DNA from: Salinivirgaceae bacterium
GTDB lineage: Bacteria > Bacteroidota > Bacteroidia > Bacteroidales > SZUA-534
NCBI GenBank assembly: GCA_017557785.1
Contig: JAFYYA010000004.1
Coordinates: 1-55,988 of the forward strand
Direction of reading: 5' to 3'
Length of the DNA stretch: 55,988 bases
The notes under the pieces are model-generated. The model searched no databases and was not told where the DNA came from. It saw only the letters and a list, made by a program, of their open reading frames with translations. Shown here one piece after another: positions 1-55,988 of the stretch. Numbering within the stretch: position 1 is the first letter of the stretch; every line of letters begins with the position of its first letter. A program made the translations under genes and the position numbers.

Positions 1-1
1 C

Positions 2-700
<699 letters not shown>

Positions 701-722
701 TTTAGATTTAACAAAATATGAG

Positions 723-751
723 AAAAGCCATCCTTCGGGGTGGCTTTTTTT
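723..751 (+). terminator. Rho-independent terminator of gap
   Basis: A GCCATCC / GGGTGGC stem with a TTCG tetraloop, flanked by A-run and T-run, lies just after the gap stop codon. Confidence 0.92.
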
Positions 752-809
752 ATGGGGCTAATATTTGAAGTTGAAAGGATGGATTGATGGTCTTTCACAC
801 TTTTCATTT

Positions 810-817
810 TAATTTTG
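810..817 (+). promoter_or_regulatory. Bacteroidota -7 box (TAATTTTG) for rlmD
   Basis: Perfect TAnnTTTG match followed by CCGCC, 25 bases before the ATG at 842. The TTG inside this box opens a longer reading frame at 815, which is why the ATG at 842 is preferred as the start. No clear -33 TTTG is seen at the right spacing. Confidence 0.6.
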
Positions 818-841
818 CCGCCACAAAAAAACGATAGAATT

Positions 842-2254
842 ATGTCGCGCAAGAAAAATCAGAAGCAACTGTTTGAAAATGTTGAGATTACCGACATTGC
901 CGCCGAAGGCATGGCAATGGGCAAGTACGAGGGCATGGTTGCCTTTGTGCCGCTGGCCATTCCAGGCGACGTTGTAGATATTGATGGAAAAATAAAGCAC
1001 AACCGCTACATTGAAGGCCGTGTTGTGCGCTACGCAAAGTTGAGCGACAAGCGCATTGAGCCGTTCTGCCGTCATTTTGGAACCTGCGGCGGCTGCAAGT
1101 GGCAGATTCTGCCATACGAGATGCAGACCGCGTGGAAACAAAAGCAAGTGATTGACAATCTGACACGTATCGGACATTTGGAATTGCCCGAAGTGTCGCC
1201 CATCTTGGGCAGCAAAAAGACTCGCGAGTACCGCAACAAACTTGAATTCGCCTTCTCGCCCTTGCGCTGGCTCGCCCCCGAACAGATTGCCGATGCCGAC
1301 AAAATAGAGCAGCGCTCGGTTGGCTACCATCTGCCGCGCTTCTTCGACAAGGTGGTTGATATTGAAGAGTGCCTGTTGATGCCCGAGCCTGTTAACGAGA
1401 TTCGCAACTCGCTGAAACAGTTCGCGATAGAAAACAATATCAGTTTCTACCACCAACGCGAGCACACAGGACTTCTGCGCAACATTGTCATCCGAAACTC
1501 GAACACGGGCGGACTGATGGTAATTCTGATTGTCTCGGCCGACGACCGCCCAAAAATCAACCTTGTAATGGATTTCCTGCATCAGAAATTCTCGCAGATA
1601 ACATCGCTGATGTATATGATAAACAACAAGTTGAACGATTCGTACACCGACCTGCCCGCAACACTTTACGCTGGCGACGACCATATTGTTGGCGAGATGG
1701 CGGGGCTGCGGTTCAAAATCGGGCCAAACTCGTTTTATCAGACCAATACCGACCAAGCCGCGGTGCTTTATGGTGTGGCCAAAGATTTTGCCGAACTCAC
1801 TGGCAACGAAGTTGTTTACGACCTTTACACGGGCACTGGTACCATTGCTTGTTTTGTAGCCGACAAGGCGCAGAAAGTGATTGGTATTGAGTATGTTGCC
1901 GATGCCATTGCCGATGCCAAGGTAAACGCGCAAATGAACAGTCTGACCAATCTCGATTTTTTTGCTGGCGATATGAAAAACGTCTTGACCGACAGTTTCA
2001 TAGCCGAGCACGGGCGCCCCGATGTCATCATCACCGACCCGCCGCGCTCGGGCATGCACCCCGATGTTGTGCAGGTGATTCTGAACGCCAACCCCAAGCG
2101 CATTGTGTATGTGAGTTGCAACCCCGCCACGCAGGCCCGCGACCTTGCCCTGATGAGCAGTCAATACCGCATTGCCAAAGTGCAACCCGTTGATATGTTC
2201 CCGCAGACTCAACACGTTGAGAATGTGGTGCAATTGGTAAGGATTGAAAATTGA
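842..2254 (+). CDS. rlmD: 23S rRNA (uracil-5-)-methyltransferase, RlmD/RumA family
   Basis: Transfers a methyl group from S-adenosylmethionine to C5 of a uracil in 23S rRNA. The 470-residue protein has an N-terminal TRAM-like RNA-binding domain (about 1-65). An iron-sulfur cysteine cluster follows at C76, C82 and C85. A central domain and a C-terminal Rossmann methyltransferase domain come next, with motif VVYDLYTGTGTI, the ITDPPRSG motif and the catalytic VSCNP cysteine (C426). The ATG at 842 is chosen because the upstream TTG sits inside the promoter box. A hairpin terminator follows. Family membership is firm; whether the target is U1939 or another uracil (RlmD versus RlmCD) cannot be told from sequence alone. 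Confidence 0.92.
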   Translation: MSRKKNQKQLFENVEITDIAAEGMAMGKYEGMVAFVPLAIPGDVVDIDGKIKHNRYIEGRVVRYAKLSDKRIEPFCRHFGTCGGCKWQILPYEMQTAWKQKQVIDNLTRIGHLELPEVSPILGSKKTREYRNKLEFAFSPLRWLAPEQIADADKIEQRSVGYHLPRFFDKVVDIEECLLMPEPVNEIRNSLKQFAIENNISFYHQREHTGLLRNIVIRNSNTGGLMVILIVSADDRPKINLVMDFLHQKFSQITSLMYMINNKLNDSYTDLPATLYAGDDHIVGEMAGLRFKIGPNSFYQTNTDQAAVLYGVAKDFAELTGNEVVYDLYTGTGTIACFVADKAQKVIGIEYVADAIADAKVNAQMNSLTNLDFFAGDMKNVLTDSFIAEHGRPDVIITDPPRSGMHPDVVQVILNANPKRIVYVSCNPATQARDLALMSSQYRIAKVQPVDMFPQTQHVENVVQLVRIEN

Positions 2255-2326
2255 AAGAATCGATAATTGATTGAATAAAAATGCTAAATTTGGGTGGTAA
2301 ATAAAATGTAAAAATCGTTTCATTGG

Positions 2327-2362
2327 GCAACGGTCGTCGTGATGACGGCCGTTGCTGTTTTT
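2327..2362 (+). terminator. Rho-independent terminator after rlmD
   Basis: An 11-12 bp stem (CAACGGTCGTC paired with GACGGCCGTTG, one G-T pair) with loop GTGAT, followed by a T-rich tract. Confidence 0.85.
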
Positions 2363-2384
2363 GTTAGGAAGTGATGGCTCGTGG

Positions 2385-2414
2385 TTTGCAGTTTCAGTTT
2401 AGTTGCTAAATTTG
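2385..2414 (+). promoter_or_regulatory. Bacteroidota promoter: TTTG, 18 bp, TAAATTTG
   Basis: TTTG at 2385-2388 and TAAATTTG at 2407-2414 fit the TTTG / TAnnTTTG promoter with near-consensus spacing. The expected transcript start is near 2421, 25 bases before the ATG at 2446. This is one of the better two-box matches in the window. Confidence 0.65.
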
Positions 2415-2445
2415 AACTACATTTAATTCAATTAAAACAAGATTT

Positions 2446-3087
2446 ATGGCAATGGCAAGTTCGCAAGTATGGCTGAAAAGAATCAGAAACATTATCGGGT
2501 TTATGGGTATGATACTACCCTGGATAGCGCTGTTTGGCGCGTATATGGTATCGAAATCTGTCTGCATACCAAGCGCTTTTTGGGATAATCTTTCCATTTC
2601 CGCCACATACTACATTACACCCGCTCTCACAGGCATTCTGACAACGGCCGCCGTTGTGCTAATGTGCTACGACGGCTACGAGTTGAAAGACGACGTTGTT
2701 ACCACCTTGTCGGGTGTGTGCGGACTAATGATTGTGCTGTTTCCGTGCAACTGCGCCGTTTCGCCCGAAAGGGTTGGATTGTTTCAGTTGCCCGCAAATG
2801 TGTCGCACATAATCCATTGTGTGTCTGCGGTTTGCTTCTTCTTGCTGCTTGCCTACAACAGTCTGTTTCTGTTTACTGAAGGCACAGAAAACCCGACCAA
2901 ACAAAAGAAGACGAGAAACACAATCTATCGGGTCTGCGGCGTCGGAATGCTGGTGGCTTTAATCCTGATGCCCTTGCCCATAAAGTTTTACGCAAAGACA
3001 TTTATTGTTGAGACTATCGCGCTCACCTTCTTCGGCATAAGCTGGCTTGTGAAAGGACAAGTGTTCGGACTTTTTGCGGATAAATAG
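2446..3087 (+). CDS. Small polytopic membrane protein, DUF998-like
   Basis: A 213-residue inner-membrane protein of unknown function. Hydrophobic segments are visible at about 15-35, 55-75, 85-103, 120-142, 162-178 and 187-203. The SISATYY motif after the first segment, the C-terminal ESIAL-like stretch (here VETIALTFFGISWLVKG) and the spacing of segments resemble a family common in Bacteroidota and related to DUF998 proteins. It has its own promoter and sits between rlmD and the Firmicutes-like island, so its neighbours do not reveal a role. The start is the first ATG downstream of the promoter. The family name is from memory and should be treated as tentative. Confidence 0.75.
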   Translation: MAMASSQVWLKRIRNIIGFMGMILPWIALFGAYMVSKSVCIPSAFWDNLSISATYYITPALTGILTTAAVVLMCYDGYELKDDVVTTLSGVCGLMIVLFPCNCAVSPERVGLFQLPANVSHIIHCVSAVCFFLLLAYNSLFLFTEGTENPTKQKKTRNTIYRVCGVGMLVALILMPLPIKFYAKTFIVETIALTFFGISWLVKGQVFGLFADK

Positions 3088-3127
3088 TGGTTTTGCATAA
3101 CGGCAATTATTAGTCGAAAAACGAAGC

Positions 3128-3132
3128 AGGAG
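3128..3132 (+). promoter_or_regulatory. Shine-Dalgarno AGGAG before the methyltransferase gene
   Basis: AGGAG lies 4 bases before the ATG at 3137. Strong Shine-Dalgarno sites are unusual in Bacteroidota, and most genes in this window lack one. The gene at 4370 also has a purine-rich site (GAGAGG, 4355-4360, 9 bases before ATG). Confidence 0.6.
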
Positions 3133-3136
3133 TATT

Positions 3137-3778
3137 ATGAATAATCCGTGGGAAGAGATCAGTTTGGACGATTATGAGAATCATATGAGCCTTGATTCCG
3201 TAAAACAACTCCAAGCTATGAATAAAATAATGGAGGAACAGTTTGATGCATATCCTGCTTCCACGGCTATGGTGCTTGGTGTTGCCGGAGGAAATGGCTT
3301 GGAACATATAAGGCGGGATAAGTATCAGACTGTTTATGGCGTGGATATAAATGGAGATTATCTTCGCACGGTTTCGGAAAGGTATGCCGACCTGTCGGAT
3401 GTACTGAAGTGCTTGAAGATAGACCTAATCTATGAAACGGATAAGCTTCCCGAGGCGCAGCTGCTGATAGCAAATCTTCTTATCGAGTATATTGGTTATG
3501 ATGTATTTCAGAGAGTAATCCGCAAAGTGAATCCTGAATATGTGTCTTGTGTGATTCAGATTAATACGGATGATAAGCAGTGGGTATCAGATTCGCCTTA
3601 TCTACACGCTTTTGACAGGCTTGATGAGGTACATCATCAGATGGACGGGAATCTTCTTTCGACAAAATTGATGGAGATAGGATATAAAGAGATACTTCAA
3701 ACAAGAACCGCACTTCCTAATGGGAAGGCTTTATTAAGAATGGATTTCATAAAAGGACAACAAACAAAGGATGAGTAA
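3137..3778 (+). CDS. Class I SAM-dependent methyltransferase-like protein
   Basis: A 213-residue soluble protein with a Rossmann methyltransferase core. The glycine-rich SAM loop reads VLGVAGGNG (about residues 46-54), followed by an acidic residue in YGVDINGDYL and a later LLIANLLIEYIGY strand that fits motif IV. The substrate is unknown. The stop codon is followed directly by the ATG of the hydrolase gene at 3779, so the two are almost certainly co-transcribed and perhaps translationally coupled. AGA/AGG arginine and A/T-ending codons are much commoner than in rlmD or lon, and an AGGAG site precedes the start. I recall close look-alikes in Clostridia, so transfer from a Firmicute is the likely origin. 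Confidence 0.82.
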   Translation: MNNPWEEISLDDYENHMSLDSVKQLQAMNKIMEEQFDAYPASTAMVLGVAGGNGLEHIRRDKYQTVYGVDINGDYLRTVSERYADLSDVLKCLKIDLIYETDKLPEAQLLIANLLIEYIGYDVFQRVIRKVNPEYVSCVIQINTDDKQWVSDSPYLHAFDRLDEVHHQMDGNLLSTKLMEIGYKEILQTRTALPNGKALLRMDFIKGQQTKDE

Positions 3779-4333
3779 ATGATACTATTAGTTGTAGATA
3801 CCCAAAAGGGCTGTTTTGACGAAAGGTTATATTCGTTTGAAAGGGTAAGAAAAAATATAAAACTGTTAATTACTATAGCAAGAGAGAATAATGTTGAGGT
3901 TGTATATGTTCAACACGATGACGGCCCCGGTTCTGGTCTGGACAAAGCAACGGATAACTATGAGATATATGAAGATTTTGCACCGAGAAACGATGAAAGG
4001 CGTTTTGAAAAGAATGTAAACAGTGCTTTTCATCCTATGACAGGATTGACAGAATATCTGCAGTCTAAAGGGGAAAAAGATATTATAACAATCGGAGTGT
4101 CAACAGACTATTGTATGGATGCAACCATTAAAAGCGGATTTGAAAAGGGATTCAACATTTATGTTCCGGCATACACCAACTCCACCTATGACAATCCTTA
4201 TTTTGATAAGGAAACTGCCTACAAATATTATAATGAATTTATGTGGGGGAAACGGTACGCAAAGGTGATTACAGTTGAACAGGCAATCCAATTGTTACAA
4301 CACAAAATTACTACCGGGCAAACCGAACAATAG
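3779..4333 (+). CDS. Isochorismatase-family cysteine hydrolase
   Basis: A 184-residue alpha/beta hydrolase of the isochorismatase/nicotinamidase superfamily, which hydrolyses amides or vinyl ethers through an Asp-Lys-Cys triad. The candidate triad is D7 (LLVVDTQ), K78 (RRFEKNVNSAF) and C112 (GVSTDYCMDAT). The length is normal for the family. It starts at the base after the preceding stop. Nicotinamidase, isochorismatase and carbamoylase members cannot be separated by eye, so the substrate is open. Codon use is AT-rich like its two partners, which marks the three genes as one acquired unit. Confidence 0.88.
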   Translation: MILLVVDTQKGCFDERLYSFERVRKNIKLLITIARENNVEVVYVQHDDGPGSGLDKATDNYEIYEDFAPRNDERRFEKNVNSAFHPMTGLTEYLQSKGEKDIITIGVSTDYCMDATIKSGFEKGFNIYVPAYTNSTYDNPYFDKETAYKYYNEFMWGKRYAKVITVEQAIQLLQHKITTGQTEQ

Positions 4334-4369
4334 CTTTCAGATTATTAATGAAACGAGAGGTTTTTTATT

Positions 4370-5776
4370 ATGCAAGAGGATTTTTATGAATCGGTATCGA
4401 AGCCATTGAGGAACAAACAGATATTTGAGATGGCGAAAGGTTACGCATTCGATTACATCGATGGGATTTCAAATCGGAATGTGTATCCAAAAGAGGAGGA
4501 TTTACTAAAGCTTAAGAACTTTTATGAACCACTGCCTCAAGTTGGCACAGATGAAGAGGAAATTTTGTCAGCACTTCATCAGAATGGTTCGCCCAATACA
4601 TTGGCACAGACCGGAGGAAGATACTTCGGATTTGTGAATGGCGGTGCGTTACCGGTCACACTTGCCGTCAAATGGCTGACTGACGTGTGGGATCAGAATT
4701 CTGTACTCTATGTTGCATCGCCTGTTGCGGGTGTAATTGAAGAAGTGTGTGAGAAATGGATTGTTGATTTGTTCGGGCTTCCGGCAGAAACTGCGATGGG
4801 ATTGGTTGGGGGTTCTTCTGATGCATCACTGTGCGCGTTGACCGTTGCGCGAAATACCATATTGGAACGTAACGGATACAACATTTACGAAAACGGATTG
4901 ATGGGTGCCCCTGAGATACGGGTTGTATTGAGTGAAAATGCTCACGCAACCATCTTCAAAGCCTTATCCATTTTGGGAATCGGTTCCAAAAATATAATTA
5001 AGGCAGAGGCAAATCCTGACGGGACATTGCGTTTGGACAAGCTGCCTGAACTTGATGAAAGAACGATTTTGATTCTTCAAGCCGGTAATGTAAACACAGG
5101 AGCATTCGACAAGTTCGACACACTCTGCGATTTGGCCAATGAAAAGAATGCTTGGGTCCATATTGATGGAGCGTTTGGACTATGGGCAAAAACAAGCAAG
5201 GAATATGCTTATCTGGCAAAGGGAATTGAAAAAGCCACATCGTGGTCTGTCGATGCGCATAAAACATTAAATGTTCCGTACGATTGCGGAATTGTTCTTT
5301 GCAAATATCGGGACGCATTCTGCAAAGCTTTACAAGCCAATGGCGAATATATCATTTACAGTGGGAAACGAGATGGTATGTTATATACAACGGCTATGTC
5401 AAGAAGAGCAAGAGCTTTTGAATTGTGGGCTGCAATTAAGTACTTAGGCAAAGAAGGAATTGCAACTCTTGTGGAAACTCTTTGTAGGAATGCAAAAACC
5501 TTTGCCGGACGACTGTCACAACTTGGATTTACGATACTGAATGATGTTGTGTATAATCAAGTACTGATACAGTACGTAGATGATGAGATGACAAAACGTG
5601 TTCTTGAATATGTGCAAAATGATCGTGTGTGCTGGTGTGGCCCGACACAATGGAAAGGGAATATGGCAATTCGATTAAGTGTATGCTCTTGGGCAACCAC
5701 AAAGGAAGATATTGAATTGTGTGTCGATAGTTTTAAAAGAGGAATTGAATATACAAGAGAGAAGAATCTTAACTAA
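4370..5776 (+). CDS. PLP-dependent decarboxylase (group II / aspartate aminotransferase fold)
   Basis: A 468-residue pyridoxal-phosphate enzyme of the group II amino-acid decarboxylase fold. Visible features are the GGSSDAS cofactor loop (147-153), a histidine that would stack on the ring (H192 in SENAHATIF), the aspartate of HIDGAFG (D266) that would hold the pyridine nitrogen, and the Schiff-base lysine K298 in VDAHKTLNVPYDCG. Decarboxylation of an aromatic or acidic amino acid is the most likely reaction, but aldolase or desulfurase-like members share the fold. It is preceded by GAGAGG and lies 36 bases after the hydrolase gene. It completes the Firmicutes-like island. Confidence 0.87.
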   Translation: MQEDFYESVSKPLRNKQIFEMAKGYAFDYIDGISNRNVYPKEEDLLKLKNFYEPLPQVGTDEEEILSALHQNGSPNTLAQTGGRYFGFVNGGALPVTLAVKWLTDVWDQNSVLYVASPVAGVIEEVCEKWIVDLFGLPAETAMGLVGGSSDASLCALTVARNTILERNGYNIYENGLMGAPEIRVVLSENAHATIFKALSILGIGSKNIIKAEANPDGTLRLDKLPELDERTILILQAGNVNTGAFDKFDTLCDLANEKNAWVHIDGAFGLWAKTSKEYAYLAKGIEKATSWSVDAHKTLNVPYDCGIVLCKYRDAFCKALQANGEYIIYSGKRDGMLYTTAMSRRARAFELWAAIKYLGKEGIATLVETLCRNAKTFAGRLSQLGFTILNDVVYNQVLIQYVDDEMTKRVLEYVQNDRVCWCGPTQWKGNMAIRLSVCSWATTKEDIELCVDSFKRGIEYTREKNLN

Positions 5777-5797
5777 ACAATGAAAATTGTCCCCATC

Positions 5798-5821
5798 GTC
5801 TGTTGTCCGTAGTCTGTTGTC
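5798..5821 (+). repeat. Dispersed intergenic repeat, copy A (GTCTGTTGTCCGTAGTCTG core)
   Basis: The first 19 bases are identical to the reverse complement of 27485-27503 and partly match 48621-48633. The copy lies in the spacer before the GlmU-like gene, in the same orientation as that gene. Confidence 0.7.
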
Positions 5822-5898
5822 AAAAAATCTGCCGCCCCGAAAAAAACTGCGTCATTAAAAGAAAATTTATAATTTGCCGACAATAAAAACCGACGATT

Positions 5899-7098
5899 AT
5901 GAATTATATACTCTTCGACGACAGCACTTGGGACGAACTGCTTCCCTTGACCTTCACTCGGCCCGCGGCCGAAATACGTGTGGGCATTCTCACCATTCGC
6001 GAGAAGTGGGAAAAATATCTGGCTGGCGAGCCATTGTCGTACTGCACGCGCGCGCATTTGCGGGCAAAGTTCCCGATGAGCGTTGGTGCCGATAATATTT
6101 TTATCAATGGTACGGTGATTCCGACGGCCGAACTGCTGGCCGAACTCGAGGAACTGCAACCTGGGCAGGCGCTGGTGTGCGACGATTCGGTGACGGCCAT
6201 CCGCTTGGATAAGGCGCAGGCCGAACGCTTCGACCCGACACGCATCGCCTTCAAGAACTATACGCAGCAAATATCTGAATGTCATCGCGTTGAGCATCTG
6301 TCGGACATCTTCCGCAACAACGGCGACGCCATTGAGCACGATTTCCGCATCATCACCAAAGGGCGCAAATCGGCGCAGTTGAGCGCGTCAAACCGCATCA
6401 TCGGCACGGGCGACATTTTTGTTGAGCACGGCGCGGTGGTTGAGTGCTGCATTCTGAACACCACCAACGGCCCCATCTACATCGGTCGCAACAGCGAGAT
6501 TATGGAAGGTTCGTGCATCCGCGGGCCGTTTGCGCTCTGCACGGGCTCGGTGGTGAAAATGGGCGCGAAGATTTACGGGCCGACAACCGTGGGACCGCAC
6601 TCGAAGGTAGGCGGCGAACTGAACAACGTTGTGATTTTCGGCAACAGCAACAAGGCTCACGACGGATTTTTGGGCAACACCGTGGTTGGCGAATGGTGCA
6701 ATTTCGGTGCCGACACCAACTGCTCGAACCTGAAAAACGACTACGCCGAAGTGCGTCAGTGGAACTACCCCGAAGGCAAATTTGTGAAGACAGGGCTGCA
6801 GTTCTGCGGCCTTGTTATGGGCGACTACAGCCGCACGGCCATCAACACAATGCTGAACACGGGAACGGTGGTCGGTGTGGGCGCAAATATCTATGGCTCA
6901 GGCTTTCCGCGGAATTTTGTGCCGTCGTTTATGTGGGGCGGTCCGGGCGGATTCAAGCCCTGCACGCCCGAAACATTGTGCGAGGTTGCCGAACGCGTTC
7001 TGGCGCGCCGCAGCCTGCAGTTGAGCGACATCGACCGCCAACTGATTGCCGACGTTTTCGGCTTGACCGCAAAATACCGTGGAGGATATAAGAGTTAA
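5899..7098 (+). CDS. Alternate GlmU-like sugar nucleotidyltransferase / acetyltransferase (Bacteroidota type)
   Basis: A 399-residue protein matching the Bacteroidota-specific GlmU-like family (TIGR03991 as I recall it). The family is proposed to make UDP-N-acetylglucosamine from glucosamine-1-phosphate for peptidoglycan and lipopolysaccharide. The N-terminal half starts MNYILFDD and resembles a divergent nucleotidyltransferase. The C-terminal half (about 170-350) has the hexapeptide pattern of a left-handed beta-helix acyltransferase (IYIGRNSEIMEGSCIRGPF, VVKMGAKIYGPTTVG). The ATG at 5899 is the first in frame after the TTTGCCG promoter-like sequence. The gene is GC-rich like the core genes, in sharp contrast to the island just upstream. 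Confidence 0.83.
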   Translation: MNYILFDDSTWDELLPLTFTRPAAEIRVGILTIREKWEKYLAGEPLSYCTRAHLRAKFPMSVGADNIFINGTVIPTAELLAELEELQPGQALVCDDSVTAIRLDKAQAERFDPTRIAFKNYTQQISECHRVEHLSDIFRNNGDAIEHDFRIITKGRKSAQLSASNRIIGTGDIFVEHGAVVECCILNTTNGPIYIGRNSEIMEGSCIRGPFALCTGSVVKMGAKIYGPTTVGPHSKVGGELNNVVIFGNSNKAHDGFLGNTVVGEWCNFGADTNCSNLKNDYAEVRQWNYPEGKFVKTGLQFCGLVMGDYSRTAINTMLNTGTVVGVGANIYGSGFPRNFVPSFMWGGPGGFKPCTPETLCEVAERVLARRSLQLSDIDRQLIADVFGLTAKYRGGYKS

Positions 7099-7198
7099 AA
7101 GGTTAGAGTTTAGAAGTTAAGAAGATTAGAAGTTGAGAGTTAAGTGTTACGAATGTGTTTTTCACTAACACCTAATCCCCAACACCAAATCATTGAAT

Positions 7199-9655
7199 AT
7201 GAGTTCGAAAAAAGAAATAAAGATTGAAGGTATAATGGCGTCGGACGGCGACGGAATGGAGGCGAGTTTTATTCCGATTATGTCGGAAGGCGGCCACCCG
7301 AATGAGAAGATTGAGATTCCTGACGAACTGCCAATCCTGCCGCTGCGCAATATGGTTATCTTTCCTGGCGTGCTGATTCCTATCAGCGTCGGGCGCGAAA
7401 AATCGCTTGAACTGGTGCGGCAGGCGTACCGAAGGGACAAAATTGTGGGCGCCATTGCCCAACGCGATTTCAACGTGGAGGACCCCAAGCCTGAGGACTT
7501 GTACAATTACGGCACTATTGTGCAGATTGTCAAGATATTGGAAATGCCCGACAACACCACCACAATCATTGTTCAGGGCAAGCGTCGGTTTGTAATCAAC
7601 AACTACATTGCGACGGAGCCTTACTGCACAGCCAACATTTCCGTCATCGACGAAGTGCTGCCCGACAACAGTCAACTTGCCGAATTTGAGGCTATTACAA
7701 GTTCAATTCGCGATTTGTCGTCGAAGATAATCCAAATGACGCCTGGAATGCCGAACGAGGCGGTTTTCGCTTTGCGCAACATCGAGAACGCCTTTTTCCT
7801 GATAAATTTTGTGTGCGTCAACACCGCCATCAACACCGAAGCGAAACAGGAACTGCTTGAAGAATCGAACGTTTTCAACCGCAGCGTCAGGTTGCTCGAA
7901 CTGTTGTCGCAGGAAATGCAAAAGGCTCAACTTAAGGAAGATATACAATCGAAAGTGCGGGCCGAACTCAACAAGCAGCAGCGCGAGTTCTTCCTGAACC
8001 AACAAATAAAAACCATTCAGGACGAGTTGGGCGGCAATCCCACCGAAAAAGAAGCCAAAAACCTGAAAGACAAGGCGAAACAGAAAAAGTGGAGCAAGGA
8101 AATGGCCGATTATTTCGACAAGGAGATTGAAAAACTGCAACATCTGAACGCCGCTTCGGGCGAATATTCAATCCAACTCAACTATCTGCAAACGCTGCTC
8201 GATTTGCCGTGGGGCGAGTACACTGACGACAATTTTGATATGAATCGCGCACGCGAAATACTTGACAGTCAGCATTGTGGACTTGAGAAGGTGAAGGAGC
8301 GCATTCTGGAGCATCTGGCAGTTCTGAAACTCAAGGGCAACCTGAAATCGCCCATTCTGTGCCTTTATGGCCCGCCTGGAGTGGGCAAAACGTCGCTTGG
8401 GCGGTCGATTGCCGAGGCGCTCGGGCGCAAATACGTGCGAATGTCGCTGGGCGGCCTGCACGACGAGGCCGAAATCCGCGGACACCGCCGCACCTACATC
8501 GGCGCAATGCCTGGCCGCATCATCGAGAACATCAAAAAAGCCAAATCGGCCAACCCCGTTTTTGTGCTCGACGAGATTGACAAGGTTTCGAACGACTACC
8601 ACGGTGACCCCGCGTCGGCTCTGCTCGAAGTGCTTGACCCTGAACAGAATGGCGCATTCCACGACAACTATCTCGACATCGATTTCGACCTTTCGAATGT
8701 GATGTTCATTGCCACTGCCAACAGTGTTGCGCCAATCAGCGCGCCGTTGCGCGACCGTATGGAAATGATTGAAGTGAGCGGTTATGTGATTGAAGAAAAA
8801 ATTGCAATCGCCCGTCAGCACTTGATACCCAAACAGTTGAAAAATAACGGTCTGGAAGACCATCCATTCACGGCCGACGACGCCACACTGACATATCTGA
8901 TTGCAAACTACACCCGCGAGTCGGGTGTGCGCGAGTTGGACAAGCGTGTGGCCGAAATTGCGCGGAAGATTGCGAAGAAAATCGTCTTTGGCGAGTCGGT
9001 GCCTGAAGCACTTACGCCCGAAAATATTGTTGAATACCTGGGCAAGCCGCTCTACTCGCCCGATATGTACGACGACAACCGTTTTGCTGGTGTTGTCACG
9101 GGCCTTGCGTGGACAGCGGTTGGCGGCGACATTCTTTTCATTGAGACAAGTTTGAGCCGCGGCAAGGGAACTCTCACATTGACAGGTAATTTGGGCGATG
9201 TAATGAAGGAATCGGCCACTCTGGCGCTGGAGTACATCAAGGCGCACGCCACCAAATTCGGCCTGAAGCCTGAAATTTTTGAGAAGTGGAATGTGCATAT
9301 CCACGTGCCCGAAGGCGCCATTCCGAAAGACGGTCCGTCGGCGGGCGTTACAATGGTGACATCGCTGGCATCGGCGTTCACGCAGCGCAAAGTTCGCAAG
9401 GCCTTGGCTATGACGGGCGAGATTACCCTGCGCGGCAAAGTGCTGCCCGTTGGCGGTATCCGCGAGAAGATTCTGGCCGCCAAACGTGCTGGCATCAAAA
9501 CCGTGATTCTCTGCGAGCAGAACCGCAAGGACATTGACGAAATCAAGCCCGAATATATCGAAGGCGTTGAGTTTATATATGTTAGCACAATTGAGGAAGT
9601 GCTGCAAAATGCGCTGCTTGACGAGAAGGTTGACGGGGCGATAGTTGTGGAATGA
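7199..9655 (+). CDS. lon: ATP-dependent protease La (Lon)
   Basis: Cytoplasmic AAA+ serine protease that degrades misfolded and regulatory proteins. The 818-residue protein has the N-terminal substrate-binding LON domain (starting near ELPILPLRNMVIFPG), a coiled-coil middle region, the Walker A motif GPPGVGKT at 391-398, Walker B VLDEIDK, and the C-terminal protease domain with the catalytic dyad S714 (KDGPSAG) and K757 (GGIREKILAAK). The 43-residue spacing of the dyad equals that of E. coli Lon. The ATG at 7199 is preferred over an in-frame TTG six bases upstream. The gene stands alone between low-complexity spacers. Confidence 0.97.
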   Translation: MSSKKEIKIEGIMASDGDGMEASFIPIMSEGGHPNEKIEIPDELPILPLRNMVIFPGVLIPISVGREKSLELVRQAYRRDKIVGAIAQRDFNVEDPKPEDLYNYGTIVQIVKILEMPDNTTTIIVQGKRRFVINNYIATEPYCTANISVIDEVLPDNSQLAEFEAITSSIRDLSSKIIQMTPGMPNEAVFALRNIENAFFLINFVCVNTAINTEAKQELLEESNVFNRSVRLLELLSQEMQKAQLKEDIQSKVRAELNKQQREFFLNQQIKTIQDELGGNPTEKEAKNLKDKAKQKKWSKEMADYFDKEIEKLQHLNAASGEYSIQLNYLQTLLDLPWGEYTDDNFDMNRAREILDSQHCGLEKVKERILEHLAVLKLKGNLKSPILCLYGPPGVGKTSLGRSIAEALGRKYVRMSLGGLHDEAEIRGHRRTYIGAMPGRIIENIKKAKSANPVFVLDEIDKVSNDYHGDPASALLEVLDPEQNGAFHDNYLDIDFDLSNVMFIATANSVAPISAPLRDRMEMIEVSGYVIEEKIAIARQHLIPKQLKNNGLEDHPFTADDATLTYLIANYTRESGVRELDKRVAEIARKIAKKIVFGESVPEALTPENIVEYLGKPLYSPDMYDDNRFAGVVTGLAWTAVGGDILFIETSLSRGKGTLTLTGNLGDVMKESATLALEYIKAHATKFGLKPEIFEKWNVHIHVPEGAIPKDGPSAGVTMVTSLASAFTQRKVRKALAMTGEITLRGKVLPVGGIREKILAAKRAGIKTVILCEQNRKDIDEIKPEYIEGVEFIYVSTIEEVLQNALLDEKVDGAIVVE

Positions 9656-9805
9656 GAGAATCATCACATATTTAAACAACTAATTATGAAGTAGGTTGCG
9701 CGCCTACGCTAGATTTGCTCGTTGATGCGAGATGGTAAGATTATTGTAGTTTTACATATTGATAATTAATGCGGTTTAATACGAATGAGTTATAATCGGA
9801 ATTTT

Positions 9806-10762
9806 ATGAAACAAAACAAACTATTCATCGTGTCTGGTTTTATTGCATTAACAATATTCGCATGCAACAATAATGGAAAGGAAAACAAGTTTTTAAGTGC
9901 CGAATCATTTGCCAGTGCTGACTCTTGCAATGATAATGAAGGCAATAACAATGTTTTAAGTACCGACACTTGCAAGATTAACGAAAAGGAATTCATTGGT
10001 TTAAACACCGAGATATTTGTTTATAGCGATTCTTGTAAATATGCCGATTTGTTTGTTAAAGCTGAATTGCCGTTGGATGCCAATCCAGTTTCTGTTACCA
10101 TTCGTAAAGGTGTGATTTCGTTAATAAAAAAGGCATTAACTCGCCCTATCAAACCCGTATACGATGGCGATACTAATAATGCGCAAGAAATGTTAAAATT
10201 CTATTGTGAAGAACTATATAAAGATTATGTCAAAGATTCACGAAATATGGTTGAATCTGAAGATTCGGCTCTCATTACACAATGGGAATATCTCATGAAT
10301 GTTAAAATAGACCAAGAAACCAATGACTATATTGTTTTTCTATTCTATGAATATGGGTATTGGGGAGGTATTCACGGCGAAAATTTTGGAGATGGTCCAG
10401 TTTTATTCAGCAAAAAAAACGGAACTTTCATATCCACGATACTTGATGGCAGAAACCACATATCCGCAGCAATAGATATAAGCAATTATTCAGCCATCCA
10501 ACCTTTACTGAAAGAAGGGTTTGAGACTTATTATTCGGGAAAATCAGGGGTTCCTATAGTTGATTTGGGTGAATTCCTAGATGATACTGTGCGTCGGTTA
10601 CCTGACTATTTATTACCAATTGGGGATTCGATTTTGTTTGTATATCGTCGTCATGAACATGTTGCTTATGGAAATGGCAACCCCACTTTTAAATTCCCTG
10701 TCAGCAAGGTTAAACCATTTCTGACACCGCAAGCAATAAAAGTTTTCGGAATTAAAAATTAG
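9806..10762 (+). CDS. Lipoprotein with RsiV/DUF3298-like domain
   Basis: A 318-residue predicted lipoprotein. The N-terminus has a lysine-containing start, a hydrophobic stretch and a lipobox ending FAC, so the mature protein would begin at cysteine and be membrane anchored. The C-terminal part (EYGYWGGIHGENFGDGPVLF, then LLKEGFETYYSG and LLPIGDSILFVYRRHE) resembles the DUF3298/RsiV fold seen in lysozyme-sensing anti-sigma factors and PdaC-like proteins. An ATG at 9785 is also in frame, but the one at 9806 places the signal peptide correctly. The gene is AT-rich relative to lon. A sigma factor that it could control is not present nearby, so its role is unknown. Confidence 0.78.
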   Translation: MKQNKLFIVSGFIALTIFACNNNGKENKFLSAESFASADSCNDNEGNNNVLSTDTCKINEKEFIGLNTEIFVYSDSCKYADLFVKAELPLDANPVSVTIRKGVISLIKKALTRPIKPVYDGDTNNAQEMLKFYCEELYKDYVKDSRNMVESEDSALITQWEYLMNVKIDQETNDYIVFLFYEYGYWGGIHGENFGDGPVLFSKKNGTFISTILDGRNHISAAIDISNYSAIQPLLKEGFETYYSGKSGVPIVDLGEFLDDTVRRLPDYLLPIGDSILFVYRRHEHVAYGNGNPTFKFPVSKVKPFLTPQAIKVFGIKN

Positions 10763-10817
10763 TTCCATAAAAAAGTTGCCGATGCGGTAAAATATTGATA
10801 ATAAAGCGCATTAAAGA

Positions 10818-11471
10818 ATGAACAAAGATTGGTCTGAAAAGAATAAGACAATCCAAAAGCAAATAAAGAAACGGGAAACATTCGGCTCGGGAATAACGGC
10901 TTTGATGGAACTGCGTTCCTGTCTGATGGATACAATCGATTCGTGGCGGAATAGCCTAAAAGACGAAGATTTTTGCGCGATTCCTTTCATTAATGCGACT
11001 GGTTATCACAACAAAACAGTAGCGTATTCGCTTTGGCATATCTTCCGAATCGAAGACATAGTTGCGCACACTTTGATTAAAGAAGATGAACAGGTTTTCT
11101 TTAGTGACGGTTTTCAACAGAGAATTGGGACACCGATTATTACAACTGGAAATGAATTGGTTAAGCAGCAAATTGCCGATTTCTCAAAGCAACTCAATAT
11201 AGATGAACTTTATGCTTACATTCATAAGGTAAAGAGTAGTACCGAATTGCTAATCAATAGTTTGACTTTCGATGATATGAAACGTACGATTACTGATAAT
11301 CGTAAGGCTGCGCTGAAGAACCTTAATGTTGTCAGTGATGCCGAAGAAGCGGTCTGGCTTATCGATTATTGGTGCGATAAGGATATTCGCGGTTTGATTC
11401 AGATGCCGTTTTCAAGGCATTGGATAATGCATACCGAAGCGTGTATCAGGATAATTAATAAACTTGTATAA
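10818..11471 (+). CDS. DinB-like four-helix-bundle protein
   Basis: A 217-residue soluble protein with the layout of DinB/YfiT metal-binding bundles. A histidine-containing helix (YSLWHIFRIEDIVAHTLI, about residues 72-89) and a C-terminal histidine helix (SRHWIMHTEACIRI) would supply metal ligands. Members include thiol transferases and many uncharacterised proteins, so no reaction is assigned. It has AT-rich codons. The sequence just upstream (TATTGATAAT followed by ...AATG) echoes that before the RsiV-like gene. The next gene starts 29 bases after the stop, which permits co-transcription. Confidence 0.75.
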   Translation: MNKDWSEKNKTIQKQIKKRETFGSGITALMELRSCLMDTIDSWRNSLKDEDFCAIPFINATGYHNKTVAYSLWHIFRIEDIVAHTLIKEDEQVFFSDGFQQRIGTPIITTGNELVKQQIADFSKQLNIDELYAYIHKVKSSTELLINSLTFDDMKRTITDNRKAALKNLNVVSDAEEAVWLIDYWCDKDIRGLIQMPFSRHWIMHTEACIRIINKLV

Positions 11472-11500
11472 TTGTGTATCATTTTCAAAAACAAACTATT

Positions 11501-12067
11501 ATGAAAAGTGGAATAAAAATCGCAATCGGATTAATGATGCTGGCAAGCGTGATTGCAGGTTACGCGCCCGAGCCCGATTTGCTTGTTGAATTCACCTGCG
11601 TTTCAAACGTTTTGGGCGGTCTGCTGCTGATTGCCGACGGAATCCGCAATTTCAAAGGCAAAACCGTTCCCAACTGGTTGTATCTGAATGTCTGTTCAGG
11701 AATTCTTTTTGTATTTTTGGTTTGCTTGGGAAGCCTTTCGGGAATGTATCATATGAATTATTCAGGGGCATTTTTCTTCCTGCACGCAGTCAATCCCGTC
11801 CTTATCATTCTATGCTATATTATTCTGTATAAAGATGATACAAAACGCACCTTTAAGCGTCTGGCTATCACACCAGCCTTAATACTCACATATCTTCTTT
11901 TTGATTTTATCCTTGGCAATTGCAGAGGCTACTTTGTTTACCAGTTCTGCCGTCCCGAAGATTTGAATCTGCTGATAATTATGATTATTGCGCTTTCCGT
12001 ATATCTGCTATTCCTGCTTTTCGGACTGCTGCTACTCGCTCTCAACCGCCTTGCTCACAGGAAATAA
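11501..12067 (+). CDS. Polytopic membrane protein, Pr6Pr-like
   Basis: A 188-residue inner-membrane protein with five or six hydrophobic segments and short loops (about 4-20, 30-46, 60-80, 90-110, 125-145 and 160-182). The EFTCVSNVLGG segment and the HAVNPVLIILCYIILYKDD loop resemble Pr6Pr/FAR-17a-like membrane proteins, a weak resemblance judged by eye. A GTG at 11474 is also in frame, but the ATG at 11501 gives the usual MKS start ahead of the first segment. No function can be proposed. The gene is separated from the YdcF-like gene by a promoter. Confidence 0.68.
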   Translation: MKSGIKIAIGLMMLASVIAGYAPEPDLLVEFTCVSNVLGGLLLIADGIRNFKGKTVPNWLYLNVCSGILFVFLVCLGSLSGMYHMNYSGAFFFLHAVNPVLIILCYIILYKDDTKRTFKRLAITPALILTYLLFDFILGNCRGYFVYQFCRPEDLNLLIIMIIALSVYLLFLLFGLLLLALNRLAHRK

Positions 12068-12095
12068 GGGCTTATAACATTGCAGTAAAACTTGT

Positions 12096-12127
12096 ATTGT
12101 ACTTACGGGGGCGTATTCCTAAATTTG
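12096..12127 (+). promoter_or_regulatory. Bacteroidota promoter: ATTG, 20 bp, TAAATTTG
   Basis: ATTG at 12096-12099 and a perfect TAnnTTTG box at 12120-12127 have close to consensus spacing. The transcript would start near 12134, just ahead of the YdcF-like gene. Confidence 0.6.
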
Positions 12128-12145
12128 CGAAAAAGGTAATTGGCA

Positions 12146-12871
12146 ATGATGATTATAAACCGAAACGTAATGAAAACCGCATTTCCTGTGTTGAAATGGT
12201 TATTCATATCGTTAGGTGCCATATTCCTAATCTTGAACATTTTAGCGCTCACCCCCGCACCGTTTTATATGCACCGCTGCTTGGGTGAGGATTCCGCGTG
12301 GAAAAAAGACTCGACAAAAAACTTCTGCCCCGAATACATAATTATGTTCGGCGGTGCCGGAATGCCGTCGGAAAGCAATCTTATAAGGCTTTACTATACA
12401 GCGGAAATTGCCAATAAACTGAACAAACCTGTGATTCTCGTGCATCCGGAAGATTCTGTCTGTCAAGTAGAAATGACAAATTACCTTACTCGCAACAGCA
12501 TTCCGGCCGACAGCATTTTGTATATGACTGGCGGCAGTAACACCCGCTCACAGTCGGTTTGTCTTGCTGATAGTTTCCCACAGTTAAAGACGGCTTCAGC
12601 ACTGATAGTTACCGCACCTGAACACCTTTCACGCACCCTGAAATGCCTGAAAAAATGTGGTATTTGCAACATCTACGGCATTGGGGCGTTTGAGAGCACT
12701 GTCGATTTTGACCTTACGCTCGACAAGCAGAAACTGAAAGGAAACACGTTCGTTCCCGACATTGAGAGCACTAACATCAGATACACATACTGGAATTATC
12801 TGAAACTGGAAATCATTTGCTTCCGCGAATACTTTGCAACTGCATATTACTGGGCAAAGGGGTGGATCTAA
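12146..12871 (+). CDS. YdcF/SanA-like DUF218 membrane protein
   Basis: A 241-residue protein with one N-terminal transmembrane segment (about 12-35) and a DUF218-type Rossmann domain. The domain shows YIIMFGGAGMPSESNLIRLYYTAEIA, a nucleotide or sugar-like pocket motif GGSNTRSQSV, and the LIVTAPEHLSRTL segment that matches the conserved VTs-xxHxxR pattern of the family. ElyC/SanA/YdcF members are linked to envelope integrity and vancomycin tolerance in enterobacteria. ATG codons at 12146, 12149 and 12170 are all possible starts; 12146 has AAAAGG about 10 bases upstream. A strong terminator follows and also serves the convergent SPOR gene. Confidence 0.8.
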   Translation: MMIINRNVMKTAFPVLKWLFISLGAIFLILNILALTPAPFYMHRCLGEDSAWKKDSTKNFCPEYIIMFGGAGMPSESNLIRLYYTAEIANKLNKPVILVHPEDSVCQVEMTNYLTRNSIPADSILYMTGGSNTRSQSVCLADSFPQLKTASALIVTAPEHLSRTLKCLKKCGICNIYGIGAFESTVDFDLTLDKQKLKGNTFVPDIESTNIRYTYWNYLKLEIICFREYFATAYYWAKGWI

Positions 12872-12889
12872 AGATGGAGATAAGCATAC

Positions 12890-12926
12890 AAAAAAGGCTT
12901 CAAACGTTTGTTTGAAGCCTTTTTTC
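12890..12926. terminator. Bidirectional terminator between YdcF-like and SPOR genes
   Basis: A perfect 15-bp inverted repeat (AAAAAGGCTTCAAAC, loop GTTT, then its complement) ends in T-runs on both strands and lies between convergent genes. Confidence 0.92.
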
Positions 12927-12946
12927 AAAACAAATTATGATACACA

Positions 12947-13981
12947 CTATTTTATCAAAATCCAGAGATTAGGATTCTCATACACCATGTTGCGCCATTC
13001 GGCAACTGCTTCAGAGCGAGTGTCGAACTGCTTGATGCTGACGTAGTAGTAACCTGTGTTGCGAGTCACAATCTGAGCATCATAGCCACGGCTGCGCATA
13101 TCTTCCTGATAGCGTAAGGCGTTCGACTCAATCTGGAAACTGCCGGCAATAATGTGGCAACGCTTCGAGCTTGGGTCAATAGTAGGTTCCGAAACAATCA
13201 CAGGCTCGGGCTCTTCGACAACGGCCACTGTGTCAACAGCGACAGTATCAACAACCGGTGTGGTATCAATAACTTCAACTGGTGCTGCCGGGGCTTCTTT
13301 AGCCTTTTTGAACGGACCAAACCAATTAAAATCGATGGCCATCCAAACAAGGACGCCAACAATAACTAATGCTGCAACGATGATTAAGACGGTAGTAACC
13401 GACTTATTGTTTTTAGTTTTTATTTCCATTTTATTATTTGTATAACTGTTGTTAATATAAGTTGTCTTTGGTGTTGCGGTTGGCTGCGGCGCGGCTGCCT
13501 GCGGTTTTGGTGCAGCGGCCGGTTGCGGTTTCACTTCAGGTGCAGCGGCCTTGGGTTCTGCTGCAGGTGCCGATGCCGGTTTCGCATCTTCGGCTTTCAC
13601 TTCAGCCTTTGGCTCGGCTTTCGACTTTGCTGTGGCTTTCGTTTTACCCTTTGCCTTTGCACTTTCGTCTTGCACAAAGTTGATGTTGTTCTGACCGTCT
13701 TTCGACAGATAGCCGACACCTTCAACGGCGAAACTCTCGCCAGCCTTGAATGCAGTCTCAATTTCCGTCACATAAGCCTTTATGGCTTCTTTTCCCTTAG
13801 TTGCGTCAACCTTCTCGCTTGTGATAATCTTGTTGAGCAGAACACTGTCGTTGAACTTCAGAAAATCGTTGAACGATATGACTTTACCTGTAGGCGTGTC
13901 TTGAATCATGAATGCACCGAAATCAGGAATTATTATCCTTGAATTGCCGGGTATCAGTTCTTTTATGTACTTGCTTATCAT
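12947..13981 (-). CDS. HU-CCDC81 / SPOR domain membrane protein
   Basis: A 344-residue protein that probably binds septal peptidoglycan. The N-terminal region (1-105) matches the HU-like CCDC81 domain pair typical of Bacteroidota SPOR proteins. It is followed by a Lys/Ala/Pro-rich linker (108-172), a transmembrane helix (about 195-216), an acidic Pro/Val-rich linker, and a C-terminal SPOR domain (about 273-344: CHIIAGSFQIESNALRYQEDM... YYYVSIKQF). The start is the ATG at 13981, giving MISKYIKELIP; the longer frame to 14041 lacks a sensible start. SPOR domains recognise glycan strands stripped of peptides during division, so a cell-division role is inferred. The gene is transcribed convergently with the YdcF-like gene. 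Confidence 0.88.
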   Translation of the reverse strand: MISKYIKELIPGNSRIIIPDFGAFMIQDTPTGKVISFNDFLKFNDSVLLNKIITSEKVDATKGKEAIKAYVTEIETAFKAGESFAVEGVGYLSKDGQNNINFVQDESAKAKGKTKATAKSKAEPKAEVKAEDAKPASAPAAEPKAAAPEVKPQPAAAPKPQAAAPQPTATPKTTYINNSYTNNKMEIKTKNNKSVTTVLIIVAALVIVGVLVWMAIDFNWFGPFKKAKEAPAAPVEVIDTTPVVDTVAVDTVAVVEEPEPVIVSEPTIDPSSKRCHIIAGSFQIESNALRYQEDMRSRGYDAQIVTRNTGYYYVSIKQFDTRSEAVAEWRNMVYENPNLWILIK

Positions 13982-14215
13982 AGATAGATTTTTTGATAGT
14001 GTAAATGTATAATAAAAAATATTTGTGCGACAACAAACCAATTAAAACTGTTAGCCGACTGATTATTAGCAGTTTAATATAATTTATACAAGTACGATTA
14101 GTATTGCAAAATGGTTGTTTGCCAACGTTTTCGGCATTTTTTGGATGAAAATGTCCGACTTACGCAAAAAATTCTTCAACTCGTCTTATCTTAGCACGTC
14201 AAAAAATTACGACCG

Positions 14216-14998
14216 ATGGGGCTGCTTTTTATAACATTCGGCTTTGCCGATTTAATCGACATTCTGCTTGTGGCCATTATCCTTTACCAGCTCTACAAAC
14301 TGGTGCGTGGTACGGTGGCCATGAATATTTTTGTCGGTCTGATGTTGCTCTATCTGGTATGGCTGATTGTCAAATTCTTGAATCTCAGCCTATTATCAAC
14401 CATTCTCGACTCATTCATCAGCGTTGGTGTGATTGCTGTAATCATACTTTTCCAACAGGAAATCAGAAAATTCCTGCTGCTTTTGGGCAACACCGACTTC
14501 ATGAAAAAACGATTTGCTCTGGCTCGGCACTTTTCCGATTCGGGCGAATTCACCACATCAGAAAACACTTTGCGCGAAATCGGGCGAGCATGCCGCAACA
14601 TGTCGGAAACCAAAACTGGCGCATTAATCGTGCTGACCGACAACTCGGAACTGGCTACTTTTGCTCAGAGTGGCGACACGCTCAATGCCGATGTGTCGCA
14701 CCGCCTGATTGAAAGTATCTTCTTCAAAAACAGCCCGATGCACGATGGTGCAATGATAATCATCGGCGACTACATTAAGGCTGCACGCTGCGTTCTGCCC
14801 ATCGACGATGACCTTGTGCTGCCGCCACATCTTGGCTTACGCCACCGTGCCGCGCTGAGTATGTCGAACGAAACAGAAGCATCAATCATTGTGGTGTCGG
14901 AAGAAACCGGAAGCATATCGCTCGTGCGCAAAGGTGAAATCAAGTACGACATTACCCCCGAAACCCTGATAGCTCTGCTCAGAACAGGCGCAAATTAA
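14216..14998 (+). CDS. cdaA: Diadenylate cyclase CdaA (DisA_N domain)
   Basis: Makes the second messenger cyclic di-AMP from two ATP at the inner membrane. The 260-residue protein has three N-terminal transmembrane helices (about 11-28, 36-55 and 62-80), a short coiled-coil linker, and the cyclase domain with the DGA motif at 177-179 (MHDGAMI) and the RHR motif at 209-211 (GLRHRAAL). The length is normal. In many Bacteroidota cdaA follows folP directly, but here folP lies about 12 kb away. The likely YbbR/CdaR partner is at 51827. A TATCTTAG sequence about 30 bases upstream resembles the -7 box. Confidence 0.95.
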   Translation: MGLLFITFGFADLIDILLVAIILYQLYKLVRGTVAMNIFVGLMLLYLVWLIVKFLNLSLLSTILDSFISVGVIAVIILFQQEIRKFLLLLGNTDFMKKRFALARHFSDSGEFTTSENTLREIGRACRNMSETKTGALIVLTDNSELATFAQSGDTLNADVSHRLIESIFFKNSPMHDGAMIIIGDYIKAARCVLPIDDDLVLPPHLGLRHRAALSMSNETEASIIVVSEETGSISLVRKGEIKYDITPETLIALLRTGAN

Positions 14999-15075
14999 TT
15001 CTACTCAAATTCTTCAACCGCAAGCTCCCCTGTCAACAGGCAGACGATAAGTTTTAGAATTCGATTAGTCATTGG

Positions 15076-18012
15076 CTAATTGATTGATTGTTTATTACAA
15101 AAATAGAAGAAATTACAATGCTCACAGTTTTTTTCGTTGTCGGTTTGCCTGAACGGCTGTGATGGGTCGAACAGTTGAGTCAGGATTGCGCCAAGACTGT
15201 CGCGCACCACATCAGCCACACGCATATAGTTACCTTCGCTGAAAGCGTCTTTTTTACTGCAGACCTTGAACGAATCGCCGCTACCTAACCGTGTGGTTTT
15301 GAACAGATATGGCGTCATCACATCGCAAGTGGGCATTTCGTGTTCAACCATCATGCAATAAATCAGCGTCTGCAGTATTCCCTTATAGTCGTCAATTTTG
15401 GCAGGATTAAACACTTCATCAATCGAAGGACAACTGACTTCATTTTTTCCTGTCTTATAATCGATTACCCTTACGCTTCCATTAGTGCGGTCGATGCGGT
15501 CGATGGTGCCGCCAATCTTGATGCTGAAATGCTCGCCATTCACTTCAATCGGGAACGGCATGACGCCTTCTTTTTCAAGACCAAGAAACTCTATCGGCGA
15601 CTGGTCGGCAGTGTCGGCATCGTAGTCGCGCTGAGCCTTCACGTATTTTTGTATTACGCTGTAAACCATTTTGTTGTTGCCGTTCAGTTCGTCGATGAGT
15701 TTGCGCTGGCCGCTTTTGATTTTCTCGCAAAGGGCGGCATTGTTTTTGAAAATCTCATCGACAAAGGCTTCTTCGATTTTCGATTCGATGAACTCATCTT
15801 TCAGTGCACGGATGTCATCGCCCGAAACCTTGACCTTCTTTTCCATGAAGTCGTTGTAAATCTTACACATGGCACCATGAAAAATGAGTCCGAACTGCCG
15901 GATATCGATGTTTTCGTCGGTTTCGCTGTCGGGTTCGAGCCCGAGCACCCGCCCGAAATAGAATTGCAACTGGCACTTCTGATAGGCCACAATGGCACTG
16001 GGCGACAGTTTTTTCACCTTATCGAACGGTCTGTCGTCGACCACATAATTGCGCAGCAACTGCATTGTGCGCTCATCTTTGGCTATTGTCAGCGGCTGGC
16101 TGCCGGCAAAGTTTACGTCGGAACTCAGCACGTTATGAATGGCTCGGTTGCCGTCGTAGAGCAACTGCATGATGTAACGGCTCGGCTCGCCGTTTTTTCC
16201 GTTGGTTTTTCCTACAAAATATGTAAGAGTCACGTTCTGAGCCCTTTGCAGCAAACGGTAGAAATAGTAGGCATACATCGACTCGCGGTCGTCGTGAGTT
16301 GGCATACCGAATGCGCGCCGCAGACTGAACGGCACAAATGTGGCCGATGTGGTATCGGCCGGCAGAACACCTTCGTTGACACTCAATATTATAAGGTTGC
16401 GAAAATCGACGTTTCGAGTTTCAAGAAAACCCATCAGTTGAAGTCCCTTGATGGGCTCACCGCTGAACGGCACACTCAACGACCCAACATATTTACGAAG
16501 CAGTTTGAAATATGTCGTCATATCCACTTCGAGTTGCTCGCTGACGAGTTCGGTGTCGAGTTGCTGAATCTGCAGTATAAGCCTGTAAACCAGTTCCTGC
16601 TGGATAACCCACTTGTTGCCTTCATCGTCGGGCAACTGAGCCCAGATGCTCATCAACTGCTTCAGACCGTTGAGCAGGTAGTTCGAAAAATCATGTGGAT
16701 TGTCGATGGCGACGAACAGCATTCTGGCGAACTCATCGATCTCAAAAGCACTCTCTGGGACTTGGAACAGCGCTTCAGTCTTGATGCTGGCCGTCAAATC
16801 GGCTGCGAACTGTTCGCTTGCCGACACCAGAAACGGATGCTGCAGTAGTGCCAGCACATTTTTATAATAGAAAGTGGTGCCGGACTCAACTGTGTGCTTG
16901 TTGGCCTGCAACTGCACCAGTTGCTCAATCCACTGCCCCGCCACCGAGTTTTTGAGTTTGTAGCCCATTGTCACGTTCATGTCGGAAACGTAGGGTGCCA
17001 CATGCTCAATAGCACTCATCAGCAGATTCTCATCGGCAAGCACGAGCGCAGTATCCGACAGTTCTTCGATAGGCGTCTGGGTCAACTGCTTGGCCACCAC
17101 CGACATCTGCCCGCTCACGGTGGGCGATGCATAGACGTTTATCTTACGGTTGGCGGTGTCGAACCTGTGGTTGGCGACAAAATCGTAGGGCTCGGCAAAC
17201 TCAACCACAAAACGTCGCAGGAAGAATCCGGCCATCTGGTATTTATCGTCGATGAACGACTGGTCGTAGTCCCAGAAAAACAATGCCTTGCCTTGCGCCT
17301 TGAGAACGCTGAACACTTTTTCTTCGCTCTTAGTGATAGCGTTGAAGCCGATGAAAAACACCTTTTTGAACGGCAGTTCGTAGTCGGCCGAGCCGATGGT
17401 TTCGGCAGCCTTGCGGTAAACCTGTCCTTCGTAGGCCAATCCTTTGTCGTTGAGCCGTTTGCAAAACATCTCGTACATTGGCAATAGTACTTGCCAGATG
17501 TCGAGAAACTTCTTTTTCAACTTCGACTTGCCATCGCCAATCACATTGAAGAAAAACTCTTCGACAGCATTGCGCTGCTCGTCGGTCAGATAATCAATGG
17601 CACTATCGAGTTTCTTGATTTCCTGAATGTTGCGCAGCAGCGATTTGGCGTCAACCAGATATTTGTCGATGTCGTTGAAATCGGCCAGAATGGTCTGAGC
17701 CCACGGGAAAAAGCGGTCGAATGTCTCGTCTTCCCTGTCGGGATCGACAGATTTTGCCGCTTCTTTGTGAACCTGATACAAAAGTGCAAGCTGCTCGATG
17801 AGTGTGGCCAACTTCTGACCGCTGATTTTGTGAATGAACTCATCGATGGTGAAAATCGAAGGCAGCCAAATCACCTTCTGATTGATATTCTTCAGTTCAT
17901 TGCAGAAATAGACTGACGAGCGCTGGTTCGGGAACACAACGCAGCAATCGCGGAACTCATCGGAATAGTGGTTCAGCAAATATTCGGCAACATCGTGAAG
18001 GAAGGTGGTCAT
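15076..18012 (-). CDS. AddB-like PD-(D/E)XK nuclease subunit with iron-sulfur cysteines
   Basis: A 978-residue protein resembling the AddB subunit of the AddAB helicase-nuclease, which processes double-strand breaks for RecA. The N-terminal part is a helicase-like domain without a clear Walker A lysine (CCVVFPNQRSSVYF). The C-terminal nuclease (about 680-978) shows IGGTIDRIDR...VRVIDYKTGK, the GxxDRID and DYKTG catalytic motifs. The [4Fe-4S] cysteines are one in KCQLQFYFGR and three in the last 20 residues (CEHCNFFYFC). The start is the ATG at 18012. An addA-type UvrD helicase would be expected beside it but is not within the window downstream or upstream; a CDF exporter is the divergent neighbour. 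Confidence 0.86.
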   Translation of the reverse strand: MTTFLHDVAEYLLNHYSDEFRDCCVVFPNQRSSVYFCNELKNINQKVIWLPSIFTIDEFIHKISGQKLATLIEQLALLYQVHKEAAKSVDPDREDETFDRFFPWAQTILADFNDIDKYLVDAKSLLRNIQEIKKLDSAIDYLTDEQRNAVEEFFFNVIGDGKSKLKKKFLDIWQVLLPMYEMFCKRLNDKGLAYEGQVYRKAAETIGSADYELPFKKVFFIGFNAITKSEEKVFSVLKAQGKALFFWDYDQSFIDDKYQMAGFFLRRFVVEFAEPYDFVANHRFDTANRKINVYASPTVSGQMSVVAKQLTQTPIEELSDTALVLADENLLMSAIEHVAPYVSDMNVTMGYKLKNSVAGQWIEQLVQLQANKHTVESGTTFYYKNVLALLQHPFLVSASEQFAADLTASIKTEALFQVPESAFEIDEFARMLFVAIDNPHDFSNYLLNGLKQLMSIWAQLPDDEGNKWVIQQELVYRLILQIQQLDTELVSEQLEVDMTTYFKLLRKYVGSLSVPFSGEPIKGLQLMGFLETRNVDFRNLIILSVNEGVLPADTTSATFVPFSLRRAFGMPTHDDRESMYAYYFYRLLQRAQNVTLTYFVGKTNGKNGEPSRYIMQLLYDGNRAIHNVLSSDVNFAGSQPLTIAKDERTMQLLRNYVVDDRPFDKVKKLSPSAIVAYQKCQLQFYFGRVLGLEPDSETDENIDIRQFGLIFHGAMCKIYNDFMEKKVKVSGDDIRALKDEFIESKIEEAFVDEIFKNNAALCEKIKSGQRKLIDELNGNNKMVYSVIQKYVKAQRDYDADTADQSPIEFLGLEKEGVMPFPIEVNGEHFSIKIGGTIDRIDRTNGSVRVIDYKTGKNEVSCPSIDEVFNPAKIDDYKGILQTLIYCMMVEHEMPTCDVMTPYLFKTTRLGSGDSFKVCSKKDAFSEGNYMRVADVVRDSLGAILTQLFDPSQPFRQTDNEKNCEHCNFFYFCNKQSIN

Positions 18013-18181
18013 ATCTTAAAAATTTTAATTCGAACTCTTTATGGCCAATACCCGAACCGGACTACTGACACAATGCAAATGTAAATCGCTTTTTACAAAA
18101 AAAACGGTCGGCAACAGCCAAATATAAAAGAAAATACCATGCATCCCGAAACTTTGCAACCAAGTTGCACTCACCCCACCA

Positions 18182-18189
18182 TATTTTTG
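18182..18189 (+). promoter_or_regulatory. -7 box TATTTTTG before the CDF exporter
   Basis: A perfect TAnnTTTG match 30 bases before the ATG at 18220. A short inverted repeat GCAAC-CAA-GTTGC lies just upstream (18156-18168) and could be an operator, though this is speculative. Confidence 0.5.
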
Positions 18190-18219
18190 TTTCCGAAAGA
18201 ATTTTAAAAACATACAATC

Positions 18220-19290
18220 ATGGAAACAGAAAACTTTGATCAGATGCAGCATTCTCACGATGAGCATGAGCATCACCACCATCACGACGGTGAGCATCAT
18301 CACCACCATCACCACGATGGCGAACACCATCATCACCACGACGATGAGCATGAGCACGAGCATCACCACCATCATCACGACGGCGAACATCATCATCACC
18401 ACCATCATCACAGCCACGGGCACGAAATCAAGTCGCTCAATTCGGCGTTTATTGTGGGCATAATGCTGAACGTGCTATTTGTGGTGGCCGAAGCCGTTGC
18501 GGGCTGGGTGAGCAACTCGATGGGCCTGCTGGCCGACGCGGGCCACAACCTGAGCGACGTGGCAAGTCTGCTGCTGGCGCTTATTGCCTTCCGGATGGCG
18601 CGGCGCAAGGCATCGTCGCACTACACCTACGGCTACAAGAAAAGCACTGTTCTGGTGTCGCTGCTCAATGCGCTGATACTGATTGTGGCGGTGGTGTTCA
18701 TTGTGTATGAGAGTGTTGAGAAACTGCTCAACCCCGAACCTGTGGGCGGCAAGGTGATAATCATCACGGCAGCCATCGGTGTGGTTATCAATGGCTTGAC
18801 TGCTTATCTGTTCATCGATAAGAAAGACAGCGACCTGAACGTGAAGGGCGCCTATCTGCATATGGCTGCCGACGCGCTGGTATCGGTTGGCGTGGTCATC
18901 TCGGGCGTGGTGATTTACTTCACCGGCTGGTACTTTATCGATGCCATCATCGGCTTGACCGTAGCCGTAATCATCATTATCTCGACCTGGGATTTGCTGA
19001 AAGACAGTCTGCGCCTGGCTTTGGACGGTGTTCCGTCGTCAATCGACACCGATGTGCTGATGCACGAAATCGGCGAAGTTGAAGGCGTTGAAGAAATCCA
19101 CCACCTGCACGTGTGGGCTATCAGCACCACTGAAAACGCCGCCACGGCTCACGTTGTGGTGGCCAATATGGCCGAGATGCAGAACATCAAAACCGAAATC
19201 AAACACACAATGGCTGGCTTCGGCATCGGCCACGCCACGCTCGAGTTTGAAGAATCGGGCTACGAGTGCGGTGAGCATGACCATTGCTGA
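18220..19290 (+). CDS. Cation diffusion facilitator (Zn2+/Co2+ efflux) with His-rich N-terminus
   Basis: A 356-residue inner-membrane exporter that swaps Zn2+, Co2+ or Cd2+ for protons. Residues 1-70 form an extraordinary metal-binding tail with 38 histidines in five blocks separated by DGE/DDE. Six transmembrane helices follow (about 75-275), with the metal-site motifs LLADAGHNLSDV and MAADALVSVGVV. The C-terminal cytoplasmic domain has HHLHVWAIS. It matches the CzcD/ZitB branch. The first ATG is used. It is preceded by a promoter box and followed by a palindrome and terminator. Zinc is the most likely substrate, judged from the CDF subtype, but selectivity cannot be proven from sequence. 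Confidence 0.94.
   Translation: METENFDQMQHSHDEHEHHHHHDGEHHHHHHHDGEHHHHHDDEHEHEHHHHHHDGEHHHHHHHHSHGHEIKSLNSAFIVGIMLNVLFVVAEAVAGWVSNSMGLLADAGHNLSDVASLLLALIAFRMARRKASSHYTYGYKKSTVLVSLLNALILIVAVVFIVYESVEKLLNPEPVGGKVIIITAAIGVVINGLTAYLFIDKKDSDLNVKGAYLHMAADALVSVGVVISGVVIYFTGWYFIDAIIGLTVAVIIIISTWDLLKDSLRLALDGVPSSIDTDVLMHEIGEVEGVEEIHHLHVWAISTTENAATAHVVVANMAEMQNIKTEIKHTMAGFGIGHATLEFEESGYECGEHDHC
18250..18425 (+). repeat. CAT/CAC histidine-codon repeat tract
   Basis: Near-uninterrupted CAT/CAC codons in five blocks, separated by GAC/GAT-GGC-GAG-type codons, encode the His-rich tail of the CDF protein. Blocks could expand or shrink by slippage or unequal recombination. Confidence 0.85.
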
Positions 19291-19307
19291 ATCGGGCCTG
19301 TACACAA

Positions 19308-19333
19308 TAGAGACGTGACGCACCGCGTCTCTA
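19308..19333. repeat. Short palindrome TAGAGACG...CGTCTCTA
   Basis: 8-bp arms with a 10-base loop, flanked by ACAA. It resembles the element at 32086-32113 and a widespread GTAGAGACGC / GCGTCTCTAC palindrome that I recall from other bacteria. Confidence 0.6.
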
Positions 19334-19345
19334 CAATACCACAAA

Positions 19346-19385
19346 AAAAGCCTGCACCCTAACAATGGATGCAGGTCTTTGTGTT
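19346..19385. terminator. Terminator between CDF exporter and repeat lipoprotein
   Basis: A CCTGCA / TGCAGG stem with an A-run upstream and a T-rich run downstream, located between convergent genes. Confidence 0.7.
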
Positions 19386-19401
19386 TTAAGAAATTGCCCG
19401 A

Positions 19402-20760
19402 TTATTTACGACGGACGGGGCGAACCGATTGTCCATAGTAGCGGCTGCTGCCGCTCAACGGATACACACTACTGTTGTCGAAGTAGCAGCAATGTGCGCC
19501 GGTCGGGTAGTTCTCGTCGAGCGAAGCCGACCAGTAGATGCCTTGCAAACTAACGTAGATGTGTCTCGTACTGCTGTAGAAACCGGAAGCCGGAAGGAAA
19601 ATGTGTGCGTCGGACAATGAATAAGACGCTGACGGTGTATCGCCGCTATAAACTACTGTTCCCTTATCGACTTCGGCTTTGGCTTTATAAACTATATAAC
19701 CACTTGCGTTATACTGATTATTGTAATTTTCCGTCCAAACCCAATAACATTGGCTGCCCAATTCATTCCATTCCGTATAGGTTGGGATTGTCCAACCTGT
19801 GCCCAATATTGCTGTGGCTGCGTCATCAGCCGATTCAAGAGTGGTAAGGTTGTCGGTGAAACCATTGTTGCCATATTCTGCATCATAACAATATTTTGTA
19901 AAAGTTTCTTTTGAGCCTTTGCAATACTCATATGTCTCCCAACTGTAAGCATCTTTTGTTTCGGTCTCACCCCACGCATAATAATCACCATAGTACCACG
20001 GGACTGTGACGCCCAAATTACAAGTTGCCCAAAGTGTGCCGCTTTCAAGGCCTAAATCCACTGTGGGTGTAAAAAAATACGCTGTCAAATTAATATCTTC
20101 TTTGCCAATGGTTATGGTTCGTGGATTGTCGGTATATCCATCGCTCCAACCTGCAAAATAGTAATCTGCATTAGGTTTGACGGTAACGGTTACACTGCTG
20201 CCAGGTGCATAACGGCCATTAACATCGGTTTCAATAGTGCCGTTATCGCTTGCGGAAATGATAAGAAGTGGCATTTGCGCAAATTGAGCCGTAATGGTTA
20301 TTTCTTTATCTATGGTTATGGTTCTCGGATTTTCGGTGTTGCCATCGCTCCAACTTGCAAAGTAGTAATCTGCATCAGGTTTGGCAGTAACGGTTACACT
20401 GCTACCGGGGGCATAGCGGCCATTAACATCGGTTTCGATTGAGCCGTTTTCGCTTGCAGATATGGTAAGAAGCAACATCTGCGCAAATTGAGCCGTTAAG
20501 GTTAAATCTTCATTTCTTATAGTTATGGTTCGCGGGTTTTCGATGATGCCATCGTTCCATTTGCTAAAATAATAGCCATCGGCAGGGACTGCCGTAAACA
20601 CAACGGTTTCACCTTCTTTGTATTCGCCATTCTGTCCTTCAACGGTTCCGCCTTCGGTGGCAGCAACTTGAACCATATATGTCGGTTCATCTTTTTTGCA
20701 CCCTGCAAACACCAACGAAATCAATGCAACACCAAATGTTGCCCATAAAAGTTTTCTCAT
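19402..20760 (-). CDS. Surface lipoprotein with three InlB-type B-repeats and a Fibrobacter-major-paralogous-like C-terminal domain
   Basis: A 452-residue exported lipoprotein; the signal peptide ends in a lipobox with Cys21 (SLVFAGC). Three tandem B-repeat domains of about 68 residues follow (28-92, 96-161, 165-229). Each has the GRYAPGSSVTV... DYYFA-WSDG... NPRTITI pattern of the Listeria/Bacteroides repeat. The C-terminal domain (about 233-452: VDLGLESGTLWATCNLG, YYAWGET, IYWSAS, SVRPVRR) matches the Fib_succ_major type domain. The second and third repeats are much alike at DNA level. The TTG at 20766 is discarded in favour of the ATG at 20760. A paralogue with two repeats lies at 50567. 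An adhesive or surface-display role is inferred; no enzyme motif is seen. Confidence 0.85.
   Translation of the reverse strand: MRKLLWATFGVALISLVFAGCKKDEPTYMVQVAATEGGTVEGQNGEYKEGETVVFTAVPADGYYFSKWNDGIIENPRTITIRNEDLTLTAQFAQMLLLTISASENGSIETDVNGRYAPGSSVTVTAKPDADYYFASWSDGNTENPRTITIDKEITITAQFAQMPLLIISASDNGTIETDVNGRYAPGSSVTVTVKPNADYYFAGWSDGYTDNPRTITIGKEDINLTAYFFTPTVDLGLESGTLWATCNLGVTVPWYYGDYYAWGETETKDAYSWETYEYCKGSKETFTKYCYDAEYGNNGFTDNLTTLESADDAATAILGTGWTIPTYTEWNELGSQCYWVWTENYNNQYNASGYIVYKAKAEVDKGTVVYSGDTPSASYSLSDAHIFLPASGFYSSTRHIYVSLQGIYWSASLDENYPTGAHCCYFDNSSVYPLSGSSRYYGQSVRPVRRK
20072..20475 (-). repeat. Two near-identical ~204-bp tandem repeats within the lipoprotein gene
   Basis: Repeat units 2 and 3 of the B-repeat array (about 20272-20475 and 20072-20271) share long stretches such as the segments encoding IETDVNGRYAPGSSVTVT. 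This suggests recent duplication or gene conversion. Confidence 0.65.
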
Positions 20761-21213
20761 AATCAAAATTAAAATCTGTGTTAATTTTTATTTGAAGACA
20801 AAACTAATGTTTTTAATGAGAAACAAACAGTCTGAAAGACTGAATCTGCATAACCGGCCGCAAGCGAAGCGCAGCCGCCGGACACTGCGTACAACTATCA
20901 ACACTCTGAAAGAGTGAACATTGCTAAGGTTCAGTCCTTCAGACTGACATTCCAGTATCGGCAATACCGTAGGTTACGCTCTGCTCACCTACGGTTATGA
21001 AAATATTGTCTTTCAGACAATTATTTATCACCAACATATCAAAGGGCATCAATTGTTTGCCTTAACAGTCATCGCATAACACCACCACACTTCAAATTTT
21101 TGCTATTCAGCAATATGCCTTTTTGCCGAAAAAAATCCGCGCCGACGGCTAACAGAACCAACCAAATTCCGTATCATTGCAAAATTTTTTTTATTCCGAA
21201 AAACGCAACAAAA
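20761..21213. other. 453-bp intergenic region filled with palindromes
   Basis: There is no credible gene here. Bases 20828-21021 hold a chain of short inverted repeats (listed separately). The last 190 bases before guaB are AT-rich spacer with no clear two-box promoter; a reading frame extends upstream from guaB to 21100, but its codons do not resemble any IMPDH N-terminus. Confidence 0.7.
20828..21021. repeat. Composite array of short palindromes (REP/MITE-like)
   Basis: Hairpins in order: CAGTCT-GAA-AGACTG (20828-20842); a CCGG...CCGG GC-rich element (about 20854-20881); CACTCT-GAA-AGAGTG (20902-20916); TCAGTC-CTTCA-GACTGA (20931-20947); ACCGTAGGT...ACCTACGGT with a 12-base loop (20966-20995); ATTGTCT-TTC-AGACAAT (21005-21021). 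Several share the core TCTGAAAGA or its complement. Confidence 0.7.
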
Positions 21214-22707
21214 ATGGCAAAGATTTTCAACGACGTATCAAGAACATTTGGCGAGTTTCTGCTGATTCCGGGACTCACAACCAAACAGTGCATTCCCACA
21301 AACGTGTCGCTCCGCACGCCGCTTGTGAAATTCAAGAAGGGCGAAGAGTCGGCCATCAACCTGAACATTCCGTTTGTGTCGGCCATTATGCAGTCGGTTT
21401 CCGACTCGGGCCTGGCAATCGAGCTCGCTCGCAACGGCGGCCTGTCGTTCATATTTGGCTCGCAGCCTATTGAGTCACAGGCTGATATGGTTCGCCGCGT
21501 CAAGAAATTCAAAGCCGGTTTCGTTACCAGTGACTCGAACGTGAAACCAGACAACACTCTCTACGACGTGCTCGACCTGATTCAGCGCACCGGCCACTCA
21601 ACCATCGGCGTGACCGACGACGGAACACCTAATGGCCGCCTGCTGGGTATGATTACCAGCCGCGACTACCGCACTGATAAGGACGACCTGAACGACAAGG
21701 TGGCGCAGCATATGACTCCGTTCGACAAACTGACCGTCGGCAAACTGGGCATCTCGTTGAGCGACGCCAACCAACTCATCTGGGACAACAAGCTCAACAC
21801 GCTGCCTATCATCGATGAAAATCAGAAACTTATGTACTTCGTCTTCCGCAAGGACCACGACAGCCACCACGAGAATCCGAACGAACTGTCGGACTCGAAC
21901 AAGAAACTGCTTGTGGGCGCCGGCATCAACACTCGCGACTATGAGCAGCGCGTTCCGGCACTGGTTGAGGCGGGTGCCGATGTGCTCTGCATCGACTCGT
22001 CGGACGGATACTCGGAATGGCAACTTGAGACGCTGAAGTGGATTAAGGCAAAATACGGCGACAAGGTTAAGGTTGGCGCCGGCAATATTGTTGATAAAGA
22101 AGGTTTTGACTACCTGGTTGCCGCAGGCGCCGATTTCATTAAGATTGGTATTGGCGGCGGTTCAATCTGCATCACTCGCGAGCAGAAGGGCATCGGCCGC
22201 GGTCAGGCCACTGCAGTGATGGATGTGGCAGCCGCTCGCGACGATTACTTCAAGAAAACTGGTATCTATATTCCAATCTGCTCCGATGGCGGCATTGTGC
22301 AAGACTACCATATGGTGCTGGCTCTGGCAATGGGCGCCGACTTCCTGATGATGGGCCGCTACTTTGCCCGCTTCGACGAGTCGCCGACCAAGAAACTCAC
22401 TATCGGCAACCGCATTGTGAAGGAATACTGGGGCGAGGGTTCGAACCGCGCAAAGAACTGGCAGCGCTACGATATGGGCGGTGCCGCTGCTCTGAAGTTC
22501 GAGGAAGGCGTTGACAGTTACGTGCCTTACGCCGGTAAGATGAAGGACAACCTGGCACAGACTTTGGGCAAAATCCGCGCTACAATGTGCAGTTGTGGTT
22601 CACTGTCAATCAAAGAGTTGCAGCAGAATGCAAAAATCACCGTCGTTTCGTCGACATCAATCATCGAGGGCGGCGCACACGATGTGATTCTGAAGGATCA
22701 GAATTGA
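21214..22707 (+). CDS. guaB: IMP dehydrogenase, Tritrichomonas foetus-like type
   Basis: Oxidises IMP to XMP with NAD+, the committed step of guanine nucleotide synthesis. The 497-residue protein has a TIM barrel interrupted by a CBS-pair region (about 105-220). The catalytic loop [15 protein letters not shown] places the nucleophile at Cys319. The flap carries Arg418-Tyr419 (NWQRYD), and Lys310 and Glu431 are also present. These numbers and much of the surrounding sequence match the T. foetus enzyme as I remember it, rather than the usual bacterial GuaB. The ATG at 21214 ([12 protein letters not shown]) is preferred to a TTG at 21100 because the family starts there. A terminator follows. The enzyme call is secure; the subtype rests on memory. 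Confidence 0.93.
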
Positions 22708-22729
22708 TTTAAGTTGTTAATTGATAGGT

Positions 22730-22765
22730 AAAAGGTCGTCGTAAGGCGGCCTTTTGCTGTTTTTA
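22730..22765 (+). terminator. Rho-independent terminator of guaB
   Basis: An 11-bp stem (AAAAGGTCGTC with GGCGGCCTTTT, two G-T pairs), loop GTAA, then a T-rich tail. It is built like the terminator after rlmD. Confidence 0.85.
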
Positions 22766-22845
22766 CTGGTGATATGGGCGCAGAATTCCCCAAAAAGTAC
22801 CAGATAAAGCCGTTTTTGTCCTAATCGCGAAAGCCTGCCGGAATC

Positions 22846-22853
22846 TACTTTTG
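22846..22853 (+). promoter_or_regulatory. -7 box TACTTTTG before the TonB receptor
   Basis: A TAnnTTTG match immediately upstream of the gene. It would give a very short leader, and the nearest TTTG (22815-22818) is too far for an ideal -33 box. Confidence 0.4.
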
Positions 22854-22862
22854 CGGTGGATT

Positions 22863-25106
22863 TTGAAACGACTGGCAATGTTATTTTTAGGCATTCTGCT
22901 CACATCAGTGGCCGCACAGGCCGACACAGCCATCAACCTTGAAGGCGTTGAGGTTACGGCATCGTTCAAGGTGCGCAACGATATGCGGACAATGCCGCTT
23001 GCTTCATCGTCATTCTATCTGAAAGACATTGAACAACAGCAGATTAAATCAATTCAAGACTTTGCCGCCACCACACCCAACCTGCACATTCCCGACTATG
23101 GTTCAAGCACAACATCAAGCATTTACATCCGCGGAATGGGAAGCCGAATCGACAACCCAGCCGTGGGGATGTACGTTGACGGTGTGCCGTTTCTGAACAA
23201 AAGTTCGTTCGATGAGCCGCTTTGGGATGTTCGTCGGATTGACGTTCTGCGCGGACCGCAAAGCACACTATACGGACGCAACACCATTGGCGGGATTATC
23301 AGTGTGTCAACGCTCTCGCCATTCGATTACACCGGAACACGCGTCAGCCTTGAAGCCAGCAACGGCCAGATGTGGCGCGCTTCGGCATCGTCGTATTTGC
23401 AACCGACCAATCATTTCGGATTGAGTGCAGGGCTGAGCATTGGCCACACGGGCGGATTCTTCAGCAATGAGTTCACCGGCGACCGCTGCGACTGGCGCAA
23501 CAGCGGCAGTGCACGTTTGCGGATGATGTGGCGCACGGGCGATTGGACTATCGATAACTCATTGAATGTAAACCTAACAAACGAAGGAGGTTATGCCTAT
23601 GCACAGTTCGACACTGTGCGGCGCACCACACTGCCCGTGGCCTACAACGATGAGTGCGGCTACCGCCGTCTGCACATCGCCGAAGGACTTGTGGCTCAAC
23701 GCAATATGAATGTCGTAACGATGAAAAACGTACTCTCGCTGCAATATCTCGACGACGATATGCGGCTCGACCAAGACTTCACAACGCGCAGCCTTTTCAC
23801 CTTGCAGCAGACTCAAAAAGAGTTCACCGTGAGCGATGAAATTGCTTTTCAGAATGCCGATAAATCGCAGATGCTCAATTGGCTGGCGGGTGCGGCAGCA
23901 TTCTTCAAGCACAATCGGATGAGCGCACCCGTGATGTTTAAGCGCGACGGTATCCACGAGTTGATTCTGGACAACGCCAACCACGGCTTGCAGACGGTTT
24001 TCCCCGACGATAGTCTGAGTTTCAGCGAGGATGAGTTCACCATCGGCAGCCGCTTCACAACGCCCACCATCGGGCTTGCAGCATACGGACAAGCCGAATT
24101 ACGGCTGTCGGATTTTGTATTGACTGCGGGCCTGCGGGCTGATTATGAACGCATTGCATTCGACTACGCCAACAGCGCCGAAGTGCACTACAATTTCTCG
24201 TACACAATGCGCGACTACCGCCTGTCGCGGACGGCCATCAGCGGCAGCGAGCACCAGACTTTTGTGGAACTGATACCGAAACTATCGGTGCAATACGTTG
24301 TGGGTGAGCAAAATATCTATCTGTCGGCAGCACGCGGATTCAAGGCAGGCGGCTACAACTCGCAGATGTTTTCCGACATTCTGCAAAACCAGATGAAGGC
24401 AGACCTGATGGGTGCTTTAGGTGTTTATTTCAGCACAGGCACTGAGGGCTATCCTATTGATAAAGTGATTGATTACAAACCCGAACACGACTGGAATTTT
24501 GAGGTGGGGGCTCATTTCCGCACACCCGACCAGCGGCTCACCGCCGATGTGGCGCTCTTCAGCATTTTCTGCACCGATCAGCAGTTGACCGTATTTCCGT
24601 CGGGCAAAGGCACCGGCCGGATGATGACCAACGCAGGCCGCTCACGCTCTGTTGGCGTCGAAGCCGCGCTAGCTGCAAAACCTTGCAAAACAATCAGTTT
24701 ATCAGCATCATACGGCTATACCAACGCCACTTTCACCGATTACGATAACGGTCTGGCCGACTTTTCGGGCAACCATCTGCCCTACGTTCCACAGCACACC
24801 ATTTCGGCCACTGCCGACTACGAGCGAACCATTAGCAATCGTTTTATAAACAGCGTTTTAGCACAACTGCGCCACACTGGCGCAGGACGCATCTATTGGG
24901 ACGAAGCCAACAGAGTCTGGCAAGACTACTATTCGCAATTGGGTGCGTCGGTTGGCGCAAGCGGCAATGTCTGGAATCTGCAACTATGGGCAAAAAATAT
25001 TACCAATCAAGATTTTGCAAACTTTCATTTCACGTCGGTTGGCCGGACGTTCCTTTCGAAAGGAAAGCCGCGGCAAATCGGCCTAACATTGAATCTTTTT
25101 TTATAA
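22863..25106 (+). CDS. TonB-dependent outer-membrane receptor
   Basis: Outer-membrane import channel powered by TonB, of the iron-complex/vitamin receptor type (COG1629-like), about 747 residues. A signal peptide ends near AAQA. A plug domain follows (LEGVEVTAS... IKSIQDFAATTPNLHIPDYG, VDGVPF, VLRGPQSTLYGRNTIGGIISV), then a 22-strand barrel ending in an aromatic residue (NLFL). No N-terminal carboxypeptidase-like domain and no SusD neighbour is present, so it is not a SusC. The start is uncertain: TTG at 22863 gives a basic signal-peptide N-terminus, ATG at 22878 loses it. A calycin-like lipoprotein gene follows within 20 bases, so the two probably act together; the ligand is unknown. Confidence 0.9.
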   Translation: MKRLAMLFLGILLTSVAAQADTAINLEGVEVTASFKVRNDMRTMPLASSSFYLKDIEQQQIKSIQDFAATTPNLHIPDYGSSTTSSIYIRGMGSRIDNPAVGMYVDGVPFLNKSSFDEPLWDVRRIDVLRGPQSTLYGRNTIGGIISVSTLSPFDYTGTRVSLEASNGQMWRASASSYLQPTNHFGLSAGLSIGHTGGFFSNEFTGDRCDWRNSGSARLRMMWRTGDWTIDNSLNVNLTNEGGYAYAQFDTVRRTTLPVAYNDECGYRRLHIAEGLVAQRNMNVVTMKNVLSLQYLDDDMRLDQDFTTRSLFTLQQTQKEFTVSDEIAFQNADKSQMLNWLAGAAAFFKHNRMSAPVMFKRDGIHELILDNANHGLQTVFPDDSLSFSEDEFTIGSRFTTPTIGLAAYGQAELRLSDFVLTAGLRADYERIAFDYANSAEVHYNFSYTMRDYRLSRTAISGSEHQTFVELIPKLSVQYVVGEQNIYLSAARGFKAGGYNSQMFSDILQNQMKADLMGALGVYFSTGTEGYPIDKVIDYKPEHDWNFEVGAHFRTPDQRLTADVALFSIFCTDQQLTVFPSGKGTGRMMTNAGRSRSVGVEAALAAKPCKTISLSASYGYTNATFTDYDNGLADFSGNHLPYVPQHTISATADYERTISNRFINSVLAQLRHTGAGRIYWDEANRVWQDYYSQLGASVGASGNVWNLQLWAKNITNQDFANFHFTSVGRTFLSKGKPRQIGLTLNLFL

Positions 25107-25126
25107 ACAATTAAATATCAGTTAAA

Positions 25127-25585
25127 ATGAAACATTTTTTTAGTTTTTTGATTTGTGCCGCAATGCTCTCATTTGTGGCTTGTGACGAGAACGACGACAG
25201 CAAAGACGTCAATCCAACACCCCAAGCAGCATCGGCTTTAGGAACAGTTACAGTGACGCAAGCCGACAGCAGCGAGTTCAGCAAAGACGACGTGAACGTT
25301 GCTTTGACCTACGCCGAAGACAGCATGACCATCGCCATGTTCAAAGTGAAATTTGCCGAACGTATGCCGCTCGAACTCGACATGACCATCGGCGGTGTGC
25401 AGTACAGCAACAACGACGGCGACATCAAACTGTGGGGCAACAACATTGTTCCGCAAGCAATGGGCGGCGCGTTCCCGAAGTACACCATCACCAATCTTGA
25501 AGGGGAAGTCAGCGACGGGGAAGTCTCATTCACAATGATGTGCGGTGAGTTTCCTACACGGTTCAAAGGAGCGCTGATGAAGTAA
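25127..25585 (+). CDS. Calycin-like beta-barrel lipoprotein
   Basis: A 152-residue exported lipoprotein (signal peptide with lipobox SFVAC, Cys19). The mature part reads GTVTVTQADSSEF..., then LTYAEDSMTIAMFKVKFAERMPLELDMTIGGV and YTITNLEGEVSDGEVSFTMMCGEFPTRFKGAL. This resembles the Bacteroidota calycin-like domain (PF13944 as I recall). Such proteins often sit beside TonB receptors and may bind a small hydrophobic ligand or haem; that role is inferred. It lies 20 bases after the receptor and before a terminator, so the pair forms one transcript. Confidence 0.8.
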   Translation: MKHFFSFLICAAMLSFVACDENDDSKDVNPTPQAASALGTVTVTQADSSEFSKDDVNVALTYAEDSMTIAMFKVKFAERMPLELDMTIGGVQYSNNDGDIKLWGNNIVPQAMGGAFPKYTITNLEGEVSDGEVSFTMMCGEFPTRFKGALMK

Positions 25586-25614
25586 TCGCTATTTGGAACT
25601 AATTCTGCTACACG

Positions 25615-25645
25615 AAGGTACGGGCAACCGTGCCTTTTGTGTTTC
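25615..25645 (+). terminator. Terminator after the receptor-lipoprotein pair
   Basis: AAGGTACGG, loop GCAA, CCGTGCCTT (one G-T pair), then TTTGTGTTT. Confidence 0.8.
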
Positions 25646-25702
25646 AATGGGTTAGATGTCTGATTATCGACTGACGGGAACGGTGTTGTCGCTATTTTTT
25701 CT

Positions 25703-25710
25703 TACGTTTG
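25703..25710 (+). promoter_or_regulatory. -7 box TACGTTTG before the AraC regulator
   Basis: A perfect TAnnTTTG followed by CCGC, 19 bases before the ATG at 25729. The TTG inside it is not used as a start. No -33 box is obvious. Confidence 0.55.
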
Positions 25711-25728
25711 CCGCAAAAACCGACACAG

Positions 25729-26607
25729 ATGCACACACCAGCACACGGCGGAACTAATGCGATGGGGCGGATTGGCGGCAGCAGAATGGCGCCATTCTCT
25801 ATCCGTCTGCTCGACGAGCATTGCCAGCATGCAGTGTCGTGCCCTACACCACCCATCCGTTCGGCAAATCACAACTTCATGTTTCTCATGAAAGGCGAAG
25901 TGCTGATTGAAGCCGAATCGGTTCAGCAACTGGTCGGAGCCAACGAGTGCATCATTATTCCCGCGGGCAACTTGTTCTCAATCAGATATTTCAAAGACTG
26001 TTTCGGCTATATGGGCAGTTTCAGCACCGATTTTCTCTGCACTAGTCCGGCGGTGGCGGGAATCTACAAGGGAATAGCCTTTGTGCAGGCCGGCGGCAGC
26101 CGCATAACACGCTTCGACCACAGCCGTAGCGGATTTGTCGAGATGCTGCTCGAACGCGTCATGGCCGAAACGCTGTCGGTGCCGCAAAGCGACGATGTCA
26201 TCCGAGCCAACATGAACTCATTTTTGGTTGAGATGGCCACCGAATCGGAAAAAACAACGGCACACATTGCGCTGCCTAACGTACTGAGCAACAAGTTCAT
26301 GAAGATGGTTTTCGAAAACGGGCAAAGCAACTTGTCGGCAGCCAAATATGCAGAAAAACTTGATGTCAGTCCGAACCATCTGAGCAAAACCATCAAACAG
26401 AACACAGGCCACCCCGTAACATACTGGATAAACGAATCGGCTATGATGGCCGCCAAAATGCTGCTCAAAAACACCGATTTGACAATGAGCGAGATAGCCG
26501 AGCAGTTGGGCATGATGGACCCGTCATATTTTGCCCGCCGCTTCCGCCAGCACGAGCGCATGACACCCACCGAATACCGAAGGATTGTCCGGGGAAATTC
26601 AAATTAG
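25729..26607 (+). CDS. AraC-family transcriptional regulator
   Basis: A 292-residue DNA-binding protein with an N-terminal cupin-like sensing domain (about 15-170: FMFLMKGEVLIEAESVQQLVGANECIIIPAGN) and a C-terminal double helix-turn-helix (about 190-290: LSAAKYAEKLDVSPNHLSKTIKQNTG... MSEIAEQLGMMDPSYFARRFRQHERMTPTEYRR). It lies behind a terminator with its own promoter, and follows the TonB receptor pair, so it is a good candidate to regulate that pair. The ATG at 25729 is chosen over a TTG inside the promoter box. Its stop overlaps the end of the convergent folP by four bases. Confidence 0.9.
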   Translation: MHTPAHGGTNAMGRIGGSRMAPFSIRLLDEHCQHAVSCPTPPIRSANHNFMFLMKGEVLIEAESVQQLVGANECIIIPAGNLFSIRYFKDCFGYMGSFSTDFLCTSPAVAGIYKGIAFVQAGGSRITRFDHSRSGFVEMLLERVMAETLSVPQSDDVIRANMNSFLVEMATESEKTTAHIALPNVLSNKFMKMVFENGQSNLSAAKYAEKLDVSPNHLSKTIKQNTGHPVTYWINESAMMAAKMLLKNTDLTMSEIAEQLGMMDPSYFARRFRQHERMTPTEYRRIVRGNSN

Positions 26608-27449
26608 AGTTTGTCGGCAGAAGTCGGATTCATCATTTTCCACATCTTCACAACCTGCACTGCTTCAAGCACATCGTGAACTCGCAAGATTGATGCGCCG
26701 CCTTGCAGAGCAAGCATGTTGAGTGCGGTGGTAGCATTAAGCGACTGCTCAGGTGTGATACCAAACAATTTATAAATCATCGATTTGCGAGAGATGCCCA
26801 CAAGTACAGGACGTCCGAAAACCGAAAACTCGACCAAGTGGGCAAACAGTTCGTAGTTCTGCTCTAGCGTTTTGGCAAAGCCGAATCCAGGGTCGATGAT
26901 GACATCGTGCACACCCAAATCGGTCAGGCGGCGAAGCGGCTGCGAGAGTTCGCTAATCACATCGGCAAGCAGATTATTATAATGGGTGTTCTGCTGCATT
27001 GTGGCCGGCGTTCCGCGCATGTGCATCAAAATATATGGAACTTGCAGCCGTGCAACAGTAGCAAAAATCTTGTCATCGAGTGTGCCGCCCGACACATCGT
27101 TGATGATATCGGCACCGGCATCAACGGCTCGTTCGGCCACGCTACTGCGGAATGTATCGATGGAAATAACAGCCTGCGGATGGCGGCGGCGAAGTTCGGA
27201 CACCACGGGCGCAAGGCGGTTCCACTCTTCGTCGGCTGGCACTTCGGCCGCACCGGGTCGCGTTGAGTAGGCACCCAAATCAAGAATATCAGCACCCTGA
27301 GCCAACGCTTCATCGGCACGAGCCAGTGCCGCTTCGGTCGACGGACAGCGGCTTCCGCTGTAGAAACTGTCGGGCGTGACGTTCACAATAGCCATCACTT
27401 TCGGGCGGCTCAAATCGACAAGACGGCCGCGGCAATTAATTGTGCTCAT
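26604..27449 (-). CDS. folP: Dihydropteroate synthase
   Basis: Condenses p-aminobenzoate with hydroxymethyldihydropterin pyrophosphate in folate synthesis; it is the sulfonamide target. The 281-residue TIM barrel shows MAIVNVTPDSFYSG near the start, DILDLGAYSTRPGA, INDVSGG, LMHMRGTP and DPGFGFAKTLEQNYELF. The length is normal. The start is the ATG at 27449, just downstream of a TACCTTTG promoter box on the minus strand. Many Bacteroidota have folP directly before cdaA, but here the two are about 12 kb apart in opposite orientation. Nothing in the sequence suggests a resistance allele. Confidence 0.95.
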   Translation of the reverse strand: MSTINCRGRLVDLSRPKVMAIVNVTPDSFYSGSRCPSTEAALARADEALAQGADILDLGAYSTRPGAAEVPADEEWNRLAPVVSELRRRHPQAVISIDTFRSSVAERAVDAGADIINDVSGGTLDDKIFATVARLQVPYILMHMRGTPATMQQNTHYNNLLADVISELSQPLRRLTDLGVHDVIIDPGFGFAKTLEQNYELFAHLVEFSVFGRPVLVGISRKSMIYKLFGITPEQSLNATTALNMLALQGGASILRVHDVLEAVQVVKMWKMMNPTSADKL

Positions 27450-27465
27450 TGTTTTCTGTTTTCGG

Positions 27466-27473
27466 CAAAGGTA
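27466..27473 (-). promoter_or_regulatory. -7 box TACCTTTG for folP (minus strand)
   Basis: Perfect TAnnTTTG followed by CCG on the minus strand, 16 bases before the folP ATG. The repeat copy B lies just upstream and supplies a possible TTG for the -33 region. Confidence 0.6.
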
Positions 27474-27484
27474 ATTAAAGACTT

Positions 27485-27503
27485 CAGACTACGGACAACA
27501 GAC
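27485..27503 (-). repeat. Dispersed intergenic repeat, copy B
   Basis: Exactly the reverse complement of the first 19 bases of copy A (5798-5816). On the folP coding strand it reads GTCTGTTGTCCGTAGTCTG, upstream of folP. Confidence 0.75.
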
Positions 27504-27614
27504 TTCAGACAATAAAACTGTTGAATAGGTGGCAAGAAGTTTGATGGTTTGCGTTTGTGTCTTCGATTTGTGTTTTAAAAATTCCTTATTATTGCATTTT
27601 AAATCTGACTGAAG

Positions 27615-28598
27615 ATGAAAAAAATATCATTGATAATGGCAATACCATTCATTATGGCAAACACAGTAAATGCACAAATACCAGAAGGTTACGAAGTGGC
27701 AACCTGGCACAATTTCAGCAAGGCAGCCATCACCTACTCTTTCGATGACGGCACTCCGAACCAGATTCCAGTGGCTGTTCCGTTGCTCGACAAATACGGT
27801 TTTCACGGCACTTTCAATCTGATTACCAGTTGGGTAAAAGATTGGAACGAGTGGAAAGATGTCGCTAACAAAGGCCACGAGATTGCTTCGCACACCGTGA
27901 CGCACGCCAACTTTGGCCAAACACCCGAAGACAAGCAAGACGAAGAGTTGGCCGAATCGAAGAAAATCATCGAACGCGAGATTGGAAAAGAGTGTATCAC
28001 AATGGTTTATCCGTACTGTGTGACCGGCAACGACCAGATTGTGGCACGCTATTATATCTCAGCGCGCGGTTGCAGCGGCCAGATTGGCAATTCAACTCCC
28101 GAAAATATGTTCAACATCACATCGCGAGTGGTTGGTACTGAGAGCGACATGCAGACTGCCGACAATTTCAACAAGTGGGTGGATTCGGCTACCCAAACCA
28201 AAGGTTGGTGCGTGTTCCTGATTCACGCGCTCGACGGTGACGGCGGTTACTCGCCAATAGAATCGACAGAGTTTGAAGCACATCTAAAATATGTAAAGCA
28301 ATCGGGGCTGACATACTGGGTTGGCACTTTTGCTGAAATCTCAAAATACATTATCGAGCGCAACTCACTCACAATCAACGAGCGGCAAGACAACGACTTT
28401 TTTGAGATAACCATTGGCTGCACGGCTCAAAGCAGTCTGACCAAACTCGACCAGCCAATAACCATCAAGCGCAAGCTGCCCGAAGGCTGCACTACAGCCC
28501 GCATTGTGCGCAACAACAGTGAGATACCGTCGCTGATTGCCGATGGAAGCATCATCTTCGATGTGGTGCCCGACGAAGTTTATGTGCTATCGTTCTGA
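27615..28598 (+). CDS. Secreted polysaccharide deacetylase-family protein (NodB homology)
   Basis: A 327-residue exported protein (signal peptide ending near VNAQ) of carbohydrate esterase family 4, which removes acetyl groups from chitin-, xylan- or peptidoglycan-like polymers. The NodB domain has the TYSFDDG metal aspartates (about residue 37-43), the HEIASHTVTH histidine pair (about 93-102) and a later LIHALDGDGG segment with the second catalytic histidine. About 85 C-terminal residues form an extra beta-rich domain of unknown role. The ATG is the first after the spacer that contains repeat copy B. The natural substrate cannot be read from the sequence. A terminator follows. Confidence 0.87.
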   Translation: MKKISLIMAIPFIMANTVNAQIPEGYEVATWHNFSKAAITYSFDDGTPNQIPVAVPLLDKYGFHGTFNLITSWVKDWNEWKDVANKGHEIASHTVTHANFGQTPEDKQDEELAESKKIIEREIGKECITMVYPYCVTGNDQIVARYYISARGCSGQIGNSTPENMFNITSRVVGTESDMQTADNFNKWVDSATQTKGWCVFLIHALDGDGGYSPIESTEFEAHLKYVKQSGLTYWVGTFAEISKYIIERNSLTINERQDNDFFEITIGCTAQSSLTKLDQPITIKRKLPEGCTTARIVRNNSEIPSLIADGSIIFDVVPDEVYVLSF

Positions 28599-29063
28599 TA
28601 ATTAAACATTAATAGGTAGGGTATTAGGGGAAGCTTTGTGGCTTCCCTTTTTGATTGCCAATCGTACATCTTAATAAGATAGTTTGATAATCAATCGATT
28701 ATCTACTTTACTATCGATAATTCCGCATTTTTTGCCCACAAAACAGATATTTTTTGGACTGATATTCAGCCACCCATATTTCAGCATACGTATCATACTG
28801 ATTTTCAATGGTACTATTTTAGGATTTATCGGCAAAAAAGGCTGTTTGGAATGGTATTTGTTAGTTCGCGTGCCGCCAAACGGCGTTTTTATCGGTAAAA
28901 ATGGGCGAAACATAGACTCAGATTAAAATTCGGGAACTTCAATCGGCATTTTCTAACCCTTCATCTATAAGAAGATTGCGGTTTGGTTGAAACAAAATAT
29001 ACTTGCATCGTCGAAAATGACAAAAAAGAGAATGAAATTATAAACACATAAAAAAACAGTGAT
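28599..29063. other. 465-bp gap without a credible gene
   Basis: After the terminator the sequence is AT-rich. It contains a GATAATC-AATC-GATTATC hairpin (28686-28703), a weak CGCC-AAAC-GGCG stem followed by T5 (about 28873-28891), and two similar words (TTATCGGCAAAAAAGGC and TTATCGGTAAAAATGGGC). Overlapping 80-codon frames on both strands show no family features. TATACTTGC at 28998 may be part of the promoter of the next gene. A small RNA is possible but unproven. Confidence 0.5.
28628..28652 (+). terminator. Terminator after the deacetylase gene
   Basis: GGGAAGC, loop TTTGTG, GCTTCCC, followed by TTTTT. Confidence 0.85.
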
Positions 29064-32021
29064 ATGAAAAAGTTGAGTTTAATTCTTTCGGTTCTGATTG
29101 GCAATGTGGCAATAGCACAAACCACATCAATCTCAGGTCAATTGCTTGACAAAACTACAAACGAAGCCTTGCAGTATGCAAACGTACAAATCTACTCGCT
29201 GCCCGACAGCACATTTCTGAAAGGCGACGTGACTAAAGAAGACGGTACGTTTGTTATTGAAGGCATCAAAGCTGAAAAATGCGTTGTGAAAGCTTCGTTT
29301 ATCGGCTATACTGCTGTTTACAAGAATGTTACTGTCACTAAAGGCCAAAACAATTCTGTCGGCAAGATTTATTTGTTGGAAGACAGCAAACAATTGGCAG
29401 AAGTCAGCATTCAGGCAGAAGCCACACCGGTTGTGGTCCGCGACGACACCGTGGTTTTCAACGCCGATGCCTTCCACGTGGTTGAAGGCGCAATGGTTGA
29501 AGACCTTGTGAAGAAACTGCCAGGCGCCGAGATTTCATCAGACGGCAAACTCACTATTGGCGGCAAGGAAGTCACCAAAATACAGATGAATGGCAAGGAA
29601 TATTTTGCCAACGACCCACAAGTCGTTCTCAAGAACCTTCCTGCCAACATGGTTAAGGACATCAAGTCGTACGACAAAAAGAGCGAGCAGGCCGAACTGA
29701 CCGGCATCGACGATGACGACGAAGAGTTCGTACTCGACTTCACCGTGCGCAAAAGCATGATGGACAGCTGGATAGGTAATGTTTGGGGCGGCATTGGCCA
29801 CGACATCAACGGTCCTGACGATTTCCGCTACGACGGCCACTTGGATTTGAACAAATTTGACGACCAAGGCAACATGGCCATCATCGGCAACCTGAACAAC
29901 ACCAACAATACCAGCAGCGACCTTGGCGACACCGGCGGCATGGGCGGCGGCATGATGGGCGGCGGCATGCGTGGTGGCATGGGCGGCGGCATGATGGGCG
30001 GCGGCATGATGATGATGGGTGGCGGCATGATGGGCGGCGGCATGATGGGTGGCGGCATGATGGGTGGTATGATGGGCTTTGGCGGCGGCATCACCGAAAC
30101 TCAGAACATCATGGCCAACTTTGAGAAGGAAAAGAGCAAATCGTTCCTGCATGGTGGCAACATCCAATACAGCCGCACAAACACTGAATCGGAAGGCAAA
30201 ACATCGACCGAAACATTCCGTGGCGATGACTACTCGACCGTTCAGAACGACACCACAACATCAACAAGCATTCGCAACAACATCAATGCTTCGTACCGTA
30301 TCAAATGGGCTATCGACTCAATGACAACCATCATTTTCCGTCCCAATATTCGCATGAGTTTCTCTGATACGGAAAGTGACGGACAATCGCTGAGCTTGGG
30401 CAACCTTATCAATAACCTTCGCGACACGGTGAACACCCAAACAAGCAACAACACATCGAATTCGACAAGCATCTCGTATAATGCAAACCTTCAGGCTGTT
30501 AAGAAACTTAATAACTACGGACGTAGCATTCAGTTGACACTCAGGATAAACGGCTCGCTAAGCCCGTCGGACAGAACATCGAAGTCGAACACTCACTTCA
30601 ATCTGAATGACTCAACTTCGCTGATTGACCGCAACACCGACGGCAAGAGCAGTAACCTGACTCTGATGGGTCAAATAGGCTATGTTGAACCGATTTTAGA
30701 GAAGAACTATCTGCAATTCAACTACAACTTCCAGACACGTTCATCTGACTCGTACTCATATGTTTACGAAGATGGCAGCAGCACACGCAACGACAGTTTG
30801 AGCAGCGAAGTTGAGAACACTTACTACAACCACCGCGCCGAGATAATTTGGCAAGGCCGCTACGACAAACTGAACTACAATCTTGGTATATCGCTTCAGC
30901 CACAGATTTCGGAAACACACAACATTTTGGGTGCAAATGTGGGTAACGACAAAAAACAGACCGTTTTCAACTGGGCACCGACCTTGCGTGTACAATATAA
31001 ATTTACAAAGCAGCATACCATTCAACTGCGCTACAACGGCCGCAGCTCTGCTCCCGATGTGCAGAACCTGCAAGAGATTATCAGCGTAACTGACCCATTG
31101 AACCTGCAATATGGTAACCCCAACTTGAAACCGACATTCACCAACAATGTTCAGTTGAACTACAACAACTTCATGCGCGAGTCAGGCAAGAGCATAATGT
31201 TCAACCTGTCGTACAACAACACGATGAACACCATTAGCAACGAAATCACTTACAATGCGTTGACTGGTGGACAAGAGACTCGCAAAATCAACTTGAACGG
31301 CAACTGGGGCACAAACGGATTCCTGACCTTGAGTTCGCCACTCGGAAGCAAGAAACTTTCAATCACATCAACTTCAATGGCAAGCTACAATGAGAATGTT
31401 TCGATGTCAAGCGCAACCAAACTGCCTACAGGACAGACGATTGGCGGTGGTAAAATCACCACATCGACAACCACTCTTATGGAACGTTTGCAACTGAACT
31501 ACCGCTGCGATGTGTTCGACTTCTCAATCAATGGTTCGGTACGCTACCTGAAGAGTGGCAACGACCAAAAGGCAACCACAACAGGAACCATTAGCAATAC
31601 ATCAATAAGCAACGACCGCGAGACATTCGACTATGAGCTTGGCGCTAACACAACCATCAACCTGCCTTGGAAGATGACGTTCGCAACCGACTTCAACTGG
31701 AGAATATATAGCGGCTACACTGATGGCTACGACCGCGACCTGGCCATCTGGAATGCACAAATCACCAAAAACTTCACAAAAGACAACCGCATGGCAGTCC
31801 GCGTGAAAGTGTTCGACATCCTGCAGCAACAAAAGAGCATTTCGCGCTACGTGAGCAGCTCGTCAGTCATCGACTCGGAATCTAACACACTTGGCAGCTA
31901 CGCAATCGTACAGTTTGTTTACAAAATCAACTCGATGCGTAAGCAGGCTCGCCAAATGGGTCCTGGCGGATTCGGTCCTGGCGGATTCCCCGGCGGTTTC
32001 GGCGGTCCTGGAATGTTCTAA
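29064..32021 (+). CDS. Large outer-membrane beta-barrel protein (OMP_b-brl_3-like) with a Gly/Met-rich insert
   Basis: A 985-residue outer-membrane protein. Signal peptide (1-18), an N-terminal carboxypeptidase-regulatory-like domain (about 20-110: ISGQLLDKTTNEALQYANVQIY), a plug-like domain (about 120-230: VVVRDDTVVFNADAF... VEDLVKKLPGAEI... VTKIQMNGKEYF) and a large barrel with many Asn/Ser-rich strands follow the layout of PF14905-type TonB-linked proteins. Residues 291-342 are almost only Gly and Met, 19 of them Met, and the last 20 residues are Gly/Pro/Phe-rich. No SusD or transporter gene is adjacent, so substrate and partners are unknown. It stands alone between terminators. Confidence 0.85.
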   Translation: MKKLSLILSVLIGNVAIAQTTSISGQLLDKTTNEALQYANVQIYSLPDSTFLKGDVTKEDGTFVIEGIKAEKCVVKASFIGYTAVYKNVTVTKGQNNSVGKIYLLEDSKQLAEVSIQAEATPVVVRDDTVVFNADAFHVVEGAMVEDLVKKLPGAEISSDGKLTIGGKEVTKIQMNGKEYFANDPQVVLKNLPANMVKDIKSYDKKSEQAELTGIDDDDEEFVLDFTVRKSMMDSWIGNVWGGIGHDINGPDDFRYDGHLDLNKFDDQGNMAIIGNLNNTNNTSSDLGDTGGMGGGMMGGGMRGGMGGGMMGGGMMMMGGGMMGGGMMGGGMMGGMMGFGGGITETQNIMANFEKEKSKSFLHGGNIQYSRTNTESEGKTSTETFRGDDYSTVQNDTTTSTSIRNNINASYRIKWAIDSMTTIIFRPNIRMSFSDTESDGQSLSLGNLINNLRDTVNTQTSNNTSNSTSISYNANLQAVKKLNNYGRSIQLTLRINGSLSPSDRTSKSNTHFNLNDSTSLIDRNTDGKSSNLTLMGQIGYVEPILEKNYLQFNYNFQTRSSDSYSYVYEDGSSTRNDSLSSEVENTYYNHRAEIIWQGRYDKLNYNLGISLQPQISETHNILGANVGNDKKQTVFNWAPTLRVQYKFTKQHTIQLRYNGRSSAPDVQNLQEIISVTDPLNLQYGNPNLKPTFTNNVQLNYNNFMRESGKSIMFNLSYNNTMNTISNEITYNALTGGQETRKINLNGNWGTNGFLTLSSPLGSKKLSITSTSMASYNENVSMSSATKLPTGQTIGGGKITTSTTTLMERLQLNYRCDVFDFSINGSVRYLKSGNDQKATTTGTISNTSISNDRETFDYELGANTTINLPWKMTFATDFNWRIYSGYTDGYDRDLAIWNAQITKNFTKDNRMAVRVKVFDILQQQKSISRYVSSSSVIDSESNTLGSYAIVQFVYKINSMRKQARQMGPGGFGPGGFPGGFGGPGMF
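29937..30090 (+). repeat. GGCGGCATGATG-type repeat tract encoding Gly/Met
   Basis: An in-frame array of 9-15-base units (ATGGGCGGCGGC, ATGATGGGCGGCGGC and variants) within the barrel protein gene. The repetitive DNA suggests slippage-driven length changes in multiples of three. Confidence 0.85.
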
Positions 32022-32043
32022 ACAATACAATAGATTATGTCAC

Positions 32044-32076
32044 AAAAAATCCCGTCAGTGTTGGCGGGATTTTTTT
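32044..32076. terminator. Bidirectional terminator between OMP and HEAT-like genes
   Basis: AAAAAATCCCG paired with CGGGATTTTTT around a 10-base loop, between convergent genes. Confidence 0.85.
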
Positions 32077-32085
32077 GTTTGTTGT

Positions 32086-32113
32086 GTAGATACGCAATGT
32101 TTTGCGTCTCTAC
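32086..32113. repeat. Short palindrome GTAGATACGCA...TGCGTCTCTAC
   Basis: 11-bp arms with a single T-C mismatch and a 6-base loop. Related to the element at 19308-19333 (shared GTAGA-ACG / CGTCTCTAC); both sit beside terminators between convergent genes. Confidence 0.65.
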
Positions 32114-32124
32114 AATTTTTTTCA

Positions 32125-32640
32125 TCAATCATCGTAACTCTTAACAATCTCGACAAGCCCCGATGTCAGGCTCTCGTTGTAGTCGGCTTCGGCGGCAAGG
32201 CGTTTTTCGATGTAACTGATAAGTTCAGCGCGGCGTTCGTCGGTGATTGAGCCTTGGCGGTTCTCAATAACGGTGAATGCTTCGAAGGCCAGTTCGAACG
32301 GCGAGTCGAACACCAAATCGATAAAGAGTTCGAGTTTTGGCAGATAGTCGATTTTCGAGTACCAGCACGATGTTACGAGCATCTGCTTCACATTGTCATC
32401 AGTTTCGGCGGCTATGGCGGCGGCCATCTCGTCGACAAGGCCAAGTTGGCTGGCATCGCACAAAAGTTTGAAGACGGACATTTTTATGTCGTCATCGCCA
32501 CAGGTTTTGTACACTTTCACCAAGGAGGGCAGAAGTTTCGGCACGCCAATCTCTCGTATTTGCTCAAGAACAGCCAGCACGGCGTCTTTTCCGCCGTTGG
32601 CCAGTGAGTCTTCAATTGATTTCAAACGGTTGTTTTCCAT
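32125..32640 (-). CDS. Small HEAT-repeat-like protein
   Basis: A 171-residue soluble protein, mostly helical. Paired helices such as DAVLAVLEQIREIGVPKLLPSLVKVY, DIKMSVFKLLCDAS and NVKQMLVTSCWYSK resemble HEAT or PBS-lyase-type alpha-solenoid repeats, which usually serve protein binding. No enzyme motif is visible. The start is the ATG at 32640 (MENNRLKSIEDS); the longer frame upstream is basic, low-quality sequence. It is divergent from the lipoprotein gene at 32756 and shares the spacer with it. Function unknown. Confidence 0.75.
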   Translation of the reverse strand: MENNRLKSIEDSLANGGKDAVLAVLEQIREIGVPKLLPSLVKVYKTCGDDDIKMSVFKLLCDASQLGLVDEMAAAIAAETDDNVKQMLVTSCWYSKIDYLPKLELFIDLVFDSPFELAFEAFTVIENRQGSITDERRAELISYIEKRLAAEADYNESLTSGLVEIVKSYDD

Positions 32641-32755
32641 AAAAACACAAAATTTTTCACGAATGTAGCGCAAGTTTCGCTTCAAGCGAACGAAAAACGC
32701 TTGCGGTTTTGTAAAAATACCTATTTTTAGCCGCATTTAATTTCAAAATCTGAAA

Positions 32756-33640
32756 ATGAAAAATCTGAATATTGTATTAGCATTGGCCGCAGGCCTTCTG
32801 GCAATGAGTTGCGCCAACACCAGCAAACCAAAAATCGACGGCGATGTTGATTTGGCAAGTCTTGACATCAATAAAGAACTGAACCGCGCCAAACAGGTGT
32901 TTTACGCGCTGCCGTCGCCAGTTGAAACGGCTCACCTGATTCAAAGCACGGGCGTGTCGTACAATATGGATCTAGCCAACCCTACAAGCAATGTCGACAA
33001 ATACACCACAACCGCACAGAAAGCGCTCAACTTCGGCATTTACGGTGCCGACCTGAGTTACGCAAGCCTTTTCAATCAGACACAGACGGCTATTCAATAT
33101 ATGGCCACAGCGAAGAAACTGGCCGACGAATTGGGAATCTTCGATTTTGTACAACCCGACATCGCCGACCGCATTGAGAACAACATCAACGACCGCGACT
33201 CGCTGATGGAAATCATCACCGAAGGGTTCACCAACGCCAACGAGTATCTGAACGATGCGGGCCGCGCCGAAGTGGCCGCTCTGATTGTTGCTGGCGGCTG
33301 GATTGAGAGCCTTTACCTATCGACAGAACTTGCCGAAATGGCCAACAACAACACCCGCCTGATTGACCTTGTGATTGACCAGCGCTACTCACTCTCGATT
33401 CTCGTGAAAATGCTTGAAACCTACAAGAATATGAGCGGCGTGAGCGAAGTGTATGGCTGGCTGACCGACCTTCAGAAAACTTTCGACCGCGTGAAATCAA
33501 TGCCAGCGGAAATAAAGGCAGAAACATCGAAAGACGGCAAAACCACGCTTGCCGCATCAACCGACACCTTCATCAACGAAGTGCTCTTTTCGGCCATCTG
33601 CCAGAAGACCGACAGCATCAGAACGGCGGTTGTGAAGTGA
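32756..33640 (+). CDS. Conserved Bacteroidota-type lipoprotein of unknown function
   Basis: A 294-residue exported lipoprotein (signal peptide with lipobox AMSC, Cys19). The mature region is largely alpha-helical, with VETAHLIQSTGVSYN near the N-terminus, then YGADLSYASLFNQTQTAIQYMATAKKLADELG and ENNINDRDSLMEIITEGFTNANEYL. I recall similar uncharacterised proteins across Bacteroidales. No catalytic motif is visible. TATTTTTAGCCGC about 30 bases upstream resembles the local promoter motif. A long terminator follows. Confidence 0.82.
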   Translation: MKNLNIVLALAAGLLAMSCANTSKPKIDGDVDLASLDINKELNRAKQVFYALPSPVETAHLIQSTGVSYNMDLANPTSNVDKYTTTAQKALNFGIYGADLSYASLFNQTQTAIQYMATAKKLADELGIFDFVQPDIADRIENNINDRDSLMEIITEGFTNANEYLNDAGRAEVAALIVAGGWIESLYLSTELAEMANNNTRLIDLVIDQRYSLSILVKMLETYKNMSGVSEVYGWLTDLQKTFDRVKSMPAEIKAETSKDGKTTLAASTDTFINEVLFSAICQKTDSIRTAVVK

Positions 33641-33663
33641 TTTTTTGATAATTAGAAAAACTT

Positions 33664-33704
33664 AATCGGGGCATCAGCACAAGTCTGATGCCCCGATTCT
33701 TTTA
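33664..33704. terminator. Bidirectional terminator
   Basis: A perfect 14-bp stem (AATCGGGGCATCAG with its complement) around CACAAGT, followed by TCTTTT, between convergent genes. Confidence 0.9.
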
Positions 33705-33720
33705 TTGACAAATCAGCAGA

Positions 33721-34164
33721 TTAGTGTTTCATTGCCGCCAGACGGTCGGCCACAATCTTATGCCACCGTGCGGCCAGCCGCGACTCGTCGTCGGATGTGG
33801 CTTCGATGTTGCTGTTGTAGAACTCGATGTAAGTGTCGGTTTTAGCATCGGTTGCGAAACTCAAACCAATGGTGTCGGGCTTGTCGATAATGCTGCATGT
33901 GCGAACATTCTCTAAATCAATGCATTCGCGCAAGCCGCCTTTGCAACGGGCGTAGAAAAGCCAGCGTCCGCTGCCGTCGATGCCGACGCTGTTGTTGCCG
34001 CAAACTTCTGAATTGCAGATGGTTGTAGATTTAAGTTGCGCCATCTCGTTGAGCGCGTCAGTGAGTTTTTTCTCGCGGCGTTTGCGGGCGTTGCCCGAAA
34101 GCCAGAATGGCAGGACGCATAGTGCAACTATGGCCACACCTATAATTAATGTTGTAATGTCCAT
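33721..34164 (-). CDS. Single-pass membrane protein of unknown function
   Basis: A 147-residue protein with one N-terminal transmembrane helix (about 5-23) and a basic segment NARKRREKK just after it, so the C-terminal domain is probably cytoplasmic. That domain contains three or four cysteines and an ordered-looking beta-rich stretch (RWLFYARCKGGLRECIDLENV). No family is recognised. The ATG at 34164 is the first in frame. It could be co-transcribed with the small exported protein gene upstream at 34313-34666. Confidence 0.7.
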   Translation of the reverse strand: MDITTLIIGVAIVALCVLPFWLSGNARKRREKKLTDALNEMAQLKSTTICNSEVCGNNSVGIDGSGRWLFYARCKGGLRECIDLENVRTCSIIDKPDTIGLSFATDAKTDTYIEFYNSNIEATSDDESRLAARWHKIVADRLAAMKH

Positions 34165-34312
34165 TTTATTTGTATTTTATTGATTATTAAATAAGTGCGA
34201 ACACCAAAGCATAAGCGGCAATGGTGTCGCACACAAAAAGTCATTTTGCGAAAGTCTAAAGAATATGCACGGCTTCAACTTTTAGGCTGCCGTGCGCAAA
34301 GTGGGCGGTTCG

Positions 34313-34666
34313 TTACCAGAACACGCTGAACGGGAAGGAAATACTGACTTTTGGAAACTTTATCAGGAATCCAATTCGAGTTAATTTGCCGTGCGAAAAC
34401 GAGTTGAAGAACACTTTCGACGACGACTTGACAATCTCGAAAAAACCGTCGTAAATTGTCCGCTCGTTGAGTTGGCAGGTGCGCACCGTGAGTTGACTCT
34501 GCGGCGGCATCACACCGTGAAAATCGTGCACGGCTTCGATTATCGAGCAACCAGAATCGGGCTCGCCGCCACATGGCTGCCAACCTTCGGCAACAGCCAC
34601 GGGCTGAAAGGCGTAGAAACACGCCATTGCCAGAATCATCGCTGCGTAACCCAAAATGCGTTTCAT
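34313..34666 (-). CDS. Small exported protein of unknown function
   Basis: A 117-residue protein with a signal peptide (MKRILGYAAMILAMACFYAF, possible cleavage near VAVA). The mature part has three cysteines (WQPCGGEPDSGC, VRTC) that could form disulfides. It ends in VSISFPFSVFW, which looks like a single amphipathic strand. No family is recognised. The start at 34666 is chosen because it begins the signal peptide; the frame extends 12 codons further upstream without one. The gene faces away from parA. Confidence 0.65.
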   Translation of the reverse strand: MKRILGYAAMILAMACFYAFQPVAVAEGWQPCGGEPDSGCSIIEAVHDFHGVMPPQSQLTVRTCQLNERTIYDGFFEIVKSSSKVFFNSFSHGKLTRIGFLIKFPKVSISFPFSVFW

Positions 34667-34778
34667 AGTGCGAAGATGGGAAAAATCTGAAACTGTGCGC
34701 AATATTTTATTGTTGGTTTTCGATTATCAGATGTGCAAGGCTGACGTGCCGCAATGCACCTGTTGAAAAGGTGGTAAT

Positions 34779-34843
34779 TTATTCACAAGTTATCAACCGC
34801 AAGCCGCCGAGTGTTGATATCTTAACCCCGCAAATGTGGATTA
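34779..34843. promoter_or_regulatory. DnaA-box-like sites and inverted repeats upstream of parA
   Basis: TTATTCACA (34779-34787) fits the DnaA box TTATNCACA. TGTGGATTA (34835-34843) is the reverse of TAATCCACA, one base off TTATCCACA. Between them are TATCAAC (34791-34797) and its inverse GTTGATA (34813-34819). The spacer (34667-34940) holds no gene. Confidence 0.35.
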
Positions 34844-34940
34844 AATCACTACCTTGCACCGAATAAAAATAGGAAAAAGACAAACGTAAGTTGTTGATTT
34901 TAAGAATATTGTAAATAACAACATTAAATAACTGACATAT

Positions 34941-35744
34941 ATGGCAAAGATTATAGCCGTCGCCAATCAGAAAGGCGGCGTTGGCAAGACTACAACATCA
35001 ATCAATTTAGCCGCAAGTCTATCTGTACTTGAGAAAAAAGTGCTGCTCGTTGATGCTGACCCGCAGGGCAACGCCACTTCGGGTTTCGGGTTCGATGTGA
35101 ACAATATCAAGGTCGGACTGTACGAGTGCCTTGTCGACGAGATTGACCCTGCAAACGCCATACTTAATATTGAGAATCTGCCGTATCTCGACCTGCTGCC
35201 GTCGAACATCAATCTGGTGGGCGCAGAAATCGAACTGCTCGAAAAGGCTGACCGCGAGAAGGTTATGAAAATGGGGCTCGACAAATTCCGCGACAAGTAC
35301 GATTTCATCATCATTGACTGCTCGCCGTCGTTGGGGCTCATCACCGTCAACTCGCTCACTGCGGCCGATTCGGTAATCATCCCCGTGCAGTGCGAGTATT
35401 TCGCGCTCGAAGGCATCGGCAAACTCATCAATACCATAAAACTCATCCAGAGCGGACTCAATCCCAGCCTGCAAATCGAAGGCTTCCTGTGCACGATGTA
35501 CGACTCGCGCCTGCGCCTGGCCAACAACGTGGTTGAAGAAGTACGCCGCTGCTTTGAAGATATGGTTTTCGAGACAATGATTACGCGCAACGTAAAAATC
35601 ACAGAAGCACAAGGCTACGGACAGCCAAGCATCTTGTACGACCCGCAGTCGGTGGGTGCAATCAACTACCTGAACCTTGCCCGCGAAGTGCTTCAGCGCA
35701 ACAATATGACACAAATGGATTCTGACGAAAAAATTATTGACTAA
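34941..35744 (+). CDS. parA: Chromosome-partitioning ATPase ParA (Soj)
   Basis: Walker-type ATPase that works with ParB and parS sites to segregate the chromosome. The 267-residue protein begins with the deviant Walker [10 protein letters not shown], has the Walker A' region [10 protein letters not shown] and the Walker B-like [11 protein letters not shown], and ends with the usual [22 protein letters not shown] segment. No N-terminal HTH is present, which points to the chromosomal type. parB starts two bases after the stop. A spacer of about 270 bases with DnaA-box-like sequences precedes it. Confidence 0.95.
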
Positions 35745-35746
35745 CT

Positions 35747-36649
35747 ATGGCTACACCAAAGAAACCTGCTTTAGGCAAAGGTTTGAACGATATTATGGCT
35801 AACAAGGGCGCGGGATTGGGGGCTCTGCTCAAAGGCGGAACGCCGACCAATTCCGACATCAGCGAGATTGAACTGAACCTGATTGATGTGAATCCCTACC
35901 AGCCGCGAACTGAATTTGACGAAGACGCGCTCAACGAACTGGCTGCATCCATAAAGCAATATGATATCATTCAGCCAATTACGCTGCGCAAACTTGATAA
36001 CGGCCGCTACCAGATTATATCGGGCGAACGCCGCTGCCGCGCGTCGAAAATGGCTGGACTCACGCGCGTTCCCGCCTATGTCCGCACGGCCGACGATCAG
36101 GCAATGCTCGAACTTGCTCTGGTTGAGAACATTCAGCGCAAAGACCTTGACGCAATCGAAATTGCCATCAGTTTCCAGCGCCTGATTGACGAATGCGGCA
36201 TCACGCAAGAGAATCTGGGCGACCGCGTGGGCAAACAACGCTCAACTGTCACCAACTATCTGCGTCTGCTCAAACTTCCCGATGAGATAAAACTGGGCCT
36301 GCGCAAGCAACTCATCACAATGGGGCACGCAAAGGCTCTGCTCGGCATCGACGACCTGAACGACCAGAATTTCCTTTTCGAACGCATACTGAACGAAGGA
36401 CTGTCGGTGCGCGAGACTGAAGATGCCGCAGCCGAAATGAAAAGCCCCGAAAAGAAAAAGGCAGGCCGCAGCAAACGCAACGCCGACGACACTTATAAGG
36501 CTTTGGAAGACAGTCTGAACAGTTTCTTCAACTCGAAAGTGAAGTTCAGCCGCACCGACAAAGGCAACGGCAAGATTGTGATTGCGTTCAAAAACGATCA
36601 GGACCTTGAGCGCATTATATCGCTGTTCGACAAACTCAAATCGCTTTAA
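35747..36649 (+). CDS. parB: Chromosome-partitioning protein ParB
   Basis: Binds parS, loads CTP and slides as a clamp to organise the origin region. The 300-residue protein has an N-terminal KKPALGKGLNDIM ParA-contact motif, a ParB/sulfiredoxin CTPase domain (about 40-130, ISGERRCRASKMAG), a helix-turn-helix (about 155-185: GITQENLGDRVGKQRSTVTNYLRLL) and a C-terminal dimerisation region. No close parS match (GTTTCACGTGAAAC) was found by eye in this window. It is tightly coupled to parA and precedes DUF5683 in the typical Bacteroidota order. Confidence 0.95.
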   Translation: MATPKKPALGKGLNDIMANKGAGLGALLKGGTPTNSDISEIELNLIDVNPYQPRTEFDEDALNELAASIKQYDIIQPITLRKLDNGRYQIISGERRCRASKMAGLTRVPAYVRTADDQAMLELALVENIQRKDLDAIEIAISFQRLIDECGITQENLGDRVGKQRSTVTNYLRLLKLPDEIKLGLRKQLITMGHAKALLGIDDLNDQNFLFERILNEGLSVRETEDAAAEMKSPEKKKAGRSKRNADDTYKALEDSLNSFFNSKVKFSRTDKGNGKIVIAFKNDQDLERIISLFDKLKSL

Positions 36650-36656
36650 TTGAGGC

Positions 36657-37238
36657 TTGAAGGTGGCTCTTAAACGCATATCGCTGCTGATTGGTGCGCT
36701 GCTGCTTATGGCTGCTGCGCCGCTAACCGCGCACGCTCAATATGCCGACGGATTCGACATCCCTGACAGCACCTACCGCGTCCGGCACAAGCCCAACAAG
36801 GCAACGTTTATGTCGTCGCTGGTGCCTGGCCTGGGGCAGTATTACAATCAGAAATACTGGAAGATACCGATTATTTACGGCGGTTTCACAGGGCTGATTT
36901 ACTATGCGAGTTACAACAACTACGTCTATAAAAAATACCGACGCGAGTACAAGTGGGCGACCGACGACGACGACCGCACCGTGAGCCAATATCCCGCCGC
37001 AAACACCGAGCGGCTGAAGGACACGTGGCGGCGCTACCGCGACATCTGCTTCATCGGCATTGGGGCGCTCTACCTGCTGCAGGTGATTGACGCCAACGTT
37101 GACGCGCACTTTTTCGATTTCACCATCGACAAGGACCTGTCAATCAAGGCAGACCCGATGCTGATGCCCGATTTCACCGAAGTGGCTGGCTCGCGGACAA
37201 GCACGCCGCTGGGCGTAAATATTACCGTAACATTCTGA
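36657..37238 (+). CDS. DUF5683-like membrane protein
   Basis: A 193-residue protein with an N-terminal signal-anchor (about 5-27) and two further hydrophobic segments (ATFMSSLVPGLGQYYNQKYWKIPIIYGGFTGLIYYASYN and CFIGIGALYLLQVIDANVDAH). PGLGQ-YNQKYWK and VIDANVDAHFFDFTI are hallmarks of the DUF5683 family, which commonly follows parB in Bacteroidota. No ATG fits: the start must be TTG 36657 or GTG 36663, only 7-13 bases after parB. Function is unknown; position suggests a link to envelope growth or segregation. Confidence 0.83.
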   Translation: MKVALKRISLLIGALLLMAAAPLTAHAQYADGFDIPDSTYRVRHKPNKATFMSSLVPGLGQYYNQKYWKIPIIYGGFTGLIYYASYNNYVYKKYRREYKWATDDDDRTVSQYPAANTERLKDTWRRYRDICFIGIGALYLLQVIDANVDAHFFDFTIDKDLSIKADPMLMPDFTEVAGSRTSTPLGVNITVTF

Positions 37239-37254
37239 TACACTAGATTTTGAA

Positions 37255-38853
37255 ATGATAAAACCAATCATCACCATTTTGTGCGCGGCGGCACTCGCAG
37301 TGCACGCAAACGCCACAACACAAATCAACGACTCAACACCTATCACTGACACACTTTTTGCCGCTGACACCATCGATTTTGGCTGGCCCGAACCGTCGGA
37401 CACACTCGACATTGAGGTTTCGGAAACGGTTGACAGCCTGTCGCAAATGTGGTTCGACGGGCAGGCGTCAATCGGCAACGACACATCATTCATCGCGACA
37501 GCCGACACGGCGCTAATCCCCGATTTCCCCGATTCGGTATATCGGAAAAGACTGGAAATGCTGCCGCTCGAAATCGAACTGTCGTATAACAAGGTGGTTA
37601 GCAATCTGATAAATCTCTATTCGCACAAGCGTCGCGACTTGGTTGAGAATATGCTGGGTGTGGCCGACTACTATTTCCCGATTTTCGAGGATATTTTCGA
37701 CTCAAAGGGAATGCCGACTGAACTGAAATATCTGGCTGTGATTGAGTCGGCGCTGAACCCTGTGGCCGTTTCGCGCGTAGGCGCCACTGGACTTTGGCAG
37801 TTTATGCACAGCACAGGGCGAATGTACAAACTTGAGGTGAACAGCCTTGTTGACGAGCGTCGCGACCCGATAAAATCGACCTACGCCGCCGCCAATTTTA
37901 TGAGCGATATGTACCGCACCTATCACGACTGGATTCTGGTGATTGCCGCCTACAACTGCGGTCCTGGCAATGTGAACAAGGCCATCAAGCGCAGCGGCGG
38001 AAAGCGCAACTACTGGGACATCTACTACCATCTGCCCCGCGAGACGCGCGGCTACGTGCCCGCCTACATCGCGGCAGCGTACATAATGAACTATTACGCG
38101 GAGCACAACCTGAAGCCGACAGCACCGAAAATGCCCGTGAAATGCGATACGGTTATGGTGAGCAAAAAGATTCATTTTGAGCAGATTAACCACTTTATGG
38201 GCATCCCCGTCGACGTGCTGCGAAACCTGAATCCGCAGTATCGCCACGACATCATTCCTGGCCACATCAAACCCTACGCGCTGCGCCTGCCTACCGACCA
38301 AGTGCTGCGGTTCATCGAACTTGAGGACTCGATTTCGCGCTACAACGACGCCTATTATTTCCGCCCCGAGGTGATGAACAAAAAGCCCGAACACAACACC
38401 TACATTCCTGGCCCGCCCAAAGGCGACTACAAGAAACTGACTTACACGGTGAAATCGGGCGACAACCTGGGCTTCATCTCGAGTTGGTACAATGTGCGCG
38501 TGTCCGACATCAAATACTGGAACGGAATGTCGCGCAACACCATCCGCGGCGGACAGAAACTGATTATCTACGTGCCCACATCGAAGGCATCGAAATACGA
38601 GAAAATCAACACGATGACGTTCGACGAGAAACAGGCGTCGGTGGGCAAGAAAACGACCACAACAACGCAAACGCCGACTCAATCGGCCGAACCGCTGGCT
38701 GACGGCGAGTATGAGATTTACACCGTGCGCCGCGGCGACTCGCTGTGGGAAATCGCCCGCACGTTCAACGTCACCGAGGACGACATCAAACGCTGGAACG
38801 GCTTGAGTTCGTCGCGCATCGACATCGGGCAGAAACTGAAAATCAAACGATAA
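37255..38853 (+). CDS. mltD: MltD-like membrane-bound lytic transglycosylase with two LysM domains
   Basis: Cleaves peptidoglycan glycan strands with 1,6-anhydro ends, in the periplasm. The 532-residue protein has a signal peptide (1-20), an acidic linker, and a GH23 lysozyme-like domain (about 150-290). The likely catalytic glutamate is in YLAVIESALNP; VGATGLWQFM and AAYNCGPGNVNKAI follow. Two LysM domains lie at about 391-440 (YTVKSGDNLGFISSWYNV) and 486-531 (YTVRRGDSLWEIARTFNV). It lies 16 bases after the DUF5683 gene and six bases before the SGNH hydrolase gene, so all belong to one transcript. A spoT-type gene, which often comes next in this locus, is absent here. Confidence 0.93.
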   Translation: MIKPIITILCAAALAVHANATTQINDSTPITDTLFAADTIDFGWPEPSDTLDIEVSETVDSLSQMWFDGQASIGNDTSFIATADTALIPDFPDSVYRKRLEMLPLEIELSYNKVVSNLINLYSHKRRDLVENMLGVADYYFPIFEDIFDSKGMPTELKYLAVIESALNPVAVSRVGATGLWQFMHSTGRMYKLEVNSLVDERRDPIKSTYAAANFMSDMYRTYHDWILVIAAYNCGPGNVNKAIKRSGGKRNYWDIYYHLPRETRGYVPAYIAAAYIMNYYAEHNLKPTAPKMPVKCDTVMVSKKIHFEQINHFMGIPVDVLRNLNPQYRHDIIPGHIKPYALRLPTDQVLRFIELEDSISRYNDAYYFRPEVMNKKPEHNTYIPGPPKGDYKKLTYTVKSGDNLGFISSWYNVRVSDIKYWNGMSRNTIRGGQKLIIYVPTSKASKYEKINTMTFDEKQASVGKKTTTTTQTPTQSAEPLADGEYEIYTVRRGDSLWEIARTFNVTEDDIKRWNGLSSSRIDIGQKLKIKR

Positions 38854-38858
38854 CGAGC

Positions 38859-40295
38859 GTGAAACCAATTAAGATTCTGGTCTTTCTGATTGTTACGGCG
38901 GCCATTTTGGCGGCTGTGGCAATGCTTTTTCCGAAAGACGGAATTGAGTTGGGCGGCGGAATCAAGTTGCATTTCGATTTTACTGACAGTCAGGCTGATA
39001 CGGCGCAGACCAATATTGCCGAAGTGGTTGAAATCATCGGCAACACAAGCGCCATTGAGGCCGAACTGAAAGCCGACACCACCACGCTGCCCGCCGACAC
39101 GGCTGTTCTGCCGCAGCCCGACACTCTGCCCGCAGCGCCCGCGCCAAAACCCAAACCCGCCCGCACCGACAGGCCCCGAAGCCGCCAACCCATTGAGTTT
39201 GCCGACGACGACGAGGTGCGTCTTGCGCCGTTTTTTGCCGCGCTGGCCAACTGCCAAAACCGTCAGGTGCGCATTCTGCACTACGGCGACAGTCAGATTG
39301 AGGGCGACCGCATAACGGGCTATTTCCGCAATCTTATGCAGAAAAAATACGGAGGCAGCGGCCCTGGACTAATGCCCGCCGTGCCGCCCGTGGCCAAATC
39401 GTCGGCCATAGTGCACTCGGCATCAAGCAATTGGCGCGTCCACTCAATTTATCAGAAGCGCGACACGTCGCTGCACCATCAGCGGTTCGGCATTATGGGC
39501 AGTTTCGCGCAGTTCGGCGGAAGTCAGGCGTGGATAAAATTCTCGCCTTCGGGGCAGGCGTATCGGTCGGTGAAGAAATTCACGCAGTGCAACATTTTTT
39601 ACGGCCGTGCCGACAGCGCGTTCACCGTGAAGGGCTATGCCGATGGCGAGTTGCTATGGTTCGAGGACATCGACCCGACTGCCGACACCAAGCGCCTTCA
39701 GTGGAATTTTGAGCAGACACCGACCAATTTCCGCATTGAGTTCGGCGGCAGCCAAAGTCCTGACATTTATGCGGTTACGCTCGACTCGCCCGCTGGCGTA
39801 ATGGTCGATAATCTGCCATTCCGCGGAAGCAAGGGCACCGAGTTTGTGAAAATCGACCTGGCGCAAATGAAGCAAATGGGCCACTATCTGCCTGTGAGCC
39901 TGATAATTTACGAGTTTGGTGTGAACGCCGTCACCAACCGCTCGCGCAGTTACAGTTACTACGAAGAGAATCTGCGCAAGCAACTGCAGTACCTGAAAAA
40001 AGTGTGGCCGCGCGCGGTGATTCTGGTTGTGGGCGTGAGCGATATGTCGGAAAACGGCACCAACGGCTACGTGACGCGCTCATCTGTACCGAAAGTGATT
40101 GAAGCCCAACGCAATGCGGCTATCGCCGAAGGGTGCGCGTTTTGGAACCTGTACGCCGCAATGGGCGGCCGCAACAGTATGCCCGTGTGGGTTGAGAGCG
40201 GAATGGCGCAGAAAGACTACACGCACTTCAACCGCAAGGGCGGCCACCGCGTGGCGCAGATGCTGTTTGAGGCGATAATGGACGAGGAAGAGTAG
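38859..40295 (+). CDS. Membrane-anchored SGNH/GDSL-type hydrolase
   Basis: A 478-residue protein with an N-terminal signal-anchor (about 4-22), a Pro/Ala/Thr-rich linker (60-115) and an SGNH-hydrolase domain. The catalytic serine block is LHYGDSQIEGDR (about 140-152), and the C-terminal block is KDYTHFNRKGGHR with the Asp/His pair. The VVGVSDMSENG stretch is consistent with block III. GTG 38859 is the only good start that keeps the anchor; it lies six bases after mltD. The context with MltD suggests an esterase acting on peptidoglycan O-acetyl groups, which is inference. Lipase or other acyl-esterase activity is also possible. Confidence 0.82.
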   Translation: MKPIKILVFLIVTAAILAAVAMLFPKDGIELGGGIKLHFDFTDSQADTAQTNIAEVVEIIGNTSAIEAELKADTTTLPADTAVLPQPDTLPAAPAPKPKPARTDRPRSRQPIEFADDDEVRLAPFFAALANCQNRQVRILHYGDSQIEGDRITGYFRNLMQKKYGGSGPGLMPAVPPVAKSSAIVHSASSNWRVHSIYQKRDTSLHHQRFGIMGSFAQFGGSQAWIKFSPSGQAYRSVKKFTQCNIFYGRADSAFTVKGYADGELLWFEDIDPTADTKRLQWNFEQTPTNFRIEFGGSQSPDIYAVTLDSPAGVMVDNLPFRGSKGTEFVKIDLAQMKQMGHYLPVSLIIYEFGVNAVTNRSRSYSYYEENLRKQLQYLKKVWPRAVILVVGVSDMSENGTNGYVTRSSVPKVIEAQRNAAIAEGCAFWNLYAAMGGRNSMPVWVESGMAQKDYTHFNRKGGHRVAQMLFEAIMDEEE

Positions 40296-40429
40296 CGGTT
40301 TGGGTGGAACGCGGATTGAACCGATTTGCTCAATCTAAATGTTTGAGTGCGCAATTGATAAATCGATAATCAGCCACATTTTCAACTTTTCCCCTTAAAT
40401 TTACCGCGCATAAAAATCGATTGCAAAAT

Positions 40430-41344
40430 ATGACACCGATTCTCGAAACCAACAATGTTTGCAAGCAATACGACGGCCACACGGCGCTCGACAGCGTGAG
40501 CCTGAAAGTGCCGCAGGGCATAGTGTTCGGGCTGCTGGGACCTAACGGTGCGGGCAAGACGACGCTCATCCGCATCATCAATCAGATTACCGCACCCGAC
40601 AGCGGCACCGTGCTGTTCGACGGCCACCCAATCGGGCCCGACGACATCAGCAAAATCGGCTATATGCCCGAAGAGCGCGGCCTTTACAAGAAAATGAAAG
40701 TGGGCGAGCAGGCTGTCTATCTGGCACAACTCAAGGGACTTACAAAAGCCGACGCCACACGGCGGCTGAAAGAGTGGTTCGACAAGTTTGAGATTGGCGG
40801 CTGGTGGAACCGCAAAGTTGAGGAACTCTCGAAGGGTATGCAGCAAAAGGTGCAGTTCATCACCACGGTGCTGCACGAGCCGCGGCTGCTCATCTTCGAC
40901 GAGCCGTTCAGCGGATTCGACCCCATCAACGCCAATCTGCTCAAGCAAGAGATTCTGAATCTGAAAGATAACGGCGCAACCATCATCTTCTCAACCCACA
41001 ATATGGCGTCGGTTGAAGAGATTTGCGACCACATTGCGCTCATCAACAAGTCGCGGAAGGTGCTCGACGGCACGGTCGGCGAAATTCGTCAGCAGTTCAA
41101 ACTCAACCTGTTCGAACTCAACTACATAGGCGAACATAGCAGGGCAATGCAACTGATTGAGCCGATGGTTGTTGTGAAAGACGACGAAGCGGGCGCCGTC
41201 AACCGCATCAGCGGCGAGATGAAGCCTGGATTCACCTACAACCAACTGCTTTCCGCGCTTCTGCCCGAAGTGCAGATTACGCAATTCAACGAGTTGATTC
41301 CCAATATGAACGACATCTTCATCAAGGCGGTGGGGAATAGTTGA
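40430..41344 (+). CDS. ABC transporter ATP-binding protein (NatA-like)
   Basis: The ATPase of an ABC-2 type exporter. The 304-residue protein has Walker A GPNGAGKTT (about 38-46), a Q-loop near residue 80, the signature LSKGMQQKVQ (about 136-145), Walker B LLIFDEPFSGFDP and the H-loop STHNM. A C-terminal extension of about 90 residues is typical for the NatA/CcmA-like subgroup (EELxxxKxG-like FELNYIGE segment). A TTG nine bases upstream is in frame, but the ATG at 40430 is the better start. The matching permease follows after a 245-base spacer. The cargo (sodium, drug or other) cannot be told. Confidence 0.93.
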   Translation: MTPILETNNVCKQYDGHTALDSVSLKVPQGIVFGLLGPNGAGKTTLIRIINQITAPDSGTVLFDGHPIGPDDISKIGYMPEERGLYKKMKVGEQAVYLAQLKGLTKADATRRLKEWFDKFEIGGWWNRKVEELSKGMQQKVQFITTVLHEPRLLIFDEPFSGFDPINANLLKQEILNLKDNGATIIFSTHNMASVEEICDHIALINKSRKVLDGTVGEIRQQFKLNLFELNYIGEHSRAMQLIEPMVVVKDDEAGAVNRISGEMKPGFTYNQLLSALLPEVQITQFNELIPNMNDIFIKAVGNS

Positions 41345-41589
41345 GTGTTGAGTTGTAAGTTTTTAAGTTATAAGTTATAAGATGCAAGGTGCAAGTAATT
41401 GAAAATTGAAAATGATTGCAGAAAAGCAGATAATAAACTAACCGATTCAACCCGATTTTATCCGATAACTCATTCTGATTGAATCTGATAAAATCTGTTA
41501 GAGAAAAAAGTGAAAATCAGTGTATTCTGTGTTCCCGATAACTATCGGGACAGTGCGAAAATCCTAAATTATTAAATCAAAAATCCTAA
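41345..41589. other. Low-complexity spacer between ABC ATPase and permease genes
   Basis: Contains degenerate words (TTAAGTTATAAGTTATAAG, AATTGAAAATTGAAAATG), a run of related CCGATTxxATCCGAT words, and the palindrome TCCCGATA-AC-TATCGGGA (41533-41550). No gene is seen. Confidence 0.65.
41533..41550. repeat. Perfect palindrome TCCCGATAACTATCGGGA
   Basis: 8-bp arms, 2-base centre. I recall similar CCCGATA/TATCGGG palindromes scattered in Bacteroidota spacers. Confidence 0.6.
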
Positions 41590-42924
41590 ATGAAAAAAAT
41601 TCTCACCATAATCGAGCGCGAATATCTGACGCGCGTCAAGAACAAGAGTTTCATAATTATGAGCATTCTGGGGCCGCTGCTGTTTGCGGGTCTGATGATT
41701 GCCCCGTCGCTGATTATGAATATGAACAACACCGAAGTGAGGATTGTGCAGGTGGTTGACAGCACCCACATTTTCCGCGGCCAACTGCCCGAAACGGACT
41801 ACATCAAGTTCGTCTATATGCCCGACGCGAATTTGCAGAAATACAAGTCACAGTTCAGTGAATCAGGGTTTTACGCGTTGCTATACATCAGCCACCAAAT
41901 TGTGAATTCCGACAACGCGGTGAGCCTGTATTCCGACAAAAACATCAATCTCGACCTGCGGATGCACATCTCGAACGCCATCGAGAAACGGCTCGAGAAT
42001 GAGAAACTGCGGTCGTGCGGCGTTGACCCTGGCATTCTGTCGGCCGTGAAGACGAACATCAACATCAACACCATAAAAATGACCGACGACGGCCGCGAGG
42101 AAAGTGACAATATGACGCTGAAACTGGTGTTGAGTTACCTGATGGGAATTCTGATTTATATTGCTATCTTCCTGTCGGGCAATGCGGTAATGCGTGGCGT
42201 GATTGAAGAGAAGACGAACCGAATTGTCGAGGTAATTGTGTCGTCGGTGCGGCCCGCGCAACTGATGGCGGGCAAGATTATCGGCGTGGGGCTGGTAACG
42301 CTCACGCAGTTTGCTCTGTGGATTGTGCTGACATTCAGCATCTATTCGGCCGTGGCACCGATGCTGATGCCCGACACTGCCGCCATCGGGGTTGAGACGG
42401 CGCAGCCGCTGATGTCGCAGGGCGGAAGCCAACTGGCGCCATCGCAACCCACAACCGACGAGATGGCCGACGAACTGAAGGCGATGCTCGGCACCGTGGG
42501 CAACATCAATTTCGGGGTTATCATCCTGTCGTTCATCTTCTTCTTTTTGGGCGGATACCTGCTCTACGGTTCACTTTTCGCGGCCGTGGGCTCGATGGTT
42601 GACAATGAAGCCGACACTCAGCAGTTCATTCTGCCGCTGAGCGCGCCGTTGCTGCTGTCAATCATTGTGATGACTGGAACCATTGCCAACCCCGACAGTC
42701 CTATGATATTCTGGCTGAGCATTATACCGTTCACCGCGCCCGTCTCAATGCTGACGCGAATCCCCTACGGCGTGCCCTATTCAGAAATTTTCCTATCGGC
42801 CGCGTTGCTGATTGCCACCTTTGTGGTCTGCACCTGGCTGGCTGGCAAAATATACCGCACGGGCATACTGATGTACGGCAAAAAATCGACATTGAAAGAG
42901 ATTTGGCGGTGGATTAGGCGATGA
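41590..42924 (+). CDS. ABC-2 family transporter permease (NatB-like)
   Basis: A 444-residue inner-membrane permease with an N-terminal transmembrane helix (about 20-42), a long periplasmic domain (43-175) and a C-terminal block of five or six helices (about 180-425). The NRIVEVIVSSVRPAQLMAGKIIGVGLVTLTQF motif and the GGYLLYGSLFAAVGSMVDNEADTQQF motif are typical of ABC-2/NatB-type permeases. It pairs with the ATPase at 40430. A spacer of low-complexity words separates the two, so co-transcription is likely but not certain. The exported substrate is unknown. Confidence 0.9.
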   Translation: MKKILTIIEREYLTRVKNKSFIIMSILGPLLFAGLMIAPSLIMNMNNTEVRIVQVVDSTHIFRGQLPETDYIKFVYMPDANLQKYKSQFSESGFYALLYISHQIVNSDNAVSLYSDKNINLDLRMHISNAIEKRLENEKLRSCGVDPGILSAVKTNININTIKMTDDGREESDNMTLKLVLSYLMGILIYIAIFLSGNAVMRGVIEEKTNRIVEVIVSSVRPAQLMAGKIIGVGLVTLTQFALWIVLTFSIYSAVAPMLMPDTAAIGVETAQPLMSQGGSQLAPSQPTTDEMADELKAMLGTVGNINFGVIILSFIFFFLGGYLLYGSLFAAVGSMVDNEADTQQFILPLSAPLLLSIIVMTGTIANPDSPMIFWLSIIPFTAPVSMLTRIPYGVPYSEIFLSAALLIATFVVCTWLAGKIYRTGILMYGKKSTLKEIWRWIRR

Positions 42925-43050
42925 GTGAATGAGAGAAGGATTGAATGAGTGAATGAGTGAATGGCTGAAGGTTTGAATCTTTTGCCAACACCGATTAAAT
43001 GTGTAACTTGCGCGAAACTTGAAACGGACCGCACCGAAAAACACTGAAAA

Positions 43051-43983
43051 ATGAAAGTTGCGATTATCGATTTGGGAACCAATACGTTCAACATTCTGAT
43101 TGCCGACATCCGCAAGGGGCAGCCGACCGACTATCTGCTGAAAACAAAATCGGCCGTGATGCTGGGCAAAGAAGGGCTGATGACTGGCAATCTGACCGAC
43201 AAGGCCTTTGCCCGCTCGTTTGCCGTGCTGCGCGACTACAGCAGCCTGATTAAGGACTACGGCTGCGAGAAGGTGTTCGCCTTTGGCACATCGGCCATTC
43301 GCAGCGCCAACAACTCGGCCCACCTGATTGAGAAGGTGAGCCGCGACCTTGGCATTCAGATTACGCCAATCTCGGGCGAGCAAGAGACTCAGTACGTCTT
43401 CAACGCGATGCTCAGCGCCGTTCCGCCACAGGGCGACAGCAACTATATGATGGTGGATATTGGCGGCGGCAACAACGAAGTGATTATCGGCCGCGAAAAC
43501 CGTATGCTATGGTCGGCAAGTTACGAACTTGGCAGCGCCCGCCTGCTCGAGATTTTCAAGCCGTCGGACCCAATCTCGCAAGGCGAGTTGGCTAGCATCA
43601 ACCACTATCTCGACGAGAAGATGGCCGACTTCAACGAAGCCATCAGGCAATACCCCGTCACGCGGCTCATCGGCTCGGCTGGGGCGTTCGACAGTTTCGC
43701 TGAGATGATTCATCAGAAGAAAACACAACGACCGCTGCCGCTCAACTCGAAGCACTCGAATTTCACGGCCGACGATTTCAACGGCATCTACAAAACCATC
43801 ACCAACACAACCCGCGACAAGCGCGCGCTCATTCTCGGCCTTGAGCCGCTGCGACAGGACACCATTGTAATGTCGTCAACTTTTGTTAAGTATCTGCTTG
43901 ACAAGACGCAAGTTACAAGCATTACTCAATCGTCGTATGCCTTGACAGAAGGCGTCGCAATTCAACTCGAAAACACACTTTGA
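43051..43983 (+). CDS. Ppx/GppA-family phosphatase (exopolyphosphatase-like)
   Basis: A 310-residue actin-fold phosphatase that acts on polyphosphate or guanosine pentaphosphate. The N-terminal phosphate loop is IDLGTNTFNIL, followed by FGTSAIRSANN, ISGEQETQYVF and the second phosphate motif VDIGGGNNEVII. The length of about 310 corresponds to the short, two-domain form common in Bacteroidota. TAACTTGCGCG about 45 bases upstream resembles the local promoter motif. The sigma-54 activator gene starts one base after its stop, so the two are co-transcribed, an odd partnership. Confidence 0.92.
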   Translation: MKVAIIDLGTNTFNILIADIRKGQPTDYLLKTKSAVMLGKEGLMTGNLTDKAFARSFAVLRDYSSLIKDYGCEKVFAFGTSAIRSANNSAHLIEKVSRDLGIQITPISGEQETQYVFNAMLSAVPPQGDSNYMMVDIGGGNNEVIIGRENRMLWSASYELGSARLLEIFKPSDPISQGELASINHYLDEKMADFNEAIRQYPVTRLIGSAGAFDSFAEMIHQKKTQRPLPLNSKHSNFTADDFNGIYKTITNTTRDKRALILGLEPLRQDTIVMSSTFVKYLLDKTQVTSITQSSYALTEGVAIQLENTL

Positions 43984-43984
43984 A

Positions 43985-45154
43985 ATGGCACACATACTTG
44001 TTATTGATGACGAACGCGCCATCCGCAACTCGCTGAAAGAGATTCTTGAATACGAAAAACACCGCGTGAGCCTGGCCGCCAACGGCACTGAAGGGCTCGA
44101 ACTGTTGAAGAAGGAAACGTTCGACGCGCTTCTGCTCGACATTAAAATGGAAGGCATCGACGGTATGGAAGTGCTTGAGCAGGTGTCGAAGGACTACCCC
44201 GACCTACCTGTGGTGATGATTTCGGGCCACGGAACGGTTGATACTGCCGTGAAAGCCATCAAGATGGGCGCTTTCGACTTCATTGAGAAGCCGCTCGACC
44301 TGAACCGTCTGCTCATCACCCTGCGCAACGCAATGGACAAGGGCAAACTGGTGACCGAAACCAAGACTCTGCGCAAGAAGGTGGCCGCCAAAAACCGCGA
44401 ACTGATTGGCGAGTCGGCGCCACTGAAACTGATTAAGGCGATGATTGAGAAGGTGGCCCCGACCGACGCCCGCGTGCTCATCACTGGCCAGAACGGAACT
44501 GGCAAGGAAGTGGTGGCCCGGATGATTCACAACCTAAGCAATCGCGCCGAAGCCGCATTTGTTGAAGTGAACTGCGCCGCCATTCCATCAGAACTGATTG
44601 AAAGCGAATTATTTGGTCACATGAAAGGCTCGTTCACTGGCGCTGTGAAAGACCGGGCAGGCAAATTCGAGCAGGCCGACGGTGGCACCATCTTCCTTGA
44701 CGAGATTGGCGATATGAGCCTTTCGGCGCAAGCCAAAGTGCTGCGCGCCCTGCAAGAGAACAAAATCACCCGCGTGGGTGCCGACAAGGATATTGATGTG
44801 AATGTCAGGGTGATAGCCGCCACAAACAAGAATCTTGAAGAAGAGATTAAGGCTGGGCGCTTCCGCGAAGACCTGTACCACCGCCTGAGCGTGATTCTGA
44901 TTCAAGTGCCAACGCTGAACGAGCGTGTTGAAGACATTCCGCTTCTGGCCGACCATTTCATCACGCAGATTTGCGAAGAGTCGGGCGTGGCCAAATCGAC
45001 CATCGAGCCCGACGCCCTGGCCGAACTGCAGAAAATCAACTGGACAGGCAACATCCGCGAGTTGCGCAACGTGATTGAGCGCCTGCTCATCCTTTGCGAC
45101 AAGAACATCACGGCCAAAGATGTGCAACTTTATGCGCATCCGCTGGGAAGCTGA
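43985..45154 (+). CDS. NtrC-type sigma-54 response regulator lacking the DNA-binding domain
   Basis: A 389-residue two-component response regulator. The receiver domain (1-120) has the acidic pair D8-D9, phospho-acceptor D52, S80 and K102. The AAA+ domain (about 140-372) has Walker A GQNGTGKE (168-175), the sigma-54 contact loop GSFTGA (215-220; the consensus is GAFTGA) and Walker B GGTIFLDEIGD. The protein stops 15-20 residues after the AAA+ lid, with no Fis-type helix-turn-helix. Such proteins activate from solution or through a partner. No histidine kinase is nearby. A terminator shared with recQ follows. Confidence 0.9.
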   Translation: MAHILVIDDERAIRNSLKEILEYEKHRVSLAANGTEGLELLKKETFDALLLDIKMEGIDGMEVLEQVSKDYPDLPVVMISGHGTVDTAVKAIKMGAFDFIEKPLDLNRLLITLRNAMDKGKLVTETKTLRKKVAAKNRELIGESAPLKLIKAMIEKVAPTDARVLITGQNGTGKEVVARMIHNLSNRAEAAFVEVNCAAIPSELIESELFGHMKGSFTGAVKDRAGKFEQADGGTIFLDEIGDMSLSAQAKVLRALQENKITRVGADKDIDVNVRVIAATNKNLEEEIKAGRFREDLYHRLSVILIQVPTLNERVEDIPLLADHFITQICEESGVAKSTIEPDALAELQKINWTGNIRELRNVIERLLILCDKNITAKDVQLYAHPLGS

Positions 45155-45168
45155 TAAAAGCAACAAAA

Positions 45169-45194
45169 AAACCGGAACAAATCCGGTTTTTATA
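45169..45194. terminator. Bidirectional terminator between response regulator and recQ
   Basis: AAACCGGA, loop ACAAA, TCCGGTTT, then TTTAT, between convergent genes; the A-run upstream serves the minus strand. Confidence 0.87.
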
Positions 45195-45214
45195 ATCTAT
45201 AGTACTCAACAAGT

Positions 45215-47386
45215 TTAATACGCCTCGTTGCAAATAAATTTTATCCTCATCAGGCGGATTTCCTCCTCGGTGTAGTCATCCTCGCCCAACTCTTTCAGCG
45301 CGTCTTCGAGTGAGTCGGTAGCAGCCTCGCGGAAATACTCGTAGATGTCATCCTGGCAGTCCTCGTCAATCACCTCGTCGATGTAGTAGTCGATGTTCAG
45401 TTTGGTGCCCGAATTCACGATTTTTTCCATTTCGGTGAGCAACTCGTCCATTTCCAGACCTTTGCCGTCGGCAATCACATCGAGCCCTAACTTGCGGTCG
45501 ATGCTCTGAACAATGTAGAGTTTCATTCCCGAATTGTTGCCTGTGGTTTTCACCACAAGGTCCATCGGACGTTCTATCTCATTCTCTTTCACGTATTTGC
45601 TAATCAAATCGCAGAACGGTTGACCGAATTTCATCGCCTTTGCCTGACCAACGCCAGGGATGTTACCCAACTCCTGAAGCGTCATAGGATAGTGGATGGT
45701 CATATCCTGCAAAGCCGGGTCCTGGAAGATGATGTACGGCGGCAAACCGCGCTTTTTGGCGATGTCCTTACGCAAGTCGCAGAGCATACTGAAGAGTGTC
45801 TGGTCGGCAGCCACCATTGCGCCACCGCCTTCGCCCGAATCGTCGCCGCCATCGTCGTAGTCGCGCTCTTTGGCAATCATAAACGAGTGTGGATGCTCAA
45901 GGAATTCGTGTCCTTGCGGCGTGACGGTGAGTGAGCCGTAGTTTTCGATGTTCTTGCCCAAAAGGTCGGCCACAAGTGCTTGGCGGATAATGGTTTGCCA
46001 GTATTTCTCATCGTGCTCTTTGCCACTGCCGAATTCGGGTATCGTGTTGTATTTGTATGCTTTGATGGTGCTGTCGGCCACGCCGCAGAGCACATTGGCC
46101 ACAAGGTCGGGCTTGAAAAACTCCTTGACGGCGATGACGGTTTTCAGAACCTTCACCACGCTGTCTTTGCCCTCGAACAGTTCGCGCGGGTGCAGACAGT
46201 TGTCGCAAGCGCCGCAGTTGTCCTCGTTGTACTCCTCGCCAAAGTAATGCAGCAGTTGCTTGCGGCGGCACACAGCCGATTCGGCGTACGACACGGTCTC
46301 CATCAGCAGATGGCGGCCAATCTCCTGTTCGGCCACAGGCTTGCCCTGCATAAACTTCTCCAGCATCTGGATGTCCTTATAAGAATAGAAGGCGATGCAG
46401 CGTCCCTCACCACCGTCGCGACCGGCGCGGCCCGTCTCCTGATAGTAACCCTCAAGGCTCTTCGGCATATCGTGGTGGATGACAAACCGCACATCGGGCT
46501 TGTCGATTCCCATTCCGAAGGCGATGGTGGCCACAATCACGTCAATCTCCTCCATCAGGAACTTGTCCTGGTTGGCCGAACGCACCGCCGACTCAAGTCC
46601 TGCGTGATATGGTGCGGCCTTTATTCCGTTGATTACCAGTGTCTCGGCCAGTTCCTCAACCTTCTTGCGGCTCAAGCAGTACACAATGCCCGACTTGCCG
46701 GGATTGGCCTTGATGAACTTGATGATTTCTTTGGTCACGTCGCGTTTCGGACGCACTTCATATATAAGGTTGGGGCGGTTGAACGACGATTTGAATACGT
46801 CGGCTTCGACCATTCCCAAAGTTTTCTGAATATCGCTCTGCACCTTTGGCGTAGCGGTGGCTGTGAGCGCAATGATGGGCGCGCGGCCAATCTCGTCAAC
46901 ACGAGAGCGGATGCTGCGGTACTCCGGACGGAAATCGTGGCCCCACTCCGAAATACAGTGCGCCTCGTCGATGGCGTAGAACGAAATCTTTATCTGCTTC
47001 AGGAACTGGATGTTATCGTCTTTTGCCAGCGATTCGGGTGCCACATAGAGCAGTTTGGTCTTGTGGGCCAGAATGTCGTCTTTCACGTTCTGAATCTCGT
47101 TTTTCGAGAGCGACGAGTTCAGAAAATGGGCAATGCCGTCCTCCTCGCTGAAGCCGCGGATGGCATCCACCTGGTTCTTCATCAGGGCAATGAGCGGCGA
47201 GATTACAATGGCTGTGCCGTCCTGAATCATAGCCGGCAGTTGGTAACACAGAGACTTGCCGCCGCCTGTGGGCATCAGCACAAAGGTGTCGCGCCCAGCC
47301 AGAATATTCTCGATAATTGCCTCCTGATTGCCTTTGAACGTGTCAAAGCCGAAGTACTGCTTTAGATAATCCTTCAGTTCCATCAT
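45215..47386 (-). CDS. recQ: ATP-dependent DNA helicase RecQ
   Basis: 3'-5' helicase for recombination and fork repair. The 723-residue protein has Walker A MPTGGGKSLCYQ, the DEAH box AIDEAHCISEWGHDFRPEY, a second RecA-like domain (GIVYCLSRKKVEE... QETGRAGRDG), a Zn-binding RQC region (CRRKQLLHYFGEEYNEDNCGACDNC) and an HRDC domain (about 520-600). A C-terminal acidic tail of about 120 residues follows, as in Bacteroidota RecQ. Tandem ATGs at 47386 and 47383 begin the protein; a TTG/other frame further upstream is not needed. It is convergent with the sigma-54 regulator gene and divergent from kdsD. Confidence 0.95.
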   Translation of the reverse strand: MMELKDYLKQYFGFDTFKGNQEAIIENILAGRDTFVLMPTGGGKSLCYQLPAMIQDGTAIVISPLIALMKNQVDAIRGFSEEDGIAHFLNSSLSKNEIQNVKDDILAHKTKLLYVAPESLAKDDNIQFLKQIKISFYAIDEAHCISEWGHDFRPEYRSIRSRVDEIGRAPIIALTATATPKVQSDIQKTLGMVEADVFKSSFNRPNLIYEVRPKRDVTKEIIKFIKANPGKSGIVYCLSRKKVEELAETLVINGIKAAPYHAGLESAVRSANQDKFLMEEIDVIVATIAFGMGIDKPDVRFVIHHDMPKSLEGYYQETGRAGRDGGEGRCIAFYSYKDIQMLEKFMQGKPVAEQEIGRHLLMETVSYAESAVCRRKQLLHYFGEEYNEDNCGACDNCLHPRELFEGKDSVVKVLKTVIAVKEFFKPDLVANVLCGVADSTIKAYKYNTIPEFGSGKEHDEKYWQTIIRQALVADLLGKNIENYGSLTVTPQGHEFLEHPHSFMIAKERDYDDGGDDSGEGGGAMVAADQTLFSMLCDLRKDIAKKRGLPPYIIFQDPALQDMTIHYPMTLQELGNIPGVGQAKAMKFGQPFCDLISKYVKENEIERPMDLVVKTTGNNSGMKLYIVQSIDRKLGLDVIADGKGLEMDELLTEMEKIVNSGTKLNIDYYIDEVIDEDCQDDIYEYFREAATDSLEDALKELGEDDYTEEEIRLMRIKFICNEAY

Positions 47387-47608
47387 CAAACATTTAAGGT
47401 GGCCCGCCAACCGCAAGGGTTTTTCCGTGCCACTCCCCCTTTAAATTTCATTAACGGCGAATTTTGAAAAATCGCCTACAAACGCGAAAATAAATTTAGT
47501 AAAATTTATGAGTCCATTTATATTTTTGTGTGTTTTTTTGAAATGTTTTTTCCGAACCGTCCGAACCGCCTGAAATTCAGCGCGGCGGCAAACAAAAGGA
47601 ACGTGATT

Positions 47609-48577
47609 ATGAAGACAAACGACGAAATAACAGCCATTGCGGCCGATGTGATTGAGCAGGAAGCGGCCACCGTTGCCAATCTCAAAAATATGATTGACAG
47701 CAATTTTGCCGAAGCCGTGAGCACCATCTTCAAAAGCCGCGGCCGTCTGGTTGTGACCGGAATCGGCAAGAGCGCCATCATTGCGCAGAAGATTGTGGCC
47801 ACAATGAACTCAACCGGCACCCCGGCGCTCTTTATGCACGCCGCCGACGCCATCCACGGCGATTTGGGTATGATTCAGGCAAATGACATTGTGATGCTGC
47901 TTTCGCGAAGCGGCAACACGCCCGAAATCAAGGTTCTGGTGCCCATCCTGAAGATGCGCGGCAACCGTATGATAGCAATGGTGAGCGACACGCAGTCGTA
48001 TCTGGCGCAGCACGCCGACATTATTATAAATGCGTATGCCGCCCACGAAGCGTGCCCCAACAATCTGGCGCCGACATCGAGCACCACGGCTCAACTGGTG
48101 ATGGGCGACGCCCTGGCCATCGCTCTGCTCGAGTGCCGCGGATTCTCGCCGTCCGACTTCGCCAAATATCACCCTGGCGGTGCATTGGGCAAGAAACTCT
48201 ATATGCGCGTCAGCGACCTGTATGTAAACAATGAGAAACCGCAGGTTGCGGCCACCGACAACATCAAGCAGGTGATTATGGAAATGACATCGAAGCGGTT
48301 GGGCGCCACGGCGGTGCTCAACGCTGACGGCGATATGGCGGGCATCATCACCGACGGCGACCTGCGCCGAATGCTGATGTCGGGCCGCGACATTGCCAAC
48401 CTGACCGCCGCCGACATTATGTCGGTCAACCCGAAGACGATTGACGAGAACGCAATGGCTGTGAACGCTTTCCACCTGATGGAACAGAACCACATCACGC
48501 AACTCATCGTGCTCAAGGAAGGCCGCTACGCCGGCGTCATCCACATTCACGACATTCTGCAGGAAGGAATTGTGTAG
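47609..48577 (+). CDS. kdsD: Arabinose-5-phosphate isomerase (KdsD/KpsF family)
   Basis: Converts ribulose-5-phosphate to arabinose-5-phosphate for Kdo and lipopolysaccharide synthesis. The 322-residue protein has an N-terminal SIS domain (about 35-175: RLVVTGIGKSAIIAQKIVATMNSTGTPALFMHAADAIHGDLGM, LLSRSGNTPEIK) and two CBS domains (about 205-320, ending VIHIHDILQEGIV). The ATG at 47609 (MKTNDEITAIA) is chosen; the open frame runs 81 bases further upstream through unrelated residues. The length fits KdsD. It is divergent from recQ. A spacer with repeat copy C follows. Confidence 0.93.
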   Translation: MKTNDEITAIAADVIEQEAATVANLKNMIDSNFAEAVSTIFKSRGRLVVTGIGKSAIIAQKIVATMNSTGTPALFMHAADAIHGDLGMIQANDIVMLLSRSGNTPEIKVLVPILKMRGNRMIAMVSDTQSYLAQHADIIINAYAAHEACPNNLAPTSSTTAQLVMGDALAIALLECRGFSPSDFAKYHPGGALGKKLYMRVSDLYVNNEKPQVAATDNIKQVIMEMTSKRLGATAVLNADGDMAGIITDGDLRRMLMSGRDIANLTAADIMSVNPKTIDENAMAVNAFHLMEQNHITQLIVLKEGRYAGVIHIHDILQEGIV

Positions 48578-48613
48578 CCGTGTGGTGTTGAGTTATGGGT
48601 GTTAGGTGTTGGT

Positions 48614-48647
48614 GTCTGACGTCTGTTGTCCGTTGTCTGTAGTCTTC
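48614..48647 (+). repeat. Dispersed intergenic repeat, copy C (diverged)
   Basis: Shares GTCTGTTGTCCGT with copies A and B (48621-48633), then TGTCTGTAGTCTT. It lies upstream of nusB on the same strand, preceded by related words such as GGTGTTAGGTGTTGG. Confidence 0.6.
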
Positions 48648-48692
48648 ACAAATAATCTGTGCCAACAGTGTCGGTGGTGCGATTTGTTTATG

Positions 48693-48700
48693 TATCTTTG
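48693..48700 (+). promoter_or_regulatory. -7 box TATCTTTG before nusB
   Basis: A perfect TAnnTTTG followed by CCGCAG, 36 bases before the nusB ATG. No good -33 TTTG is seen. Confidence 0.6.
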
Positions 48701-48735
48701 CCGCAGATTTTAATAACAATTTAAGGCTCTTTCAA

Positions 48736-49680
48736 ATGATTAGCAGACGATTAATCAGGGTTAAGGTTCTACAACTACTCTACGCATACTTCAACGGCAA
48801 CAACACTGACGGCTTGCCCAAATACGAAAAAGACCTTCAGAAGAGTCTCGAAAAATCATACGACCTGTACCATTTGTTCTTCCTGCTGCTAATCGACGTC
48901 AGCCGCTACGCACAGAACAAAATCGACATCTACAAGTCGAAGATGATGGCCACCGAAGCCGACCTGAACCCCAACACACGTTTTGTTGACAACAAGGTCA
49001 TCCGCCAACTGGAACAGACTGAAAAACTGACGGTTTACGCCGACAGCAACACTCTGAACTGGAACGCCACACCCGAACTCATCAAGCACATCTACACCGT
49101 GATGGTTGAGTCGGACAGTTACAAAGCCTATATGGCCAGCCCCGACAACAGTTACGATGCCGACCGTAAGTTTGTGATGAACTTCTTCAACGAGTATATG
49201 GTGGATGACGATATGCTCTACCAGGTGCTCGAAGAGAACTCAATCTACTGGAACGATGACATTGAGTTCGTGTTGAGTATGAACATCAAAACCGTTGAGC
49301 GGCTGAAGGAAAGCGCAACATCGGTTTCGCTGATGAACCTTTACAAAAACGACGACGACCGACGCTTTGCCACCGACCTGTTCTGCAAGACAGTGATGCA
49401 TCACGAAGAGAATGAACAACTTATCCGCAACAACATAAAGAACTGGGACCTTGAGCGGCTTGCGCAGATGGACCTTCTGATTATTGAGCAGGCCATTGTC
49501 GAGATTACATCGTTCGAGAGCATTCCCGTGAAGGTGAGCCTGAACGAGTACATCGACCTTGCGCGCTTCTACAGCACCGACCGCAGCAACGCCTTCGTGA
49601 ACGGCATTCTGGACAAGATTGTGAACCAGATGAAGGCCGAAGGCAAAATCAAGAAAACAGGTCGCGGACTTATTGAATGA
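48736..49680 (+). CDS. nusB: Transcription antitermination factor NusB (long Bacteroidota form)
   Basis: RNA-binding factor that forms part of the rRNA antitermination complex with NusE. The 314-residue protein has an N-terminal extension of about 180 residues and a C-terminal NusB helical domain (about 195-305: FATDLFCKTVMHHEENEQLI... LERLAQMDLLIIEQAIVEI... VSLNEYIDLARFYSTDRSNAFVNGILDKI). The typical NusB is about 140 residues; the long form is known in Bacteroidota. The gene overlaps the DUF1573 gene by an ATGA, indicating coupling. It begins the nusB-DUF1573-yajC transcript. Confidence 0.93.
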   Translation: MISRRLIRVKVLQLLYAYFNGNNTDGLPKYEKDLQKSLEKSYDLYHLFFLLLIDVSRYAQNKIDIYKSKMMATEADLNPNTRFVDNKVIRQLEQTEKLTVYADSNTLNWNATPELIKHIYTVMVESDSYKAYMASPDNSYDADRKFVMNFFNEYMVDDDMLYQVLEENSIYWNDDIEFVLSMNIKTVERLKESATSVSLMNLYKNDDDRRFATDLFCKTVMHHEENEQLIRNNIKNWDLERLAQMDLLIIEQAIVEITSFESIPVKVSLNEYIDLARFYSTDRSNAFVNGILDKIVNQMKAEGKIKKTGRGLIE

Positions 49681-50093
49681 ATCTGATGGGTAAACTTGCG
49701 AAAATCGGTCTGCTGATGGCTGCGTTTTGCGTCAGTTGCGCTGGAAACCAGCCCAAAACCGATGCGCAGAACGGTACGCCACAAATCAGTTTCGATGACG
49801 TAAGCCACAATTTCGGCACCATCGCGCAAGGCGAGAAAGTGACGCATACGTTCAGTTTCCGCAACATTGGCGACGGTCCGCTGCAGATAACCGATGTGAC
49901 AACCAGTTGCGGCTGCACAGCGTCGAAATACTCGCTTGTGCCAGTTGCACCAGGCGCCACAGGCAGCGTCGAAATCATCTTCGACAGTTACGGACGCGAA
50001 GGCAAGCAACTGAAAAGCGCCAGCGTCTGGACAAATTGCGGTGAGCAGCCCGTCAAATTGCAGATTTTCGCTAATATTGAAACTTCAAAATAG
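49677..50093 (+). CDS. DUF1573-domain exported lipoprotein
   Basis: A 138-residue exported protein. The signal peptide ends near FCVSC, a possible lipobox. The mature part is an immunoglobulin-like DUF1573 domain (VSHNFGTIAQGEKVTHTFSFRNIGDGPLQITDVTTSCGCTASKYS... VEIIFDSYGREGKQLKSA) with the hallmark CGCT. It overlaps nusB through ATGA; an ATG at 49686 would leave a slightly shorter signal peptide. yajC follows 23 bases later, which is the usual Bacteroidota order. Function is unknown, though periplasmic protein binding is likely. Confidence 0.87.
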   Translation: MNLMGKLAKIGLLMAAFCVSCAGNQPKTDAQNGTPQISFDDVSHNFGTIAQGEKVTHTFSFRNIGDGPLQITDVTTSCGCTASKYSLVPVAPGATGSVEIIFDSYGREGKQLKSASVWTNCGEQPVKLQIFANIETSK

Positions 50094-50116
50094 TACATAT
50101 TTATAACTAAAACACT

Positions 50117-50449
50117 ATGAATCTGTTGAGTATTTTTCTGATGGCGCCACAAGGTGGAGCCGAAGGCGCTCAAGGCGGCGGCGCAAGCAGCCTGATTATG
50201 CTGGTGCTTATCATTTTTGTGTTCTACTTCTTTATGATTCGGCCGCAAACCAAAAAACAAAAGGAAGTTAACGAGTTCCGCAAGGCACTCAAAAAGGGCG
50301 ACAAAGTTCTTACCGTTGGCGGAATCTACGGCACAATTGCCGAGGTGAAAGAGACAACCGTTCTGCTCGACGTATCGAACGGCGTTCTGATTAAGGTTGA
50401 CAAGGCCGGACTGGTTAAAGACCCATCGGACGTGGCTGCCAAGGCTTAA
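50117..50449 (+). CDS. yajC: Preprotein translocase subunit YajC
   Basis: Accessory subunit of the SecDF-YajC complex at the inner membrane. The 110-residue protein has an N-terminal Gly/Ala/Gln segment, one transmembrane helix (SLIMLVLIIFVFYFFMI, about 25-41), the signature RPQTKKQKE after it, and a C-terminal SH3-like domain (GDKVLTVGGIYGTIAEVKETTVLLDVSNGVLIKVDKAGL). The length is normal. A strong terminator stands 23 bases after the stop, so it ends the transcript. Confidence 0.95.
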   Translation: MNLLSIFLMAPQGGAEGAQGGGASSLIMLVLIIFVFYFFMIRPQTKKQKEVNEFRKALKKGDKVLTVGGIYGTIAEVKETTVLLDVSNGVLIKVDKAGLVKDPSDVAAKA

Positions 50450-50472
50450 TTTCTGAATCACCGGAAATGCAT

Positions 50473-50503
50473 AAGGCGCTGAAGAGATTCGGCGCCTTTT
50501 TTT
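50473..50503 (+). terminator. Rho-independent terminator of the nusB-yajC transcript
   Basis: 11-bp stem AAGGCGCTGAA with TTCGGCGCCTT, loop GAGA, followed by a run of seven T. Confidence 0.93.
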
Positions 50504-50566
50504 GTGGTTATTGGTGTGTTTTTGAATTAATTAGTTTAATTTAGTAACCACTAACAAAAAACTATT

Positions 50567-51736
50567 ATGAAAAACACTCTAACTAAAGCAATTGGTGCCG
50601 CACTGATTTTATTGGTGCTCGCAGGCTGCAACAGTAGCCACAACAAAGCCGACGGCGAAAAGCCCAAATACAAGATTCAGGCTGTTGCATCGGATGGCGG
50701 TTCTGTAACAGGGAAAAACGGCCGATACACCGAAGGACAATTTGTTAAGTTTCAGGCCGTTCCGAATGACGGATATTACTTTGCAGGTTGGAACGACCGC
50801 GTTTCCAATAATCCCCGAATCATAGAAGTCGGATTAAGCGACATAAAACTGATCGCACTTTTCAAACCGAATCCGACTCTGACCATTTCGGCAGAAGCCA
50901 ATGGAAAAGTCAACACTGAAATCAATGGACGCTATTCGCCATCAACCCCTGTGACAATAATCGCTACGCCCGACAGCGGCTTGTGTTTCAGCCAATGGAG
51001 CGACAGCATCTACGCGAATCCGCGCACCATAATTATGGGCACCAACGACATTGAACTGACTGCCCAATTTGGACCGAGAGACACCACAACTGTCGATTTG
51101 GGGTTAAAGAGCGGCATCCGCTGGGCAGTCTGCAATTTGGGCGCCGCCAATCCGTGGAACTACGGTGATTACTATGCTTGGGGCGAAACCGAAACGAAAT
51201 CATATTTCAATTGGGAGAACTACAAGCACTGCGATGGTTCCAACACCACAATTACTAAATATTGTTTTGATGCCTTTATGGGTAAAAACGGGTTCACCGA
51301 TTCAATTGGAACTCTGGAGCCCGACGACGATGCCGCCACAATAGTGGCTGGCGCGGATTATTCAATGCCAACCGCTGCCAACTGGCGTGAACTGAACCGC
51401 CGCTGCTATTGGGTTTGGACATCGAACTACAAGGGGCGCAAAGTGAACGGATACATTGTTTACAAGGCAAAAACAAAGGCTGACCGCGGCATTAAAGTTC
51501 TTTTTGGCGACACGCCGTCGGAATTGTACAGCCTTGACGATGCGCACATTTTCCTTCCTGCTGCTGGCAGTTTTAACGATTCACGCTGCTACAACGATGG
51601 CGAATATGGTATATATCGGAGCGCATCGCTTCGCTACAATTCGTGCTACTGCTGTTACCTGAAATCAGACTACGTTGGCCGGACTGTAACCGACACTCGC
51701 TGCTATGGTCGAAGCGTCCGACCCGTGCGCAAATAA
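50567..51736 (+). CDS. Surface lipoprotein with two InlB-type B-repeats and Fibrobacter-major-like domain (paralogue of 19402-20760)
   Basis: A 389-residue exported lipoprotein (signal peptide with lipobox VLAGC). Two B-repeat domains follow at about 35-100 (AVASDGGSVTGKNGRYTEGQFVKFQ... YYFAGWNDRVS... NPRIIEV) and 104-167 (TISAEANGKVNTEINGRYS... NPRTIIM). The C-terminal domain (about 175-389: VDLGLKSGIRWAVCNLG, YYAWGETETK, SVRPVRK) closely matches that of the gene at 19402. It lies after the yajC terminator and before the ybbR promoter, between genes that are usually adjacent, so it looks like an insertion into a conserved locus. An adhesive or surface role is inferred. Confidence 0.85.
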   Translation: MKNTLTKAIGAALILLVLAGCNSSHNKADGEKPKYKIQAVASDGGSVTGKNGRYTEGQFVKFQAVPNDGYYFAGWNDRVSNNPRIIEVGLSDIKLIALFKPNPTLTISAEANGKVNTEINGRYSPSTPVTIIATPDSGLCFSQWSDSIYANPRTIIMGTNDIELTAQFGPRDTTTVDLGLKSGIRWAVCNLGAANPWNYGDYYAWGETETKSYFNWENYKHCDGSNTTITKYCFDAFMGKNGFTDSIGTLEPDDDAATIVAGADYSMPTAANWRELNRRCYWVWTSNYKGRKVNGYIVYKAKTKADRGIKVLFGDTPSELYSLDDAHIFLPAAGSFNDSRCYNDGEYGIYRSASLRYNSCYCCYLKSDYVGRTVTDTRCYGRSVRPVRK

Positions 51737-51782
51737 TCAGCGCATATTTTCACCAATCGGCATTTTATTCCGTCAGGTTTGC

Positions 51783-51790
51783 TAATTTTG
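51783..51790 (+). promoter_or_regulatory. -7 box TAATTTTG before ybbR
   Basis: A perfect TAnnTTTG 36 bases upstream of the ATG at 51827. It gives ybbR-coaE its own transcript despite the upstream lipoprotein gene. Confidence 0.55.
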
Positions 51791-51826
51791 AGACCTGAAG
51801 AAATTCGCGATTTTCATCGCCAGACA

Positions 51827-52816
51827 ATGAAACATCCAAACCTTGACATATCAGCGGTCAAAAGCCGATTGCGGTTCGACAAGCGGATGCTGCTCTATTT
51901 TGTGTTCATCGGCTTCTCGTCGCTGATGTGGTTCTTCAACAAGTTGGGCGACGAGACGAACGCCACCATCCACTACCCCGTCACGTTCATCAACCTGCCG
52001 ATGCAGAAGGTGGTGGTTAACGACCTGCCCGACAATCTCGATTTGAGCGTGCAGGGCCGCGGATTCGACATTCTGCGCTACAAGATGGGCAAGATGCCCG
52101 AACCAGTGGTCATCAACTTGAGCCGCCTGAACCATATTTTGGCCAAAGAATCGACAATGGAATTCCATTTGGGCACCAGCGCATTGTTTGAAGAGATTAA
52201 GTCGCAGTTGCCTGCAAACCTTGCCCTGTCGATGATTCAGCCCGACACCATCTACTTCGTCTTCTCAAACTACAGCGAGAAACGCGTGCCCGTGCGCCCC
52301 GTGCTCGACCTGTATTTCGACAGCCAGTGCCGCATCGACGGCGAGATAACCGTGACGCCCGCCGAAGTGACGGTGAACGGCCCCGACTTGCTGCTCGACA
52401 CCCTGCAGGCCGTTTACACAAAACGTATTGTGGCACGGAAAGTCACACGCGACATCACACGAAACGTTGATTTACAACCGATTGACGGCATTGCGCTCAT
52501 CCACCGCAAGGTGAAGGTCGATGTGCCCGTTTCGAAATTCACCGAAGCCGTGGCCACCGTGCCCATCAGTGTTGTGGGCGAGCCCGATTCTGCCGCTATC
52601 AGGCTGATGCCCAACGAAGTAACCATCCGTTATTGGGTTTCGACCAATGACTACGCCCGCATCAACCACACCGATTTCAAGGTGGAAGCCGACGCACGGC
52701 AGATTGAGTCGATGATGGGGATGCAACTGCCTGTGACAGTGACTGTTCAGCCTGCCAACGTGTACAACGTGAGCGTTGAACCGCAAATTGTTAATTTTGT
52801 GCTCGAACCGCGATGA
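51827..52816 (+). CDS. YbbR-domain membrane protein (CdaR-like)
   Basis: A 329-residue protein with one N-terminal transmembrane helix (about 21-37) and an extracytoplasmic region of YbbR-type beta domains (about 45-325: VTFINLPMQKVVVNDLPDNLDLSVQGRGFDILRY; VTPAEVTVNGPDLLLDTLQAVYTKRI). YbbR/CdaR proteins bind and regulate the diadenylate cyclase CdaA in Firmicutes; in Bacteroidota the gene commonly sits beside coaE. It starts at ATG 51827; the longer frame back to 51779 runs through the promoter box. Its last bases overlap coaE by ATGA. A CdaA partner role is inferred from the family. Confidence 0.87.
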   Translation: MKHPNLDISAVKSRLRFDKRMLLYFVFIGFSSLMWFFNKLGDETNATIHYPVTFINLPMQKVVVNDLPDNLDLSVQGRGFDILRYKMGKMPEPVVINLSRLNHILAKESTMEFHLGTSALFEEIKSQLPANLALSMIQPDTIYFVFSNYSEKRVPVRPVLDLYFDSQCRIDGEITVTPAEVTVNGPDLLLDTLQAVYTKRIVARKVTRDITRNVDLQPIDGIALIHRKVKVDVPVSKFTEAVATVPISVVGEPDSAAIRLMPNEVTIRYWVSTNDYARINHTDFKVEADARQIESMMGMQLPVTVTVQPANVYNVSVEPQIVNFVLEPR

Positions 52817-53406
52817 TTACTATTGGACTAACAGGCGGCATCGGGAGCGGTAAAAGTTTTGTGGCAGAACGTTTTGCTGCAAATGGCATACCTTGCTACA
52901 ACTGCGATGAGCGGGCAAAACTGCTCTACGATACCGACAACATAAAGCACTTGGTTACTGACCGATACGGTGCTGAAGCCTACAATGGCGGCAAACTTAA
53001 CCGTCAGTTTTTGGCAAATCGTATTTTCGCCGACAAAGCTGAGCTTGAATGGATTAACAGTATTATCCATCCTGCCGTCCGCGCTGATTTTGAAGATTGG
53101 CGCAGTAGCCAGACGACTGAAATGGTAGCCGTGGAGTCAGCCATTCTGTTCGAAGGCGGTTTGGACAAACTTTGCAACGCCGTGGTGGCAGTCACTGCAC
53201 CGCGCGATGTTCGAATTGCAAGAGTGATGAAACGCGATGGTGCAAGCCGACAGCAAGTGCTGCAACGCATCGGAAATCAAAACAGCGATGCTGTTTTTGA
53301 AGCTAATGCTGATTACGTGATAATGAACGACGGTTCATCAGACATTGATATTGAGATTAAGAAAATTATTGAAAACCAACGCAATGCCCAGGCGGCAAAA
53401 GCGTAA
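52813..53406 (+). CDS. coaE: Dephospho-CoA kinase
   Basis: Last step of coenzyme A synthesis: phosphorylates the 3'-hydroxyl of dephospho-CoA with ATP. The 197-residue P-loop kinase has Walker A GLTGGIGSGKS (about 5-15), an NCDERAKLLYD stretch typical of the family (CoA-binding), IHPAVRADFEDW and a lid region (AVTAPRDVRIARVMKRDGASRQQVLQRIGNQ). The start overlaps the end of ybbR by four bases, so translation is coupled. Length and motifs are normal. Confidence 0.95.
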   Translation: MITIGLTGGIGSGKSFVAERFAANGIPCYNCDERAKLLYDTDNIKHLVTDRYGAEAYNGGKLNRQFLANRIFADKAELEWINSIIHPAVRADFEDWRSSQTTEMVAVESAILFEGGLDKLCNAVVAVTAPRDVRIARVMKRDGASRQQVLQRIGNQNSDAVFEANADYVIMNDGSSDIDIEIKKIIENQRNAQAAKA

Positions 53407-53418
53407 AATGAAATTGAG

Positions 53419-54183
53419 ATGAAATTTGGAAAATGGATAGGCGGCGGCATTGGTTGGGCTCTAGGCGGACCTTTGGGCGGCATTCTAGGATATTTTATAG
53501 GTGCCGCTTTCGACACAAACTCACAACCCGGCGGTCAAAGTCAGGCCGGTTTCAGCGGGCGCCCAGGCGGTAGCGCAGGCTACTCACAGCAGCAGACATC
53601 GCGCGGCGACTTTATGGTGAGCCTTGTGGTGCTGACTGCCGCAGTGATGAAGGCTGATGGTAAGGTTACGCAGGCCGAGCTCAACTACGTGAAGCAGTTT
53701 TTTGTTCGCCAATTTGGCGTGGAGACCGCCACCGACGGCATCCGAATGCTGCGCGATGTGCTCAAACAACAGATTCCCGTTTACGATGTCAGCCGGCAGA
53801 TTGGCCAGATGCTCAACTATTCAAGCCGTCTGCAACTGATTGACTATCTGTTTGGTATTTCAAACGCCGATGGCAATGTCCACGCCAACGAAGCGAGCGT
53901 TATCGAAGTGATTTCCAGAAATATGGGCATCAGCGACACCGATTTTAACTCAATCAAATCGATGTTTGTGAAAAAAGACGCCGATTCGGCTTATAAGATA
54001 TTGGGAATCAGCCCGTCGGCCACCGACGACGAAGTGCGCAAGGCCTACCGCAAGATGGCCGTCGAGAACCATCCCGACAAGGTGGCTTATTTGGGCGAGG
54101 ACGTGCAACGCGCCGCCAAAGAGAAATTCCAAAAAATCAATGAGGCGTATGAAGAAATTAAAAAACAGCGAGGGTTCGCTTGA
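53419..54183 (+). CDS. DnaJ-domain / TerB-like protein (DjlA-like)
   Basis: A 254-residue protein with an N-terminal Gly-rich membrane-associating segment (GWALGGPLGGILGYFIGAAF, about 11-30), a TerB-like helical domain (about 58-175: VSLVVLTAAVMKADGKVTQAELNYVKQFF) and a C-terminal J domain (about 190-250) with the HPD motif in KMAVENHPDKVAYLG. This order is that of the DjlA co-chaperones, which stimulate DnaK ATPase activity. It starts 13 bases after coaE. The DnaK partner is not in the window. Confidence 0.9.
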   Translation: MKFGKWIGGGIGWALGGPLGGILGYFIGAAFDTNSQPGGQSQAGFSGRPGGSAGYSQQQTSRGDFMVSLVVLTAAVMKADGKVTQAELNYVKQFFVRQFGVETATDGIRMLRDVLKQQIPVYDVSRQIGQMLNYSSRLQLIDYLFGISNADGNVHANEASVIEVISRNMGISDTDFNSIKSMFVKKDADSAYKILGISPSATDDEVRKAYRKMAVENHPDKVAYLGEDVQRAAKEKFQKINEAYEEIKKQRGFA

Positions 54184-54247
54184 TTCCAAAAAATATCGTT
54201 CTTTTGAAAACTAATCGTTTTGTTTAACTAATAATCAAGTTTATATC

Positions 54248-54691
54248 ATGTCTTATAAAATCAAATCCTTAGCGTTAGCAGCAGCTACAATTGCTGCCAC
54301 ATCGGCACCCTGTATGGCACAGACCTGCGCATCGCAGTCATCGTGCGGAACGTTTTTGTCGGTTGGCGCATTAGTTGTGGCTCTTGCCGCACTGTTTATG
54401 GCATTCAAGGCGATGCGAGACAGCAAGCGCGCAATGATTAACGCCACCGAAGAGTTCCAGATTATGCTCGAATCAACAAAGAACTCTATCGATAAGGATA
54501 TCAAAAATTTGCGCCGCGAAGTACGTGGCAAAGGCGGCAACAACCGCAAAACGAGTGGCGACAGCGACAGCGAAAACGCTGATAATAAGTCGGATGATGT
54601 TCGTCGCAACAACAACCGCCGCCCATATCGCCGTCCAGCAAAAAACAAAGGCGGTGAAAATGCAGAGCAAAGCGCTGAGACTGAAGAATAA
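54248..54691 (+). CDS. Single-pass membrane protein with charged C-terminal tail
   Basis: A 147-residue protein. Residues 1-25 look like a signal peptide (ending near CMAQ), followed by a short Cys-containing segment and a transmembrane helix (about 36-56: FLSVGALVVALAALFMAFKAM). The remainder is a helical basic region and then a tail rich in Asn, Arg, Lys, Asp and Glu, probably disordered. No family is recognised. The adjacent DnaJ and LD-carboxypeptidase genes do not settle its role. Confidence 0.7.
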   Translation: MSYKIKSLALAAATIAATSAPCMAQTCASQSSCGTFLSVGALVVALAALFMAFKAMRDSKRAMINATEEFQIMLESTKNSIDKDIKNLRREVRGKGGNNRKTSGDSDSENADNKSDDVRRNNNRRPYRRPAKNKGGENAEQSAETEE

Positions 54692-54703
54692 ACAATATCA
54701 ACT

Positions 54704-55606
54704 ATGATAACCCCACCCCCACTGCAAAAAGGCGACAGCGTTGGAATTGTGGCGCCTGCACGGTTTGTTGGACAGGAAAGCTACGCAGCCATCTGCTCAA
54801 CCATTGAGAGCTACGGCTACAAACCCGTCCGCGGCTTGACAACGCGCCTCGAGCACGGCATTTTTGCCGGAACCGACAGCGAGCGCGCCGCCGATCTGCA
54901 GCAGATGATTGACAATCCTGAAATCAAGGCAATCTTTTGCGTCAGAGGCGGGTACGGCTGCGTGCGGATGGTGGATAATGTCGATTTTTCGGGGCTTTTG
55001 CAGTCACCGAAATGGCTTGTGGGGTTCAGCGACATCACAGTGCTGCACGCGGCGTTGTCAAACTTGGGCATTGAGAGCGTCCACGGGCAGATGCCTGTCA
55101 ATTTCAACAAGCCGCAAGCTAGCGTGAGTGAACTTATCGGGGTGCTCGAAGGGCAACAGGCAAGCTACAGCTTCAACAGCAATGACAACCGCGCAGGCGA
55201 AGCCTACAGCGAAGTTTGCGGCGGCAACCTATCGATTCTCTGCTCGCTGATGGGCACACCCTGGCAACTCAACACCAATGGCAAGATTCTTTTCATCGAG
55301 GATGTTTGCGAGCCGCTCTACCGCATCGACCGTATGATGCAGCAGTTGAAAGCCGCCGGCGTGCTGGCTAATCTGGCTGGCTTGGTCTGCGGTTATTTCA
55401 CCGATGCCGAAGACAGCACACCTTCTTTCGGCTCGACCGCCAACCAAATAGTGATGGACTCGGTGGCCGAATACAACTACCCGGTGGCCTTTGGATTTGA
55501 GGCCGGGCATCAGCAGCCCAACAACCCGTTAATCTTTGGTCGCAAGGCGCATCTGTCAGTTAGTGAAAGTTTTAGTAAATTTGTATTCGACAATGAGCGA
55601 GCATAA
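54704..55606 (+). CDS. LD-carboxypeptidase (peptidase S66, LdcA-like)
   Basis: Removes the terminal D-Ala from murein tetrapeptides during peptidoglycan recycling, in the cytoplasm. The 300-residue protein has GIVAPARFV at the start, VRGGYGCVRMVD, the nucleophile serine in LVGFSDITVLHAAL, GGNLSILCSLMGTP, the glutamate in FIEDVCEPLYRIDRM and the histidine in GFEAGHQQPNNPLIFG, which together form the Ser-Glu-His triad. It starts 12 bases after the small membrane protein gene. Its last 14 bases overlap the start of yraN. Confidence 0.93.
   Translation: MITPPPLQKGDSVGIVAPARFVGQESYAAICSTIESYGYKPVRGLTTRLEHGIFAGTDSERAADLQQMIDNPEIKAIFCVRGGYGCVRMVDNVDFSGLLQSPKWLVGFSDITVLHAALSNLGIESVHGQMPVNFNKPQASVSELIGVLEGQQASYSFNSNDNRAGEAYSEVCGGNLSILCSLMGTPWQLNTNGKILFIEDVCEPLYRIDRMMQQLKAAGVLANLAGLVCGYFTDAEDSTPSFGSTANQIVMDSVAEYNYPVAFGFEAGHQQPNNPLIFGRKAHLSVSESFSKFVFDNERA
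55576..55583 (+). promoter_or_regulatory. -7 box-like TAAATTTG inside the end of the LD-carboxypeptidase gene
   Basis: Perfect TAnnTTTG only 9 bases before the yraN ATG. It would give an almost leaderless transcript, so it may be chance. Confidence 0.3.
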
Positions 55607-55961
55607 CGACATCGGACGCGAAGGCGAGGATGTTGCCGCCAGCTATCTGATGCAGAAAGGCTATAGGATTGTCGCACGCAACTGGCGCTACGGGCCGAAA
55701 GAAATTGACATTGTGGCACGCAACGGCGAGACAATGGTGTTTGTTGAGGTGAAAACACGCTCGACACTTGCTTTTGAACTGCCGCAAGAGGCTGTCACAA
55801 AGAAAAAGATGAAGAATCTGGTTGAAGCCGCCGATGCCTATATGTTGCAGTATAACATTGAGCTCGAAGGCCGATTCGACATTGTGGGCGTGCTGAACGG
55901 AAACCCGCCTAAAGTGATTGAACACATTGTGGAAGCCTGGCAGGCGAATGATTTATTATAA
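55593..55961 (+). CDS. YraN/UPF0102 family endonuclease-like protein
   Basis: A 122-residue protein with the restriction-endonuclease-like fold. The N-terminal GREGEDVAASYLMQKGYRIVARNWR and the catalytic-type motif KEIDIVARNGETMVFVEVKTR (D...ExK) are typical of the UPF0102 family. The cellular role is unknown; a nuclease or Holliday-junction function has been suggested for relatives. The ATG at 55593 overlaps the end of the LD-carboxypeptidase gene by 14 bases; the frame back to 55536 has no better start. Confidence 0.9.
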   Translation: MSEHNDIGREGEDVAASYLMQKGYRIVARNWRYGPKEIDIVARNGETMVFVEVKTRSTLAFELPQEAVTKKKMKNLVEAADAYMLQYNIELEGRFDIVGVLNGNPPKVIEHIVEAWQANDLL

Positions 55962-55988
55962 GGATGATTAGAAATTAGAGAATTAGAA

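Follow-up and report, generated by a model that had tools for sequence, protein, structure and literature searches.

Apparent horizontal replacement of both IMP-to-GMP enzymes in a Bacteroidales lineage with a Tritrichomonas foetus-type IMP dehydrogenase

IMP dehydrogenase (IMPDH) and GMP synthetase (GMPS) are classical housekeeping enzymes that also serve as drug targets. The window, by which we mean the whole stretch of 55,988 nucleotides from a Salinivirgaceae bacterium that was analyzed here, encodes an IMPDH that resembles the enzyme of the protozoan Tritrichomonas foetus. This raises the questions of which enzymes this bacterium uses to convert IMP to GMP, how they reached the lineage, and how the lineage relates to the source of the protozoan gene. 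The features of the IMPDH gene are compiled in Table 1.

Table 1. Positions of the IMPDH gene and of selected residues in the window.
Feature	Coordinates	Strand	Remark
guaB-type gene, IMP dehydrogenase of the NF005493/PRK07107 (T. foetus) family, 497 aa	21214..22707	+	ATG at 21214, stop at 22707
CBS (Bateman) region, approximately residues 103-211	21520..21846	+	stretch absent from the Listeria 8ebc chain; boundaries inferred
Lys310 codon	22141..22143	+	residue also in canonical GuaB
Cys319 codon	22168..22170	+	alignment with T. foetus IMPDH
Arg418-Tyr419 codons (flap residues)	22465..22470	+	alignment with T. foetus IMPDH
Glu431 codon	22504..22506	+	residue also in canonical GuaB
Glu485-Gly486-Gly487 codons	22666..22674	+	same in T. 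foetus; 149 of 149 family rows

In a phmmer comparison, residues 1-496 of the window IMPDH aligned with residues 1-496 of T. foetus IMPDH (1ak5) with zero gaps and 785 bits, 344 of 496 residues (69.4%) being identical. The next-best structure was that of Listeria Lmo0132 (8ebc), the best canonical GuaB structure reached 276 bits, and identity to six canonical Bacteroidales GuaB proteins was 33-37%. Judged from these sequences, the likeness to the T. foetus enzyme lies far beyond chance. The preliminary description of this locus had proposed such an enzyme with the same residue numbering, and all positions it gave hold (Lys310, Cys319, Arg418, Tyr419 and Glu431); Thr321 and Glu485-Gly486-Gly487 also bear the same numbers in both proteins. 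From the T. foetus IMPDH literature we take Cys319 to be the catalytic cysteine, and Glu485-Gly486-Gly487 presumably has a role in potassium binding. Arg418 is described as the water-activating base of IMPDH in the relevant passages of PMC2525682.

The window protein scored 942.5 bits against NF005493 (cut-off 585) and missed the cut-off of the canonical model TIGR01302 (358.5 versus 481.5 bits), which assigns it to an already known bacterial family. Compared with other members (1ak5, 8ebc), it has the same catalytic, flap and Glu-Gly-Gly residues and no distinguishing trait; the CBS region aligned without gaps to 1ak5, with one Pfam CBS motif matched (residues 110-151). It has the catalytic Cys, Thr, Arg-Tyr, Lys310 and Glu431 in common with canonical GuaB, whereas one loop reads GGGS instead of the canonical GPGS and a second differs from the canonical GVGVPQ.

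The window's assembly, from a rumen bacterium (153 contigs, 94% complete, 7% contamination), contains a single match to this protein. A second guaB was not found in it; the three other TIGR01302 matches reached only 21-27 bits. Hereafter, f1 denotes the window's family, g1 its genus, g7 the sister genus in f1, and g2-g6 the other f1 genera. Among 60 relatives, 14 exceeded the NF005493 cut-off, namely all 11 genomes of g1, the single g7 genome (G016), G041 and G052. A canonical copy was absent from all 12 genomes of g1 and g7, and two g1 genomes (G003 and G009) had a second, partial IMPDH match of 57 and 31 residues, respectively. Seven of the eight g2-g6 genomes had canonical-scoring GuaB only, and G019 (65% complete) had none. 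In a survey of the order, in which up to three candidates were scored per genome so that extra copies may be missed, 57 of 393 genomes exceeded the NF005493 cut-off; at least 15 of these 57 had a second IMPDH match at E 1e-20 or better, and among the matches listed those of G114, G123, G305 and G052 scored as canonical. A draw of 395 genomes from the phylum yielded three above the cut-off: the window's own, G123 from the same order, and G569 from another order, the sole carrier outside the order in this draw, whose protein (L169) sits on a long branch.

A wider distribution of the family was evident from tblastn searches of plasmid records with the window IMPDH, which returned Parabacteroides (81%), Listeria (68%), Subdoligranulum (67%), Monoglobus (66%), Mycolicibacterium (54%) and Streptomyces/Embleya (48-51%), the canonical IMPDHs among the matches listed being at about 36%. 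A scan of genome contigs confirmed 419 stretches, of which the best 80 were all Bacteroidota by record title, and viral contigs gave one IMPDH fragment with the window protein as query and one distant match with alignment A1. Records filed under the Listeria phages LM 4-11-1 and LM 4-14-1 (H41-H44, H53, H57, H58) contain both T. foetus-type and canonical-type IMPDHs, unlike the window's genome with this type alone; these records look like host contigs. On Streptomyces plasmids (L134, L138, L139) and in Embleya (L140), family IMPDHs lie about 15 kb or less from NRPS adenylation-domain genes. L138 and L139 have the same gene order (TauD, DUF6875, NRPS, lysA, PLP enzyme, IMPDH, acyl-CoA dehydrogenase, nitroreductase, ATP-grasp), and Glu485 is replaced by Gln in six of seven actinobacterial IMPDH rows. 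The copies near NRPS genes are possibly self-resistance copies.

The enzyme of the following step is unusual in the same genomes. A guaA profile search found 43 of the 60 relatives over the cut-off, including all eight genomes of g2-g6. Canonical GuaA was not found by this search in g1 and g7, where 10 of 11 genomes and the single genome, respectively, gave a weaker match in two overlapping pieces and none over the cut-off; the remaining g1 genome (G001) had no match to either canonical or long guaA. The two-piece frames are 600-628 aa long, except for 316 aa in the window's own genome, where the gene (G000:C75:1-951) is interrupted by a contig end. In other families, neither canonical nor long GuaA was found in G023, G032, G036 and G053 (trace matches only in G023, G036 and G053). 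The match in G033 was in split pieces.

We chose the long GMPS protein of G007 (P0002, 598 aa) as representative. It passed the full-length guaA model NF000848 (539.2 bits, cut-off 400) and missed the domain model TIGR00884 (273.4 bits, cut-off 338.75), of which positions 8-299 and then 201-310 were matched in turn along the long GMPS. The motifs GICYG, QFHPE, SGGVDST, IKTHHN and GPGLG were present in P0002 and in nine of nine long sequences checked. Residues 403-441 and 444-498, an insertion of 94 residues, are missing from nine of nine canonical GuaA proteins. The last 199 residues aligned in full with human GMPS (2vxo, 58 bits), whereas the 12 other chains matched by the C-terminus aligned in the last part only or in two separated parts (5tw7). 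As in the human enzyme, which belongs to Ensemble A, a D1 domain lies between the ATPPase core and the C-terminal domain; in P0002, too, the VGVQGDxRxY loop sits in D1 and is lost from D2, and QMPV.LTPL is found in D2. As far as its sequence tells, P0002 is a GMP synthetase with the D1 extra domain of the Ensemble A type. In shared columns, P0002 and its g7 relative were no closer to the human protein (41-42% identity) than to canonical bacterial GuaA (42-47%, Nonomuraea and Shinella rows excluded), and a tree joined the long GMPS with the human enzyme tentatively, at 61/91 and on long branches.

The passages of PMC10526850 on this domain describe D1 as absent from bacterial, protozoal and archaeal GMPS. 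In the corresponding parts of a 2022 phylogeny (PMC9312489), D1 is confined to eukaryotes (Opisthokonta, Apusozoa, Amoebozoa, Euglenozoa, Haptophyta and Cryptophyta), parabasalids are among the groups without it, and it is traced to a single origin, in an ancestor shared by a set of eukaryotic proteins; P0002 differs from the Ensemble A enzymes treated there in being bacterial. Our literature search, limited to titles and abstract openings of open-licence literature, found no publication on a bacterial D1 GMPS or on T. foetus-type IMPDH in Bacteroidota. Plasmid and phage records were searched for D1 with a C-terminal query, which matched 287 and 12 records, respectively, none covering 80% of the query, and viral contigs gave no long GMPS match. 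Separately, L249 (G802:C70) and L253 (G814:C113, Bacteroides nordii) encode a GMP synthetase-like protein with an apparently shortened amidotransferase part, the two being 88% identical over 360 residues.

Within f1, the two enzymes are thus distributed together, and we analyzed where else the long GMPS occurs. With up to three candidates scored per genome, it was detected in four of 393 genomes of the order, three of g1 and one of g7, while 29 of the 393 lacked any match. The phylum draw of 395 genomes gave 15 GMPS matches with E values of 1e-110 or lower: one comes from the window's own genome, and the other 14 resemble canonical enzymes in that their alignments (46-49% identity) extend no further than residue 402-448. 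In addition, we inspected 21 genomes picked for a T. foetus-type IMPDH, all of which had it, three with a canonical IMPDH besides. Eight of them carry the long GMPS: G803, whose coordinates are identical to those of G016, and another seven, of which six are named Paludibacteraceae and one Bacteroidales only (G805); in three of these seven the gene is in pieces at contig ends. The long GMPS was not found in the remaining 13, among them G802, which has the IMPDH and falls among the Paludibacteraceae-like genomes by rpoB.

The species signal was taken from rpoB as a single marker, in genomes that are mostly MAGs. In an rpoB tree of 29 rows (28 different), with five of the seven Paludibacteraceae-like long-GMPS genomes included, g1 and g7 fell within f1 beside genera with canonical enzymes (100/100), and the Paludibacteraceae-like group fell with Parabacteroides, B. 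nordii and G041 (100/100). The IMPDH tree, in contrast, joined g1/g7 with the Paludibacteraceae-like group (100/97). AU tests of hypotheses that were named after the trees had been seen rejected both a single rpoB clade of g1, g7, the Paludibacteraceae-like group and G802 (25 rows, p-AU 1.4e-7) and the IMPDH clade expected under vertical descent (p-AU 0.0021). Between g7 and three genomes of the Paludibacteraceae-like group, identity was 75-76% for rpoB, 92-93% for GMPS and 79.2-81.7% for IMPDH; between g1 and four of them, the values were 76-77%, 87-88% and 80.2-84.5%, respectively. For comparison, canonical GuaA of f1 was 70-76% identical to that of six genomes of other families. The IMPDH identities by themselves are weak evidence for transfer, the value between g1 and Parabacteroides G807 (81.3%) lying within the range between g1 and the Paludibacteraceae-like group. 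Hence, identity by itself argues for transfer of the GMPS, and the tree for that of the IMPDH. GMPS identity between g1 and g7 (87.6%) is lower than that between g7 and Paludibacteraceae, as would be expected if g1 evolved faster (branch 0.11) or if two transfers took place.

Since rpoB separates g1/g7 from the Paludibacteraceae-like group and both enzymes join them, horizontally transferred enzymes appear to have taken over both reactions between IMP and GMP. We consider it about 80% probable that a working sole IMPDH and the long GMPS were both acquired horizontally in the ancestor of g1 and g7 and displaced canonical GuaB and GuaA. In this account, the PRK07107-family IMPDH would serve as the sole IMPDH of the cell, converting IMP to XMP, and would have displaced canonical GuaB after reaching the ancestor from a Paludibacteraceae-like gut lineage or jointly with it. 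In that ancestor, the long GMPS with its duplicated dimerization domain (D1 and D2), which may be monomeric like human GMPS, would have supplanted canonical GuaA, so that exchanged enzymes would run both steps. The direction of transfer is suggested by the fact that Parabacteroides-type relatives of the Paludibacteraceae-like group hold the same IMPDH type. In the window's genome the IMPDH and GMPS genes lie apart, on contigs C146 and C75, so that a joint acquisition, in a single event, can only be inferred. The pair is not obligatory: in the order survey, 57 genomes carry this IMPDH and just four of them the long GMPS; most of the 57 keep another GuaA, which makes the two exchanges separable. 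More tentatively, gut Bacteroidales may have captured a D1 GMPS, paired it with this IMPDH and passed both between families as a displacing working unit. If this were true, the lineage would possibly possess a monomeric GMPS and an altered response to inhibitors or feedback.

Alternatively, both enzyme types could be ancestral to Bacteroidales and lost in most lineages, with no need for transfer. The occurrence of the IMPDH type across many families of the order and of both IMPDH types in some genomes agrees with such a history, but the scarcity of the long GMPS in the order survey, its 92-93% identity across families with rpoB at 75-76%, and the rejection of the vertical IMPDH topology make it improbable. 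Another explanation is that the pair was favored by selection because it replaced the targets of a natural compound that inhibits both enzymes, for example bredinin (mizoribine). The vicinity of family IMPDHs to NRPS genes on three Streptomyces plasmids would suit this idea; however, the IMPDH type is mostly found without the long GMPS, and T. foetus IMPDH has been crystallized in complex with MZP (1pvn; treated in passages of PMC2525682), so this enzyme type is not immune to MZP. Selection by such an inhibitor is improbable as well. As to another inhibitor, mycophenolic acid, Lys310 and Glu431 had been put forward as a mark of special tolerance, which turned out to be uninformative. Both residues occur in all 149 family rows, which include T. 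foetus and many near-identical sequences, as well as in seven of seven actinobacterial rows and in six of six canonical GuaB proteins, so that they predict nothing special about mycophenolate. According to the part of PMC2525682 that deals with this residue, Glu431 is conserved in most prokaryotic IMPDHs and confers 5-10-fold resistance; tolerance would therefore be the ordinary bacterial state.

The surroundings of the two genes bear on the integrity of the assemblies. Neighbors of the IMPDH gene vary within g1, where czcD upstream and folP downstream recur and others come and go. Flanking genes in window positions 19402-20766 and 22851-26607 differ among congeners, a repeat protein beside the IMPDH shows 48-71% identity to its counterparts where these were found in other genomes, and in L028 and L029 the first window gene to follow the IMPDH is folP. 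At the Paludibacteraceae-like IMPDH loci, none of the other 11 compared window genes was found, and L035 and L040 of this group contained no other window frame. The long GMPS gene of g1 lies in two different neighborhoods (L193, L195, L196, L197), L193 and L196 having in common a block from an S1-like gene to GMPS. Presumably, the genes near GMPS in L194 and L197 are Lrp- and GlyA-like, an Lrp-like gene is near it in L195 too, and the gene that adjoins GMPS at three Paludibacteraceae loci is AroK-like. An in-place replacement of canonical guaB was not supported: apart from the IMPDH, the 14 kb around canonical guaB in G012 (L199) had no frame of at least 100 aa in common with the window. No Rfam family matched within the window at gathering score, riboswitches included. 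Foreign contigs binned into MAGs would be conceivable given the 7% contamination of the window's MAG and the prevalence of MAGs among the genomes, but such an artefact is very improbable, as the IMPDH occurs in 11 of 11 g1 genomes without a canonical copy, the long GMPS in 10 of 11, and neighbors recur among congeners (czcD or folP by the IMPDH, the S1-like-to-GMPS block in L193 and L196).

Finally, we addressed the origin of the T. foetus gene, to whose donor the preliminary description had placed the window lineage close. A set of 154 locus proteins, compiled without own-genome copies and fragments, was thinned at 92% identity to 91 rows, including the window and T. foetus, to which six canonical sequences were added. 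In the resulting 97-row quick tree, T. foetus lay outside the group of all Bacteroidota rows except L107, and actinobacterial rows lay inside that group on a long branch (98*). A more careful tree was built from 64 rows, after removal of the canonical and actinobacterial rows, of the long-branched L169 and, by manual thinning, of 20 others; here, 59 Bacteroidota rows formed a clade (100/100) that excluded T. foetus, which fell between this clade and three Bacillota plus L107. The IMPDH of L107, from a Bacteroidales genome (G140), is sister to that of Monoglobus (Bacillota; 100/97), reflecting either transfer or contamination. AU tests rejected T. foetus as sister to the window (p-AU 0.0065) and its grouping with the window's seven-row clade (p-AU 0.030), and did not reject its union with Listeria (p-AU 0.25), the best match to T. 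foetus IMPDH among the gathered sequences (71.7% versus 69.4% for the window). Thus, while the ungapped 69.4% identity and the position of T. foetus inside a bacterial family would be in keeping with a donor nearby, its place outside a fully supported Bacteroidota clade, with Bacillota nearest, makes it highly unlikely that the window lineage was close to the donor. Of the earlier proposal, it stands that this Bacteroidota genome encodes an IMPDH of the T. foetus type that differs from canonical GuaB. We leave the donor unnamed because Bacillota were thinly sampled, with three records and L107, a Bacteroidales genome with a Bacillota-like copy.

Overall, the window IMPDH is a new member of a known family, and the double replacement together with the bacterial D1 GMPS represents a new variation on known enzymes. 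T. foetus-type IMPDH is already known in many bacteria, and the apparent exchange of GMPS in the same lineage is the more unexpected part. A bacterial D1 GMPS contradicts the absence of D1 from bacteria and its single eukaryotic origin as put forward in the passages of PMC10526850 and PMC9312489, respectively. A lineage in which both enzymes were apparently exchanged, the conflict with rpoB pointing to transfer between families, is a test case for how consecutive essential reactions can be replaced. In addition, the long GMPS would provide a bacterial system in which to study the step from dimer to monomer.
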